Shown piece by piece: positions 1-54,008 of a stretch of 54,008 bases of DNA. How positions within the stretch are numbered: position 1 is the first letter of the stretch; the number at the start of each line of letters is the position of its first letter. The notes beneath the pieces were generated by a model. It worked only from the letters and a program-made list of their open reading frames with translations, was not told where the DNA came from and ran no database searches. The translations under genes were made by a program, and so were the position numbers. The DNA is from Thermovirga sp. (GTDB lineage Bacteria > Synergistota > Synergistia > Synergistales > Thermovirgaceae). Location: NCBI GenBank assembly GCA_012523215.1, contig JAAYIZ010000209.1:1-54008 (forward strand). Direction: 5' to 3'.

Positions 1-240
1 AGGCCCGGCGACGTAATAAGCGAGGGGCAGGAGGTCCAGGCCCAGGTCATCGAGATAAAAACCGCAGAGCGAAGGATAAGGCTCAGCATGAGCGCCCTCG
101 AGGAGCCGGAACCCCAGGAAGAAAGGGAGCCGGTGAAGAGGCGGAGAAGGGGGGAGCAGCGCAACGATCCCTCCCAGTTTATCGACGGGGAGACCAACGT
201 GACCATAGGAGATATTCTCAAGGAGTCCCTGGAAGAATAG
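1..240 (+). CDS. S1 RNA-binding domain protein, C-terminal fragment
   Basis: The reading frame is open from the window edge to a TAG at 238-240, giving the last 79 residues of a larger protein. The first 33 residues look like the end of an S1 (OB-fold) domain: a V-x-A-Q-V-I-E-I strand followed by the R-R-I-R-L-S-M segment typical of ribosomal protein S1 repeats. A charged Glu/Arg-rich tail follows. It could be ribosomal protein S1 itself, or an IspH-S1 fusion as found in many anaerobes; the N-terminus lies outside the window, so I cannot decide. A terminator follows 15 nt after the stop. Confidence 0.75.
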   Translation, partial: RPGDVISEGQEVQAQVIEIKTAERRIRLSMSALEEPEPQEEREPVKRRRRGEQRNDPSQFIDGETNVTIGDILKESLEE

Positions 241-254
241 TATCGATAAACTGG

Positions 255-282
255 GCGGCCCTTCCTGGAGGGGCCGCTTTTT
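255..282 (+). terminator. Rho-independent terminator after the S1-domain gene
   Basis: A perfect 7-bp GC stem (GCGGCCC at 255-261, GGGCCGC at 271-277) with a 9-nt loop is followed directly by TTTTT at 278-282. The def start codon lies only 28 nt after the T-run, so there is little room for a separate promoter between them. Confidence 0.8.
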
Positions 283-310
283 AAGGCCAGGAACCGGAGG
301 GGACGGCGAG

Positions 311-799
311 ATGCCAGTGAGAGATATCCGGGAGTATCCCGAGCAAGTCCTGAGAGAAAAGGCGAGGGACGTGACCGACTTCGGGGAGGAACTCCAATCG
401 CTTCTGCGGGACATGTGGGAGACGATGGAGACGAACGACGGCGTGGGCCTCGCGGCGCCCCAGGTCGGCGTCAGCCTGAGGGTCGCCGTCGTCGGTTGGA
501 GGGATCGGAGGATCGTCCTGGTCAACCCCGTCGTGATCGAACAGGAAGGGGAAGATGTGCAGGAAGAGGGCTGCCTGAGCGCCCCCGGCTTTTTCGAGAT
601 GGTCACCCGGCCCGCCAGGGTCGTTGTCGAAGCCCAGGACGAGCATGGTCAACCTTTCAGGCTGGAGGAGGAGGGATTCCTCGCCAGGGTGCTGTCCCAC
701 GAGATCGACCACCTGGAGGGCAAACTTTTCCTCGACCGCCTTTCCCCGTTGAAACGACAATTTTTGAAGAAAAAGCTCCAGAAAAGGGTGGAAAAATGA
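311..799 (+). CDS. def: Peptide deformylase
   Basis: This 162-residue metalloenzyme removes the formyl group from the N-terminal methionine of new proteins as they leave the ribosome. All three family motifs are present: GVGLAAPQVG at 44-53, the EEGCLSAP segment with metal ligand Cys88, and HEIDHLEG with ligands His130 and His134 and catalytic Glu131. Length is typical. The ATG at 311 has a good ribosome site (GGAGGGG) upstream. The stop codon overlaps the ATG of fmt, so the two enzymes of the formyl-methionine cycle are translationally coupled. Confidence 0.96.
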   Translation: MPVRDIREYPEQVLREKARDVTDFGEELQSLLRDMWETMETNDGVGLAAPQVGVSLRVAVVGWRDRRIVLVNPVVIEQEGEDVQEEGCLSAPGFFEMVTRPARVVVEAQDEHGQPFRLEEEGFLARVLSHEIDHLEGKLFLDRLSPLKRQFLKKKLQKRVEK

Positions 800-1731
800 C
801 CCTGGAGGGTCCCCTGTGGTTCGCCGGTTCCGGGTGGTTCGCCGCCCGCTGCCTGGTGGCGCTCGCAGAGAAACGGACCTTCAGCAGGGTCATCACGGCC
901 CGCCCCAGGCCCGCCGGCAGGGGCCTCGCCGAGAGAGAGACCCCCGTCGACGGGACGGCCTCGAAGCTGGGCATCCCGGTCTTTAGGACCAGCGATATCA
1001 ATCGTGACGAGACGATCCTGGCTTCCTTCCTGCAGGAGAAGCCCTTTTGCTTTTTTGTCATCGATTTCTCCCAGCTGATAGGCGAACCCTTCCTTTCGAT
1101 GCCTGAACCGGGGTGTCTCAACATTCACCCCTCCCTGCTGCCGGCCTATCGCGGCGCGGCTCCCATCCAGAGAGCGATAATGAACGGAGAAAAGGAGACC
1201 GGCGTGACCGTCTTCAGGCTCGTGAGCGAGATGGACGCCGGCCCCATCCTGCTATCCTCAAAGGCAAAAATAGGCGACGAGGACACCTTCGGCGACATGG
1301 CGGAAACCCTTGCCGTGGAAGGTAGCGACATCGCTCTCGAGGGTTTAGAATTATTCCGAAAGGGAAGGATATTCTTCAGGGAGCAGCCGCAGGAGAAGGC
1401 CACCTTCGCCCCGAAGATATCAAAACGGGAAATCGAGATCAGGTGGGATATTTCTTCCAGGGAAGTCCACGATCTCGTCAGGTCCCTGAACCCCTATCCG
1501 GGTTCTCACTTCATATTCCGGGGAAAACGCACAAAATTATGGAGGACTCGAAGGGGATCCAAGGAGGGTGTTCCAGGAGAGGTCGTCGACTTCGTGGATG
1601 GAAACCCCCTGGTCGCTTGCGGCAAGGGTTCCGTCGAACTCGTGGAGGTACAGGCCGAAGGCCGCCGCCGGACCGACGGCGCCAGTTGGTCCCGGGGCCG
1701 GAACTTCAGGAAAGGGGATAGGCTGAAGTGA
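796..1731 (+). CDS. fmt: Methionyl-tRNA formyltransferase
   Basis: This cytoplasmic enzyme uses 10-formyltetrahydrofolate to formylate the initiator Met-tRNA. At 311 residues it has the normal length. The catalytic set is visible: Asn109 and His111 in NIHPSLLPAYRGAAPIQ, and Asp147 in SEMDAGPI. The C-terminal OB-type tRNA-binding domain covers roughly 205-311. The frame is open upstream to 415, but that extension runs through def in another frame. The ATG at 796 overlaps the def stop (ATGA) and is the natural start. Its own stop overlaps the GTG of the next gene. Confidence 0.95.
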   Translation: MTLEGPLWFAGSGWFAARCLVALAEKRTFSRVITARPRPAGRGLAERETPVDGTASKLGIPVFRTSDINRDETILASFLQEKPFCFFVIDFSQLIGEPFLSMPEPGCLNIHPSLLPAYRGAAPIQRAIMNGEKETGVTVFRLVSEMDAGPILLSSKAKIGDEDTFGDMAETLAVEGSDIALEGLELFRKGRIFFREQPQEKATFAPKISKREIEIRWDISSREVHDLVRSLNPYPGSHFIFRGKRTKLWRTRRGSKEGVPGEVVDFVDGNPLVACGKGSVELVEVQAEGRRRTDGASWSRGRNFRKGDRLK

Positions 1732-2489
1732 ATTTTTCCACGGGAGAGCGCTCCTTCCCGGCCTCCCTCTGCGAAAGGAAATGGCCGAAGACCTTGGCCG
1801 TCACCGGGGCGCTGGGTTCGGGCAAGACGGAATGGGTGCTGAACATGGCCCTGGGTTTTCGCGCCTGTGGCGACGAGGTGACCGTAGCCGACGTGGATAT
1901 CATCAACCCCTACTTCTGCGTCAGGCAAGTGGCCGACACCCTCAGGAAGGAGGGTTTCCGCATCCTTACCCCGCCCGAGAGCACCCGGTGGTCCGATATG
2001 CCGATCATCACCCCCGAGGTTTCCTGGGCGCTTAAGGCTCCCGGAGGAAGGCTCCTCATCGACGTGGGCGGCGACGCCGCCGGTGGAAGGGCCCTGAAGC
2101 AGTTTTCGGCCCTGATGAGGGAAGCGGGTTTCCTGCTGGTGCTGGTGGTGAACCCTTTCAGGCCAAGCACCAGGGATACGGAGGGCGTCCTCGAACTGGT
2201 GAAGGGCATCGAGGGGGTCTCGGAACTCAAGGTCGGGGCCCTCGTCGCGAATCCCCATCTCATGGACCAGACCACCGCCGAAGAACTCCTTTGGGGATAC
2301 CGGCAGGTCTGCACGGCTGGAGAGGCACTGGGTCTGGAGGTCCTTTACGGAACGGTCACGCCGCTATTGGCTTCGCAAATCGAAACGCTCCAAAAGGACT
2401 CCCCCGTCGAACTATGGCCCCTGGTCAGGCGCATGATGCTTCCCTGGGAGGAAGGCTATATGTGGACCAGGATTGACGACCGGTCATAA
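1728..2489 (+). CDS. P-loop ATPase next to the oxidoreductase genes, function unknown
   Basis: The 253-residue protein has a Walker A motif (GALGSGKT, 27-34), a D-V-D-I-I-N-P-Y-F segment at 55-63 in the position of a second metal or nucleotide motif, and an I-D-V-G-G-D segment at 111-116 like Walker B. This resembles the MinD/ParA/CobQ group of P-loop proteins, but I do not recognise a named family. It starts at a GTG overlapping the fmt stop. It is followed after 68 nt by korDABC, so a role in assembling or inserting a cofactor into that complex is conceivable; this is inference from position only. Confidence 0.75.
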   Translation: MNFSTGERSFPASLCERKWPKTLAVTGALGSGKTEWVLNMALGFRACGDEVTVADVDIINPYFCVRQVADTLRKEGFRILTPPESTRWSDMPIITPEVSWALKAPGGRLLIDVGGDAAGGRALKQFSALMREAGFLLVLVVNPFRPSTRDTEGVLELVKGIEGVSELKVGALVANPHLMDQTTAEELLWGYRQVCTAGEALGLEVLYGTVTPLLASQIETLQKDSPVELWPLVRRMMLPWEEGYMWTRIDDRS

Positions 2490-2497
2490 GGGATACG

Positions 2498-2520
2498 AGG
2501 CCGGCACCTCGAACCGGCCT
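2498..2520 (+). other. Hairpin in the gap before korD
   Basis: AGGCCGG (2498-2504) and CCGGCCT (2514-2520) form a perfect 7-bp stem with a 9-nt loop. No T-run follows, so it is not a standard terminator. It could stabilise the processed kor mRNA or reduce read-through. No function is shown. Confidence 0.35.
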
Positions 2521-2557
2521 GTAAATAACCAAAAGAAGGAAGAGGGTGCGCGGGTAA

Positions 2558-2779
2558 ATGGCGAAAGGACGTATCAATGTGCTCGAGGAATATTGCAAGA
2601 GCTGCGGTCTTTGCGTCGAAGCCTGTCCAGTCAAAGTTTTGAGGATTTCGGAACATATCAACAGCAAGGGTTACCGACCCGTGGAGCAGTTCAAGGAAGG
2701 ATGCATAGCCTGTAAACTGTGCGCCACAACCTGCCCTGACGCGGCGATCGAAGTGTTCAGGTTCGAAGAGGATCAATAA
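2558..2779 (+). CDS. korD: 2-oxoacid:ferredoxin oxidoreductase, ferredoxin-like delta subunit
   Basis: The 73-residue polyferredoxin carries two 4Fe-4S cluster motifs: Cys13, 16, 19, 23 (CKSCGLCVEACP) and Cys49, 52, 55, 59 (CIACKLCATTCP). In this enzyme family the delta subunit passes electrons from the thiamine diphosphate site to ferredoxin. It is the first gene of a four-gene set with alpha, beta and gamma subunits directly downstream. Together they make the complete KOR/VOR-type complex. The ATG has an upstream GAAGGAAGAGG ribosome site. Confidence 0.9.
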   Translation: MAKGRINVLEEYCKSCGLCVEACPVKVLRISEHINSKGYRPVEQFKEGCIACKLCATTCPDAAIEVFRFEEDQ

Positions 2780-2796
2780 GGCCGGAGGTGGTATCC

Positions 2797-3849
2797 ATGG
2801 CACGAGAACTCATGAAGGGCACTGAAGCTATAGCGGAGGCCGCCATCCAGGCGGGTTGCAAGTACTTTTTCGGTTACCCCATTACGCCCCAGAACGAGAT
2901 CCCGGAGTACATGTCGGCGAAACTGCCGAAGATAGGCGGCGCCTACGTGCAGGCCGAAAGCGAGGTCGCCGCTATCAACATGGTCATGGGGGGGGGGTCG
3001 ACGGGTACGAAGATCATGACCACCTCGTCGAGCCCGGGAATATCTCTCATGTCCGAGGGGATCAGCTACTTGGCCGGGTGCGAGATACCCGCCGTCATCG
3101 TCAACGTCATGAGAGGGGGGCCCGGCCTCGGAGGGATACTTCCGTCCCAGGCCGACTACATGCAGGCCACCAAGGGCGGGGGAAACGGGGACTACCGCCT
3201 GCTGGTCCTCGCCCCCAGCACGCTGCAGGAAGCCGTGGAGCTCGTCCAGATGTCCTTCGACCTGGCCCTGAAGTACCGCAACCCCGTCATGGTCCTCGCC
3301 GACGGGTTCATGGGCCAGATGATGGAAGCCGTCGAGATCAAGGAGCACCTTTCGACCGACCTCCCACCCAGGGAGACCTGGGCGTTGGGGTGCATGGGGG
3401 AGCGCGGGGGCAAAAGGTCCCTCCTCAGGAGCCTCTATCTCAACCCCGAAGACCTGGAACACCACAACATCATGCTGCAGAAAAAGTACCGCGAGATGGC
3501 AAAAGAGGTCAGGTTCGAGGCTTACCACTGTGACGACGCCGAGGTCCTGCTTTGCGCCTTTGGGACGACGGCCAGGATCGCGAGATCGGCCATAAACAAC
3601 CTGAGGAACGAAGGCAAAAAGATCGGCATGCTCCGGCCCATCACGCTTTACCCCTTCCCGAAGGAAAAGATCAGGGAACTTGCCTCCGGGATCAAGCACG
3701 TCCTGGTGGTCGAGATGAACATGGGGCAGATGGTCGAGGATGTCGAGGCTGCCCTTTGCGGGAAGGCTCCCGTGTCCTTTTTCGGGCGCGCGGGCGGCAT
3801 AGCTCCCTCGGTCAAGGAGATCGAGGAACAACTCAGGGCCGTTCTTTAG
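2797..3849 (+). CDS. korA: 2-oxoacid:ferredoxin oxidoreductase, alpha subunit (KorA/VorB)
   Basis: A 350-residue alpha subunit, with the pyrimidine-binding region of the thiamine diphosphate enzyme. The family hallmark GYPITPQNEIPEYM is near the N-terminus, followed by the glutamate segment QAESEVAAINMVMGG that activates the cofactor. The complex oxidatively decarboxylates a 2-oxoacid with CoA to acyl-CoA, CO2 and reduced ferredoxin. Sequence alone does not tell me whether it prefers 2-oxoglutarate or branched-chain 2-oxoacids; VorB proteins share the same motif. The ATG at 2797 lies 6 nt after GGAGGTG; an in-frame GTG at 2788 would sit inside that ribosome site and is less likely. Confidence 0.92.
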   Translation: MARELMKGTEAIAEAAIQAGCKYFFGYPITPQNEIPEYMSAKLPKIGGAYVQAESEVAAINMVMGGGSTGTKIMTTSSSPGISLMSEGISYLAGCEIPAVIVNVMRGGPGLGGILPSQADYMQATKGGGNGDYRLLVLAPSTLQEAVELVQMSFDLALKYRNPVMVLADGFMGQMMEAVEIKEHLSTDLPPRETWALGCMGERGGKRSLLRSLYLNPEDLEHHNIMLQKKYREMAKEVRFEAYHCDDAEVLLCAFGTTARIARSAINNLRNEGKKIGMLRPITLYPFPKEKIRELASGIKHVLVVEMNMGQMVEDVEAALCGKAPVSFFGRAGGIAPSVKEIEEQLRAVL

Positions 3850-3869
3850 TACGGGGAGGTGTCCGACCA

Positions 3870-4616
3870 ATGAAAGAGACCAAGATCTACGAAAGACCGA
3901 AGGCATGGCTCGATGGCGTGCACACCCATTACTGCCCTGGGTGTGGGCATGGCATTACCCACAGGCTCATCTGCGAGATCATCGATGAACTGGGCATACA
4001 GGACGATACGATAGGGACCGCGCCGGTCGGCTGCGCGGCCCTGATGTACGACTATATCGACGTCGACTTCTGCGAGGCTGCCCACGGGAGGGCGCCGGCG
4101 CTGGCCACGGGGATAAAGCGGACCAGGCCGGACAAGATAGTCTTCACCTACCAAGGCGACGGGGACCTGGCCTCCATTGGGACGGCCGAGATAATTCATG
4201 CGGCCAACAGGGGTGAAAAGCTCACCGCCATCTTCATAAACAACGCCATCTACGGGATGACCGGCGGCCAGATGGCCCCGACGACGCTCATCGGCCAGAA
4301 GACCACCACCAGCCCCTTCGGAAGGGATCCCGAACTGGCCGGTTATCCCATGAGGATGTGCGAACTCCTCGCCACCCTCGAGACCCCCGGTTTCATAACA
4401 AGGGTCTCCGTGGCCAAGCCGAAGCACATCATCGAGGCCAAGAAGGCCATCAAGAGAGCCTTCCTGAACCAGATCGAGGGCAAGGGTTACTCCTTCGTGG
4501 AGGTTCTTTCCAACTGCCCGACCAACTGGGGGATGACACCCGTCCAGGCTTTCGAGTGGACCGAGAGCTCGATGACGCCGCACTACCCCTTGGGCGTCTT
4601 CAAGGACTTCGAATAG
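3870..4616 (+). CDS. korB: 2-oxoacid:ferredoxin oxidoreductase, beta subunit
   Basis: This 248-residue beta subunit binds the diphosphate of thiamine diphosphate. It has the HYCPGCGHG motif near residue 20 and the magnesium/cofactor motif GDGDLASIG with NNAIYGMTGGQ downstream. It pairs with the alpha subunit to form the active site. The frame is open upstream to 3552 but that part overlaps korA; the ATG at 3870, with GGGGAGG upstream and 20 nt after the korA stop, is the start. Confidence 0.93.
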   Translation: MKETKIYERPKAWLDGVHTHYCPGCGHGITHRLICEIIDELGIQDDTIGTAPVGCAALMYDYIDVDFCEAAHGRAPALATGIKRTRPDKIVFTYQGDGDLASIGTAEIIHAANRGEKLTAIFINNAIYGMTGGQMAPTTLIGQKTTTSPFGRDPELAGYPMRMCELLATLETPGFITRVSVAKPKHIIEAKKAIKRAFLNQIEGKGYSFVEVLSNCPTNWGMTPVQAFEWTESSMTPHYPLGVFKDFE

Positions 4617-4630
4617 GGGAGGGGAATGAT

Positions 4631-5194
4631 ATGTCCGGATTTTTCAGAGGGATGATTGCCGCCGGTTTCGGGGGGCAGGGTATAATGGTCCTGGGCCAAT
4701 TGGTGGCCTACACGGCCATAAACGAGGGCCGCCACGTCACGTGGATCCCCTCCTACGGGCCGGAGATGCGCGGCGGGACCGCGAACTGCGGTGTGGCCAT
4801 CAGCGACGAGGAGATCGCCTCGCCGGTCGTCGCGGAGGCGGATGTCACCGTCATAATGAACAACCCCTCGCTGGAAAGGTTCGAGGGATCGGTGAAGCCC
4901 GGCGGACTCCTGGTGTATAACTCGGACCTGGTAAATTATCCCAACCCCAGGAAGGATGTCACCCTTTTTCCGATACCAGCCTACAGCGTCGCCCTTGCCC
5001 TTGGCAGCGACAGGGTCGCCAACATCGTCGTGCTCGGGGCCATAGTCGAGGCGACCGACCTGGTGGGCGTCGAGGCCTGCGTCGAGACCATCAAGGATAA
5101 ACTGGGCAAAAGGAAACCCCAGTTCCTTCCCATGAACCTGGAGGCCTTCGAAAAGGGGAGGGAAATAGCCCGGGAACTGCTCAAGAAAGCCTGA
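4631..5194 (+). CDS. korC: 2-oxoacid:ferredoxin oxidoreductase, gamma subunit
   Basis: This 187-residue gamma subunit has the conserved GFGGQGIMVLG motif at the N-terminus and SYGPEMRGGTANC around residues 45-57. In the family the gamma subunit covers the CoA-binding side of the complex. The ATG at 4631 follows a strong purine-rich ribosome site; another ATG at 4626 is out of frame. It completes the korDABC order. Confidence 0.93.
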   Translation: MSGFFRGMIAAGFGGQGIMVLGQLVAYTAINEGRHVTWIPSYGPEMRGGTANCGVAISDEEIASPVVAEADVTVIMNNPSLERFEGSVKPGGLLVYNSDLVNYPNPRKDVTLFPIPAYSVALALGSDRVANIVVLGAIVEATDLVGVEACVETIKDKLGKRKPQFLPMNLEAFEKGREIARELLKKA

Positions 5195-5198
5195 AGCC

Positions 5199-5726
5199 AT
5201 GCTCCCCAAGGAGGAGAAGGTTTCCGGCGAATTGGTATACAGGGGACGGATCCTGAACCTGCGAGTTGACAGGGTCAGGCTTCCCGACGGGGGCATGACC
5301 GCCCGCGAGGTGGTGGAGCATGCCCCAGCCGTGGGGGTGGTCGCCGAAACGGAAGAGGGCGGCCTCTACCTGGTGAGGCAATACAGGTACCCCACCGGCG
5401 AGTACCTTCTGGAGATCCCGGCGGGGATCGTCGAAGAGGGCGAGAATCCCGTCGATACCGCCGCCAGGGAGCTGAGAGAGGAGATCGGGTTCATGCCCGG
5501 GGTTCTGACGGAGGTGACCCGGTTTTATACCTCGCCGGGTTTCAGCGACGAATTGATCATACTCTTTCACGCCAGTGAGCTTTCTCCATCGCCGAAGGAA
5601 TGCGACAGCGATGAATTTCTGGATGTGGCCAGGTTCGACCGGGAACGGCTCAAGAGCATGGCTTTTTCCGGGGAGATCAAGGATTCGAAGACACTGACCG
5701 CCCTCTACTGGTTTCTTTCGAGGTAA
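5199..5726 (+). CDS. NUDIX hydrolase, probable ADP-ribose pyrophosphatase
   Basis: The 175-residue protein has a complete NUDIX box (G-x5-E-x7-R-E-L-x-E-E-x-G), reading GIVEEGE and then ARELREEIGF. The surrounding layout (LVRQYRYPTGEYLLEIPAG before the box) is that of ADP-ribose pyrophosphatases of the NudF/YqkG type, which split ADP-ribose into AMP and ribose 5-phosphate. That product fits the nucleoside phosphorylases further down the operon. It starts 4 nt after korC. Confidence 0.85.
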   Translation: MLPKEEKVSGELVYRGRILNLRVDRVRLPDGGMTAREVVEHAPAVGVVAETEEGGLYLVRQYRYPTGEYLLEIPAGIVEEGENPVDTAARELREEIGFMPGVLTEVTRFYTSPGFSDELIILFHASELSPSPKECDSDEFLDVARFDRERLKSMAFSGEIKDSKTLTALYWFLSR

Positions 5727-5737
5727 AAGCCAAAACA

Positions 5738-5763
5738 GGGGAGGGGTTCGAGCGCCCCTCCCC
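5738..5763 (+). other. Perfect 9-bp hairpin between the NUDIX and xer genes
   Basis: GGGGAGGGG (5738-5746) and CCCCTCCCC (5755-5763) pair perfectly around an 8-nt loop. There is no T-run, and the xer start follows 17 nt later, so this is probably an RNA processing or stability element rather than a terminator. The 3' arm is close to the xer ribosome site and could limit its translation. Confidence 0.4.
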
Positions 5764-5780
5764 GGGAAGGCCGGCGGAAC

Positions 5781-6668
5781 ATGAAAAGGGATCTTCCCCA
5801 CCTTGAAACATTTTTCAATTACCTCCGCTACGAGAGGGGATGCTCGGAGAACACCGTCAACGCCTATCGCAGCGACCTTCGCGGCTGGTTCTCCTTTTGC
5901 GCGGAAAGAGACGTCGCCCCTTCGCCGCCCTCGCCGGGGAGGATCGCGGAATACCTGGGTTTTCTCTCAAGGGCGGGGCGCAGCAAATCGTCCATCCAGA
6001 GGGCTGCGGCCACGCTCCGGTCATGGACGAGGTTTTTAGCCTCCGAAGGCGTTTCCGGGGGGTCCCTCGACCTTCTCCGGCTTCCCGCCAGGGAGAGGAA
6101 ATTACCGAAGGTCCTGACGGAAGGAGAGGTGGACAGGCTGCTGGAAGCCTGCGAAGGCGACGACCCTATCTCGCTCAGGGACAGGGCCATCGTCGAGGTT
6201 GGTTACGGATGCGGCCTCAGGGCAGGAGAGATCGCCTCGCTGGAACTCTCCGACATGGGGCTCGACTCGGGGCTGATCAGGCTGCGCGGAAAGGGAGGCA
6301 AGGAGAGGGTCGTCCCCCTGGTCGGCAAGGTCAAGGCCAGGGTCGAGAGGTACCTGGCCTCGGGCAGAGAACGGCTTGGAGGTTCCCGCGCCGGTAAATT
6401 CTTCCTCTCCAGGAACGGCAGGCCCCTGAGGAGGGAAGATGTCTGGCGCGTCGTCCAGAGAAGAGGCGAAAAAGCCGGTATCTCGCGGTCAAGGCTGCAC
6501 CCGCACATACTCAGGCATTCCTTCGCGACCCACCTGCTGCGGCGGGGCATGGACCTCAGGGTCCTCCAGGAACTCCTGGGCCACTCGTCGATAATGACCA
6601 CGGAGAAATATACGCACTTTGACGTGGAACTTCGAGATGTCTACGATAAAAGCCACCCCAGGGCCTGA
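5781..6668 (+). CDS. Tyrosine recombinase, XerC/XerD type
   Basis: A 295-residue recombinase of the length expected for XerC/XerD, which resolve chromosome dimers at dif. The N-terminal core-binding SAM-like domain covers about 1-95. The catalytic residues are Arg in GCGLRAGEIASL, Lys in the beta-hairpin (RGKGGKERVVPL), His-x-x-Arg in HILRHSFATHLL, the second His in LLGHSS and the nucleophile Tyr in TTEKYTHF. No integrase-like neighbours or repeats are present, so it reads as the housekeeping enzyme. I cannot tell XerC from XerD. Confidence 0.88.
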   Translation: MKRDLPHLETFFNYLRYERGCSENTVNAYRSDLRGWFSFCAERDVAPSPPSPGRIAEYLGFLSRAGRSKSSIQRAAATLRSWTRFLASEGVSGGSLDLLRLPARERKLPKVLTEGEVDRLLEACEGDDPISLRDRAIVEVGYGCGLRAGEIASLELSDMGLDSGLIRLRGKGGKERVVPLVGKVKARVERYLASGRERLGGSRAGKFFLSRNGRPLRREDVWRVVQRRGEKAGISRSRLHPHILRHSFATHLLRRGMDLRVLQELLGHSSIMTTEKYTHFDVELRDVYDKSHPRA

Positions 6669-6705
6669 GTCCTGTCGACGAAGGGGTGTCCGAGGAGGTC
6701 ATTTC

Positions 6706-7539
6706 ATGTCCTACAGGGAAGATGTCATCAACGCCGCGAAAATGATAAGGGGCAGGATCGGCACGGTACCCCGGGTGGCCCTGGTGTTGGGCTCCGGCCT
6801 GGGATCCCTGGCGGACTCGATAGAGGACGCCGTGAAGATCCCCTACGCCGAGATAGACCGTTGGCCCCTTTCTACCGCCCCGGGGCACGCCGGCAGGCTG
6901 GTCTCGGGCCGCCTGGGTGATGTCCCCGTGCTGGCCATGCAGGGAAGGGTCCACTTTTACGAGGGGCACTCCCCGGCCGATATCATATTCCCCGTGCGGG
7001 TTTTCGGCGAGATGGGCATACCCTTTTATTTTGCCACCAACGCCTCGGGCGGCATCAGTTACGATTTGGCGCCCGGAGACCTGGTGGTCCTCCATGACCA
7101 TATGAACTTCCAGGGTTTCAACCCCCTTAGAGGAGAGAACGAAGACGACTGGGGCCCGCGATTTCCCGACATGACCTTCACCTACGATCGCGAAATGATC
7201 AGGATAGCCGAAGAAGCCGCCTCATCCATCGGGATACAGGTCAAGCGGGGCGTCTACGCCGCTTTCCCCGGTCCCTCCTTCGAGACCCCCGCCGAGATAA
7301 GGATGCTGAGGACGCTGGGGGCCGACCTGGTCGGCATGTCCACCGTTCCGGAAGTCATCGCCGCGAGGCATAGGGGCATGAGGGTCTGCGTCATCTCCTG
7401 CGTGGCGAACCGTGCCGCGGGAATGACGGAAACTCCCATGACCCACGAGAAAGTCCTCGAGGAGATGAACAAAGCCGCCGGGAGACTGGAGCGCCTCCTG
7501 AAGGCCATGGTGGCGTTACTGGGGCTGAAGGTCCCATGA
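6706..7539 (+). CDS. Purine-nucleoside phosphorylase
   Basis: A 277-residue enzyme of the trimeric PNP family, which splits inosine or guanosine with phosphate into base and ribose 1-phosphate. Visible motifs are LVLGSGLG (phosphate site), GHAGRLVSG, MQGRVHFYEGH, the base pocket region ATNASGG, FPGPSFETPAEIRML and VGMSTVPEV. The frame is open upstream to 6619, but the ATG at 6706 has a GAGGAGG ribosome site 6 nt upstream. It overlaps the next gene by 4 nt, forming a nucleoside breakdown pair. Confidence 0.92.
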   Translation: MSYREDVINAAKMIRGRIGTVPRVALVLGSGLGSLADSIEDAVKIPYAEIDRWPLSTAPGHAGRLVSGRLGDVPVLAMQGRVHFYEGHSPADIIFPVRVFGEMGIPFYFATNASGGISYDLAPGDLVVLHDHMNFQGFNPLRGENEDDWGPRFPDMTFTYDREMIRIAEEAASSIGIQVKRGVYAAFPGPSFETPAEIRMLRTLGADLVGMSTVPEVIAARHRGMRVCVISCVANRAAGMTETPMTHEKVLEEMNKAAGRLERLLKAMVALLGLKVP

Positions 7540-8846
7540 ACCCCGTAGCCTTCATCGAGGACAAGCGCGACGGCAGGGAATCGACCCCTTCGGAGATCGG
7601 CGAGTTCGTCCGGCTCGCTCAAAAGGGCGAGGTAGCCGACTACCAGTTGGCTGCCTGGCTGATGGCGGTTTTTTTCCGCGGGATGACCCGCCGCGAGGTA
7701 AAAGCCTTCACCGAAGCGCTGTCGACTTCGGGGAGAGTGGTCCGGTTTCCCCCGGATATCTTCCCCGTGGACAAGCACAGCACGGGCGGCGTGGGAGACA
7801 AGACGAGCCTCGTCGTGGTGCCCCTGGCCGCCGCCTGCGGCGTCCCAGTGGCAAAGCTCAGTGGGAGGGGCCTGGGTTTCACCGGGGGGACCGTCGACAA
7901 ACTCGAGTCGATACCGGGCTTTTCCGCCCACCTCGAACTGGAACGGTTCATCGACCAGGTGAGGAGCGTCGGCTGCGCCATTAGCGGCCACTCGGGGGAC
8001 CTGGCGCCGGCGGAAGCCCTTTTTTATGAATTGAGGGACGTGACCGGCACGATCCCTTCCATACCGCTCATCACCAGCAGCATCGTCAGCAAAAAGATGG
8101 CAGGAGGGTCCAGGGCCTTCGTATTTGACGTGAAGTGCGGCTCGGGGGCCTTCATGACGGACGAAGCGTCGGCCCTTGAACTTTCGGAAAACCTCGTCGG
8201 CCTTTCGGCTTCCCTGGGCAGGAGCGCCATGGCCCTTGTGACCGACATGAGCCAACCCCTGGGAAGATGGGTGGGAAACGCCGCCGAGGTGGCCGAGGCC
8301 GTGGAGGTCCTCCTTCAGAAGGGACCGGTCGACGTCAGGGAGCTTTCCCTCAGGCTCGCCGCCTCCATGGTCCGCCTGGGCGACCGGGCCGGCTCCCTGG
8401 ATGAGGGCTACCGCCTTGTCGAGAGCGCCCTCGAGACAGGCCGGGCCTACGACAAGTTCCGGGAGATGGTCCGGGCCCAGGGCGGCGACCTCGATGGGTT
8501 CATCAGCAGGGCGGCCGGCGGAGGCCACCTCGCCGGGAAAGCCCGGGTGATAAAAGCCGGGAAGAGCGGCTTCGTCACCCGGTGCGACGCGAGGGCGGCG
8601 GGGGAAACCCTGAGGATCCTGGGTGGAGGCCGGCTCACCAGGAAGGATGCCGTTGACCATGGCGCGGCTCTCGAGGTCCTCAAGAAAAGGGGGGACCGGG
8701 TGTCCAGGGATGAACCGCTGGCCAGGGTTTTCTTTTCCTGCCATGAAAGCCGGTGGGACGAGGCACGCCCTCTCCTGGAGGGTGCCTTTGAGATCGGCGA
8801 GGAAACCGCCGCCCCGGCTCTTGTCATCGGGTCGGTCGGACCTTGA
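7536..8846 (+). CDS. Pyrimidine-nucleoside (thymidine) phosphorylase
   Basis: The 436-residue protein belongs to the thymidine/pyrimidine-nucleoside phosphorylase family. It has DKHSTGGVGDKTSLV (phosphate binding), SGRGLGFTGGTVDKLESIPG, the substrate segment ITSSIVSKKMAGG and DVKCGSGAFM. It splits thymidine, deoxyuridine or uridine to base and pentose 1-phosphate. The ATG overlaps the stop of the purine enzyme, so both are made together. Family members form dimers with a glycosyltransferase-like alpha/beta domain and a small helical domain. Confidence 0.93.
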   Translation: MNPVAFIEDKRDGRESTPSEIGEFVRLAQKGEVADYQLAAWLMAVFFRGMTRREVKAFTEALSTSGRVVRFPPDIFPVDKHSTGGVGDKTSLVVVPLAAACGVPVAKLSGRGLGFTGGTVDKLESIPGFSAHLELERFIDQVRSVGCAISGHSGDLAPAEALFYELRDVTGTIPSIPLITSSIVSKKMAGGSRAFVFDVKCGSGAFMTDEASALELSENLVGLSASLGRSAMALVTDMSQPLGRWVGNAAEVAEAVEVLLQKGPVDVRELSLRLAASMVRLGDRAGSLDEGYRLVESALETGRAYDKFREMVRAQGGDLDGFISRAAGGGHLAGKARVIKAGKSGFVTRCDARAAGETLRILGGGRLTRKDAVDHGAALEVLKKRGDRVSRDEPLARVFFSCHESRWDEARPLLEGAFEIGEETAAPALVIGSVGP

Positions 8847-8869
8847 AAAGACGGGATGAGGACGGACCG

Positions 8870-9403
8870 ATGGGGGAGGAGCCCTCGGAAGCCCTGCTTC
8901 AAAGTTGCAAGGCCGGCGACGGGGAGGCCCTGGAAGAACTGCTGGTCCTGATCACCCCCCTGGTGAGGGGAGTAGCGGGGAGGCTCTCCCGGGGAGGCAG
9001 TCCCTTTTTCGATGACCTGCTGCAGGAAGGGTTCATCTCCATACTCAAGGCCCTCCCGAAGTACGACGTCAGCAGGGGGAAGTTCACGTCCTTCGCCTTT
9101 TCCTGCGCCAGGAACGGCATGGTGACCTTCCTCAGGAGAGAAAAAGTACGCCGGTACGTCCAGGTCCTGGATCCCGCCGAGGTGGATCCGGGTATCGCCC
9201 GGACCGTCCCCGCCCTGGACGAGGAACTCCTGGAGGGGCTTTCCGTCATGGAGGTCGCCGCGCTGGACGCCTTTATCCATACCGGGTCGGTGTCAGCCTC
9301 GGCGGGGTTGCTCGGTTGGCCGAGGAAGAAGGCGGACAACGCCCTCCAGCGCGCCCGGAGAAAGCTCAGGGACAACCTGGACAGGGAGCGCCTGGGCGGG
9401 TGA
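8870..9403 (+). CDS. Sigma-70 family factor, SigH-like
   Basis: A 177-residue sigma factor. Region 2 is clear (DDLLQEGFISILKALPKYD, then KFTSFAFSCARNGMVTFLRR), and region 4 ends in KKADNALQRARRKL, a pattern typical of the SigH/Spo0H group. It would direct RNA polymerase to a special promoter class. No anti-sigma gene is adjacent. A TTG at 8843 overlapping the previous stop is possible, but the ATG at 8870 has GAGGA 7 nt upstream and is preferred. Confidence 0.82.
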   Translation: MGEEPSEALLQSCKAGDGEALEELLVLITPLVRGVAGRLSRGGSPFFDDLLQEGFISILKALPKYDVSRGKFTSFAFSCARNGMVTFLRREKVRRYVQVLDPAEVDPGIARTVPALDEELLEGLSVMEVAALDAFIHTGSVSASAGLLGWPRKKADNALQRARRKLRDNLDRERLGG

Positions 9404-9420
9404 GGTCGAGGCGCGTTTTT
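9388..9420 (+). terminator. Probable terminator at the end of the def-to-sigma operon
   Basis: GCGCCT (9388-9393) pairs with AGGCGC (9409-9414) across a 15-nt loop that contains the sigma-factor stop codon, followed by GTTTTT. The stem is short but GC-rich. It sits just before the selC promoter, where an operon end is expected. Confidence 0.45.
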
Positions 9421-9425
9421 CCCGG

Positions 9426-9454
9426 TGGACGGAAGGACGCCAAGGATCTAGAAT
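9426..9454 (+). promoter_or_regulatory. Candidate promoter of selC
   Basis: TGGACG (9426-9431) and TAGAAT (9449-9454) are separated by 17 nt and match the sigma-A consensus at 4 of 6 and 5 of 6 positions. The expected RNA start near 9461 is about 6 nt before the tRNA. Confidence 0.45.
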
Positions 9455-9466
9455 ATTATGGCCGTC

Positions 9467-9563
9467 GGAGGCGAGTGTGCTCTGGTGAGTGCCCCGGGCT
9501 TCAAACCCGGTGGGGGTCGGTATGGCCGGCTTCGGTGGGTTCGATTCCCACACGTCTCCGCCA
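9467..9563 (+). tRNA. selC: Selenocysteine tRNA, anticodon TCA
   Basis: The 97-nt RNA has the special features of tRNA-Sec. The anticodon loop CTTCAAA with TCA at 9501-9503 sits on a CCGGG/CCCGG stem. The D arm has a 6-bp stem with a 4-nt TGGT loop, and there is a long variable arm. The T arm is GTGGG-TTCGATT-CCCAC, and the acceptor stem is GGAGGCG paired with CGTCTCC. The eighth acceptor pair (A-A) is a mismatch. Discriminator G and CCA are encoded at 9560-9563, followed by TTTTTTT. It inserts selenocysteine at UGA codons when SelB and a SECIS element are present; those genes are not in this window. Confidence 0.92.
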
Positions 9564-9607
9564 TTTTTTTGTATTTTGCCGCGGACGTAACGAGGGAGGT
9601 TTTCGCG

Positions 9608-9754
9608 ATGAAAGAGGCTTCTTTCAAACTCAAGGGCTTTTCCTACCCCCTCAGCATGGGAGGACAAGGCCTCCATCGTCGACCCCTTTCCATGGCCGGG
9701 CATGAACAACGCCGAAAGGAGTTGAAGTCCGGCTTCCTTTTGTTCAAAATATAG
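9608..9754 (+). CDS. Possible 48-residue protein, unknown
   Basis: An ATG at 9608 with GGGAGG about 9 nt upstream opens a 48-codon frame ending at 9754. The product is basic and shows no membrane segment or motif I recognise. The same frame is open through selC, so openness here is weak evidence. A candidate promoter for the next operon overlaps its 3' end. I rate it as more likely spacer than gene. Confidence 0.2.
   Translation: MKEASFKLKGFSYPLSMGGQGLHRRPLSMAGHEQRRKELKSGFLLFKI
9722..9750 (+). promoter_or_regulatory. Candidate promoter of the nucleoside transporter operon
   Basis: TTGAAG (9722-9727) and CAAAAT (9745-9750) are 17 nt apart, giving a predicted start near 9757 and a leader of about 45 nt before the bmp gene. 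The match is moderate (4 of 6 at each element). Confidence 0.3.
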
Positions 9755-9801
9755 GCGTCAACCGAAGGGGAAACATATAATTCCGGGGAGGTATGAAGCG
9801 A

Positions 9802-10884
9802 ATGAAGAAGCTCGTCCTGGTGATGGTCTGTCTGTTGGTGGTCCTGGGAGTGTCAGCAGCCTCGGCTTTTGAGCCCGTGGCGGCAAAAGACCTGAAGATC
9901 GGTTTCGTCTACGTGGGGCCTGTCGGCGACGGCGGGTGGACCTACATGCACGACCTGGGCAGGCTGGAGATGGAGAAAGCCTTTCCGGGAGTGGAGAGCT
10001 TTTTTGTGGAGTCCGTCGCTGAGGGTCCCGATTCGGTGAGGGTCATGGAGACCTTTGTCAGGAACGGCGCCAAGCTGGTTTTCGCCACCTCCTTCGGGTA
10101 TATGGATTTTGTCCAGGAAGTGGCGGCGAAAAACCCCGACGTGGTCTTCATGCACTGCTCAGGATATAAAAGGGCGCCGAACGTGGGCAACTACTTCGGG
10201 AGAATGTACCAGGCGAGGTACCTGTCGGGGCTCGTCGCGGGCAATATGACCAAGAAGAATGTCATCGGCTTCGTGGCCGCCAACCCCATCCCCGAGGTCA
10301 TCAGGGCCATCAATGCCTTCACGGTGGGCGCCAGGAAGGTCAACCCCGATGTCAAGGTCAAGGTGGTCTGGCTCTTCTCCTGGCTCGACCCGGCCAGGGA
10401 AAAGGAGGCCACCCTCGCCCTTATCGACGCCGGCGCCGACGTCATAGCCATGCACGCCGATTCGGGTGCGGCTCCCCAGACCGCCGAGGAGGCCGGCGTC
10501 TATGTGGTCGGGTACAACAACGATATGAGCCACTACGCTCCCACGATGCACCTCACCGCCCCCGTATGGGAGTGGGGCATGGCCTACAAGTACTTCGTGG
10601 GCAAGGTCATTGACGGGACCTGGGAATCGAGCGACATTTGGTGGGGTCTCAAGGAAGGCTTCGTCGGCCTTTCGCCGATCTCCGACGTCGTCCCCGCCGA
10701 GGTCGTCGCCGCCGTCGAATCGGAAAAGGCAAAGATAATAGAAGGCGGCTGGGATGTTTTTTATGGCCCCGTCAGGAACCAGAAGGGCGAGGAGGTCATC
10801 AGGAGCGGCGAAAAGATGACCGACGAGGAAATGCTCGCCATGAACTGGTTCGTGGAAGGAGTAGAAGGCGAGATCCCGAAATAG
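9802..10884 (+). CDS. BMP-family nucleoside-binding protein of an ABC importer
   Basis: The 360-residue protein has a signal peptide (KK, a hydrophobic run, then a signal peptidase I type site near SAASA-FEP). The rest is a BMP/PnrA-like domain: IGFVYVGPVGDGGWTY at the start, and the R-V-M-E-T-F and F-G-R-M-Y-Q-A-R-Y-L-S-G-L segments of the family. Relatives bind purine nucleosides. Unlike Gram-positive relatives it lacks a lipobox cysteine, fitting a free periplasmic protein. The ATG at 9793 sits 1 nt after the ribosome site, so the second ATG at 9802 is preferred. ATPase and permease genes follow. Confidence 0.88.
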   Translation: MKKLVLVMVCLLVVLGVSAASAFEPVAAKDLKIGFVYVGPVGDGGWTYMHDLGRLEMEKAFPGVESFFVESVAEGPDSVRVMETFVRNGAKLVFATSFGYMDFVQEVAAKNPDVVFMHCSGYKRAPNVGNYFGRMYQARYLSGLVAGNMTKKNVIGFVAANPIPEVIRAINAFTVGARKVNPDVKVKVVWLFSWLDPAREKEATLALIDAGADVIAMHADSGAAPQTAEEAGVYVVGYNNDMSHYAPTMHLTAPVWEWGMAYKYFVGKVIDGTWESSDIWWGLKEGFVGLSPISDVVPAEVVAAVESEKAKIIEGGWDVFYGPVRNQKGEEVIRSGEKMTDEEMLAMNWFVEGVEGEIPK

Positions 10885-10898
10885 ACCCTTTCTTTACG

Positions 10899-10929
10899 GG
10901 GGGCGCGGAGAGCGCGCCCCCTTTTCTTT
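10899..10929 (+). terminator. Terminator-like hairpin between the binding protein and the ATPase gene
   Basis: GGGGGCGCG (10899-10907) pairs perfectly with CGCGCCCCC (10913-10921) over a 5-nt loop, followed by TTTTCTTT. Placed inside the operon, it would lower the amount of transporter mRNA relative to binding-protein mRNA, a common arrangement for ABC importers. Confidence 0.75.
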
Positions 10930-10971
10930 CCCGAAGATCAGGGCCGCTGCGCAGGATAAAGCCTCGGAGGG

Positions 10972-12558
10972 ATGCGATTGTCACCGGTTCAATCTGAACC
11001 TCTTGTCGCGATGCGGGGGATAGATAAAATTTTCGTCGGCGTCAAGGCCAACGCCGGGGTGGATTTCGACCTCGACAGGGGAGAGGTCCATACCCTTCTC
11101 GGCGAGAACGGCGCGGGCAAGAGTACCCTTATGAACATCCTCAGCGGCCTTTACACCCCCGACGCCGGTACCATAACCGTCAAGGGGAGAGCCCAGGCCT
11201 TCAGAAGCCCCCGGGATGCCCTCCGGGCGGGCATTGGCATGGTCCACCAGCACTTCATGCTCGTGCCGACCCTCTCCGTCTGGGAGAACGTGGCCCTGGG
11301 CCTCGAGGACAACCCCTTTCTGATGGACAAGGCCCCCATTGTCGAAAGGATAAGGGGCATCCAGGACAGGTACGGGATCCACGTCGACCCCATGACGCCC
11401 GTGTGGCAGCTTTCCATCGGCGAACAGCAGAGGGTGGCCATAATCAAGGCCCTCTACCGCAGCGCCGATATATTGATCCTCGACGAGCCCACCTCGGTGC
11501 TGACGCCCCAGGAAGCGCGGGCCCTTTTCGGGACCATCCGGCAGATCACCGCCGAAGGGCACGGAGTCGTGTTCATCTCCCACAAACTCGATGAGGTCAT
11601 GGACATATCGGACCGCATCACCGTGCTCCGCAGGGGCAGGAAGGTGGCCACCGTTCCCGTCGCGGAAGTCACCAAGGAATCGCTGGCCGACAAGATGGTC
11701 GGGAGGAAGGTGGTCTTCCAGGTAGGCAGGACCCTGCAGAACCCCGGCAGGGTGGTGCTGGAGGCCAGGGACCTGGTAGTGATAGGGGATCGCGGGAGGA
11801 CGCGGGTGGACCACTTTTCCTTCAACGTCAAGCAAAGGGAGGTCCTCGGGCTGGCCGGCGTCTCGGGTAACGGACAGGAAGAGCTTTGCGACGCCCTGTC
11901 GGGAATCAGGAAGATCGAAAGAGGAAGCATCGTGGTCGACGGGTACGAGTTGGCGGGGCGGCCCATAAGGGAGTTTCAGAAAAGAGGCGTAAGCTATATA
12001 CCGGCCGACAGGATCGGGACCGGCCTCGTCAGGGGAATGAACCTCAGGGAGAATATCGCCCTGAGGAAATACTGGAGAAAAGAGTTCACGCGGTTCCGCT
12101 TTTTCATCCACTGGGAAAATATCGCCGGCCGCACGGGCCAACTGGTGGAGAGATTCGGCGTCGTCCACCCCGGGCTGGGCTACCCGGCCCGGCTGCTATC
12201 CGGCGGGAACCTGCAGAAACTCATGCTGGCCAGGGAATTGTCCGACGACCCCAAGGTGGTCATTGCCGTTCAACCCACCTGGGGGCTCGATGTAAGCGCC
12301 ACCCACTTCGTGAGGGAAACCCTCCTGGAGCAGAGGGACCGGGGAGCGGGCGTCCTCCTGGTTTCCGACGACCTGGAGGAGATCTTCTCCCTCAGCGATC
12401 GTATCGCGGTGATGCACAACGGGAGACTGATGGGCCTCGTGGAGGATCCCGACAGCGTCACCGAGGAACAACTGGGGCTCATGATGGCCGGCACGTGCCT
12501 CGAAGAGTTTTGCCCCCACGGCACGGAAACCCCATCTGCTTCGGGAAAGGTGGTCTGA
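10972..12558 (+). CDS. Nucleoside ABC importer, duplicated ATP-binding protein
   Basis: The 528-residue protein has two ABC domains, as in sugar and BMP-type nucleoside importers. The first has Walker A GENGAGKST, signature LSIGEQQR and Walker B DILILDEPT. The second has the altered P-loop GVSGNGQEEL without the catalytic lysine, signature LSGGNLQKL and VVIAVQPTWGLD. This asymmetry is usual for the family, so only one site is likely fully active. It powers the two permeases that follow. The start at 10972 is close to its ribosome site (CGGAGG); an in-frame ATG at 11011 is possible but would cut into the domain. Confidence 0.92.
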   Translation: MRLSPVQSEPLVAMRGIDKIFVGVKANAGVDFDLDRGEVHTLLGENGAGKSTLMNILSGLYTPDAGTITVKGRAQAFRSPRDALRAGIGMVHQHFMLVPTLSVWENVALGLEDNPFLMDKAPIVERIRGIQDRYGIHVDPMTPVWQLSIGEQQRVAIIKALYRSADILILDEPTSVLTPQEARALFGTIRQITAEGHGVVFISHKLDEVMDISDRITVLRRGRKVATVPVAEVTKESLADKMVGRKVVFQVGRTLQNPGRVVLEARDLVVIGDRGRTRVDHFSFNVKQREVLGLAGVSGNGQEELCDALSGIRKIERGSIVVDGYELAGRPIREFQKRGVSYIPADRIGTGLVRGMNLRENIALRKYWRKEFTRFRFFIHWENIAGRTGQLVERFGVVHPGLGYPARLLSGGNLQKLMLARELSDDPKVVIAVQPTWGLDVSATHFVRETLLEQRDRGAGVLLVSDDLEEIFSLSDRIAVMHNGRLMGLVEDPDSVTEEQLGLMMAGTCLEEFCPHGTETPSASGKVV

Positions 12559-12566
12559 CCTTTCAA

Positions 12567-13640
12567 ATGAGGTACCGGATAGTTCTGAGGAGAAGGTTCA
12601 AGACGGGATTGCTCTTCGAAGGGATCCTTCCCGTCCTTTCGGTCGTGGCCGCCCTGATTTTTGCCGGGGGCGCCCTGTCGATCTTCGGGATATCGCCCGT
12701 GGCGACCTACAAGGCCATGTTCCGGGGCGCCCTCGGGAGCGGCTACGGTTTGAGCGAGGTGATGGTCAAGACCATTCCCCTGGTCATCTCGGGAGTAGCC
12801 GTGGCCCTTGCCTTCAGGATGAAGGCCTGGAATATCGGAGCCGAGGGGCAGATATACCTTGGGGCCTTGGCCTCGGCCGCCGCGGTTCGCTTTCTCCCGT
12901 CGGGAAACCACGCCGCCATGCTTCTGACCATGACGGCGGCGGCAGCCCTGGCCGGCGGGGCCTGGGGGTTCGCGGCCGGGTTCCTGAAGTCCCGGTGGAA
13001 CGTGAACGAGGTGATCACCACCCTCATGCTCAACTATATCGGCATTCACCTGGCCGATTTCTTCATCTACGGATCCTGGCGGGATCCCTCCAGCCTCGGA
13101 TTTCCCATGACGCCCTCCTTTCCTCCTTCTGCGCGGCTGCCGCAATTTTTCGGCACCCGGGTCCACCTGGGGATAGTGATCGCGGTGCTCCTGGTGCTGG
13201 TGTTCAGACTGGTGATCCGATGGACCCGCTGGGGTTTCGAGATACGGGCCATCGGGGACAATCCCAGGGCGGCGGTCTATTCCGGAATACACTACGGCAG
13301 AAATGTGGAACTGGTGTTATTCATCTCCGGAGCCATCGCGGGCTTGGCCGGGATGACCGAGATCGCGGGACTCCAGGGCCGCCTGCAGCCGGGTTTCTCG
13401 CCGGGTTATGGTTATACGGCGATAATCGTGGCCTGGCTGGCCAGGCTCAACCCGTGGGCGATAATGATTGTCTCCTTCTTTATGGGGGTCCTCCTCGTCG
13501 GCGGCGAGGCCATCCAGGTTATCATGAGGCTACCCCTCGCCAGCGTGCAGGTCATACAGGGCTGCATCCTTTTCTCGGTCCTGGGTTTTGAATTCTTCCG
13601 CAACTACAAGGTATTCCTGGTGAGAAAGGAGAGCGGTTAG
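12567..13640 (+). CDS. Nucleoside ABC importer, permease 1
   Basis: A 357-residue inner-membrane protein of the BMP-associated (branched-chain/ribose type) permease family, with about eight to ten hydrophobic segments. The stretch AFRMKAWNIGAEGQIYLGA is characteristic of this permease (YufP/NupP type), and FEIRAIGDNPRAA is the cytoplasmic loop that contacts the ATPase. The frame is open upstream across the ATPase gene; the ATG at 12567, 8 nt after the previous stop, is the start. The next permease begins 1 nt after its stop. Confidence 0.9.
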   Translation: MRYRIVLRRRFKTGLLFEGILPVLSVVAALIFAGGALSIFGISPVATYKAMFRGALGSGYGLSEVMVKTIPLVISGVAVALAFRMKAWNIGAEGQIYLGALASAAAVRFLPSGNHAAMLLTMTAAAALAGGAWGFAAGFLKSRWNVNEVITTLMLNYIGIHLADFFIYGSWRDPSSLGFPMTPSFPPSARLPQFFGTRVHLGIVIAVLLVLVFRLVIRWTRWGFEIRAIGDNPRAAVYSGIHYGRNVELVLFISGAIAGLAGMTEIAGLQGRLQPGFSPGYGYTAIIVAWLARLNPWAIMIVSFFMGVLLVGGEAIQVIMRLPLASVQVIQGCILFSVLGFEFFRNYKVFLVRKESG

Positions 13641-13641
13641 G

Positions 13642-14571
13642 ATGGAAGTCCTCATCCCCATCATGGCCGCCGCGGTGAGGAGTGGGACGCCCATCCTCTA
13701 TGCGACGCTGGGAGAGATCCTCACCGAAAGATCGGGCGTGCAGAACCTGGGTCTCGAGGGCCTGATGCTCATGGGCGCTTTCATGGGGTTCTCCGTGACC
13801 CATGCCACGGGGAATCCGTGGCTGGGCGTCGTGGCGGCCTTCCTGGCGGGAGTGGTCATCTCGGCGGTACATGCCTTTCTCTCCATCTCGGTGGGCGCCA
13901 ACCAGGTGGTGAGCGGATTGGCCGTCGCCATGTTCGGGACCGGCGCCAGTGCACTCCTGGGCAGGAAAATGGTGGGCCTCACCGTGACCGGTTTCGGAAA
14001 GATCGCCCTGCCGGTGCTCTCGGAGATCCCGGTCCTGGGGCCGGTTTTCTTCTACCATGACCCCTTGGTCTACCTTTCCTACGGCCTGGCAGCCTTTCTT
14101 TACTGGTTCATCTTTCATACCAGGCCGGGGCTGAACCTGAGGGCCGTGGGGGAGTCTCCCATCGTCGTGGATGCCATGGGGCTCAGCGCCGCGAGGTTGC
14201 GTTACGCCTATACCCTGGTCGGAGGAGGACTGGCCGCCGTAGGGGGGAGTTACCTCTCCCTGGCCTACACGAAAATGTGGAGCGAGGGGATGAGCGCCGG
14301 CCGGGGATGGATCGCCGTGGCGCTGGTGATCTTCGCCCTTTGGAACCCCGCCAGGGCGGTCCTGGGCGCCTACCTTTTCGGAGGCGTGGGAGCCATGCAG
14401 CTGAGGATCCAGGCGGCGGGCACGAGCTTCCCGGCGCCGATCCTGATGATGATGCCCTATATTTTCACCATCCTCGTCCTGCTCGTCCTGTCGGTGAAAA
14501 AGGGCAAGGGGGTCTTCCTTGGATCCCCCGGGGCTCTCGGGGTACCCTACTCGCGGGAGGACAGGACCTGA
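13642..14571 (+). CDS. Nucleoside ABC importer, permease 2
   Basis: The 309-residue membrane protein has the hallmark TLGEILTERSGVQNLGLEG near the N-terminus and LNLRAVGESP as the ATPase-contact loop. It pairs with permease 1 to form the channel for nucleosides delivered by the BMP protein. The family uses two different permeases rather than a homodimer. The operon ends here, facing the convergent gpt gene 15 nt away. Confidence 0.9.
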   Translation: MEVLIPIMAAAVRSGTPILYATLGEILTERSGVQNLGLEGLMLMGAFMGFSVTHATGNPWLGVVAAFLAGVVISAVHAFLSISVGANQVVSGLAVAMFGTGASALLGRKMVGLTVTGFGKIALPVLSEIPVLGPVFFYHDPLVYLSYGLAAFLYWFIFHTRPGLNLRAVGESPIVVDAMGLSAARLRYAYTLVGGGLAAVGGSYLSLAYTKMWSEGMSAGRGWIAVALVIFALWNPARAVLGAYLFGGVGAMQLRIQAAGTSFPAPILMMMPYIFTILVLLVLSVKKGKGVFLGSPGALGVPYSREDRT

Positions 14572-14586
14572 GCGCGAAGGGCGGGT

Positions 14587-15096
14587 TCAACCCTTTTGAC
14601 CGTTCCTCGAGAGGTCGGCGATGGGCTCGATGTACTGGTACTGGGGTTCGGAATCCCAGGGGAAGAGTATCCAGGTTTCCTGGCTGACCTCGGTGATATA
14701 GGTGTCGGTGAGGGGTCTCCCGTCGGGCTTGGCGTAGACCGTGGCGAAGTGGCTCAGGGGGAGCATCTCCCTGACGATTTTTGCCGTCTTGCCCGTATCG
14801 ACCAGGTCATCGATTATCAGGGACCTCTCGCCGTCGCCGTCGACATTCTTCAGGACCTTGAAGCCTCCCTGGGCCCTGACGGTGTAGCTGGAGACGCAGA
14901 TGGTGTCGATAAAATGGATGTCGAGTTCCCTGGCGATTATGGCGGCCGGGACAAGTCCGCCCCTGGCTATGGCGATGATCCTCTCCCAGTCGGAGCGTTT
15001 TTCCAGCAGCCTCCACGCCAGGGCCCTGCAGTCGTTGTGGAGCTGGCTCCAGGAAACGGGGTAGGTTTTCTTGTAGCGGCTGTCAGTTTCTTTCAT
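14587..15096 (-). CDS. gpt: Xanthine-guanine phosphoribosyltransferase
   Basis: The 169-residue enzyme closely follows the layout of E. coli Gpt: IIAIARGGLVPAAIIAREL, then SYTV, the 5-phosphoribosyl diphosphate motif SLIIDDLVDTGKT, and YAKPDGRPL. It converts guanine, xanthine or hypoxanthine plus PRPP into nucleotides. It lies 37 nt downstream of cysS on the minus strand and tail-to-tail with the nucleoside importer, whose imported nucleosides yield the bases it uses. Confidence 0.9.
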   Translation of the reverse strand: MKETDSRYKKTYPVSWSQLHNDCRALAWRLLEKRSDWERIIAIARGGLVPAAIIARELDIHFIDTICVSSYTVRAQGGFKVLKNVDGDGERSLIIDDLVDTGKTAKIVREMLPLSHFATVYAKPDGRPLTDTYITEVSQETWILFPWDSEPQYQYIEPIADLSRNGQKG

Positions 15097-15133
15097 GGTT
15101 GTCCTTCCTCGGGCGACGCGATAGCGCCGGACC

Positions 15134-16537
15134 TCAGGAACGTTTCCAGCGGGTCCCGTGGGGCGTATCCTCGAGGATGATGCCCCTGGAAGCCAGTTCG
15201 TCCCTGATCGAATCGGCCCTTTTGAAGTCCCTGTCCCTACGGGCCTTCTCCCTTTCCGCCAGCAGGGCCTCCACCTCTTCTTCGAGGTTTTCGTCCCCTC
15301 TTTCCGTCCTTTCGATGATCCCCAGTATGCCGTTGACGTAATCGAAAAACGAGAGCGCCCTCTCCTTGAAGGCCGGCGTGAGGCTTTTGCCGCCCGACGT
15401 GGCCTGGTTGATGGTCCTTATGGCCTCGAAGAGGGTTCCGATGGCTCCGGCGGTGTTGAAATCGTCGTCGAGGGCCGCGTTGAAGCGCTCTTGGGCCTCA
15501 TCGAAGGGGAGGGTCTCCTCCCCTTGAGGCGACCCTTTCTCTTCCACGGGGGCGCTGACGAGTTCAAGGTAGGAGTTCCTTATCCTGGCGGCGGCGCTTT
15601 CGGCCTGCCCCAGGCTTTCATCGGAAAAACTGATGGGGGACCTGTAGTGGGCGCTGAGCATGAAAAGCCTGATGGCCGAGGGAGAAAACCGCTCACGAGC
15701 CTCCCGGGCGGTGAGGATGTTGCCGAGGGATTTTGACATCTTTTCCTGGTCGAGGAGGATGTAGCCATTGTGGATCCAGTATCTCACGAAGGGTTTGCCC
15801 GTCGCGCCCTCGGCCTGGGCTATCTCGTTATCGTGGTGGGGAAAGACCAGGTCGCTTCCGCCGGCATGGATATCGATGGTCTCGCCGAGCAGGGCCATGG
15901 ACATGGCGCTGCACTCGATGTGCCATCCCGGCCGGCCCTCCCCCCAAGGGCTCTTCCAGGAAGGTTCACCCTCCTTTTTGCCCTTCCAGAGAGCAAAGTC
16001 CAGGGGGTGTCGTTTCCTGGGATCTACCTCGATGCGGGCCCCGGAAAGGAGGTCGTCCAGGGACTGCTTCGCCAACTTGCCATAGCCCGGAAAGGACAGG
16101 ACGTCAAAGTATACGTCACCGTCAACCACGTAGCCGTGCCCCTTTTGGACGAGGCGGGCCACCAGGTCGATGATTTCGGGGATGAATTCGGTGGCCCTTG
16201 GCGAAAAGGTGGGGCGCCTTACGCCGAGGGCGTCGGCGTCCTCGAAGTAGGCTTCGATGAACCGGTCGGCCAGTTCCCGCACGGAGACGCCCAGCTGGAC
16301 CGCCCTGTTTATCATCTTGTCGTCGATGTCGGTGAAATTCTGGACGTAGGTCACCTCGTAACCCCGTGCCTCGAGGTAACGGCGAAGGACATCGAATATT
16401 ATGAAGGGACGAGCGTTGCCGATATGGAAGAAATCGTATACCGTAGGGCCGCAGGAATAGAAACGGACCTTTCCCGGTTCGATGGGGACAAAGGCCTCCT
16501 TCTTCCGGGTGAGGTCGTTGTAAAAGCACAGAGCCAT
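15134..16537 (-). CDS. cysS: Cysteinyl-tRNA synthetase
   Basis: A 467-residue class I synthetase of normal length that charges tRNA-Cys. The zinc-binding N-terminus reads FYSCGPTVYD, the HIGH-type motif is FHIGNARP, a second conserved region is HIECSAMSMALLGETIDIHAGG, and the KMSKS motif is KMSKSLGN. The frame is open 36 nt further upstream, but the ATG at 16537 has a clear GGAGGTG ribosome site and the usual first residues. It is the first gene of a two-gene minus-strand operon with gpt. Confidence 0.95.
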   Translation of the reverse strand: MALCFYNDLTRKKEAFVPIEPGKVRFYSCGPTVYDFFHIGNARPFIIFDVLRRYLEARGYEVTYVQNFTDIDDKMINRAVQLGVSVRELADRFIEAYFEDADALGVRRPTFSPRATEFIPEIIDLVARLVQKGHGYVVDGDVYFDVLSFPGYGKLAKQSLDDLLSGARIEVDPRKRHPLDFALWKGKKEGEPSWKSPWGEGRPGWHIECSAMSMALLGETIDIHAGGSDLVFPHHDNEIAQAEGATGKPFVRYWIHNGYILLDQEKMSKSLGNILTAREARERFSPSAIRLFMLSAHYRSPISFSDESLGQAESAAARIRNSYLELVSAPVEEKGSPQGEETLPFDEAQERFNAALDDDFNTAGAIGTLFEAIRTINQATSGGKSLTPAFKERALSFFDYVNGILGIIERTERGDENLEEEVEALLAEREKARRDRDFKRADSIRDELASRGIILEDTPHGTRWKRS

Positions 16538-16563
16538 GGCTGCACCTCCAAAGACGGGAAAAG

Positions 16564-16578
16564 ACCTCTTCAAGAGGT
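16564..16578. promoter_or_regulatory. 15-nt palindrome next to the cysS promoter
   Basis: ACCTCTT and AAGAGGT flank a single central base, a perfect inverted repeat located just downstream of the predicted minus-strand -10 element. This is a position where a repressor could act on cysS. No regulator is known. Confidence 0.3.
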
Positions 16579-16607
16579 ATCCTATACCAACGAGGCACCG
16601 CGGACAA
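16579..16607 (-). promoter_or_regulatory. Candidate promoter of cysS-gpt
   Basis: On the minus strand TTGTCC (16607-16602) and TAGGAT (16584-16579) are separated by 17 nt. The RNA would start near 16572, about 35 nt before the cysS ATG. The match is moderate. Confidence 0.35.
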
Positions 16608-16677
16608 CTGGTTCAGCTCTTTGAGGCCGGCGATCGCGTGCCGTCGACAGTCACCTTTGGAGGAAGCAGAAAGGGAG

Positions 16678-18162
16678 ATGGACCTGGAGAAAACGGGTAT
16701 TGAGAAGAAAGTGGCGTCCCTGCCCTTGCGACCCGGCGTTTACCTCTTCCTCGACGAGAAAAGAAATGTTATATACGTGGGCAAGGCCAAGTCGCTCAGG
16801 AAAAGGGTCCAGTCCTATTTCAGGCATGGCGGGTTCGCCTCGCCCCGTCTCAGGAAGCTGGTATCTTCCATAAGGGATATCTCCTTCATCAGGACCGAGA
16901 CGGAAGCGGAGGCCCTCATAACCGAAGCCAGGCTGATAAAACAGTACCAGCCCTTTTTCAACATCGATCTCAAGATGGGGGAGCGGTATCCCTATGTGAA
17001 GATCACCAATGAACCCTTCCCCCGCATCGTGATCACCAGGCACCGCGAGGAGGGGGACGGCGCGGATTACATCGGGCCCTTCGTGAGCGCCGGCGAACTG
17101 CGCCAGATGCTCAGGCTGGTGGAGAGGTTTTTCCCTCTGAGGATCTGCAGGACCGACTCCCGGGACGGCAAATGGGCCGCGAGGCCCTGCGTAAGGTACG
17201 ACCTGGGGAGATGCCTGGGCCCTTGTGCCGGCCTCGCCGACCCGTCGGAATACCGGGAGAGGGTTGCCGACATTGTGCTCCTCCTGCGGGGGCAGTCCGC
17301 CTCCCTCGTGGGAAGGCTGAGGGAGAGGATGGACAAGGCGTCCGCCTCGCTGGATTTCGAGACCGCCGGAAGGTTGAGGGACACTATAAGGGCCATTTGG
17401 AGGCTATCCAGGAGGCATGTATCCCTGGTCTTCTCCGATCCCCTCGACGGCAGGACCTGGAAGAGCCTGACCAAACTCCAGGAGGAGTTGTCCCTGCCGG
17501 ACCTTCCGTGGAGGATCGAGGGGTTTGACGTCTCCCATTTCGCCGGGGGGGAGGCCTACGGCGTCTGCGTTGTCTTCGAACAGGGCCTGCCCAACCCCTC
17601 CCTTTACAGGAGGTACAAGATCCGCACCGTGGAGGGGGTCGATGACTTCCGGTCCATGGCGGAGATCCTGGAGAGAAGGTACAAACGGCTCCTGGATGAG
17701 TCGGGGGTTTTCCCGCAACTCATCCTCATCGACGGGGGGCGAGGGCAGCTCTCCTTTGCCGTGGACGTGCTAAAGAGCCTGGGGCTTGCCGATATCCCGG
17801 TGGCCGCCATCGCGGAAAGGGAGGAACTGATCTTCGTGCCCGACAGGGAGGAGCCCATCGCGCTTCCCCGGGAGAGCGAGGCTTTGATGCTCCTCCAGAG
17901 GGTTCGGGATGAATCGCACCGTTTCGCCCTGGCGGCCAACAGGAGAGCCGGAAGAAAAAGGATGTCCCGCTCGTCGCTGGAGGATGTGCCCGGCATAGGG
18001 AAGATCCTCGCCTCAAGGCTCCTTTCGAGGTTCGGCAGCGTCGCCAGGATATCCACCCTGGCCCCGGAAGAGATTGCCTCCGTAAGGGGTGTCGGCGCCG
18101 AAGCGGCGAAAAGGATAATTCACCACCTGGGGGGTCGGGAATCGGATGATGGAGATGAATGA
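16678..18162 (+). CDS. uvrC: Excinuclease ABC subunit C, compact form
   Basis: UvrC makes the two incisions of nucleotide excision repair. The N-terminal GIY-YIG nuclease domain is clear (PGVYLF, VIYVGKAK), then the Cys-containing RPCVRYDLGRCLGPCAG, a UVR domain (LDFETAGRLRD) near residues 225-245, the RNase H-like nuclease (FDVSH with Asp284, LIDGGRGQ, DESHRFA) and a C-terminal helix-hairpin-helix pair. At 494 residues it is about 100 shorter than usual; the missing stretch lies between the UVR and nuclease domains. A TTG at 16621 is in frame, but ATG 16678 with GAAAGGGAG upstream fits better. Confidence 0.9.
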   Translation: MDLEKTGIEKKVASLPLRPGVYLFLDEKRNVIYVGKAKSLRKRVQSYFRHGGFASPRLRKLVSSIRDISFIRTETEAEALITEARLIKQYQPFFNIDLKMGERYPYVKITNEPFPRIVITRHREEGDGADYIGPFVSAGELRQMLRLVERFFPLRICRTDSRDGKWAARPCVRYDLGRCLGPCAGLADPSEYRERVADIVLLLRGQSASLVGRLRERMDKASASLDFETAGRLRDTIRAIWRLSRRHVSLVFSDPLDGRTWKSLTKLQEELSLPDLPWRIEGFDVSHFAGGEAYGVCVVFEQGLPNPSLYRRYKIRTVEGVDDFRSMAEILERRYKRLLDESGVFPQLILIDGGRGQLSFAVDVLKSLGLADIPVAAIAEREELIFVPDREEPIALPRESEALMLLQRVRDESHRFALAANRRAGRKRMSRSSLEDVPGIGKILASRLLSRFGSVARISTLAPEEIASVRGVGAEAAKRIIHHLGGRESDDGDE

Positions 18163-19273
18163 CCCGAAGAGGGATGCCTTTCATATGAGGACGGTCCTGA
18201 GCCTTGCCCTCAGGGGAACGGGCAGGGTAAGCCCCAACCCCCTGGTGGGGTGCGTGATAGCCGCCCCCCGCGGAATCGTGGGTTGGGGGTATCACGCCGA
18301 GGTCGGCGGAGCCCACGCCGAGGCCGTCGCCCTGGGCCGGGCCGCCGAAAGGGCACGGGGGGCGACGTTGTACGTCAACCTCGAACCATGCCGTCATCAC
18401 GGCAGGACCCCTCCCTGTGCCCCCAGGATCATCGAGGCGGGCGCCGCCAGGGTCGTCGCCGGCATGGCCGACCCGGACCCGAGGATGTCCGGCGGGAGTT
18501 TCTCCATGATGAGGGAAGCGGGGATCGAGGTCATCCAGGGCGTTTTGGAGGAGAGATGCAGAGGGGTAAACCGAGGCTTCCTTTCCAGGTTGGAGCGGGG
18601 CCGCCCCTGGGTCACCCTCAAAGGAGCCATGACGCTTGACGGGAACATGGCCATGCCTTCCGGGGAGAGCCGCTGGATCAGCAACTCCTCTTCCCGGGTG
18701 AGGTCCCACCTGTTGCGGGACGCCTGCGATGCGGTCATGGTGGGAATCGGCACCGTAGCGGCCGACGATCCCTTGCTGACCGTCAGGGACACCACCGGAA
18801 GCGATCCTCTTTCCGTCGTTCTCGACCCCTCCCTTCGGATATCCCCGTCGGCCAGGCTCGCCAGGTCGGGGACCCTCATTTTTTACTCCCGGAAGGCCCC
18901 GGGGGAAAAAATGAGGCACCTGGAGGAAAAAGGTTGTATACTTTACATGGTCGCGGCCGACCCCGAGGGAAGGCCCCTTTTGGAAAGCGTCCTGGAAAAA
19001 CTTGCCGAAAGGGGAGTCAACCGGCTACTGGTCGAGGGGGGGCCCGGTATACTGGGTTCATTCCTGGCCCGGAGGCTTTTTGACGACGTCACGCTCTTTG
19101 TGTCTCCGAGGTTTTCGGGAAAAGGCCATGGCATCGGCGAAGGGTTCGCCCTCGAAAGGCTCGCCGATTCCATAGGGGTTATGGTCGTGAGCACCAGGAA
19201 CCTGGAGGGCGACCTGTGGCTGGAGGGGGTCAATCCATGTTCACTGGACTGGTTGAACGCACTGCGAAGGTAA
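18146..19273 (+). CDS. ribD: Bifunctional riboflavin deaminase/reductase
   Basis: A 375-residue fusion that carries out steps two and three of riboflavin synthesis. The N-terminal deaminase has the zinc site HAEAVAL and EPCRHHGRTPPC. The C-terminal reductase domain begins near WVTLKGAMTLDG and includes LLVEGGPGILGSF. Its start lies 17 nt inside uvrC, so it is co-translated in that operon. In-frame ATGs at 18149 and 18155 are alternative starts. Confidence 0.94.
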   Translation: MMEMNDPKRDAFHMRTVLSLALRGTGRVSPNPLVGCVIAAPRGIVGWGYHAEVGGAHAEAVALGRAAERARGATLYVNLEPCRHHGRTPPCAPRIIEAGAARVVAGMADPDPRMSGGSFSMMREAGIEVIQGVLEERCRGVNRGFLSRLERGRPWVTLKGAMTLDGNMAMPSGESRWISNSSSRVRSHLLRDACDAVMVGIGTVAADDPLLTVRDTTGSDPLSVVLDPSLRISPSARLARSGTLIFYSRKAPGEKMRHLEEKGCILYMVAADPEGRPLLESVLEKLAERGVNRLLVEGGPGILGSFLARRLFDDVTLFVSPRFSGKGHGIGEGFALERLADSIGVMVVSTRNLEGDLWLEGVNPCSLDWLNALRR

Positions 19274-19884
19274 CCGGACTTGTGAGGTCCGGCGGGATCT
19301 TCGAACTGGAAATAGGAGATGTCCCCTTCGACTGGGAGCTGAAAAGAGGGGATTCAATCTCCGTATCGGGCGTGTGCCTTTCTGTGGTGGTGAGTAAAAG
19401 AGGGAGTTTCACGGCACAAATGATGCCGGAAACTTCGGAGAATACCATCCTGGGAAGCGTCAAACCCGGTTACCGGGTCAACCTCGAGAGGGCCATGCCG
19501 GCCTCGGGACGATTCGAGGGGCATATCGTCACTGGCCACGTGGACCTGGTTTCGAGAGTGGTGGGTCTCAAAAACCTGGGACAGAGCCGGGAACTTGACT
19601 TCTACCTTCCCGCCGCCGCCACCGGCTTCGTGGCGAGAAAAGGCTCCATTGCCGTTCAGGGGGTCAGCCTGACGGTCATAGGGAGCGAAGGGGGGCGTTT
19701 CGGGGTCGGGCTCATTCCGGAGACGCTGACCGACACCACGCTGGGCGATCTCCGGATTGGCGACCCGGTGAACGTGGAGTACGATATACTATCGAAATAC
19801 TTGGTGAATCTTCTCGAGAAACGAGCTTCCCACGAGGAAGGCGGACTGACCCTGGACAGACTGGCTGAAATGGGATGGTCATAA
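19237..19884 (+). CDS. ribE: Riboflavin synthase, alpha chain
   Basis: The 215-residue enzyme joins two molecules of dimethylribityl-lumazine to make riboflavin. It starts with the family signature MFTGLVE and shows the internal two-fold repeat (two lumazine-binding barrels): GDSISVSGVCLSVV in the first half and GSIAVQGVSLTVI in the second, with GHIVTGHVD between. The ATG at 19237 matches the conserved N-terminus; the frame upstream to 19216 overlaps ribD. Confidence 0.94.
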   Translation: MFTGLVERTAKVTGLVRSGGIFELEIGDVPFDWELKRGDSISVSGVCLSVVVSKRGSFTAQMMPETSENTILGSVKPGYRVNLERAMPASGRFEGHIVTGHVDLVSRVVGLKNLGQSRELDFYLPAAATGFVARKGSIAVQGVSLTVIGSEGGRFGVGLIPETLTDTTLGDLRIGDPVNVEYDILSKYLVNLLEKRASHEEGGLTLDRLAEMGWS

Positions 19885-21150
19885 ATGAAAAAAATGGAAG
19901 GCGAAGGGAAATTGGACGAATTTGAAAAGACCTCCGCGACGGTGGAGGAAGCGATAGAGATAATTCGCCGCGGTGGGATGGTCATCGTCGTGGACGATGA
20001 GTCCCGTGAGAACGAGGGCGACCTGGTAATGGCCGCGGAATCGGTCGACGCGGAGAGCATAAACTTCATGGTCTCCCGGGGAAGGGGGCTTGTCTGCGTC
20101 CCCCTGGATGAAGGGGTCGCGAAGAGGTTGAGCTTGGAGCCCATGGTCAAGGAGAACACCGATTTGTACTCCACGGCCTTCACCGTGAGCGTCGACGCCC
20201 GGGAGGGCGTCACCACGGGGATATCGGCCGCGGAAAGGGCCCTCACGGCAAGGCTCCTGGCTTCCCCCGAGGCTTCCCCGGAGATGTTCCGAAGGCCGGG
20301 GCACATGTTCCCCCTCATAGCGAGGGCAGGAGGGGTCCTTAAAAGGTCCGGCCATACCGAGGCCGCCGTGGATCTCGCCAGGCTCGCGGGAAAATCGCCG
20401 GTGGGCACCATCTGCGAAATTATGAAGGACGACGGGACCATGGCCCGGTTCCCCGACCTGGTGGAATTCGCAAAGGTCCATGGGCTCAAAATCATCACCA
20501 TCGAGGATCTCATCCGGTATAGGAACAAGAAGGAAAAACTGGTGGAAAAGGTCGCGGTGGTAAACCTTCCGACGGAGTACGGCGAGTTCATCGCCCATGC
20601 TTACCTATCCGTGCTGGATGATACCGGGGACAAGGTGCATCTCGCGCTGGTGAAGGGAAATATTTCCCCGGAAAGGGATACCCTGGTCAGGGTTCATTCC
20701 GAGTGCCTGACGGGCGATGCCCTGGGCTCCCTGAGGTGCGACTGCGGTCCGCAGCTGAGAACCGCCATGAGCATGATCGAGGCCGAGGGGAACGGGGTTT
20801 TGCTGTACATGAGGCAGGAGGGTCGAGGGATAGGGCTGCTGGAAAAACTGCATGCCTACGAATTGCAGGAGAAGGGCCTGGACACCGTGGAGGCCAACGA
20901 GGCGCTTGGCTACAGGCCCGACCTAAGGGATTACGGTATCGGCGCCCAGATCCTCGCCGACCTGGGCCTGAAAAGGATCAGGCTTATCACGAACAATCCC
21001 CGGAAGATCATTGGCCTTGAAGGCCATGGCCTGGAGGTGGTGGACAGGATTCCCCTCATCATCTCTCCCAACGCCTTCAACGAGAAGTACCTGGCCACGA
21101 AGGAAAATAAACTGGGACATATGCTCCACCTGAAGGACGTTATCGGTTAG
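19885..21150 (+). CDS. ribBA: Bifunctional DHBP synthase / GTP cyclohydrolase II
   Basis: The 421-residue protein supplies both precursors of riboflavin. The RibB half (about 1-215) makes the four-carbon unit from ribulose 5-phosphate and has [17 protein letters not shown] and [14 protein letters not shown]. The RibA half opens the GTP ring; it has the zinc cysteines in [17 protein letters not shown] and the catalytic RQEGRGIGL. Its ATG follows the ribE stop with no gap. Confidence 0.95.
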
Positions 21151-21191
21151 GCAGCCTGTCGGGCAAAAAACAGAAGGGGGAGTGATGCGCT

Positions 21192-22962
<1,771 letters not shown>

Positions 22963-23043
22963 AATCATGACGGTGCACCATTCCTCGCCGGAGGAGAAGT
23001 TTGCGATGGCGAAGAGAGCAATTCTATCGGGGGAGAGCGCCTT

Positions 23044-24774
23044 ATGACCTCGGGTGTCCATGAGCTCCAGGAGATGGTCCTCCTTTCGCTTTCGATTTTC
23101 GTCTTCTTTTTCGCAATCCAGAGGATATCGAAGGTGACCCTGGAAAGGGACCAATACCAATTCCTCAAGGATATCTGCCTTGTGGCTGCGTGGGGTATAT
23201 GCGGGGTCTGGTCCCCTGATTCCACGGTCCGGCTCGTGGTGGCCATGGGCCTCCTGTCGACCATCTTCGGCGTCGGCCAGAGAGCCAGGCCGAGGATGCC
23301 CTGGTCCCTGGGTTTCTTCGGCATCGGCATTGTCTTCGCCACCTTGGGGCTGGGAATATCCTTCATCGGTTTCCCCGGCGGGAGCTACCTCTTCCTCAAC
23401 CGGTACTCTTCCATGTTGGTCACGGCGCTTTGGGTCGGACTGTTTCCCCTCCTCCTGCAGGAGATGGACCAGGTGCCCGGCCTGGCGGGATTCCTCTCCG
23501 CCGTGACATGGATTGTCATGCTCATCGTCACGGGCCTTTCGAAGCAGCATATCCAGGGCGCCTTTTATATAACCCTCGTGGGGGTGTCCATCCTTGCCGT
23601 ATTCTGGAGCCGCCACGGTCACTCCTACCAACGCCTCGGGGAACCTATGGCCGCCCTCTGGGGAACCCTGATAGCCGGCACTTCCATCATGGGTGTCAGC
23701 AAAGGCGTGACTTTTTCCACCCTCATGCTCATCCCCCTTGGACTTTTTGCCATACCCATGGTCGAGGCCTCCGTCCACATCGTCAGCCGAGCCTTCTCCT
23801 CCCGTTCCCAGGGCTCCCTTTTCCTCTACAGGAGGCTTGTGAGCAGGGGTATGGACCATACGCCGGCCGTCCGATCGGTGGGCTCCCTTTGCGCGGTCAT
23901 GGGAGCGGCGGTGGCCAGCTTCCAACTGAGGGACGAGAACATGGCCCTGGCGGCCCTCCTGTCATCGACGATCCTGCTGGGCGGCCTCCTTTTCGTCGTT
24001 TCCTCGGGAAAGAGGAAGTCCGTATCGACACGCTCCACCCTGTGGGGGGCGCCCATCGACAGCATATCGGCCGATTACGCCCTGGGCCGCACCCGGTCAC
24101 TGATTATCAAGGGGGGATCCGGCCGTTATTTCGTAACCCTGGACGCCCTCTCGGCACTTAGAGTGAAGGAAGACAAACATTTCAGGGAGATAGTGGCCGG
24201 TGCCGACCTGGTCCTTCCCGATGGCAAGGGTTTGACCTGGGCTCTCGGTTTCCTGGGGATTCACGCCCTTCAAAGAATCCCCGGCGTTGAATTCGTTGAG
24301 CGGTTGTGCAGGCTCGCCTCGATGGAGGGGTGGCCCGTTTTCCTGCTTGGGAGCGCCCCGGGCGTGGCCGAAAAGGCCGCTCAAAACCTGAAAACCCTTT
24401 ACCCGGGTCTTGTGATCGGCGGCGCCAGGCATGGCTATATAGAAGCCGCGGAAATGCCGCGTTTGCTCGATGAGATCAAAAATTCGGGTTCCCGATTCAT
24501 CTTCGTCGGAATGGGAGTTCCCAGGCAAGAAACCTGGATACACGAATATCATCGCCAACTGCCGGGCACTATATCGATAGGCGTGGGAGGCAGCTTCGAC
24601 GTTATTTCGGGCAACCTGAGAAGGGCGCCCCTTTTCCTGCAGAAGGCGGGTCTCGAATGGTTATTCAGGCTCATCCAGGAACCCTGGAGGTGGAGCCGGG
24701 TGCGCCGTCTTCCTCTTTTCGTGTACCACGTGATCCTCACAAAACTAGGATTCTCCCATCAGAAAGGGGAATGA
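23044..24774 (+). CDS. Degenerate WecA/TagO-like membrane domain fused to a TagA/WecG (GT26) glycosyltransferase
   Basis: The 576-residue protein has two halves. Residues about 355-560 form a complete GT26 domain: DGKG with Asp393, LLGSAPGVAEKAA, FVGMGVPRQETW, IGVGGSFDVISG and LEWLFRLIQEP. Such enzymes add N-acetylmannosamine(uronate) to a lipid-linked GlcNAc. Residues 1-325 are a membrane domain with about ten hydrophobic segments. By eye it aligns with WecA/TagO/MraY transferases, but the catalytic motifs are changed: DD becomes Gly78-Gln79, NxxNxxDGxDG keeps only Asp142, Gly146 and Leu147, GDSG becomes Gly199-Glu200-Pro-Met, and the HxHH box becomes Phe260-Leu-Tyr-Arg. It is therefore probably an inactive membrane anchor. 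Confidence 0.85.
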   Translation: MTSGVHELQEMVLLSLSIFVFFFAIQRISKVTLERDQYQFLKDICLVAAWGICGVWSPDSTVRLVVAMGLLSTIFGVGQRARPRMPWSLGFFGIGIVFATLGLGISFIGFPGGSYLFLNRYSSMLVTALWVGLFPLLLQEMDQVPGLAGFLSAVTWIVMLIVTGLSKQHIQGAFYITLVGVSILAVFWSRHGHSYQRLGEPMAALWGTLIAGTSIMGVSKGVTFSTLMLIPLGLFAIPMVEASVHIVSRAFSSRSQGSLFLYRRLVSRGMDHTPAVRSVGSLCAVMGAAVASFQLRDENMALAALLSSTILLGGLLFVVSSGKRKSVSTRSTLWGAPIDSISADYALGRTRSLIIKGGSGRYFVTLDALSALRVKEDKHFREIVAGADLVLPDGKGLTWALGFLGIHALQRIPGVEFVERLCRLASMEGWPVFLLGSAPGVAEKAAQNLKTLYPGLVIGGARHGYIEAAEMPRLLDEIKNSGSRFIFVGMGVPRQETWIHEYHRQLPGTISIGVGGSFDVISGNLRRAPLFLQKAGLEWLFRLIQEPWRWSRVRRLPLFVYHVILTKLGFSHQKGE

Positions 24775-24778
24775 TGTT

Positions 24779-25246
24779 TTGACGATCAACGCCGGACAGC
24801 TCATGCACAGGGACCTTTCCTCCGTTTCCGAGGAGGATCATGTCCTTGATGCTGTACACCTGCTTTACAGCCAGCGACTCTCCGGCGTCCCCGTGATCAG
24901 GGACGACTGGGTACTCCAGGGATACCTCTCGGAAAGGGACATCCTTCGAAGGGCCACGCCCACCTTTCTCGAAGTGTTGGCCCAGAGTTCCTTCCTCGAT
25001 GACTCCGAGGGCGACCTTTTCGAAAGGTTGAAGCAGATAGGGGACATGAAGGTCAAGGACGTGATGAACCCCGACCCCATCTTCGTCAGGCCAACGGAGA
25101 GCCTCATGACCGTCGTGGACCTGATGCTCAGGAAGGGCCTGAAGAGGCTGCCCGTGGTGGAAGGTCGCAAACTGGTCGGAGTGATCGAGCGGGGAGGTTT
25201 TTGCGAATTCATGATGGAAGGCAATAAATTCGATGAAGCCAGGTGA
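24779..25246 (+). CDS. CBS-domain pair protein coupled to the V-type ATPase operon
   Basis: The 155-residue protein consists of two CBS domains (about 8-60 and 90-145) around a charged insert. Visible features are LSGVPVIRDDWVLQGYLSERDI and VKDVMNPDPIFVRP ending in RLPVVEGRKLVGVIERG. CBS pairs bind adenine nucleotides and act as energy sensors. The TTG start lies 4 nt after the glycosyltransferase stop, and its own end overlaps the first ATPase gene by 14 nt. A role in sensing energy for that complex is an inference from position. Confidence 0.8.
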   Translation: MTINAGQLMHRDLSSVSEEDHVLDAVHLLYSQRLSGVPVIRDDWVLQGYLSERDILRRATPTFLEVLAQSSFLDDSEGDLFERLKQIGDMKVKDVMNPDPIFVRPTESLMTVVDLMLRKGLKRLPVVEGRKLVGVIERGGFCEFMMEGNKFDEAR

Positions 25247-25595
25247 ACCCCAGGCCTTTGAAGATCCCGACGCCGAGATCGAATCCTTCAGGAAGATCCT
25301 CGAGGCCAGGCTGGAGGAGGAGAAAGCACTCCTCCGGGAAGAGCAGGAGGAAGCCCTGGGAAGGATAGGAGAACTGGAGGAGCAATCCATCGCCCAGGCC
25401 GAAAAGGAGTGGACGGACTACGAAGAAACGCTCCTGTCGTCCAGCGGTTCCTTCATGGAAGACCTCAGATGCAAGATGACTTCCCTCCTCGATCCCCTCC
25501 TGGAAAAAATGGCGACTGAAATGTTTGTCGAGAGATCTGTCAATGCGATCCTCCCCTCCGAGGTCCGGGATTCAAGAGGAGGTCAGGCCTTTTGA
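25233..25595 (+). CDS. V/A-type ATPase peripheral-stalk subunit (G/H-like)
   Basis: A 120-residue, strongly charged protein with a long predicted coiled coil at about 15-70, rich in Glu, Lys and Arg, as in stalk subunits G/H that pair with subunit E. Identification rests on its position as the first gene of the ATPase operon and on the coiled coil, since this subunit is poorly conserved. The ATG lies inside the CBS gene and the stop overlaps the TTG of subunit I. Confidence 0.65.
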   Translation: MKPGEPQAFEDPDAEIESFRKILEARLEEEKALLREEQEEALGRIGELEEQSIAQAEKEWTDYEETLLSSSGSFMEDLRCKMTSLLDPLLEKMATEMFVERSVNAILPSEVRDSRGGQAF

Positions 25596-27499
25596 TAAGG
25601 GATATGCTCTTTTTCGGACTTTGGGGCCTCGTCGGAGACAGGCCCCGGGTCGTCGAGAAGCTCCATGACCTGGGAGTGCTCCATCTTCACGAGGAGTCGC
25701 CGGAGTATGTCTCGGCCGAAAGCGCCGCGGAACTGAAGATCCTCAGGGGCAAAGCCCTTGGGCTTCTCGAAAGTCTCGGGTGGAGCGAATGGGATTCGAT
25801 CCCCGGGGAGATCCTCGAGGAGAAAAAATCGGTCCTCTCCTCCTGCGACGCAGCGATAATCGAGGGCATCGAGGAGAGCCTCGACTCCTTCAGCGCCAGG
25901 CTCTCCGAGAAAAGGAGCATGAAGACCGACCTCGAGATGAGGCTTAATTCAACAAGGAGCGCCCTCAGGAACATTTCGCATTTCGATACCTTCCTCCAGG
26001 AAAAAGCTCGTTCAGGCCTCGAGGTCTCGGCCTGGTGGGCCCAGAAGGCCAGTATTCCCGAGGCGACAGCCAGGATTCGGAGGATTATAAGGGAAAAAGA
26101 TCCCCTGGAGAAGGATGACGGTTTTGCCTACCTCCTGCGAGTCACCCCCGGGGGGGAGAGGATCCTCGCAATAGCTTACCCCCCTGAATTCGCCCATGAA
26201 GTTTTGAAGATACTGACCTTTGAACAGTGCGTCCCGTGGATGCTCCCCGGAGAGTACGAAGGCATGCCCTTTCATGAAGCCCTTCCGCTCATGGAGGTCG
26301 CCCTTGATGACCTCCCCCGGAGGGTAGAAGAAATCGATCGCAACCTCCAGGCCGCGGGGGAGGAGTGGGGACCCAAGATAGGGGCCGTCTATATCATCCT
26401 CGATGAGAAGATCGAGGAAGCGCTCGTGGAGTCCGGCAGCAAGACCGGGGGGGAGGTTTTCCGGCTTTCCGGGTGGGTTCCGGCCGACGAGAAGGACGAA
26501 CTGGCGGCGCGACTGAAGGCCGAGTTCAAGGAGAGGTTGCTTCTCCGCTGGAGGCACCCCCTGCCGGACGAATGGCCCGAGGTGCCCACCTCTCTCAAAA
26601 ACCCCGGCTATTTCAAGCCCTTTGAGCTTTTCCTGAGGCTCATGCCCGTCATTTCCTACAAGGGGCTCGACCCCACCATTTTAATCGGTCTGTTCTTCCC
26701 CCTTTTCGGTGGGTGCATGATAGGTGATATGGGGTACGGGTTCGTCATCGCCATACTGGGTTTCTGGCTCAGGAAGAAAGCGGCCCGCCCTGTCATTAAA
26801 GATGTGGGTTCCATCCTGCTTTACCTAGCAGCGTGGTCCCTCTTTTGGGGCGCTGCCTATGGAGAGTTTTTCGGCGACTTCGGGCACCGATTCTTCCACC
26901 TGGAGCCCCTCTGGGTGGAGAGGTCCCAGGTAGTCCTGCCGGTGATGGCCTTCACCGTCGGCCTGGGTTTCGCCCATGTTTTCCTGGGTTTTATGATGGG
27001 GATCGTCCAGGGGTTTAGGATGGGACAAAGACACATCTGGCTTGAAAGGCTTGGCAATGTGCTTGTTTTCCTGGCCCTTCTTTCGGCCATGGTGCAGATA
27101 AAGGGGTGGCTTCCCGGAAAATTTTTCACCCTTCCCGTTACCCTCCTGGTGCCGGGGTTCGTCCTTCTCCTCGCGGGAGGGGGCATGGGAGGACTCGTCG
27201 AAGCCCTGGGATCGGTGGGTAATGTGCTCAGTTATGTCCGTATCGCGGCCATTGGGCTCTCGTCCGCGATCCTGGCCATGGTGGCCAACAGTTTCGTGGA
27301 TTCCCTGGGGGTCACCCTTTTCGGCCTATTCATGGCCTTGGCGATACACCTGTTGAACTTCGCTCTCGCCGTTGGAGGTTCCAGCCTCCATTCAGCGCGA
27401 CTCCAGTACGTAGAATTCCTCGGTAAGTTCCATTCCGGGGGTGGAACCATGTACAAACCCTTTTCAAGGAGGGAGCCAGGATTATGGAAAAAGCATTGA
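25592..27499 (+). CDS. atpI: V/A-type ATPase subunit I (a-subunit)
   Basis: A 635-residue protein with a cytoplasmic half (1-350, coiled-coil arm) and a membrane half with about seven to eight helices from residue 355 on. It forms the ion half-channels beside the rotor ring and links to the stalks. Recognisable parts are PTILIGLFFPLFGGCMIGD and GSVGNVLSYVRIAAIGLSS, which includes the conserved functional arginine of the V-type a-subunit. The TTG start overlaps the previous stop (TTGA). Confidence 0.92.
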   Translation: MIRDMLFFGLWGLVGDRPRVVEKLHDLGVLHLHEESPEYVSAESAAELKILRGKALGLLESLGWSEWDSIPGEILEEKKSVLSSCDAAIIEGIEESLDSFSARLSEKRSMKTDLEMRLNSTRSALRNISHFDTFLQEKARSGLEVSAWWAQKASIPEATARIRRIIREKDPLEKDDGFAYLLRVTPGGERILAIAYPPEFAHEVLKILTFEQCVPWMLPGEYEGMPFHEALPLMEVALDDLPRRVEEIDRNLQAAGEEWGPKIGAVYIILDEKIEEALVESGSKTGGEVFRLSGWVPADEKDELAARLKAEFKERLLLRWRHPLPDEWPEVPTSLKNPGYFKPFELFLRLMPVISYKGLDPTILIGLFFPLFGGCMIGDMGYGFVIAILGFWLRKKAARPVIKDVGSILLYLAAWSLFWGAAYGEFFGDFGHRFFHLEPLWVERSQVVLPVMAFTVGLGFAHVFLGFMMGIVQGFRMGQRHIWLERLGNVLVFLALLSAMVQIKGWLPGKFFTLPVTLLVPGFVLLLAGGGMGGLVEALGSVGNVLSYVRIAAIGLSSAILAMVANSFVDSLGVTLFGLFMALAIHLLNFALAVGGSSLHSARLQYVEFLGKFHSGGGTMYKPFSRREPGLWKKH

Positions 27500-27702
27500 T
27501 CGCTCTTGCGGCAGCCCTGGCCGTGGCCATCCCGGCCATGGCTACCGCCTATGCCCAGGCGAGGATCGGGAGCGTCGGCGCCGGGACTATCGCCGAAAAA
27601 CCCGAGACAAGCGGAATTATCATCATACTCGAAGCCCTTCCCGAGACAATGGTGATCCTGGGTTTTGTCGTAGCCGTCATGCTCATTCTCCAGTTCGCTT
27701 GA
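27484..27702 (+). CDS. atpK: V/A-type ATPase rotor ring subunit K (c-subunit), 72 residues
   Basis: This short proteolipid has a single two-helix hairpin: helix 1 about 4-34, a loop with AEKPE, and helix 2 about 44-71. The ion-binding glutamate is Glu54 in LPETMVIL. Gln25 in helix 1 lies 29 residues before it, the same spacing as Gln110 and Glu139 of the sodium-binding Enterococcus hirae NtpK, and Thr55 follows the Glu. This favours Na+ coupling but does not prove it. Many V-type K subunits are twice this size. It overlaps subunit I by 16 nt. Confidence 0.9.
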   Translation: MEKALIALAAALAVAIPAMATAYAQARIGSVGAGTIAEKPETSGIIIILEALPETMVILGFVVAVMLILQFA

Positions 27703-27751
27703 TCCTTTCGCGACCTGAAAACCCCGTGGTAACGAGGGGGCACATGACGCT

Positions 27752-28378
27752 ATGACAGAGATCGAGCAATTCAAGAGGGCCCTGGAGGAGGAATTTTTCA
27801 AAAGATCAGCAGCCCTCCGCGCCGACTCTGATCGGTTCATTTCCGATAAGATCTTCCTTGCGAGGAGAGAGACCGAAAGAAAGGTCCATGCCATAAGGGC
27901 AGGGCATGAAAAACGCTTCGGCCTCCTTTTGGAGAGGGAAAAGCGGCGGGGCCTGCTCCAGGTCAGGGAAGAGGCTTTGGACAGGATCACCTCCTTCCTG
28001 GAGGAGACCACGGCGAGGGTTGGGCTTCGCATCGCCGCGCTGCGGGGCGACCGGAACATTTACGGTGGCATTCTTTCCCGGCTTGTCATGGAGGCCCTCG
28101 ATGCCCTGGGAGATGAGGCCGTGATCCTCGTCCTTCCGGGAGAGGGAGAGCTTGTTCCGGGGCATGGAAGGATCAAGGCCGTGGAGGAAAGCGAAGCCAT
28201 CCCATCCTGGGGAGGCTGCCTGGCGGCCGATGCCCGGACCCGTTCCGTTTTCATTGATAACACGATAAAGACCAGGTGGGACCTTTACCAGAAGGACCTT
28301 CTTCGCCTCTTTTCGGAGCGTTATCGACATGTCCTTGAAGAGTTCGAAAGATTTTCCAGAGAATTTCGGTTATCTTAA
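27752..28378 (+). CDS. atpE: V/A-type ATPase subunit E (peripheral stalk)
   Basis: The 208-residue protein begins with a long charged helix (about 1-95) and ends in a globular domain, the layout of subunit E, which joins the stalk to the A3B3 head. The segment GGCLAADARTRSVFIDNTIKTR matches the conserved C-terminal part (G-G-x-x-x-x-x-D-x-x-x-x-x-x-N-T) of this subunit. Its last 50 nt overlap the next gene in another frame. Confidence 0.85.
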   Translation: MTEIEQFKRALEEEFFKRSAALRADSDRFISDKIFLARRETERKVHAIRAGHEKRFGLLLEREKRRGLLQVREEALDRITSFLEETTARVGLRIAALRGDRNIYGGILSRLVMEALDALGDEAVILVLPGEGELVPGHGRIKAVEESEAIPSWGGCLAADARTRSVFIDNTIKTRWDLYQKDLLRLFSERYRHVLEEFERFSREFRLS

Positions 28379-29384
28379 CGCCAGGCTCCGTGCCCGCTTC
28401 ACGGACTTCCTGGTTAAAGAAGATTACCGGAGGCTGGCGTCACGGCAACTCGAGGACATCGAGATCTTCCTCCTGGAGACCAGGTACGGCAGGAGTTTCA
28501 GGAAGAGCCTGGTCGAACAGCCCCTGTCCACCCATCGAAGGAGCGAGATGGCCTTGGCGGAGACCTCGGCAGACATACTGAACCACGCCAGGAAGATGGC
28601 CATGGGTGAACCCGAGGAACTGATAGGGGTGATCCTCTCCAGGGCTGACCTTCAGAACGGACGGCTTCTTGTGCGGTACTTCTTTATCGGCATCCATTAC
28701 GAAATGCAGCCCCGCTGGCATGCCTACGGAACCCTTCCCGTGAAATTTCTTGCCCGGTTATGGACGAGCCGATCCATTGCCCATGGGATCGACCGTTGCC
28801 TTGCCTTCGATCATCCCCTTTCAAAGGCCTTGGCCAGGGCCCTCGACCAGGTAGCGAAGGGGTCGAGCCTACCGGCATGCGAAAGGGTTCTCCTGTCGGA
28901 GATGCTCGGATACCAGGAGGAAGTCCTGGGCCGTTACAGGACGAAGGATGCGGCCCTGGTCAGGGAATTGCTCGCGAGGACCGTGGACGTGTGGAACTTG
29001 AACATCTGGTCCCGGGTTTTCGCCGGTGTCCTGCAAAAGGAAAAGGCCGCGGAGTTCTACCTGGAAGGAGGCTTTTCCCTTCCCATCGAGAAACTCCTGC
29101 GATCCTCCGAGCCGGCCGAATTGCTCGCTTCAACCCCCTGGGAGAAAGCCCTGGAACGTTCCCAAGGTGGTGGTCCCCTGGTCATGGCTCCGGGAGGGGT
29201 CATGGGGGAGCTCTGGCGATGGCAGATCTCCCAGAGAAGAAAGGATCCACTGGGCATCGAAGTGGCCCTGGCTTTCATCGCCCACCAACTGGTGGAATGG
29301 CAAAACCTGGACTCGCTGGTAGTCGGGGTGTCCATGGGTTTCGAAGGGGACGCTATCCTGAACAAGTTGATCCTTGCGGGGTGA
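28329..29384 (+). CDS. atpC: V/A-type ATPase subunit C (d-type, rotor cap)
   Basis: The 351-residue protein belongs to the V-type C/d family, a funnel-shaped all-helical protein that sits on the rotor ring and couples it to the central shaft. The FGYLNARLRAR start, ADLQNGRLLVRYFFIGI and a C-terminal EVALAFIAHQLVEWQNLDSLVVG (split repeats of the family) support this. Start ATG 28329 lies 50 nt inside subunit E; later in-frame starts would lose the conserved N-terminus. Confidence 0.88.
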   Translation: MSLKSSKDFPENFGYLNARLRARFTDFLVKEDYRRLASRQLEDIEIFLLETRYGRSFRKSLVEQPLSTHRRSEMALAETSADILNHARKMAMGEPEELIGVILSRADLQNGRLLVRYFFIGIHYEMQPRWHAYGTLPVKFLARLWTSRSIAHGIDRCLAFDHPLSKALARALDQVAKGSSLPACERVLLSEMLGYQEEVLGRYRTKDAALVRELLARTVDVWNLNIWSRVFAGVLQKEKAAEFYLEGGFSLPIEKLLRSSEPAELLASTPWEKALERSQGGGPLVMAPGGVMGELWRWQISQRRKDPLGIEVALAFIAHQLVEWQNLDSLVVGVSMGFEGDAILNKLILAG

Positions 29385-29390
29385 CCCTCG

Positions 29391-29666
29391 GTGGCAAAAG
29401 AGAATTACGGCAACGGATACGTGCTTGGAAGACAACCCTTCGTGGAACTTTGGTCCCTCCTGGGCCTCGAAGCCGTGGTTTGCGAAGGACCCGGTGATTT
29501 TCCCGCCTGTTTCCAGAGGCTCCAGGGAAAAGAGGTCGCTTTTGTCCTCGTCGAATCGGACTGGGCCGAGAGCATCCCGGAGTTTTACAAGAGGAAGGCG
29601 AAGATATCGGACCCGGTCTGGGTGGAAATGCCCTCCCTGAAGGGCAGTCTTAAAGGGCGGGAGTGA
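29391..29666 (+). CDS. atpF: V/A-type ATPase subunit F
   Basis: A 91-residue protein in the usual position between C and A. Subunit F is a small Rossmann-like regulator at the central shaft. The segment EVAFVLVESDWAESIPEFYKR fits the family pattern (V-x-F-V-L-V-x-E-x-x-A-x-x-I). It starts with GTG and its end overlaps the GTG of subunit A. Confidence 0.8.
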   Translation: MAKENYGNGYVLGRQPFVELWSLLGLEAVVCEGPGDFPACFQRLQGKEVAFVLVESDWAESIPEFYKRKAKISDPVWVEMPSLKGSLKGRE

Positions 29667-31438
29667 GCGTCATGTCCAACATGGGAAGAATCAAGTGCCT
29701 GGCGGGAACGGTGATCCGTGCGGATTCGACCGCGCCGGTCTCCAACTTCGAGGTCGCGAGGGTGGGATCGGAGCGGCTCCTGGGAGAAGTGATCAGGATT
29801 GACGGAAAAGAAGTGGATATCCAGGTCTACGAAGAGATCGACGGCGTCCGCGTCGGCGAACCCGTCGAATTCACCGGGGAGCCGCTGGGTATAGACCTGG
29901 GCCCAGGGCTCCTTGGCAGCGTCCTCGATGGTATTGGCCGACCGCTCAGGGGCCTTTCTTCCGGGGAGGCCGATGACTTTTTCGTCAAAAGAGGTTTTTT
30001 CTCGAGAAGCCTCGATCCTGAAGCCAAGTGGGTTTTTTCTCCCCTGAAGGAGGTTGGAGACCCCGTCTCTCCCGGTGATGCCCTAGGCTTCGTCGAGGAG
30101 GGCAAGGATTTTAAACACCTCGTGATGGTTCCCCTGGGGTCGGGTGGTTCAAGGATCAGGGAAATAACCGCCTCCAAAAGGGAAACCACCGTCGATGAGG
30201 CCGTCTGTATCCTCGAAAACGGGGAGGAGATCAACCTCTGCCAACGCTGGTACGTCAGGACACCCCGCCCCTGTGTTGAGCGGCTTCCCTTCTCGGAACC
30301 ACTTATTACGGGGCAGAGGGTGCTGGATACCCTGTTCCCCGTTGCCCTTGGCGGGGCAGCCGTCATACCCGGGGGTTTCGGCACCGGCAAGACGGTCATC
30401 CAGCAATCCCTGGCCAAAGGGTGCAATGCCGAAGTTGTCGTTTATATCGGGTGCGGCGAGAGGGGCAACGAGATGACGGAGGTACTGGAGGAATTCCCTC
30501 ACCTCAAAGACCCTCACACCGGCAGGTCCCTCATGGAGAGGATGGTCCTCATCGCCAACACTTCCAACATGCCCGTGGCCGCGAGGGAAGCCAGCATCTA
30601 CCTCGGGATGAGCATAGCGGAGTATTTCCGTGACATGGGACTTGACGTGGCCTTGATGGCTGATTCCACCTCCCGCTGGGCCGAAGCCCTGAGGGAGATC
30701 TCCGGCCGCCTGGGTGAAATGCCCGGTGAAGAAGGCTACCCCGCCTATCTCGGGTCCAGGCTCGCGCAATACTACGAGAGGGCCGGGAGGGTGAGGGCCC
30801 TCGGTGAACCCCAACGGAAAGGCTCCATCACGATATTCAACGCCGTTTCTCCCGGCGGAGGAGACTTCTCGGAACCCGTCACCCAGGCCAGTTTGAGGTT
30901 ATCCGGGGTTTTCTGGGCTCTTGACAAGAGGCTCGCCGAAAGCAGGCACTTCCCCTCGATCAACTGGAAGCAGAGTTATTCCCTCTACGAAAGAGCCCTG
31001 GAGCCATTCTTCCTTGGAACCCTTGGACCGAAGTGGAAGGATGGCGCCTCTTTCCTCAGGGAATTGCTCGACCGGGAGACGGAACTGCTCTCCCTCGTGC
31101 AGATCGTGGGCAGGGATGCCCTTTCGGAACTGGACAAATGGGACCTGGAGATGGGCGAGATCGTGAGGATAGCCTTTCTTCAGCAAAACGCCTTTGATCC
31201 CCATGACGCTTTCAACGCACTGGAACAACAGGCACGGTTCACCAAGGCCCTGAAGGATCTCCATCGCCTGGTGAGGGATGAGATCGAAAAGGGGGTCCTG
31301 CACCAGCAGGTCCAGGAGCTGGGGCTTTTGCGCCGGGTCCTTTCGCTGAGGAGCGCGCCGGTCGAGGATTTTGAAAAAGTATCCCTGCCGTGGCTGGAAG
31401 AGATAGCCCAGTCCTTCACCGGGCCGGAGGGCTCCTGA
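29663..31438 (+). CDS. atpA: V/A-type ATPase catalytic subunit A
   Basis: The 591-residue catalytic subunit has Walker A GGFGTGKT (about 237-244), the non-homologous insert typical of V/A-type A subunits (about 110-195), GERGNEM and SRWAEALREISGRLGEMPGE. Three copies alternate with subunit B to hydrolyse or make ATP. The GTG at 29663 overlaps the subunit F stop; in-frame ATGs at 29672 and 29681 are alternative starts. Confidence 0.95.
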   Translation: MSVMSNMGRIKCLAGTVIRADSTAPVSNFEVARVGSERLLGEVIRIDGKEVDIQVYEEIDGVRVGEPVEFTGEPLGIDLGPGLLGSVLDGIGRPLRGLSSGEADDFFVKRGFFSRSLDPEAKWVFSPLKEVGDPVSPGDALGFVEEGKDFKHLVMVPLGSGGSRIREITASKRETTVDEAVCILENGEEINLCQRWYVRTPRPCVERLPFSEPLITGQRVLDTLFPVALGGAAVIPGGFGTGKTVIQQSLAKGCNAEVVVYIGCGERGNEMTEVLEEFPHLKDPHTGRSLMERMVLIANTSNMPVAAREASIYLGMSIAEYFRDMGLDVALMADSTSRWAEALREISGRLGEMPGEEGYPAYLGSRLAQYYERAGRVRALGEPQRKGSITIFNAVSPGGGDFSEPVTQASLRLSGVFWALDKRLAESRHFPSINWKQSYSLYERALEPFFLGTLGPKWKDGASFLRELLDRETELLSLVQIVGRDALSELDKWDLEMGEIVRIAFLQQNAFDPHDAFNALEQQARFTKALKDLHRLVRDEIEKGVLHQQVQELGLLRRVLSLRSAPVEDFEKVSLPWLEEIAQSFTGPEGS

Positions 31439-31439
31439 A

Positions 31440-32825
31440 ATGGCCCTTTACAGGGAGGGAACGAGGTCCATAAGCGGAATATCGGGTCCCTTGCTCTTCG
31501 TCTCCAACGCGAGGAAGGCGGCCCTGGGTGAACTGGTCGCCATCGAGACCAACCGGGGGCGCCGGACCGGCCAGGTTCTGCAGATCGACGGTGATATCTG
31601 CGCCGTCCAGGTCTTCGAGGGAACCTTGGGGCTCAACACCGGTGACTGCATCGTATGGTTCGAGAAAGACGTGGTCAAGGTCCGCCTGGGCCAGGTCCTG
31701 GTGGGGCAGACCCTCGATGGCCGCGGCAACCCCAGGGGTGGGAAGGCCCTCCCCTGCTTTGAAAAGGAGACTCCCATCACGGGTTCTCCTCTCAATCCCG
31801 CAATGAGAGCCGGCCCCAACGAATACGTAGAAACCGGCATCGCTTCGATAGACCTTCTCAATACGATTGTGAGAGGTCAGAAGTTGCCCCTATTCTCAGG
31901 GTCGGGGCTGCCCGCCAACGAGATCGCCGCCCAGGTGGTGAAGCAAGCCCATGTCCCGGGAAACCCGGAACAGTTCCTGGTCGTCTTCGCCGCCCTAGGA
32001 ATAACCGAAAGAGAAGCGCGTTTCTTCAGGGATTCCTTCGAAGAATCGGGGGCCCTCTTCAACGGCGTCTTCGTCGTCAACCTGGCGAGCGATTCCGCCG
32101 TGGAAAGGCTCCTGGCACCCCGGACCGCCCTGACGATAGCGGAATACTTCGCCTTTGACCGCGGTTACGACGTCCTCGTGGTAATGACGGATATGCTCCA
32201 TTACGGCGAAGCCCTTAGGGAAGTGAGCGCCGCCAGGGAGGAGGCTCCAGGGAGAAGAGGTTTTCCTGGTTATCTTTACTCGGACCTCGCCAGCCTCTAT
32301 GAAAGAGCCGGGTGCGTAAAGGGGTTGAAGGGCAGCATAACCCAGATCCCCATCGTCTCCATGCCCGGGGACGATATGACTCACCCCGTCGTCGACCTCT
32401 CGGGGTACATAACCGAGGGGCAGATCGTGCTCGACAGGGGTTTGCAGGCCAGGGGCGTCTACCCTCCGATCAATGTCCTTTCGAGCCTCAGCAGGCTCAT
32501 GAACAAGGGCATAGGCGAGGGAAGAACCTTCGCGGGTCATCGCCGGGTGGCCGATCAGCTTTTTGCCTCCTATGCCAGGTCCAAGGAGGTCTCCAGGCTG
32601 AGACTCATTGTCGGTGATGAGGGGTTGACGGAGACCGAGCTCCATTACCTCCGTTTCGGTTCGGCCTTTGAAAGGGTTTTCCTAAACCAGGGGAATAACC
32701 CCCTTTCCATGGAGGAGTCGCTGGCTTTGGCGATGAGAGCTCTCTCCGTGCTGCCCGACGAGGAACTTTACAGGATCCCCGATGACCTCATGGAGGAGAT
32801 AAGGAGGGTCCGGCTTGACGGATAA
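31440..32825 (+). CDS. atpB: V/A-type ATPase regulatory subunit B
   Basis: The 461-residue non-catalytic subunit resembles A but lacks a P-loop: the equivalent place reads SGSGLPANEIAAQV. Family features are TGIASIDLLNTIVRGQKLP, MTDMLHYGEALREVSAAREE and GFPGYLYSDLASLYERAG. It forms the hexameric head with subunit A and starts 1 nt after that gene. Confidence 0.95.
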   Translation: MALYREGTRSISGISGPLLFVSNARKAALGELVAIETNRGRRTGQVLQIDGDICAVQVFEGTLGLNTGDCIVWFEKDVVKVRLGQVLVGQTLDGRGNPRGGKALPCFEKETPITGSPLNPAMRAGPNEYVETGIASIDLLNTIVRGQKLPLFSGSGLPANEIAAQVVKQAHVPGNPEQFLVVFAALGITEREARFFRDSFEESGALFNGVFVVNLASDSAVERLLAPRTALTIAEYFAFDRGYDVLVVMTDMLHYGEALREVSAAREEAPGRRGFPGYLYSDLASLYERAGCVKGLKGSITQIPIVSMPGDDMTHPVVDLSGYITEGQIVLDRGLQARGVYPPINVLSSLSRLMNKGIGEGRTFAGHRRVADQLFASYARSKEVSRLRLIVGDEGLTETELHYLRFGSAFERVFLNQGNNPLSMEESLALAMRALSVLPDEELYRIPDDLMEEIRRVRLDG

Positions 32826-33501
32826 CGATGCCCCGGTTTCCAGGAGCGAAAGGATCGAAATATCCCGGCAGATCGAAAATATGCGTTTCGGATGCTCCCT
32901 CCTGGAAAGAAAAAAGGAAGCGATCTTCAAGGAGATAGAAGCCGACCGGACCACCTTTCGGGCCATGAGCAAGGAGGTGGAGGACATGATCGCCTTTGTC
33001 TCCTATGCCTATGCCCTGGTCAGGCTTTTCGAGGGGGAATCGGTGAAGACCCTGCTCTTGTGGGGAGTCGAGCCAAGGAGGGTCAGGATCGCCAGGCATG
33101 CCCTCATGGGATGCAAGTATTCCCAGTTTTATCCCGAGGACGAGGAAAGGGGGAGGCTGCTGGGCGGTTTGCTCATGGACCCGGCCCTGGCTTCCCTGCA
33201 CGTGGATGAGTTGCTTGAGACCCTCGTCAGGATAGAACCGCTCCTGTGGAGGTATATCAACCTCAAGTCCAAGCTGGATGCGCTGGAACTGGAGTTCGAG
33301 AGGACCAGGAGGAAGGTCAACAACCTCGAGCAGGAACTGCTTCCCGGGCTGGAGGCGCAGGAAAAGCGCATAAGGCTGGCCCTGGCTGAAAGGGAAAGGG
33401 ACGAGGCCCACTCCGTCAAGGTGATGCTCAAAAAAAGAAAGACCTCGACCAGGGGCGGCGCCTCCGCGGCCCGTCGGCGCGAAAGAACCGTCCAGGACTG
33501 A
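32815..33501 (+). CDS. atpD: V/A-type ATPase subunit D (central shaft)
   Basis: The 228-residue protein is nearly all helical, with two long helices at the ends (about 15-60 and 150-210) that would form the antiparallel coiled-coil shaft rotating inside the A3B3 head. The middle section is less regular. The TTG start overlaps the end of subunit B by 11 nt; an ATG at 32828 is out of frame. It closes the ATPase operon. Confidence 0.88.
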   Translation: MTDNDAPVSRSERIEISRQIENMRFGCSLLERKKEAIFKEIEADRTTFRAMSKEVEDMIAFVSYAYALVRLFEGESVKTLLLWGVEPRRVRIARHALMGCKYSQFYPEDEERGRLLGGLLMDPALASLHVDELLETLVRIEPLLWRYINLKSKLDALELEFERTRRKVNNLEQELLPGLEAQEKRIRLALAERERDEAHSVKVMLKKRKTSTRGGASAARRRERTVQD

Positions 33502-33577
33502 ACAGGCCGCCATACCTTCTCCGGCGGAAATCGACCGGGCCCTTTGTAAAAAACCCGTTGAGGGGTAACATCAAAAG

Positions 33578-33925
33578 ATGGACAACGTTTCTGGATGGAA
33601 GGATGATTATAAAACGATGAATATGGAACAGATGCTCAAACAGGCGCAGAAGTTGCAGACCGAGATCGGTAAAATCCAGGAGGGACTGGCCCGGGAAAGG
33701 GTCGAGGGCGTGTCCGGGGGAGGCATGGTCAAGGTCGTGGCCACAGGCCAGGGGGAGGTCGTCGACATCACCCTGGAGCCGGAGGTTATCGATCCCGAAG
33801 AAAAAGAAATGCTGGAGGACCTGCTTCTCGCGGCCATAAACGATGCTTCCCGGAAAAGCAAGGAACTGGCCCAGTCGAGGCTCGGAAGGTTCGGAGCGGG
33901 CCTTGGTATTCCCGGGATAGGTTAG
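33578..33925 (+). CDS. ybaB: YbaB/EbfC family nucleoid-associated protein
   Basis: A 115-residue DNA-binding protein with the family core MEQMLKQAQKLQ, then VKVVATGQGEVVDITL and a C-terminal helical part. YbaB/EbfC proteins bind DNA as dimers and are nearly always found beside recR, as here (10 nt gap). The ATG at 33578 gives an extra 13 residues; ATG 33617 or 33623 would match the usual start, and I am not sure which is used. Confidence 0.92.
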   Translation: MDNVSGWKDDYKTMNMEQMLKQAQKLQTEIGKIQEGLARERVEGVSGGGMVKVVATGQGEVVDITLEPEVIDPEEKEMLEDLLLAAINDASRKSKELAQSRLGRFGAGLGIPGIG

Positions 33926-33935
33926 GAGGCCTGTT

Positions 33936-34547
33936 TTGCCGATTTCAGAACCCGTCGAAAGGCTGATGAAGCTCTTTTCCCGCTTCCCCGGCGTAGGGGA
34001 CAAGACCGCCAGGAGGTTTGCCCTTTTTCTCCTGCAACAGCCCGGAGAGTTCTCCGATGAACTGGCGTCCACCATTTCCCTCATGCGGGAGAACACCTTT
34101 TTCTGCTCGATCTGCGGCAACTTGACCACCGAGGATCCCTGCCCCGTCTGTTCCGACCCCTTCCGTGACAGGGGCGTCCTTTGCGTCCTCGAGAGCGTCG
34201 AGGACATGCTCTCCCTGGAGCAGGCCGGAGTTTTTTCAGGGCTTTATTTTATCCTCGGCGGCAGGGTTTCTCCCATGGACGGAGAGGACCTGCCACCGGA
34301 GAAGTTGGCCAGGCTTGGAAAATACGTGCAGGAAGGAGGCTTCAGGGAGGTTATTATCGCGACGAACCCGAGCGTCGAGGGGGATCTGACCTTTTACGCC
34401 GTCCTTGACTTGCTGAAGTCAATGGAGCCAAGGATAACCAGGCTCGCCTTCGGTTTGCCCCTCGGGGGGACCATTGGTTACGCCGACCGGGTTACCCTGC
34501 ACGCCTCAATAGAGTCGAGGGTCGATGTAAGCCGGTACGAAAAATAA
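33936..34547 (+). CDS. recR: Recombination mediator RecR
   Basis: The 203-residue protein acts with RecF/RecO to load RecA at gaps. It has the helix-hairpin-helix FSRFPGVGDKTARRFA, a C4 zinc finger CSICGNLTTEDPCPVC, and a Toprim domain beginning with LCVLESVEDM and including ATNPSVEGD. It starts with TTG, matching the usual N-terminus (PISEPVERLM). Confidence 0.95.
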   Translation: MPISEPVERLMKLFSRFPGVGDKTARRFALFLLQQPGEFSDELASTISLMRENTFFCSICGNLTTEDPCPVCSDPFRDRGVLCVLESVEDMLSLEQAGVFSGLYFILGGRVSPMDGEDLPPEKLARLGKYVQEGGFREVIIATNPSVEGDLTFYAVLDLLKSMEPRITRLAFGLPLGGTIGYADRVTLHASIESRVDVSRYEK

Positions 34548-34569
34548 GAGGATAGAAAGGAGGGAGAAC

Positions 34570-35736
34570 ATGGCCGATGGAATAGTTAAACTGATGCTTT
34601 ACCTGGCAAGGGCAATCTTCATCTTCCTTGGCGGTGTGGCGGGCTACCAGGTGGTCAGGATAGCTGTTTTGCAGGAATGGTGGCCGAAGGGAGCCTTTCA
34701 CTTTTCGTTTATTCCCTTTTTTTTCGGAGTATTACTTTTTGCCCTTATAGGTTATCTGATAACACCGTTTTTCGTGAGATTACTCGGCTTTATAGCATTA
34801 TCCTTTGAAAAGAACCTTGAAACCCTCAGTTGGCACGATATCTCCGTCGCCCTGGCCGGCCTGATCGCCGGCCTCATCGTGGCCAACCTGGCCGCCCTTC
34901 CCTTTGCCGACCTGCCCGTTGTCGGCAGTTACATGGCGGTGCTGCTCAATGTCGTTCTCGGTTACCTGGGAGCCACCCTCTTCCTGAAAAGAAAGGAAGA
35001 GATCCACGGAATGTGGAGCTCGATAGGAGGTTTGAAGCAGCGTTTCAGTATCAGGGGCAAAAGGACGAAAGAAAGCGGGGATAACAACCTCACGGAGTTG
35101 GCCATCGAGCCTGGTAATGAAAGACCTGCCGTCAAGCTCCTGGACACGAGCGTCATCATCGATGGGAGGATACTGGAGATTGCGGCGACGGGTTTCCTCG
35201 AAGGACCCTTCATCCTTCCCAGGTTCATCTTGAACGAGCTCCAGGCCATCGCGGATTCCTCGGATCCTACCAGGAGGACCAAGGGAAGAAGGGGGCTCGA
35301 CATCATCAACGAACTGCGGCAGCTCTCCGAAGTCACCGTCCAGATCCTGGAAGTGACCCTGAAGGATTTCGATGTGGGTTCCGTCGATGAAGGCCTGGTA
35401 GACCTGGCCAAGGAAATAAACGCCAAGGTTATCACCACCGATTACAATTTAAACAAGATCGCCCAGATCCAGGGTGTCAGCGTCCTCAACGTCAACGAAC
35501 TGGCCAACGCCATGAAACCCACGCTGCTCCCCGGGGAATCCATTACCGTCGATGTCCTGCGCGAGGGCAAGGAACCCCAGCAGGGAGTGGGTTACCTCGA
35601 TGACGGGACCATGATCGTCGTTGAGAACGGCGAGGACTACATAGGGAAAAGGGTAGAGGTGGTAGTGACATCGATGCTCCAGACATCGGCGGGCAGGATG
35701 GTCTTCGGCAGGATCAGGAAAGAGGTGCGCCCATGA
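34570..35736 (+). CDS. Membrane-bound PIN-TRAM domain protein
   Basis: The 388-residue protein has four hydrophobic helices in residues 1-145, then a PIN nuclease-like domain from about 193 (KLLDTSVIIDGRI, ILNELQ, GRRGLDI, VITTDYNLNKIAQ) and a TRAM RNA-binding domain at the end (about 320-388). This is the YacL layout of Firmicutes and relatives. The acidic residues of a PIN ribonuclease (Asp in DTS, Glu in NELQ, Asp in TDYN) are in place. The target RNA is unknown. It overlaps ispDF by 4 nt. Confidence 0.88.
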   Translation: MADGIVKLMLYLARAIFIFLGGVAGYQVVRIAVLQEWWPKGAFHFSFIPFFFGVLLFALIGYLITPFFVRLLGFIALSFEKNLETLSWHDISVALAGLIAGLIVANLAALPFADLPVVGSYMAVLLNVVLGYLGATLFLKRKEEIHGMWSSIGGLKQRFSIRGKRTKESGDNNLTELAIEPGNERPAVKLLDTSVIIDGRILEIAATGFLEGPFILPRFILNELQAIADSSDPTRRTKGRRGLDIINELRQLSEVTVQILEVTLKDFDVGSVDEGLVDLAKEINAKVITTDYNLNKIAQIQGVSVLNVNELANAMKPTLLPGESITVDVLREGKEPQQGVGYLDDGTMIVVENGEDYIGKRVEVVVTSMLQTSAGRMVFGRIRKEVRP

Positions 35737-36971
35737 GAGGATGGTCCTTCCTTATCGTGGCCGCCGGCATGGGGCAACGATTTGGAGGATCTCCAAAGCA
35801 GTTCGAGGAACTGGGGGGGAGACCCCTCTGGGAATGGTCCGCCAGGACCGCCCTGGAGTTGAAAGACGCCGGGGTGAACCAGGTGGTACTCGTCGCACCC
35901 CCCGGAATGGAACTCCTTTTCGAAAAAGTGGACGCGGGGTTTCGAGGCAAATTGGACCTGGACATCGTAGTCGGCGGAAAGACAAGACAGGACTCCGTCC
36001 TCAGGGGACTCGAGGCCTCGAGAGAAGAGATGGTGATGATCCACGATGCCGCCCGTCCCTTCACCTCGGTGGAGTTATGCCAACGCCTCATGGTCAAGGC
36101 TGTCGAGAGGGGTTCAGCCATCCCGGTTCTGCCGGTGACGGATGCCCTTAAACTGACCAAGGAAGGCGTCATCACCGGGAGCATGCCCCGCGATGGTCTC
36201 GTAGCAACCCAAACCCCCCAGGTTTACCGCCGGGATGAGATTAAAAACGCACTGGAAGAGACCCGGGGCAAGATCAATGATGAAGCCGAAGCCTGGCTGG
36301 CTTCCGGGCGGGAGCTAGGCTGGGTCATGGGCGACCCCCTGAACTTCAAGATCACGTTCAGGGAAGACCTGGAAATGGCTCGCAGGATCGCAAGAGGCAC
36401 CACGGTCGAGAAAACAGGCCTGGGATTCGATGTCCACCCGCTCGCTCCAGGGATACCCCTGGTGCTCGGGGGAATCAGGATTCCCTTTCCGTTGGGGCTC
36501 TCGGGCCACTCCGACGGCGATCTTCTTTGCCACGCCGTGGCCGACGCCATCCTCGGAGCAGCGGGGCTGCCCGACATAGGTACCCTGTTCCCCCCGTCGG
36601 AAGAGCGTTTCAGGGGTATGCGGAGCCTTGACCTTCTCGAAGAGGCCGTGGAGATGCTTCGCCAGGCGGGTTACAGGGTTTTGTCGTTGGATGTCGTCGT
36701 CAACGCCCAGGTGCCGCGACTTGCGTCTCTGCACGGTCAAATCCGTGACAGCCTTTCAGGGGTCCTTTTCAGGGGGAGAGAGGGTAGGGTCTCCCTCAAG
36801 TTCAAATCGGGTGAAAGGACGGGGGATGTCGGAAGGGGAGAGGCGATGAGGTGCTGGGCTCTTGCCCGCATTTCCCGCAAAGAAGGAGTCCCCGGGTCGC
36901 TGTTGGATCCGGAAGATGGGGATTGTAAAAGGGAAGAAAAACAGTTGCCCAACGAGGGGTCTTTCGTATAG
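35733..36971 (+). CDS. ispDF: Bifunctional IspD-IspF isoprenoid enzyme
   Basis: A 412-residue fusion for steps three and five of the MEP route to isoprenoids. The IspD domain (1-220) has IVAAGMGQRFGGSPKQF and HDAARPF. The IspF domain (about 225-380) has the metal site GFDVHPL and HSDGDLLCHAVADAILGAA, then PDIGTLFP. Parts of the IspF nucleotide pocket are unusual: the common FPDTDP reads FPPSEE, and the usual KATTTE segment reads KFKSGE. The start overlaps the previous gene by ATGA. Confidence 0.92.
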   Translation: MRGWSFLIVAAGMGQRFGGSPKQFEELGGRPLWEWSARTALELKDAGVNQVVLVAPPGMELLFEKVDAGFRGKLDLDIVVGGKTRQDSVLRGLEASREEMVMIHDAARPFTSVELCQRLMVKAVERGSAIPVLPVTDALKLTKEGVITGSMPRDGLVATQTPQVYRRDEIKNALEETRGKINDEAEAWLASGRELGWVMGDPLNFKITFREDLEMARRIARGTTVEKTGLGFDVHPLAPGIPLVLGGIRIPFPLGLSGHSDGDLLCHAVADAILGAAGLPDIGTLFPPSEERFRGMRSLDLLEEAVEMLRQAGYRVLSLDVVVNAQVPRLASLHGQIRDSLSGVLFRGREGRVSLKFKSGERTGDVGRGEAMRCWALARISRKEGVPGSLLDPEDGDCKREEKQLPNEGSFV

Positions 36972-38513
<1,542 letters not shown>

Positions 38514-38552
38514 AGTCGAAGGATCCCAATCCTCCAGGACTCATTCCTTTTG

Positions 38553-38582
38553 TTGTAAAAGAATTCAAAGGCGTGGTATACT
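38553..38582 (+). promoter_or_regulatory. Candidate promoter of the rimP-nusA-infB operon
   Basis: TTGTAA (38553-38558) and TATACT (38577-38582) are separated by 18 nt in an AT-rich gap after guaB. The RNA would start near 38589, giving a leader of about 110 nt that contains two hairpins. Confidence 0.55.
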
Positions 38583-38592
38583 TATTCGAGGT

Positions 38593-38610
38593 GAACCGCC
38601 TTAAAGGTTC
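38593..38610 (+). promoter_or_regulatory. First leader hairpin upstream of rimP
   Basis: GAACC (38593-38597) pairs with GGTTC (38606-38610) around an 8-nt loop, just after the predicted RNA start. Its loop contains CCTTAAA, which could also pair with TTTAAGG at 38657-38663, beyond the terminator. Two mutually exclusive folds are therefore possible. Confidence 0.35.
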
Positions 38611-38619
38611 GGACGGGCG

Positions 38620-38650
38620 AAGAGCAGGGAAATCCTGCTCTTTGTTTTTT
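38620..38650 (+). terminator. Leader terminator (possible attenuator) upstream of rimP
   Basis: AGAGCAGG (38621-38628) and CCTGCTCT (38634-38641) form a perfect 8-bp stem, extendable by an A-T pair, with a 5-nt loop and the T-run TTGTTTTTT at 38642-38650. It lies after the predicted promoter and about 50 nt before rimP, so it would control entry into the nusA-infB operon. It might instead simply end the guaB transcript. Confidence 0.8.
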
Positions 38651-38700
38651 ATCCGCTTTTAAGGTGTTTCCCAAGCAAAGGATTCGCGGCAGGTGATGTT

Positions 38701-39234
38701 TTGAAGATGGCAAGACAGATTGAAAAGGAAACCATGCGCAGGATGCACGGTTCCATCAGGGAACTGGTGGAGGCCACCGGTTACGAGTACGTCCTGTCGG
38801 AACTGGCCCTGGAAGAAGGCCGTCCCGTGCTCAGGGTATTGATCGATAGCCTGGGGGGCATCAACGTGAAGGATTGTGAGATCGTTTCAAGGAAACTCGG
38901 GAGAATGCTCGACGACTTCGACCCGGGGCTTCCCGAGAGGTACTTCCTCCAGGTGAGTTCTCCCGGCGTCGAGAGGCCCTTGATAACGATGTCCGACTTC
39001 GAGCGCTTCGCGGGGAAGAGGGCGAGGATCAAGCTGAAGGAGAGCGTCAAAGACCGCAAGAACCTGACCGGTACCATCGTGGCGACCTCCGGAGAGGTCG
39101 TTCTCTTCGATGACGACGAATTGGGGCAGGTCAACATCCCCTTCGTTGACATGGCAAGATCTAATCTCGTCTTTGAAATGCCTGGCCAGGCCAGGACCGA
39201 TGTCAAGGGAAAGAAGAAAAGGGGGCAGCAGTAA
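38701..39234 (+). CDS. rimP: Ribosome maturation factor RimP
   Basis: The 177-residue protein helps assemble the 30S subunit. The family features L-I-D-S-L-G-G-I-N-V-K-D-C in the N-terminal domain and the FLQVSSPGVERPL segment before the C-terminal SH3-like domain are present. It is the usual first gene before nusA. Start may be TTG 38701 (5 nt after AGGTGA) or ATG 38707; spacing favours the TTG. Its stop shares a base with the nusA ATG. Confidence 0.93.
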   Translation: MKMARQIEKETMRRMHGSIRELVEATGYEYVLSELALEEGRPVLRVLIDSLGGINVKDCEIVSRKLGRMLDDFDPGLPERYFLQVSSPGVERPLITMSDFERFAGKRARIKLKESVKDRKNLTGTIVATSGEVVLFDDDELGQVNIPFVDMARSNLVFEMPGQARTDVKGKKKRGQQ

Positions 39235-40340
39235 TGCAGCTGGGACGCGATTTCCTTCGAGCCCTGAAGCAGATAACGCAGGAGAGAAACCTGCCCTTGG
39301 AGGTCATATCCTCGGGACTGGAGGCGGCCCTGGTATCGGCCTACCGCAAGTACAGGGGAGGCAACCAGAATGTTGAGGTATACGTGGCCCTCGAGAACGG
39401 GGAGATATCCATCAACGAAGTCAGGCAAATCGTTGAAGAGGTCAGCGACGCCGATACGGAGCTGACCCTTGAGGACGCCGCCAGGCTGGGTTTTAATGAC
39501 CTTGAGGTTGGGGATATTGTCCGGGTGGAGGTCGAGCCTGAAAAGTTTGGCCGTATAGCGGCCCAGACCGCCAGGCAGGTCATCATACAAAGGCTGAAGG
39601 ATGCCGAGAGGCAGATCATCTACGAGGAGTTCTCCGACAAGATCGGTGATCTCATCAATGGCGTGGTCTTCAAATCGGAGGACGAACAGGTCCTGGTTCG
39701 GCTCAACGACAGGACGGAGGCCATCCTGCCCAGGGAGGAGAGGATCGTGGGAGAATCCTATGCCCTGGGAAGCAGGATGAAGTTTTATCTCGTAGAGGTG
39801 AGGCAAACTACGAGGGGACCCAAGATAATCGTCTCCCGGAGTCACCCCGGGCTGCTGAGGAGGCTCCTGGAACTGGAGATACCCGAGGTGAGGGAGGGGA
39901 CCATCGAGATCAAGGAGATCGTCAGGGAATCCGGCGTGAGGGCCAAGGTGGCCGTTTCCACCCTGGACCAGAACGTGGATCCCGTGGGTGCCTGCATCGG
40001 CAGCGGCGGGGCCAGGATCAAATCCATAAGCAAGGAACTCGGGGGTGAAAGGATCGACGTGGTCGTATGGAGCAGCGACCCCCTGGCTTTCATCAGGAAT
40101 GCCCTGTCGCCGGCCCGGGTCCTGAAGGTCGAACCGGTCCTGGAGCAGGAGAGATCGGTCCAGGTCTTCGTCAGGCCCGATCATCTCTCCCTGGCCATAG
40201 GAAAAGCCGGACAGAATGTCAGGTTGGCGGCGCGCCTTACCAAGTGGAAAATCGATATCAAGGTCCTGGAACCTGAAAAGTTACCGACCCTCCAAGACCT
40301 TTTCGATGAACTGGTCAACCCCGAAGAGGCTGAGTTGTGA
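39234..40340 (+). CDS. nusA: Transcription factor NusA
   Basis: The 368-residue protein binds RNA polymerase and modulates pausing, termination and antitermination. The order is N-terminal polymerase-binding domain (1-125), S1 domain (about 130-200) and two KH domains (about 210-345) with GACIGSGGARIKSISKELGGE and SLAIGKAGQNVRLAARLT. It lacks the C-terminal acidic repeats of E. coli NusA, as is usual outside proteobacteria. It sits behind a leader terminator that it might itself influence. Confidence 0.95.
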   Translation: MQLGRDFLRALKQITQERNLPLEVISSGLEAALVSAYRKYRGGNQNVEVYVALENGEISINEVRQIVEEVSDADTELTLEDAARLGFNDLEVGDIVRVEVEPEKFGRIAAQTARQVIIQRLKDAERQIIYEEFSDKIGDLINGVVFKSEDEQVLVRLNDRTEAILPREERIVGESYALGSRMKFYLVEVRQTTRGPKIIVSRSHPGLLRRLLELEIPEVREGTIEIKEIVRESGVRAKVAVSTLDQNVDPVGACIGSGGARIKSISKELGGERIDVVVWSSDPLAFIRNALSPARVLKVEPVLEQERSVQVFVRPDHLSLAIGKAGQNVRLAARLTKWKIDIKVLEPEKLPTLQDLFDELVNPEEAEL

Positions 40341-40657
40341 CGGGAGCCGGCGCCGGCCATGAAAAAAGAAAAAGACCCAGGACCTGCGCGGGTTGCGGAG
40401 GAGAGTTCCCTAAAAGGGATTTGTTGAGGATCGTCAGGCGCCCCGATGGCCAGGTCGTGGTCGACCTTCCAGGGAAGACTCCCGGCAGGGGGGCTTACAT
40501 CTGCCGAAGACTCGAGTGCCTCGAACGGGCCTTGAAAAGGAAGCAGCTTTCCCGGTCCCTCAAGGTCAAGGTGCCTGAAGAACTTGTGGCATCGCTGATG
40601 ATTCTGCTGAAGGAGAACGGTGCTTCCGATTCCCCGGGGGGCGAAGGCATTGAATGA
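40337..40657 (+). CDS. ylxR: YlxR-family RNA-binding protein
   Basis: The 106-residue protein has the DUF448/YlxR pattern: TCAGCGGEFPKRDLLRIVR, then GKTPGRGAYICRRLECLERALK. It is regularly found between nusA and infB and is thought to bind RNA or act as a nucleoid or regulatory protein. It starts with a GTG overlapping the nusA stop. Confidence 0.9.
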   Translation: MTGAGAGHEKRKRPRTCAGCGGEFPKRDLLRIVRRPDGQVVVDLPGKTPGRGAYICRRLECLERALKRKQLSRSLKVKVPEELVASLMILLKENGASDSPGGEGIE

Positions 40658-40979
40658 AAAATTACCCGGCCTTTTCGGGATCGCGAGGAAAGCGGGTATG
40701 CTTTTCTCGGGGCAGGATGCCGTCAGGACTGAACTCAAAAAAGGGAACAGGCTCCTGGTGATACTTTCCGGCGACCATTCTCCTAACGTGAGATCCATGA
40801 TCGAAGGTTACAGGAGAAGAGGAGCTTGCCGTATCGCGGTCTTGCCATCTCTGGGCAGAGAAGAATTGGGGAGTATGATTTCGACGGGGCGGACCCAGAT
40901 CATAGGCCTGCCCCTCGGTTGGGGACTGTCGGACAAGATAGAGAAGCTTGTGGCCGGGGAGGTCGATAGATATGAGTAA
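40650..40979 (+). CDS. L7Ae-like ribosomal protein (YlxQ type)
   Basis: The 109-residue protein fits the L7Ae/L30e/YlxQ fold: LFGIARKAGMLFSGQDAVRTELKKG at the start and a central strand LLVILSGD. It lies in the usual place between ylxR and infB. These proteins bind kink-turn RNA. The TTG at 40650, overlapping the ylxR end by 8 nt, gives the standard N-terminus; the frame upstream to 40620 runs inside ylxR. Confidence 0.82.
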   Translation: MNEKLPGLFGIARKAGMLFSGQDAVRTELKKGNRLLVILSGDHSPNVRSMIEGYRRRGACRIAVLPSLGREELGSMISTGRTQIIGLPLGWGLSDKIEKLVAGEVDRYE

Positions 40980-42927
40980 GATCAGGGTCTATGAACTGGC
41001 AAAGATGCTGGGAAAGTCAAACAAGGAAATGATGAATCTTCTGAAGGACCTCGGTATAGAGGTCAACAATCATATGAACTCTATAGAATCGGAAACGGCG
41101 CAGCTGGTGGAAGACGCCCTCCTCGAAAAAAGCGAGAAGCCTGCCGGGGATGAGAAACCGCCAAAAAGGGTGGTCGTCCCCAGGGGAGCCCCGATAAACG
41201 AGGTAGCGACCCTGCTGGATAAGAAAGCCGGTGAACTCGTCAGGATCCTCGTCTCCTCGGGTCACATGATCCCGGCCGATTCGCCGGTAACCGATGAGAT
41301 TCTCGAGGTCCTCTCCGCCGAACTCGGTTTTGAGATCGTGGCCGACGACGAAGAAGCTCTGGAGGACCACGCGGTTTTAACCAAGAAGCCGGTTTTCAAG
41401 GGAGAAAATCTCCAGGAGAGAGCCCCCATAATAACCGTAATGGGACACGTTGACCACGGAAAAACCACCCTTCTTGACCATATCAGGAAAACCAGGATCA
41501 CCGAGACCGAGGCGGGAGGCATTACCCAGCATATAGGCGCTTCCACGGTGGTCCACAAGGGAAGAAGGATCGTCTTCCTGGACACGCCCGGGCACGAAGC
41601 CTTCACGGCTATGAGGGCCAGGGGGGCCCAGGCCACGGACATCGTGATCCTGGTGGTTGCGGCCGACGACGGCGTCAAACCCCAGACCATCGAGGCCCTT
41701 AATCATGCCAAGGCTTCGGGTGTACCGATCGTGGTGGCGGTCAACAAGGTCGATAAACCCGAGGCCCGACCCGACCGCGTCCGGCAACAATTGTCGGATC
41801 ACGGGCTTGTCCCCGAGGAGTGGGGCGGGGACACCATCGCCGTGGATATTTCGGCTGTAACCGGTCATGGAATAGATCAACTCCTGGAGATGGTCCTCAT
41901 CGTGGCCGATCTGCTTGAGCTCAAGGCCGATCCCACGGTCTCACCCGAGGGGATCGTGATCGAGGCGAGGCTCGATAAAGGCAAGGGTCCGGTGGCCACC
42001 GTCCTGGTCCAACAGGGCACGCTGAGAAGGGGAGATGTCGTCCAGACCGATTCAGCCTGGGGAAGGATCAGGGCCATGATCGACGATGCCGGGAACCAGA
42101 CCGATGAGGCCGGTCCCAGCACGGCGGTGGAGATACTGGGGTTCTCGGCGGTCCCCCAGCCGGGAGAATTGTTCTCCCTGGCCAAAAACGAAAAGGAAGC
42201 CCGCCAGGCGATCAGCGACAGGGAGGCCGCCAGGAAAAGGGCGGGATCGGCCCCCCCGAAGAAGATCACCCTCGAGGAAATGTACGACCGCATGCAGATG
42301 GAGGAGACCCCTGTCCTCTCAGTGGTCCTCAAGTGCGATGTCCAGGGGTCGCTGGAAGCCCTTAAGGCCTCATTGAAGAAGATCGAGACCAGCGAGGTGG
42401 GCATCCAGTTCGTCCATGAGGGTGTCGGAAGGATTTCCGAGTCGGATGTTATGCTTGCTTCAGCCTCGAACGCCATTATCATCGGCTTCAACGTCAGGCC
42501 CGACCCCAACGCCAGGAGGATCGCGGAAGACGAGGGGGTCCAGATCAGGCTTTACAGGATAATTTATGATGTAATCGAGGATGTTCATGCTGCCCTCGAG
42601 GGCATGCTGGCGCCTACTCTCCGGGAGCATGTCCTGGGACAGGCCGAGATCCGGGCGATCTTCAAGGTTCCCAAGGCCGGGAAGGTAGCCGGCTGCTATG
42701 TGACCGACGGGGTGATCAAGCGGGGAGCGAAGGTAAGGCTGATCAGGGATGGCGTGGTCTTTTGGGAAGGCAGCCTCTCCGCGCTCAGGAGGTTCAAGGA
42801 CGATGCCAGGGAAGTATCCGCGGGATATGAATGCGGCATGAGCTTCTCAAACCAGCAGGATTTCCAGGAAGGGGATACGGTTGAAGCCTTTGAACTGGTA
42901 GAGGAAAGGAGAACCCTGGAAAGATGA
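40972..42927 (+). CDS. infB: Translation initiation factor IF-2
   Basis: The 651-residue GTPase brings fMet-tRNA to the ribosome. It has an N-terminal IF2_N domain ([22 protein letters not shown] split in two parts), a short linker, a G domain with GHVDHGKT (about 158-165), DTPGHEAF and NKVDKP, then the C-terminal barrel and tRNA-binding domains. The N-terminal region is short compared with E. coli. ATG 40972 has GGGGAGG upstream; the longer open frame starts inside the previous gene. Confidence 0.96.
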
Positions 42928-43250
42928 GGGAACGGGCCGCCTTCTGCGGCATGTTATTTGTTCACCTTAAAATACCTGAAGCCACCAGCCTGAAGGACAG
43001 GAGGCAGGTGACGAGGTCCATCCTGGGAAGGGCGCGGAGCAGGTTCAACGTCTCCGCCGCGGATCTCGGACCCGATGGGTCCTGCCAGGAAGGTTTCCTG
43101 GCCTTTTCCGCCCTGTCGTCTTCCCATTCCGGGGCTGAAGAAAGGATCGACTCGTTGATGCGCCTGGTCCGTTCAATGGAAGAAAAGGGGGACTTCTTTC
43201 TGGTACGCGAGAAGAAAGAGGTAAAAAGATATGACGACTTTCAGGATTGA
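42924..43250 (+). CDS. YlxP-like protein (DUF503)
   Basis: The 108-residue protein begins with the pattern of the DUF503 family (F-V-H-L-K-I-P-E-A-T-S-L-K-D-R-R-Q-V), which lies between infB and rbfA in many bacteria. The fold is ferredoxin-like; no function is firmly assigned. The ATG overlaps the infB stop and the end overlaps rbfA by 20 nt. Confidence 0.85.
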   Translation: MRERAAFCGMLFVHLKIPEATSLKDRRQVTRSILGRARSRFNVSAADLGPDGSCQEGFLAFSALSSSHSGAEERIDSLMRLVRSMEEKGDFFLVREKKEVKRYDDFQD

Positions 43251-43605
43251 AAGGATAAACAGGGAACTGTTACGCAGGATCTCGGACCTGATAAGGACGA
43301 GGATCAAGGATGATACCTTAAAGGAGGCCGTGCTTTCGGAGGTCTCCTGCAGCAAAGACCTTTCACACGCCAAGGTTTATTTCAGGGCTCTTACCCCGGG
43401 AAGCCGCGAGAATGTCGAGGTATCGCTCAACAGGACCGCGGGAGTGATGAGGTCCATGCTCGGGAAAAGTATGCGGCTAAGGCAAGTGCCGGAACTCCAT
43501 TTCATATACGATGCTACCGAGGACCGGGCCCAGGCCATAGAGGATATACTTGACAGCCTGGACCTCCCCGAAGTAGAGGAAGAAACGGAGGATGCCGGCT
43601 GTTGA
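43231..43605 (+). CDS. rbfA: Ribosome-binding factor A
   Basis: The 124-residue protein has the RbfA fold pattern: RINRELLRRISDLI, then VLSEVSCSKDLSHAKVYF and LGKSMRLRQVPELHFIYD. It aids late 30S assembly and cold adaptation, working on the same particle as RimP, IF-2 and Era. It ends at a TGA overlapping the TTG of nrnA. Confidence 0.93.
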   Translation: MTTFRIERINRELLRRISDLIRTRIKDDTLKEAVLSEVSCSKDLSHAKVYFRALTPGSRENVEVSLNRTAGVMRSMLGKSMRLRQVPELHFIYDATEDRAQAIEDILDSLDLPEVEEETEDAGC

Positions 43606-44591
43606 AGGACCTTCACGGGATGGTCAGCCTCCTTGAAAGTGTGCCGGAGTGGATCATCGTGGCCCATGAAAAACCCGACGGCGATACGTTGGGTTGCGGG
43701 AGCGCCCTTTTCCTCCAGGGCGCGTCCATGGGCAAGAAGTGTTCGTGGTACGGCCCCGACCCTTTCCCCAGGGTGTACGGGTTTTTACCCTTCCATGAAA
43801 GGTATGTCGCCGCGGCATCTCTCGAAAGCAGCGTGCGTTCAGCCTACCTGGCCGTAATCGTGTTGGATACGAGCAACCCCGAAAGGACCCTGAAAGGACT
43901 TCCATCCCCCGGCGAAAAGGCCGTTGTCATCAATATAGACCATCATGGCGACAATAGCAGGTTCGGGTCGCTGAACTGGGTCGACGAAGGAGCGTCTTCG
44001 GTGGGCTTGATGGTCCATGATCTTTTCCTCGCGGCACAGTGGGAGATCTCCACGAAAGTGGCCGAATCACTGCTCACGGCCATCGCCACCGATACGGGTT
44101 TTTTCCGGTTTCCTTCGACGGATGAGAGGACGTTAAGGGTCGCGGCGGACCTGGTGGGCCGAGGAGGCAAACCTTCCAGGATCTTCCGGATGGTTTACGA
44201 AAACCGTTCCCTGGAGGGGATCCATCTTTGGGGAAGAGGGCTTTCCCGGGCCAGCCTTCACCTGGACGGTCGGGTCTGCGTCACCTACCTGTCGAGGGAG
44301 GATCTGGCCGCCCTTGGAGCTAGGAGGGACGACACGGAGAACCTGGTAAACACCCTGCTCTCCGTCAGCGGCGTTCAGGTCGCCGCCCTTTTCCAGGAGG
44401 ACGAGGGATACTGTCGCGTCAGCATCCGGACAAAAGAGCCCATGAACGCCAGGAAGATAGCAGCCCTCTGGGGTGGAGGCGGTCACGAGCGAGCGTCGGG
44501 GTGCAAGATGGAGGATAACCCTGAAAGATCACTCGAGGCTTTCATCAGGAGGCTGGAGGATCTGGATGAGATCGGGATTTCTGATCATTGA
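43602..44591 (+). CDS. nrnA: DHH-DHHA1 phosphoesterase, NrnA type
   Basis: The 329-residue protein belongs to the NrnA group, which degrades short oligoribonucleotides and pAp. Metal-binding motifs include EKPDGDTLGCG, VIVLDTS, INIDHHGDN and DTGFFRF; the C-terminal DHHA1 domain has GGGGHERASGCKM. It commonly sits between rbfA and truB. The TTG start overlaps the rbfA stop. Confidence 0.9.
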   Translation: MKDLHGMVSLLESVPEWIIVAHEKPDGDTLGCGSALFLQGASMGKKCSWYGPDPFPRVYGFLPFHERYVAAASLESSVRSAYLAVIVLDTSNPERTLKGLPSPGEKAVVINIDHHGDNSRFGSLNWVDEGASSVGLMVHDLFLAAQWEISTKVAESLLTAIATDTGFFRFPSTDERTLRVAADLVGRGGKPSRIFRMVYENRSLEGIHLWGRGLSRASLHLDGRVCVTYLSREDLAALGARRDDTENLVNTLLSVSGVQVAALFQEDEGYCRVSIRTKEPMNARKIAALWGGGGHERASGCKMEDNPERSLEAFIRRLEDLDEIGISDH

Positions 44592-45489
44592 CAAGGTGCC
44601 GGGCACAAGAAGTACCCAATGCGTCAACCTGGCAAAAAAGATCCTGGGCGGCAAGACGCGGGTGGGGCATGGGGGTACCCTGGATTCGGGGGCTTCCGGG
44701 GTTCTCGTCCTGCTGATCGGAAGGGCCACGAGAACTTCCCGTTTCGTGATGATGCTGCCCAAGACCTACCTGGCCACGGCGCGCCTGGGAATTAGGACTG
44801 ACACCGATGACCTTTCCGGCGAGGTTATTTCCGCTGGTGACATTGGCGAGGTTGATGAGGAGGGTGTCGACAGGGCCCTGTTTTCCCTTTACGGCCACAG
44901 GGACCAGGTTCCACCAGCTTTTTCGGCGGTCAAGGTCAAAGGCAGGAGGGCTCATTTGATGGCAAGGAAGGGTTACGATGTGGAGCTGGCCGCGAGGCCG
45001 GTGCTGATCACGTCCCTCCGGAGGACCGGCCCCATAATGGAAGGGCGGGATGTGCCCTTGAAGATAAACTGCCACCAGGGTACCTACGTCAGAAGCATCG
45101 TAAGGGATCTTGGAGAATTTATCGGATGCGGAGCCACTGTTTTAAGCCTCCAGAGGGAATCCCTCGGCCCCTTTTTTGCGGCCGATGCCTTGTCCAGCGA
45201 TGATATGGCCTCGATGGAATCCACTTCCCTCGAGGAGAGAATCCTTCCCCTTTCATTCCTTTCAAGCAGTTTTACATCCTACCAGGCTTCCCGTGACGAG
45301 GAAGAGGCGATCGCCTCCGGGAGTCCCTTGCGGGTGGGGGAGCTGACGCGAAGCGGTTGGGGAAGATATCGGACCGGGGAGTTCGTCCTTATCTTTGGAA
45401 AGAAAATAGTGTCTTTCGCGCGGATCGAATCCGGAGGCGGCGCCGGCTTGGCCAGGCCCGTCACCAACCTGGCGTTGGAAGGACCGTAA
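44566..45489 (+). CDS. truB: tRNA pseudouridine-55 synthase
   Basis: The 307-residue enzyme makes pseudouridine 55 in the T loop of tRNA. The catalytic aspartate is in GHGGTLDSGASGVL; this differs from the usual GHTGTLDPLATG at several places but keeps Asp. Other family parts are KTYLATARLGIRTDTDD, QVPPAFSAVKVKG and GTYVRSIVRDLGE. ATG 44566 gives the usual start and overlaps nrnA by 26 nt. Confidence 0.92.
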   Translation: MRSGFLIIDKVPGTRSTQCVNLAKKILGGKTRVGHGGTLDSGASGVLVLLIGRATRTSRFVMMLPKTYLATARLGIRTDTDDLSGEVISAGDIGEVDEEGVDRALFSLYGHRDQVPPAFSAVKVKGRRAHLMARKGYDVELAARPVLITSLRRTGPIMEGRDVPLKINCHQGTYVRSIVRDLGEFIGCGATVLSLQRESLGPFFAADALSSDDMASMESTSLEERILPLSFLSSSFTSYQASRDEEEAIASGSPLRVGELTRSGWGRYRTGEFVLIFGKKIVSFARIESGGGAGLARPVTNLALEGP

Positions 45490-45493
45490 AAAA

Positions 45494-46414
45494 ATGATAG
45501 CCGTTGTTGGATCCTTTGACGGTTTTCACCTTGGACACAGGAGGCTCTTCAAGACCGCGGAAAACCTTTCGCAAAATATTTCCGATTCCTGGTGCGTGGT
45601 GACCTTTTTCCCCCATCCCCAGTCCGTTTTGGACCGCAAAGCTTTTTTGCCCCTTTTCACCGAGCCGGAAAAGGACATCCTCGGGAAATGCCTGGGCATA
45701 CCGGAAATAGTCAGGTTGCATTTTTCCAAAGATTTGGCGGAGATGGAGCCCGATGATTTTCTTGGATTCCTGGAGGACAACCTTTTCATCAGGGGACTTG
45801 TCGTGGGAGAGGATTTCCGTTTCGGCAGGAATCGGCGCGGCGACGCGGTACTCCTGAGAGAACTCGCCTCCAGGCGAGGTTGGAAGGTCGAGGTCGTTCC
45901 TCATCTTGCCACCCCTTCCGGGAGGAAGATTGGAAGCAGGCTCATCAGGGAGCGCGTTATCAAGGGAGATTTGGCCGATGCCTCAACGGACCTTGGCCAT
46001 CCCTTCATGATCAGGGGCGTCGTCGTTCACGGCGATGGAAGAGGCAGGACGATCGGTTTCCCGACGATAAATCTTTCACTCCCCGGCATTAAATTGATGC
46101 CCGCCAGGGGCGTTTACGCTGGAGGGGTTGCCTTCGGTTCCGATGCTCTCCCAGCGGCGGTCAACATCGGGTTGAACCCGACCTTCCCCGGCGTGGGGGA
46201 GCTCAGGTGCGAGGCTTACATCCCCGGCTTCAGGGGTGAACTATACGGGAAAGAGGTTTCGCTTTTCTTTTTCAGGAGGCTCAGGAGGGAAAAAGCTTTT
46301 CCCGCCGTTTCCCTGCTGGTGGAGCAGATGAAGACCGACGTGAGAAGCACCTTGGCGGAATGGGACGGAACGGGAGAAGAGACGAAGAGATTCATGTCCT
46401 GCTGCGGCCCCTGA
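45494..46414 (+). CDS. ribF: Bifunctional riboflavin kinase / FAD synthetase
   Basis: The 306-residue protein turns riboflavin into FMN and FAD. The N-terminal adenylyltransferase half has GSFDGFHLGHRRLF and GEDFRFGRNRRGD. The C-terminal kinase half has GDGRGRTIGFPTINL, a conserved Thr in GFPT, and LRREKAF near the end. It follows truB as in many bacteria and uses the product of ribD-ribE-ribBA-ribH elsewhere in this window. Confidence 0.94.
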   Translation: MIAVVGSFDGFHLGHRRLFKTAENLSQNISDSWCVVTFFPHPQSVLDRKAFLPLFTEPEKDILGKCLGIPEIVRLHFSKDLAEMEPDDFLGFLEDNLFIRGLVVGEDFRFGRNRRGDAVLLRELASRRGWKVEVVPHLATPSGRKIGSRLIRERVIKGDLADASTDLGHPFMIRGVVVHGDGRGRTIGFPTINLSLPGIKLMPARGVYAGGVAFGSDALPAAVNIGLNPTFPGVGELRCEAYIPGFRGELYGKEVSLFFFRRLRREKAFPAVSLLVEQMKTDVRSTLAEWDGTGEETKRFMSCCGP

Positions 46415-46424
46415 TCGGCGCAAG

Positions 46425-46450
46425 GGGATCATTGAAGTTGTAATGATCCC
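46425..46450. promoter_or_regulatory. Inverted repeat overlapping the tRNA-Arg promoter
   Basis: GGGATCATT (46425-46433) and AATGATCCC (46442-46450) form a perfect 9-bp inverted repeat around an 8-nt centre that contains most of the -35 box. It could be an operator, or the end structure of the truB-ribF mRNA. No T-run follows. Confidence 0.4.
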
Positions 46451-46460
46451 ATGGTAATAT
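46432..46460 (+). promoter_or_regulatory. Promoter of tRNA-Arg
   Basis: TTGAAG (46432-46437) and TAATAT (46455-46460) are exactly 17 nt apart. The RNA would start near 46467, 11 nt before the mature tRNA. Confidence 0.6.
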
Positions 46461-46477
46461 TACGAACGTTCAATGAC

Positions 46478-46553
46478 GGGCCTGTAGCTCAGAGGATAGA
46501 GCAACGGCCTCCTAAGCCGTAGGTCAGGCGTTCGAATCGCCTCAGGCCCGCCA
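46478..46553 (+). tRNA. tRNA-Arg, anticodon CCT
   Basis: A 76-nt cloverleaf: acceptor GGGCCTG paired with CAGGCCC, D arm with GCTC...GAGC, anticodon stem ACGGC/GCCGT with loop CTCCTAA (CCT at 46511-46513), T arm GGCG-TTCGAAT-CGCC, and encoded GCCA at the end. It reads AGG, which appears by eye to be the most used arginine codon in this window. Confidence 0.96.
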
Positions 46554-46570
46554 ACCGTGTTTCGTCCCGT

Positions 46571-46596
46571 AAGAGCAAGGATTAAGGCTCTTTTTT
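46571..46596 (+). terminator. Weak terminator after tRNA-Arg
   Basis: AAGAGC (46571-46576) pairs with GCTCTT (46587-46592) over a 10-nt loop, running into TTTTTT. It lies 17 nt after the tRNA end. Its position argues that pcm starts downstream of it. Confidence 0.5.
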
Positions 46597-46619
46597 CGAA
46601 AACCTTGATCGGTCTCGAG

Positions 46620-47267
46620 GTGGACTCCTTGGAGGACTGGGAAGCCAGAGCGGAAAGGATGGTCCTTTCCCAGATCGAGGTCAGGGGTATCAGGGACGAG
46701 AAGATCCTTGAAGCGTTCAGAAACGTCCCGCGCCACCTTTTCGTTCCCGAAAGGCTCAGGAAATGGGCTTTCGATGATAACCCCCTCCCTCTGGAAAATG
46801 GCCAGACCATATCACAACCCTATATGGTGGCCCTGATGACATCCCGGCTTGAGGTCGACGCCGGTATGAAGGTCCTTGAAATTGGCACTGGTTCGGGCTA
46901 CCAGGCGGCCATCCTCGCCTGGATGGGCGCGGAGGTTCATACCATTGAGCGGATCGCCTCAATGGCCAGGTCAGCCTCGCTTCTCCTGGACGAACTCGGC
47001 TACCAGGTCAAGGTTTATCACAGGGATGGGAAGCTCGGACTGCCCGAGGAAGCCCCTTTTGACCGTGTCATCGTGACGGCGGTCGCCACCTCCGTGCCTT
47101 CGGCCTTGATGGAGCAAACGGCCCGGAACGCAAGGATCGTCATTCCCGTGATTGTCCCCGGCGGAACGGAAAGGCTCCTGACCAGGGTCAAGGAAGGCGG
47201 TCGTTACAGGGATGAATGGGGGGAGTACTGCCGTTTTGTGTCCCTCCTGGAGGGCACCGTTGAATAA
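46620..47267 (+). CDS. pcm: Protein-L-isoaspartate O-methyltransferase
   Basis: The enzyme methylates isoaspartyl residues in damaged proteins, using S-adenosylmethionine. It shows RMVLSQIEVRGIRDEKILEAF split by the usual start region, NVPRHLFVPE, GQTISQPYMVALM, the SAM motif VLEIGTGSGYQAAILA and FDRVIVTAVA. The frame is open back to a GTG at 46557, but that would put the start 3 nt after the tRNA and before a terminator hairpin. GTG 46620 gives 215 residues, close to the family length; TTG 46605 is another option. Confidence 0.85.
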   Translation: MDSLEDWEARAERMVLSQIEVRGIRDEKILEAFRNVPRHLFVPERLRKWAFDDNPLPLENGQTISQPYMVALMTSRLEVDAGMKVLEIGTGSGYQAAILAWMGAEVHTIERIASMARSASLLLDELGYQVKVYHRDGKLGLPEEAPFDRVIVTAVATSVPSALMEQTARNARIVIPVIVPGGTERLLTRVKEGGRYRDEWGEYCRFVSLLEGTVE

Positions 47268-47296
47268 AACCACGATCTCCCGAGAAGGCGCAGACG

Positions 47297-47803
47297 ATGA
47301 AAATCAAACCTCGAACATTCGCCGCGACTATATTTTCTCTTTTTCTGTTCATGACCTGTACACCCGTCTCGATCCTGGAAATTTCCGATGGCAAAGCAGT
47401 GTTGCATTCAAGTCCCATACCGGTGGGGTATTCTTTCACCACGAGGTACATCCACTCCGTTGAAAGAACCCCCGTTGAAGACGATTACAGGGTAGTGGGG
47501 GGAAAGATCTGGGCCTGGGAAGAGCGAGTGGTCTCGCAGAACGCCGGCCTTCCTATCGTAATTCCCAGAAACGGCAAGTTGATCGTGGACGGACAGTGGT
47601 TCCGATTCCGGGGTGGAAGAAGCGCTTGGGAAAGATTTTACTACAGGGTAGGCGACGAAAAGTTCGGCAGGAACATCCTCATTCTCCCCGGGAGGTTACA
47701 GGTGATCCATGAACTTTTCAGGATTTACCCATCCAGAAGATTGGATTTCTCCGTAGGTGTCAGGCCTTTTTGGGAGGCCCTTTCCAAAGCACGGCATCTG
47801 TGA
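47297..47803 (+). CDS. DUF1850 protein, partner of the TRAP permease
   Basis: The 168-residue protein has an N-terminal hydrophobic signal ending near FMTC, perhaps a poor lipobox, and the motif YIHSVERTPVEDDYRV, which I recognise from DUF1850 proteins encoded beside TAXI-type TRAP permeases. Its role is unknown; a periplasmic or membrane-attached accessory part of the transporter is likely. The permease gene starts 96 nt downstream. Confidence 0.75.
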   Translation: MKIKPRTFAATIFSLFLFMTCTPVSILEISDGKAVLHSSPIPVGYSFTTRYIHSVERTPVEDDYRVVGGKIWAWEERVVSQNAGLPIVIPRNGKLIVDGQWFRFRGGRSAWERFYYRVGDEKFGRNILILPGRLQVIHELFRIYPSRRLDFSVGVRPFWEALSKARHL

Positions 47804-47818
47804 CGTATCGTGAGGGTG

Positions 47819-47827
47819 TGGTAGAAT
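47819..47827 (+). promoter_or_regulatory. Candidate extended -10 promoter of the TRAP permease
   Basis: TGGTAGAAT gives an extended -10 (TGn-TAGAAT). The -35 region is weak. It would produce a leader of about 65 nt with a small hairpin (GGCTTC at 47862-47867 with GAAGCC at 47872-47877) just before the ribosome site. Confidence 0.35.
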
Positions 47828-47899
47828 CGACCTGATTCGCAGCAATTTCACCCCTTAAAGAGGCTTCCACAGAAGCCGACAGGACAGGGAGGGTTTTTT

Positions 47900-49885
47900 T
47901 TGACCGACAAGACCGATGAAATCGACCTCGGCAAGGCGGACAACACCGAGGCGGAACAGGAGCAGATCGACCTTGATGAACTAAGAAGGCGTTTCGACAC
48001 CGAGGCGAGGACCAGGACCCTCTCGGGATGGGAGGCGAAACTGGTCCTTTTGGCGGCCGTTGTCCTCTCCCTCTTCCATTTCTATACCTCCGGGTTCGGC
48101 CTCATGCTAGCCATCAAGCAAAGGGCTGTTCACCTGGCCCTGGTTCTTTTCATGGTCTACATGCTCTACCCTGTTTCGGGCAAAGCACGCAAGGATGCCG
48201 TTCCCTGGTACGATTTTGTCCTGGGCGGGGTGGCCGCTTACGTGGTCTTTTACCATGTGATCTTTTTCAATGAGATCGTGATGAGGGCTGGTCTTCCGAC
48301 GACCATGGATATTACCGCGGGATTACTGGGTATCCTCCTTTTGTTGGAAGCCACCAGGAGGGTATCCAACCCCGTGTTGCCCGGGATCGCCATATTTTTT
48401 CTTTTTTATTGTTACTTCGGAAGGCATTTCCCCTCGCTTTTCGCCCACAGGGGTTTCAATATAACCAGGATCATCAATCACATGTACATGGGGACCGAAG
48501 GAGTGTTTGGAACTCCCCTGGGGGTATCCTCGACCTTTGTCTTCATGTTCATCCTTTTCGGGTCCTTCCTGGAACAAACCGGTATGGGGCGTTTTATCAT
48601 CGACCTTTCCATAGCCCTTGCCGGGGGTTCCACCGGGGGACCGGCGAAGGTGGCCGTATTGAGTTCGGGACTGCTGGGGACCATTTCGGGGTCGTCGGTG
48701 GCCAATGTCTGCACCACGGGGATGTTCACCATCCCTCTCATGAAAAGCGTCGGCTATGAACCCTATTTTGCCGGGGCCGTAGAGGCAGTGGCTTCCACGG
48801 GGGGTCAGATCATGCCTCCCGTCATGGGCGCTGCGGCGTTCATCATGGCGGAGTTCCTGGGTATACCCTATATCCAGGTGGCCCTCGCCGCCGTTGTTCC
48901 GGCCTTGCTTTATTACTTCGCGGTCATGGTACAGGTGCACATCGAAGCGACCAGGCTGGGCCTCAGAGGGCTTCCCCGGGAAAAACTGCCCAAGATAATT
49001 CCGTTGATGAAGAAGAAAGGGCATCTCCTGATCCCCCTGGGCGCGATAATCTACTTCCTTCTTGCCGGTTACACTCCTTTGAAGGCGGCCTACTACGGCA
49101 TCCTGGCCACCCTGGTCGTGTCCTTCCTGAACAGGGAGACCAGGGTTACCTTCACAAAATTCGTCGAAGCCCTGGATTCGGGGGCCAGGGGCGCCCTCGG
49201 AGTGGCCTGTGCCTGCGGAACCGTGGGGATAGTGGTGGGGACCGCCACCCTGACAGGGTTGGGGCTCCGCATCGCCAGCGCCATCATCACCCTCTCCGGC
49301 GGGATCCTGATCGTATCGCTGCTGTTGACCATGGTGGCCTGCATTCTGCTCGGCGCCGGCCTCCCTACGACGGCCAACTTCATCGTCACCAGCACGATGG
49401 CCGCTCCCGCCTTGCTGCAGTTGGGTGTGGCGCCCATGGCGGCCTACATGTTCGTGCTTTACTTCGGCATCGCCGCGGATTTAAGCCCACCGGTGGCCCT
49501 GGCCGCCTACGCCGGGGCGGGCATTGCCGGGGCGGACCCCATGAGGACGGGTTGGGTCGCCATCAAGCTGGCCCTGGCGGGTTTCTTGGTGCCCTATATC
49601 TATGTCTACAACCCCATGCTCGTTTTGGTCGACTTTGAGGCCCTCCCGTTCATTATGTCCATAGGGACGGCGTTGCTGGGCGTGTTCCTCCTGGGGATGG
49701 GCACCATAGGCTTTTACAAGACCAGGATGCCCCTGTGGGTCAGGATCTTGGCCCTGGCCGGAGCCCTGGGTCTCCTGGTACCGGGCATGAGATCGGACTC
49801 CATCGGCTTGGCCGTGCTCCTCTTCGTGCATTTCTTCCAGGCCGCTCGATTCAAAAAAGAGGCGGCGGCTACGGAAACAACCTAG
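47900..49885 (+). CDS. TRAP transporter fused permease, TAXI type
   Basis: The 661-residue membrane protein joins the small (DctQ-like, four helices, about 40-185) and large (DctM-like, twelve helices) subunits, the usual form in TAXI TRAP systems. Family parts are [36 protein letters not shown] and [20 protein letters not shown]. It imports organic acids with a sodium or proton gradient. A periplasmic TAXI receptor is needed for function, but none is encoded next to it. The TTG start follows GGGAGGG. Confidence 0.92.
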
Positions 49886-49989
49886 GGCCAGCCTGGTCAC
49901 CCGCCATCCTGGCCAAAGTATCCCTGAACCAGGAAGGTCGCCAGGTCATGCCGGCGGCCTTTTTGAATAAAGAAGGAGGCGTCCAGCGC

Positions 49990-52797
49990 GTGTCGACCGA
50001 TTACAAGAATACCTTGAACCTCCCCGATACATCTTTCCCCATGCGGGCTAACCTGGTCAAGAGGGAACCTGGCATCATTTCTTTCTGGGAAGAGAAGGGG
50101 ATTTACAAAAAACTGATGGCCGAGAGGGAAGGGGCAAAAAAGTTCGTCCTTCACGATGGGCCCCCCTACGCCAACGGGGACATCCATATCGGGACGGCTT
50201 TCAATAAGATCCTTAAGGATCTTGTCCCAAAATACAAATGGATGAAGGGTTTTCAGTCTCCCTACGTTCCGGGTTGGGACACCCACGGTCTGCCCATCGA
50301 GCTCAGGGTCCTCAAGGAGATCGGCCGGTCGAAGGAGACCATCGACCCCGTTGAATTAAGGAAGCAATGCATGGCTTACGCCGAGAAGTATATCGATATC
50401 CAGAGGTCGGAGTTCAAGAGGCTCGGGGTGCTTGGAGACTGGGAGAATCCCTACATCACCTTCAAGCCGGAGTACGAGGCGGCCCAGATCGGCGTCTTCG
50501 CCGACATGGTGGAAAAGGGCCTTGTGTACAAGGGCCGGAAACCCGTTTTCTGGTGCATAGATTGCCAGACGGCCCTCGCCGCGGCTGAGATAGAGTACGA
50601 AGACGAAACCTCGCCATCGGTCTACGTGGCCTACCCGCTGGTAACCTCGGGCAACAGCGCGGTGGAGGAGGCCATAGGCGGAAGGGAGGCCTATGTCATC
50701 GTCTGGACCACTACGCCCTGGACACTCCCTGCAAGCCTCGCCGTGGCGATCCATCCCGATTACGATTACTCTCTCGTGCCCGCCCCCGATGGCAAGGTCT
50801 ACATCTTGGCCCAGGCGCTCAGGAAGAAGGTTTCATCCGTGACCGGCCTCGAGTTCGGGGAACCGCTCATCACCGTCAAGGGGCGAGATCTCGCCAAGGC
50901 CCGCGCCCTGCACCCCTTCTACGACGACAGGGATATCATTTTCGCCCTCGCCGATTATGTTGGCCTCGACCAGGGGACCGGCTGCGTCCATACGGCCCCC
51001 GGTCACGGAGCGGAGGACTTCGAGACGGGCATCCGATATGGCCTTGACATACTCAACCCCGTCGATGACAAGGGCTTCTTCCTGCCCGATACGGAACTCG
51101 TGGGAGGCCTCTCCCTTGACGAGGGCTCCGAAAAGGTCCTGGCCGTCCTTCGGGAGAGGGGCCGACTTCTCGGCAGCGGCAGGATGACCCACTCATACCC
51201 TCATTGCTGGAGGTGCAAGAAGCCCGTCATTTTCAGGGCTACCGATCAGTGGTTCGTCGCGGTCAATGCTTTCAAGGATAATACCCTCGATCAGATCGAC
51301 CAGGTCAAGTGGATACCCGAATGGGGCAAGGAAAGGATCGCCAACATGGTCAAGGAGCGATCCGACTGGTGCATCAGTCGACAGAGAATCTGGGGAGTCC
51401 CCATACCCGCTTTCTATTGCGAGGGATGCAAGGGTGTAGTGGCTGATCCCACGAGGATCAGGAAGGTCCAGGACCTTTTCCGCATCAAGGGTTCCAACAG
51501 CTGGTGGCGCCTTTCCCCGGAAGAGATCCTCGGAGAACTGGCGTTTTGCCCCCATTGTGAGAGCCGTCAACTCAGGAAAGAGACGGATATAATGGACGTC
51601 TGGTTTGATTCCGGCTGCAGCCACGCGGCGGTGCTGGCCACCCGTAAGGACCTCAAGTGGCCCGCCGACCTCTACCTCGAGGGGAGCGACCAGCACAGGG
51701 GTTATTTCCAGACCTCTCTCCTGACCTCGGTGGCGACGAGAGGCAGGGCTCCCTACGATATGGTCCTCACCCACGGTTTCATCGTCGATGGCGAGGGAAG
51801 GAAGATGTCCAAATCCCTGGGAAACGTCATCGCTCCCCAGGAGATAATCGATAAGTACGGCGCCGATATCCTGCGCCTTTGGGTAGCTTCCACCGATTAC
51901 AGGAACGATATAAGGATATCGGACCAGATACTGTCCAACCTCGTGGAGTCCTACCGAAGGATCAGGAACACCGCCCGCTTCCTACTGGGCAACCTCAATG
52001 ACTTCGATCCGGGTAAGGATAGGGTGCCCTTCACGAAGATGCCTGAACTCGAGCGCTGGATCCTTTCCGGGACGCAGCGGCTGATAAGGAAAGCGACGAA
52101 GGGCTTCGACGAGTTCGAATTTCACGCCCCCGCCTATATGATCCATCATTTCTGCGTCAACGATTTGAGCGCCCTCTACCTGGATGTCCGAAAGGACCGG
52201 CTTTACGCGGAGGATCGTGACGGACGGGCGCGGAGAAGCTGCCAGACTGCCCTATGGATCATCCTTCGCGCCTTGATGGAGATGCTGTCCCCGGTGCTGA
52301 GCTTCACCTCGGAGGAGGTATGGCAGGAAATGAGAAACTTGGACCCCTCCCTCCCCGAGAGTGTTTTTCTTTCCCATTGGCCCGCCGTGGACGAATCACT
52401 CCTCGACGAAGAACTGGACCGCCGCTGGGAGAAGATTCTCGATCAAAGGGGGGTCATATCGAGAGCCCTCGAATCGGCAAGGTCGTCCGGTATCATTGGT
52501 CATTCGCTCGATGCCCGGGTGGAGGTGCTAAAGGGCAAAACCGGGGAGGATCCGATGGTGCTTCTGCCGGAGGATGAGTGGACTACCCTGTCGATAGTGT
52601 CCTCGTTGCGCGTTGTGGAAGCCTTCGCAGAAGGCGGTTTCTCGTGGAAGGACCCCGAGACGGGCATGGAATTTAACATCAGAAAAGCTTCGGGAGAAAA
52701 GTGCCCAAGATGCTGGAGGTGGGCTCCGGAAGTATCGGAACAAGGGGTCTGCGACAGGTGCCGGGGTGTCCTCGGTCGGATGAACGACGCCGGTTAA
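49990..52797 (+). CDS. ileS: Isoleucyl-tRNA synthetase
   Basis: The 935-residue class I synthetase charges tRNA-Ile. It starts with the usual [19 protein letters not shown], has the HIGH motif in [17 protein letters not shown], the editing (CP1) domain in the middle with [12 protein letters not shown]-like [11 protein letters not shown], the KMSKS motif [10 protein letters not shown], and a C-terminal zinc finger [23 protein letters not shown] 49990 fits the conserved N-terminus and has GGAGG 10 nt upstream; ATG 49948 would add 14 residues. The frame upstream overlaps the permease. Confidence 0.95.
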
Positions 52798-52821
52798 TCA
52801 AAGGAGCAGGGTGAAAGGGGC

Positions 52822-53759
52822 ATGGGAGAAGAAGAGATCCTTTCGCTGGTCGTAGGTGAGGACCTGGATGGCGAAAGGCTCGATGTCTTCTTGACATGGA
52901 AACTCGACAGGACGAGGTCCCAGGTCCAGGCTCTCATCAGGGACGGAAAGGTGCGGATCGAACAGGGCAAGAGGGCCCGATCCTCGCTGCTAGTTCGTAG
53001 TGGCATGGCCATCAGTGTATCCCTGGAACCACGGTCTGTTAAGGAAATCATACCGGAACCGGTGAACTTCGGGGTGGTCTGGGAGGATGAAGACATCCTG
53101 GTCGTGGACAAGCCTTCCGGCCTCATTGTCCACCCTTCTCCCGGTCATTGGAAGGGGACCCTGGTCCATGGACTGCTGCATAAATTCCCGGAGATAGCGG
53201 GATCGGGTGCCTCCGGTCGACCTGGAATAGTCCACCGGTTAGATGCGTCGACGTCGGGGCTGATGGTGGTTGCCCGTAACGACCGCTCCCTCGACATACT
53301 TGCCAGGGCTTTCCAGGAACGGCGGGTTAGAAAGGAGTACCTGGCCCTGGTGTGGGGTGTTCCCAAAATACCCCTTGGAAGAATAGACCTGCCTATCGGG
53401 AGAAACCCCAGGAACCGCTACAGGATGGCCATATCCTCCTCGGGGAAAAGCGCTGTCACCGACTACTCCGTGATCTGGAGCAGGAGGGGATTTTCCCTGG
53501 TCAGGTGTAGCCTTGTGACGGGAAGGACCCACCAGATCAGGGTTCACATGAGACACATAGGCTGTACCCTGTGGGGGATAAGCTTTATGCTCCCAGGATG
53601 AAAGCCCCCTTCGGCTTTGTCTGTATCTTTCTTCATTCTTGGGTACTTGGTTTTGACCATCCCAGGAGTGGGAAACCCCTGCTATTCAGGGCTTTTCTTC
53701 ACCGGGAGCTGAAGACTTTTCTTGGAGAAGTCTTGACCAAAGACGGGGAGAGATCATGA
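52822..53759 (+). pseudogene. RluA-family pseudouridine synthase with an apparent frameshift
   Basis: The gene encodes an S4 domain (about 1-65), then a RluA/RluD catalytic domain with HRLDASTSGLMVVARN (catalytic Asp) and LVTGRTHQIRVHMRHIG. The frame then runs into a TGA at 53599-53601 after residue 259. Reading -1 from the G5 run at 53573-53577 restores the family sequence (LWGDKLYAP..., FLHSWVLGFDHPRSGKPL) to 53759, a total of about 312 residues. One G is therefore missing relative to the expected gene. A sequencing error, real mutation or slippage are all possible. Confidence 0.8.
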
Positions 53760-54008
53760 GGGTACGGGCCCTGGAATAGACGACCTCCGAGATAGTCCCG
53801 GGGATGGGCCTCACGTTCTTCCGTCTCGTATAGTCCACTGCGACGGTCAGCGACTCGGAGGATCGGCTGTAAAAAGCCGCCAGGGACGATGCAAACTCGA
53901 GCGCGTCACCCGGAAGGGGCGTTTTACCCGGAAGCCTCAACACCACGTGGGCTCCGGGGGTATCCTTGGCGTGGAACCAGAGATCTTCCGGTGACGATAG
54001 GACGAAAG
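53686..54008 (-). CDS. NFACT-family protein (RqcH/FbpA type), C-terminal fragment
   Basis: The minus-strand frame is open from the window edge to a stop at 53686 and covers the last 106 residues. It has the NFACT-R pattern: DLWFHAKDTPGAHVVLRL, then VAVDYTRRKNVRPIPG and a closing segment VVYSRARTLMISP. Bacterial RqcH marks stalled 60S/50S-peptide complexes with alanine tails. Only its end is visible here. It converges on the RluA gene, overlapping the restored reading frame by 74 nt. Confidence 0.85.
   Translation of the reverse strand, partial: FVLSSPEDLWFHAKDTPGAHVVLRLPGKTPLPGDALEFASSLAAFYSRSSESLTVAVDYTRRKNVRPIPGTISEVVYSRARTLMISPRLWSRLLQEKSSAPGEEKP

Follow-up and report, generated by a model that had tools for sequence, protein, structure and literature searches.

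Enzymes of the WecA/MraY type are antibiotic targets and compete for a scarce carrier, undecaprenyl phosphate, and those of the MraY type are dimers. In MraY of A. aeolicus, residues D117, D118, D265 and H324 were inferred to be catalytic from the structure and from mutants (PMC4790310). The GT26 glycosyltransferase TagA, described from Thermoanaerobacter italicus and B. subtilis, is a peripheral protein of about 245 amino acids with no transmembrane domain, whose C-terminal appendage binds the membrane and folds the active site, and the membrane is needed for activity (PMC6493773). Such enzymes act in the secondary cell-wall polymer (SCWP) pathway of Paenibacillus alvei, in which tagO, tagA and csaB share one transcript and where TagA, the UDP-GlcNAc 2-epimerase MnaA and CsaB together produce pyruvyl-ManNAc-GlcNAc-PP-lipid in vitro (PMC6030368). 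Outer-membrane proteins of the SlpA/OmpM type that bear SLH domains have been reported in the Synergistetes, a diderm phylum (PMC9388160).

The locus analysed here, from Thermovirga sp. (Synergistota), encodes a GT26 domain fused to a membrane domain that appears to be a catalytically dead relative of WecA. It lies in a window of 54,008 nucleotides, the whole stretch of DNA that was analysed (contig JAAYIZ010000209.1).

A GT26 glycosyltransferase on a membrane domain

The open reading frame of the fusion (23044-24774, plus strand) was called with the correct coordinates and frame; it includes the stop codon, contains zero internal stops and encodes 576 amino acids. Upstream lies a gene for seryl-tRNA synthetase (SerS; 21679-22962, plus), named from its ORF sequence. 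Downstream, outside the fusion, a CBS-pair protein (24779-25246, plus) and a small coiled-coil V-ATPase-linked ORF, together spanning 24779-25595, separate the fusion from a V-type ATPase operon; a CBS gene follows the fusion in several other families too. An antisense ORF of 323 amino acids (22954-23925, minus) that covers the first half of the fusion is likely a mere shadow, due to high GC, of the conserved plus-strand gene and was disregarded.

Residues 330-570 (24031-24753, plus) form the GT26 domain, complete with the C-terminal membrane-binding appendage. The fusion to a TagA-type enzyme, proposed in the first-pass annotation, is confirmed by PF03808 (5.8e-61 over residues 387-552; 205.6 bits against a cut-off of 27.4), by TIGR00696 (7.9e-51; 172.3 against 69) and by the TagA structure PDB 7mpk, which matches residues 330-567 at 1.1e-47. 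On these profile matches the domain certainly belongs to the WecG/TagA/CpsF family. The TagA residues Thr37 (catalysis), Asp65 (general base), Arg214 and Arg221 (the appendage arginine) correspond to T365 (24136-24138), D393 (24220-24222), R542 and R549 (24688-24690), all on the plus strand and each invariant in 52/52 full-length Synergistales members. Likeness to TagA thus extends over the whole GT26 domain, appendage included, and the difference is that the GT26 domain of the fusion sits on a membrane domain of 11 helices. The predicted activity is transfer of ManNAc from UDP-ManNAc to GlcNAc-PP-undecaprenol, with both donor and acceptor presumed from the family; the TarA equivalog model scores 156, under its cut-off of 350, so the sequence does not pin down which sugar is transferred. 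Among 61 genomes GT26 is nearly always fused to the membrane domain, a single stand-alone paralogue having been found (G045, contig C6, locus L062).

The membrane domain has the fold of WecA and MraY

The N-terminal polytopic domain (residues 1-325; 23044-24018, plus) had been aligned by eye with WecA, TagO and MraY. In ordinary searches it is silent: the domain of the window protein alone gave no Pfam, NCBIfam or PDB sequence match, the PF00953 profile matched 0/52 Synergistales members at E<=1, and a plasmid search with the N domain of this family returned zero matches. The by-eye claim therefore needed stronger tools. Names that did surface in the Pfam, NCBIfam, PHROGs and PDB sequence searches, such as SLATT_6 and DUF7670, were each below cut-off and not shared with relatives, and were rejected as noise.

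We then compared a profile of 52 N-domain sequences with 21 intact Synergistota proteins of the WecA type using hhalign. The two aligned at E=5e-5 across 196 columns (0.12 for the reversed control; 0.0084 against MraY), with all four catalytic motifs in register: GQ79 with DD, DQVPG with DGxNG, LGEPM with LGDGG and LYRRLVSRG with FHHLLVDKG. AlphaFold2 models, built as ligand-free monomers, reached a pLDDT of 84.7 for the N domain and 89.5 for the full-length protein, and in a Foldseek search of the N-domain model against the PDB the top 30 chains were all MraY or DPAGT1 at probability 1.00, the next match falling to 0.13. The alignment made by eye was thus right, and no other membrane family competes for the fold. 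The best solved structural matches are MraY (PDB 4j72, 5jnq, 9zno and 8tlu; TM-score about 0.6-0.7), from which the fusion nevertheless differs in its low identity (10-15%), in lacking the catalytic residues and in substrate and pathway; moreover, the genome has an intact MraY of its own.

The plan of WecA/MraY is matched in the order of the helices, in the periplasmic hairpin that joins helices 4 and 5 and in where the basic cytosolic loops lie; the last of the 11 helices is an addition to it. Judging from loop charges in the model, this extra helix would place the C terminus, and with it GT26, in the cytosol. In a tree, all fusion domains formed one group (100/99) that adjoined the WecA-type enzymes (92/80), apart from MraY. 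This tree carries a long-branch warning, which makes the placement beside WecA, as opposed to elsewhere in the superfamily, likely rather than certain, and the N domain thus likely descends from a WecA-type paralogue. The same tree contains a third intact type of polyprenyl-phosphate sugar transferase, apart from both MraY and WecA, at L065, L066 and L067 (genomes G026, G017 and G056).

Catalytic residues are missing throughout the family

In contrast to WecA/TagO (PF00953), whose fold it shares, the domain lacks the DD pair, the Asp of GDxGS and all three histidines, has a different set of invariant residues and carries GT26. The site of the DD pair is Gly78-Gln79 (23275-23280, plus), and the pair is present in 0/52 full-length Synergistales members and 0/4 deep-branch relatives, bearing out its reading as a catalytic loss. 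The former HHH loop (residues 262-272; 23827-23859, plus) has YRR in place of the histidines in the window protein and L-Y-(R/H/G/S)-x among the 52 relatives, so this second loss stands as well; Y262, G269 and H272 are invariant in the loop.

The other two motifs are less telling. Pro145, at the second Asp of DGxDG, had been taken as a sign of death; this position is uninformative, since Asn occupies it in most of the Synergistota's intact WecA proteins (DGMNG). The first Asp of this motif, D142, is retained and invariant, as is G146, in the loop DQVPGLAG (residues 142-149; 23467-23490, plus). The replacement of GDSG, or GDGG, by GEPM in the former GDxGS loop (residues 190-202, with R190 invariant; 23611-23649, plus) holds for the window protein, which has Glu at the Asp site, but not as a family trait: relatives carry Lys, Gln, Leu, Thr or, rarely, Asp. 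What decides the matter is the loss of the DD pair and of the histidines.

The losses in 52/52 relatives exclude local decay, and no homologue with intact motifs was found: as the first-pass annotation had asked, relatives share both the fusion and the lost motifs across the phylum. We know of no WecA/MraY superfamily member that acts without the DD pair and the GDxGS Asp. As judged from its sequence, the N domain would be a pseudoenzyme that has lost its catalytic residues and is nonetheless selected and widely conserved; to our knowledge it would be the first in this superfamily.

The fusion reaches into a deep-branching sister family

Orthologues of the fusion occur in 177/188 Synergistota genomes and in 115/116 of the good ones. 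Together with the losses in 52/52 relatives, this rules out a local frameshift or decay of the window copy. In one genome (G008; L048, 4296-6056, on the same record as L007) the fusion is read in two overlapping frames of 284 and 340 amino acids, split near residue 275; since the other full-length relatives are whole, this is probably a sequencing or assembly frameshift.

A deep-branching sister family (genomes G061-G064; loci L120, L121, L122 and L126) has the fusion architecture too. The HMM of the window's family matches its N domains at 1e-24 to 6e-18. By hmmscan, three of the four pass PF00953 with 34-37 bits against a cut-off of 27; the fourth, L121, scores 23.2 bits and reaches the cut-off, with 27 bits, in the genome search alone. 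When one of these domains was run against plasmids by tblastn, only ordinary TagO-type genes were hit (8e-18). That the deep-branch domains mostly exceed the PF00953 cut-off, though they lack the DD pair, provides a link to WecA at the level of sequence.

The deep branch is a mosaic: L122 has two histidines (LYHHLL) and L126 has the Asp (LGDELS), the DD pair being absent in both. The simplest reading of this pattern is that DD would have been lost early, before the families split, with the other losses following later. As read from the sequences, the deep branch has Lys for R190, Arg for H272 and Thr for D43. SerS is found upstream of the fusion even here, a sign that the fusion has been inherited vertically since the phylum's ancestor. 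In L120-L122 and L126 the two are separated by a conserved gene of secreted appearance, called on the opposite strand, which is present also in L050, L051 and L053; a C-terminal processing protease follows in L120-L122.

GT26 and the WecA fold are each familiar on their own, but in the open-access papers searched we found no earlier description of their fusion with a WecA part that is dead, under selection and spread across a phylum.

Strong purifying selection acts on the dead domain

Omega is 0.075-0.088 for the N domain, 0.095-0.099 for the GT26 half and 0.126 for intact WecA; purifying selection on the dead domain is strong, and tighter than that on its GT26 partner or on intact WecA. Ten N-domain columns are invariant (D43, G102, F107, D142, G146, R190, W206, Y262, G269 and H272), and seven of them fall in the four loops that once held the catalytic residues (hypergeometric p=0.001; we drew the loop boundaries from the model). 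The strong selection, together with this invariance in the old loops, shows that the domain is functional and favours a ligand-binding role. The old catalytic pocket may have been rebuilt rather than abandoned, and D142, R190, Y262, H272, E241 and K220 would line the putative new one.

The surrounding genes resemble a pyruvylated wall-polymer pathway

The genome of the window itself encodes an intact WecA (contig C28), which the first-pass annotation had suggested looking for, followed by a UDP-GlcNAc 2-epimerase, and an intact MraY (contig C170) within a murF-mraY-murD-like cluster. An intact MraY and an intact WecA-type enzyme accompany the fusion in the gene set of nearly all surveyed genomes. 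The UDP-GlcNAc 2-epimerase WecB is present in 60/61 genomes and adjoins WecA in 46/58 (counted by hand), pyruvyltransferases of the CsaB family are present in 60/61 and SLH proteins in 52/61; the metagenome-assembled genome (MAG) that contains the window yielded no SLH protein. WecA/TagO, the epimerase, TagA and CsaB are all present in this genome; wecA and the fusion are not adjacent.

The steps predicted in the Synergistota are those of the P. alvei pathway, TagO-TagA-CsaB plus MnaA. The arrangement differs: TagA is a separate protein in P. alvei and the genes lie together, whereas in the diderm Synergistota the genes are dispersed and TagA is joined to the pseudo-WecA. On gene content, the simplest reading is that the fusion would supply a pyruvylated wall polymer with its ManNAc-GlcNAc-PP-undecaprenol unit, both sugar and polymer being presumed from these parallels.

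Possible roles of the dead domain

In order to rationalise these observations, we propose, as a reading with an even chance of being correct, that the fusion is a TagA-type ManNAc transferase whose pseudo-WecA domain docks GlcNAc-PP-undecaprenol for such a polymer. The intact WecA encoded elsewhere would make GlcNAc-PP-undecaprenol and WecB, encoded next to it, would supply UDP-ManNAc. The dead domain would dock undecaprenyl-PP-GlcNAc at its old product site and present the acceptor to the active site of GT26, which would add ManNAc (beta) from UDP-ManNAc at the cytosolic face of the inner membrane; CsaB would then probably pyruvylate the disaccharide lipid, which would go into a secondary cell-wall polymer. 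Docking is preferred to a scaffold, an anchor or new chemistry because the invariant residues gather at the old product site. Speaking against docking, GT26 keeps the appendage by which ordinary TagA binds membranes (PMC6493773) and might do without a second means of docking lipid, and the wall polymer sits uneasily with the absence of SLH proteins from the window's own MAG, though most relatives have one. Alternatively, the pseudo-WecA domain may pair with the real WecA as a heterodimer and pass its product straight to GT26, acting as a scaffold or allosteric partner and not as a lipid holder. We regard this as unlikely but worth keeping in view: an intact WecA accompanies the fusion in nearly every surveyed genome, the tree derives the dead domain from a WecA-type paralogue, and MraY of A. 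aeolicus is a dimer (PMC4790310), yet a dimer interface would lead one to expect conserved membrane-facing helices, the invariant residues are instead concentrated in the former catalytic loops, and wecA and the fusion are not genomic neighbours. Selection and invariant residues do not separate a lipid holder from a WecA scaffold.

Still less probable is a domain that is only a membrane anchor, its old loops being kept for folding. With 11 helices and, as loop charges suggest, its C terminus in the cytosol, the domain would tether GT26 at the membrane, and ordinary TagA is active only with membrane (PMC6493773); however, the TagA appendage is intact in the fusion, which makes a plain anchor look redundant, the dead domain is more conserved than GT26 (omega 0.08 against 0.097), and invariant D, R, Y and H residues lie in cytosolic loops. 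That the domain has acquired a new catalytic or transport activity, such as phosphosugar transfer without DD or lipid flipping, strikes us as very improbable. Its invariant or near-invariant set (D43, D142, R190, K220, E241, Y262 and H272) does differ from the ancestral one, but R190, H272 and D43 are replaced in the deep branch, so the set is not phylum-wide, and the superfamily offers, as far as we know, no active precedent in which the DD pair and the Asp of GDxGS are missing. Decay of this copy alone, or a misleading likeness in hydrophobic spacing, would fit the lack of single-sequence Pfam or PDB sequence matches in Synergistales members, but has next to no chance of being right and is already refuted by the fold match, the transitional relatives, the losses in 52/52 and purifying selection. 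We know of no biochemistry for any member of the fusion family. Taking lipid docking and heterodimerisation together, we lean slightly towards the view that the dead domain is an ancient half of the protein, regulatory or channelling in function, that binds GlcNAc-PP-undecaprenol or pairs with WecA; a single membrane complex would then carry out the opening two steps of an envelope glycan. If true, this would be a phylum-wide hallmark of the Synergistota. A strongly conserved dead WecA joined to the enzyme that acts next in the pathway would offer a direct handle on how lipid intermediates are handed over between membrane enzymes, and it draws attention to an envelope glycan of the Synergistota about which little is known and which may serve to tether the outer membrane.
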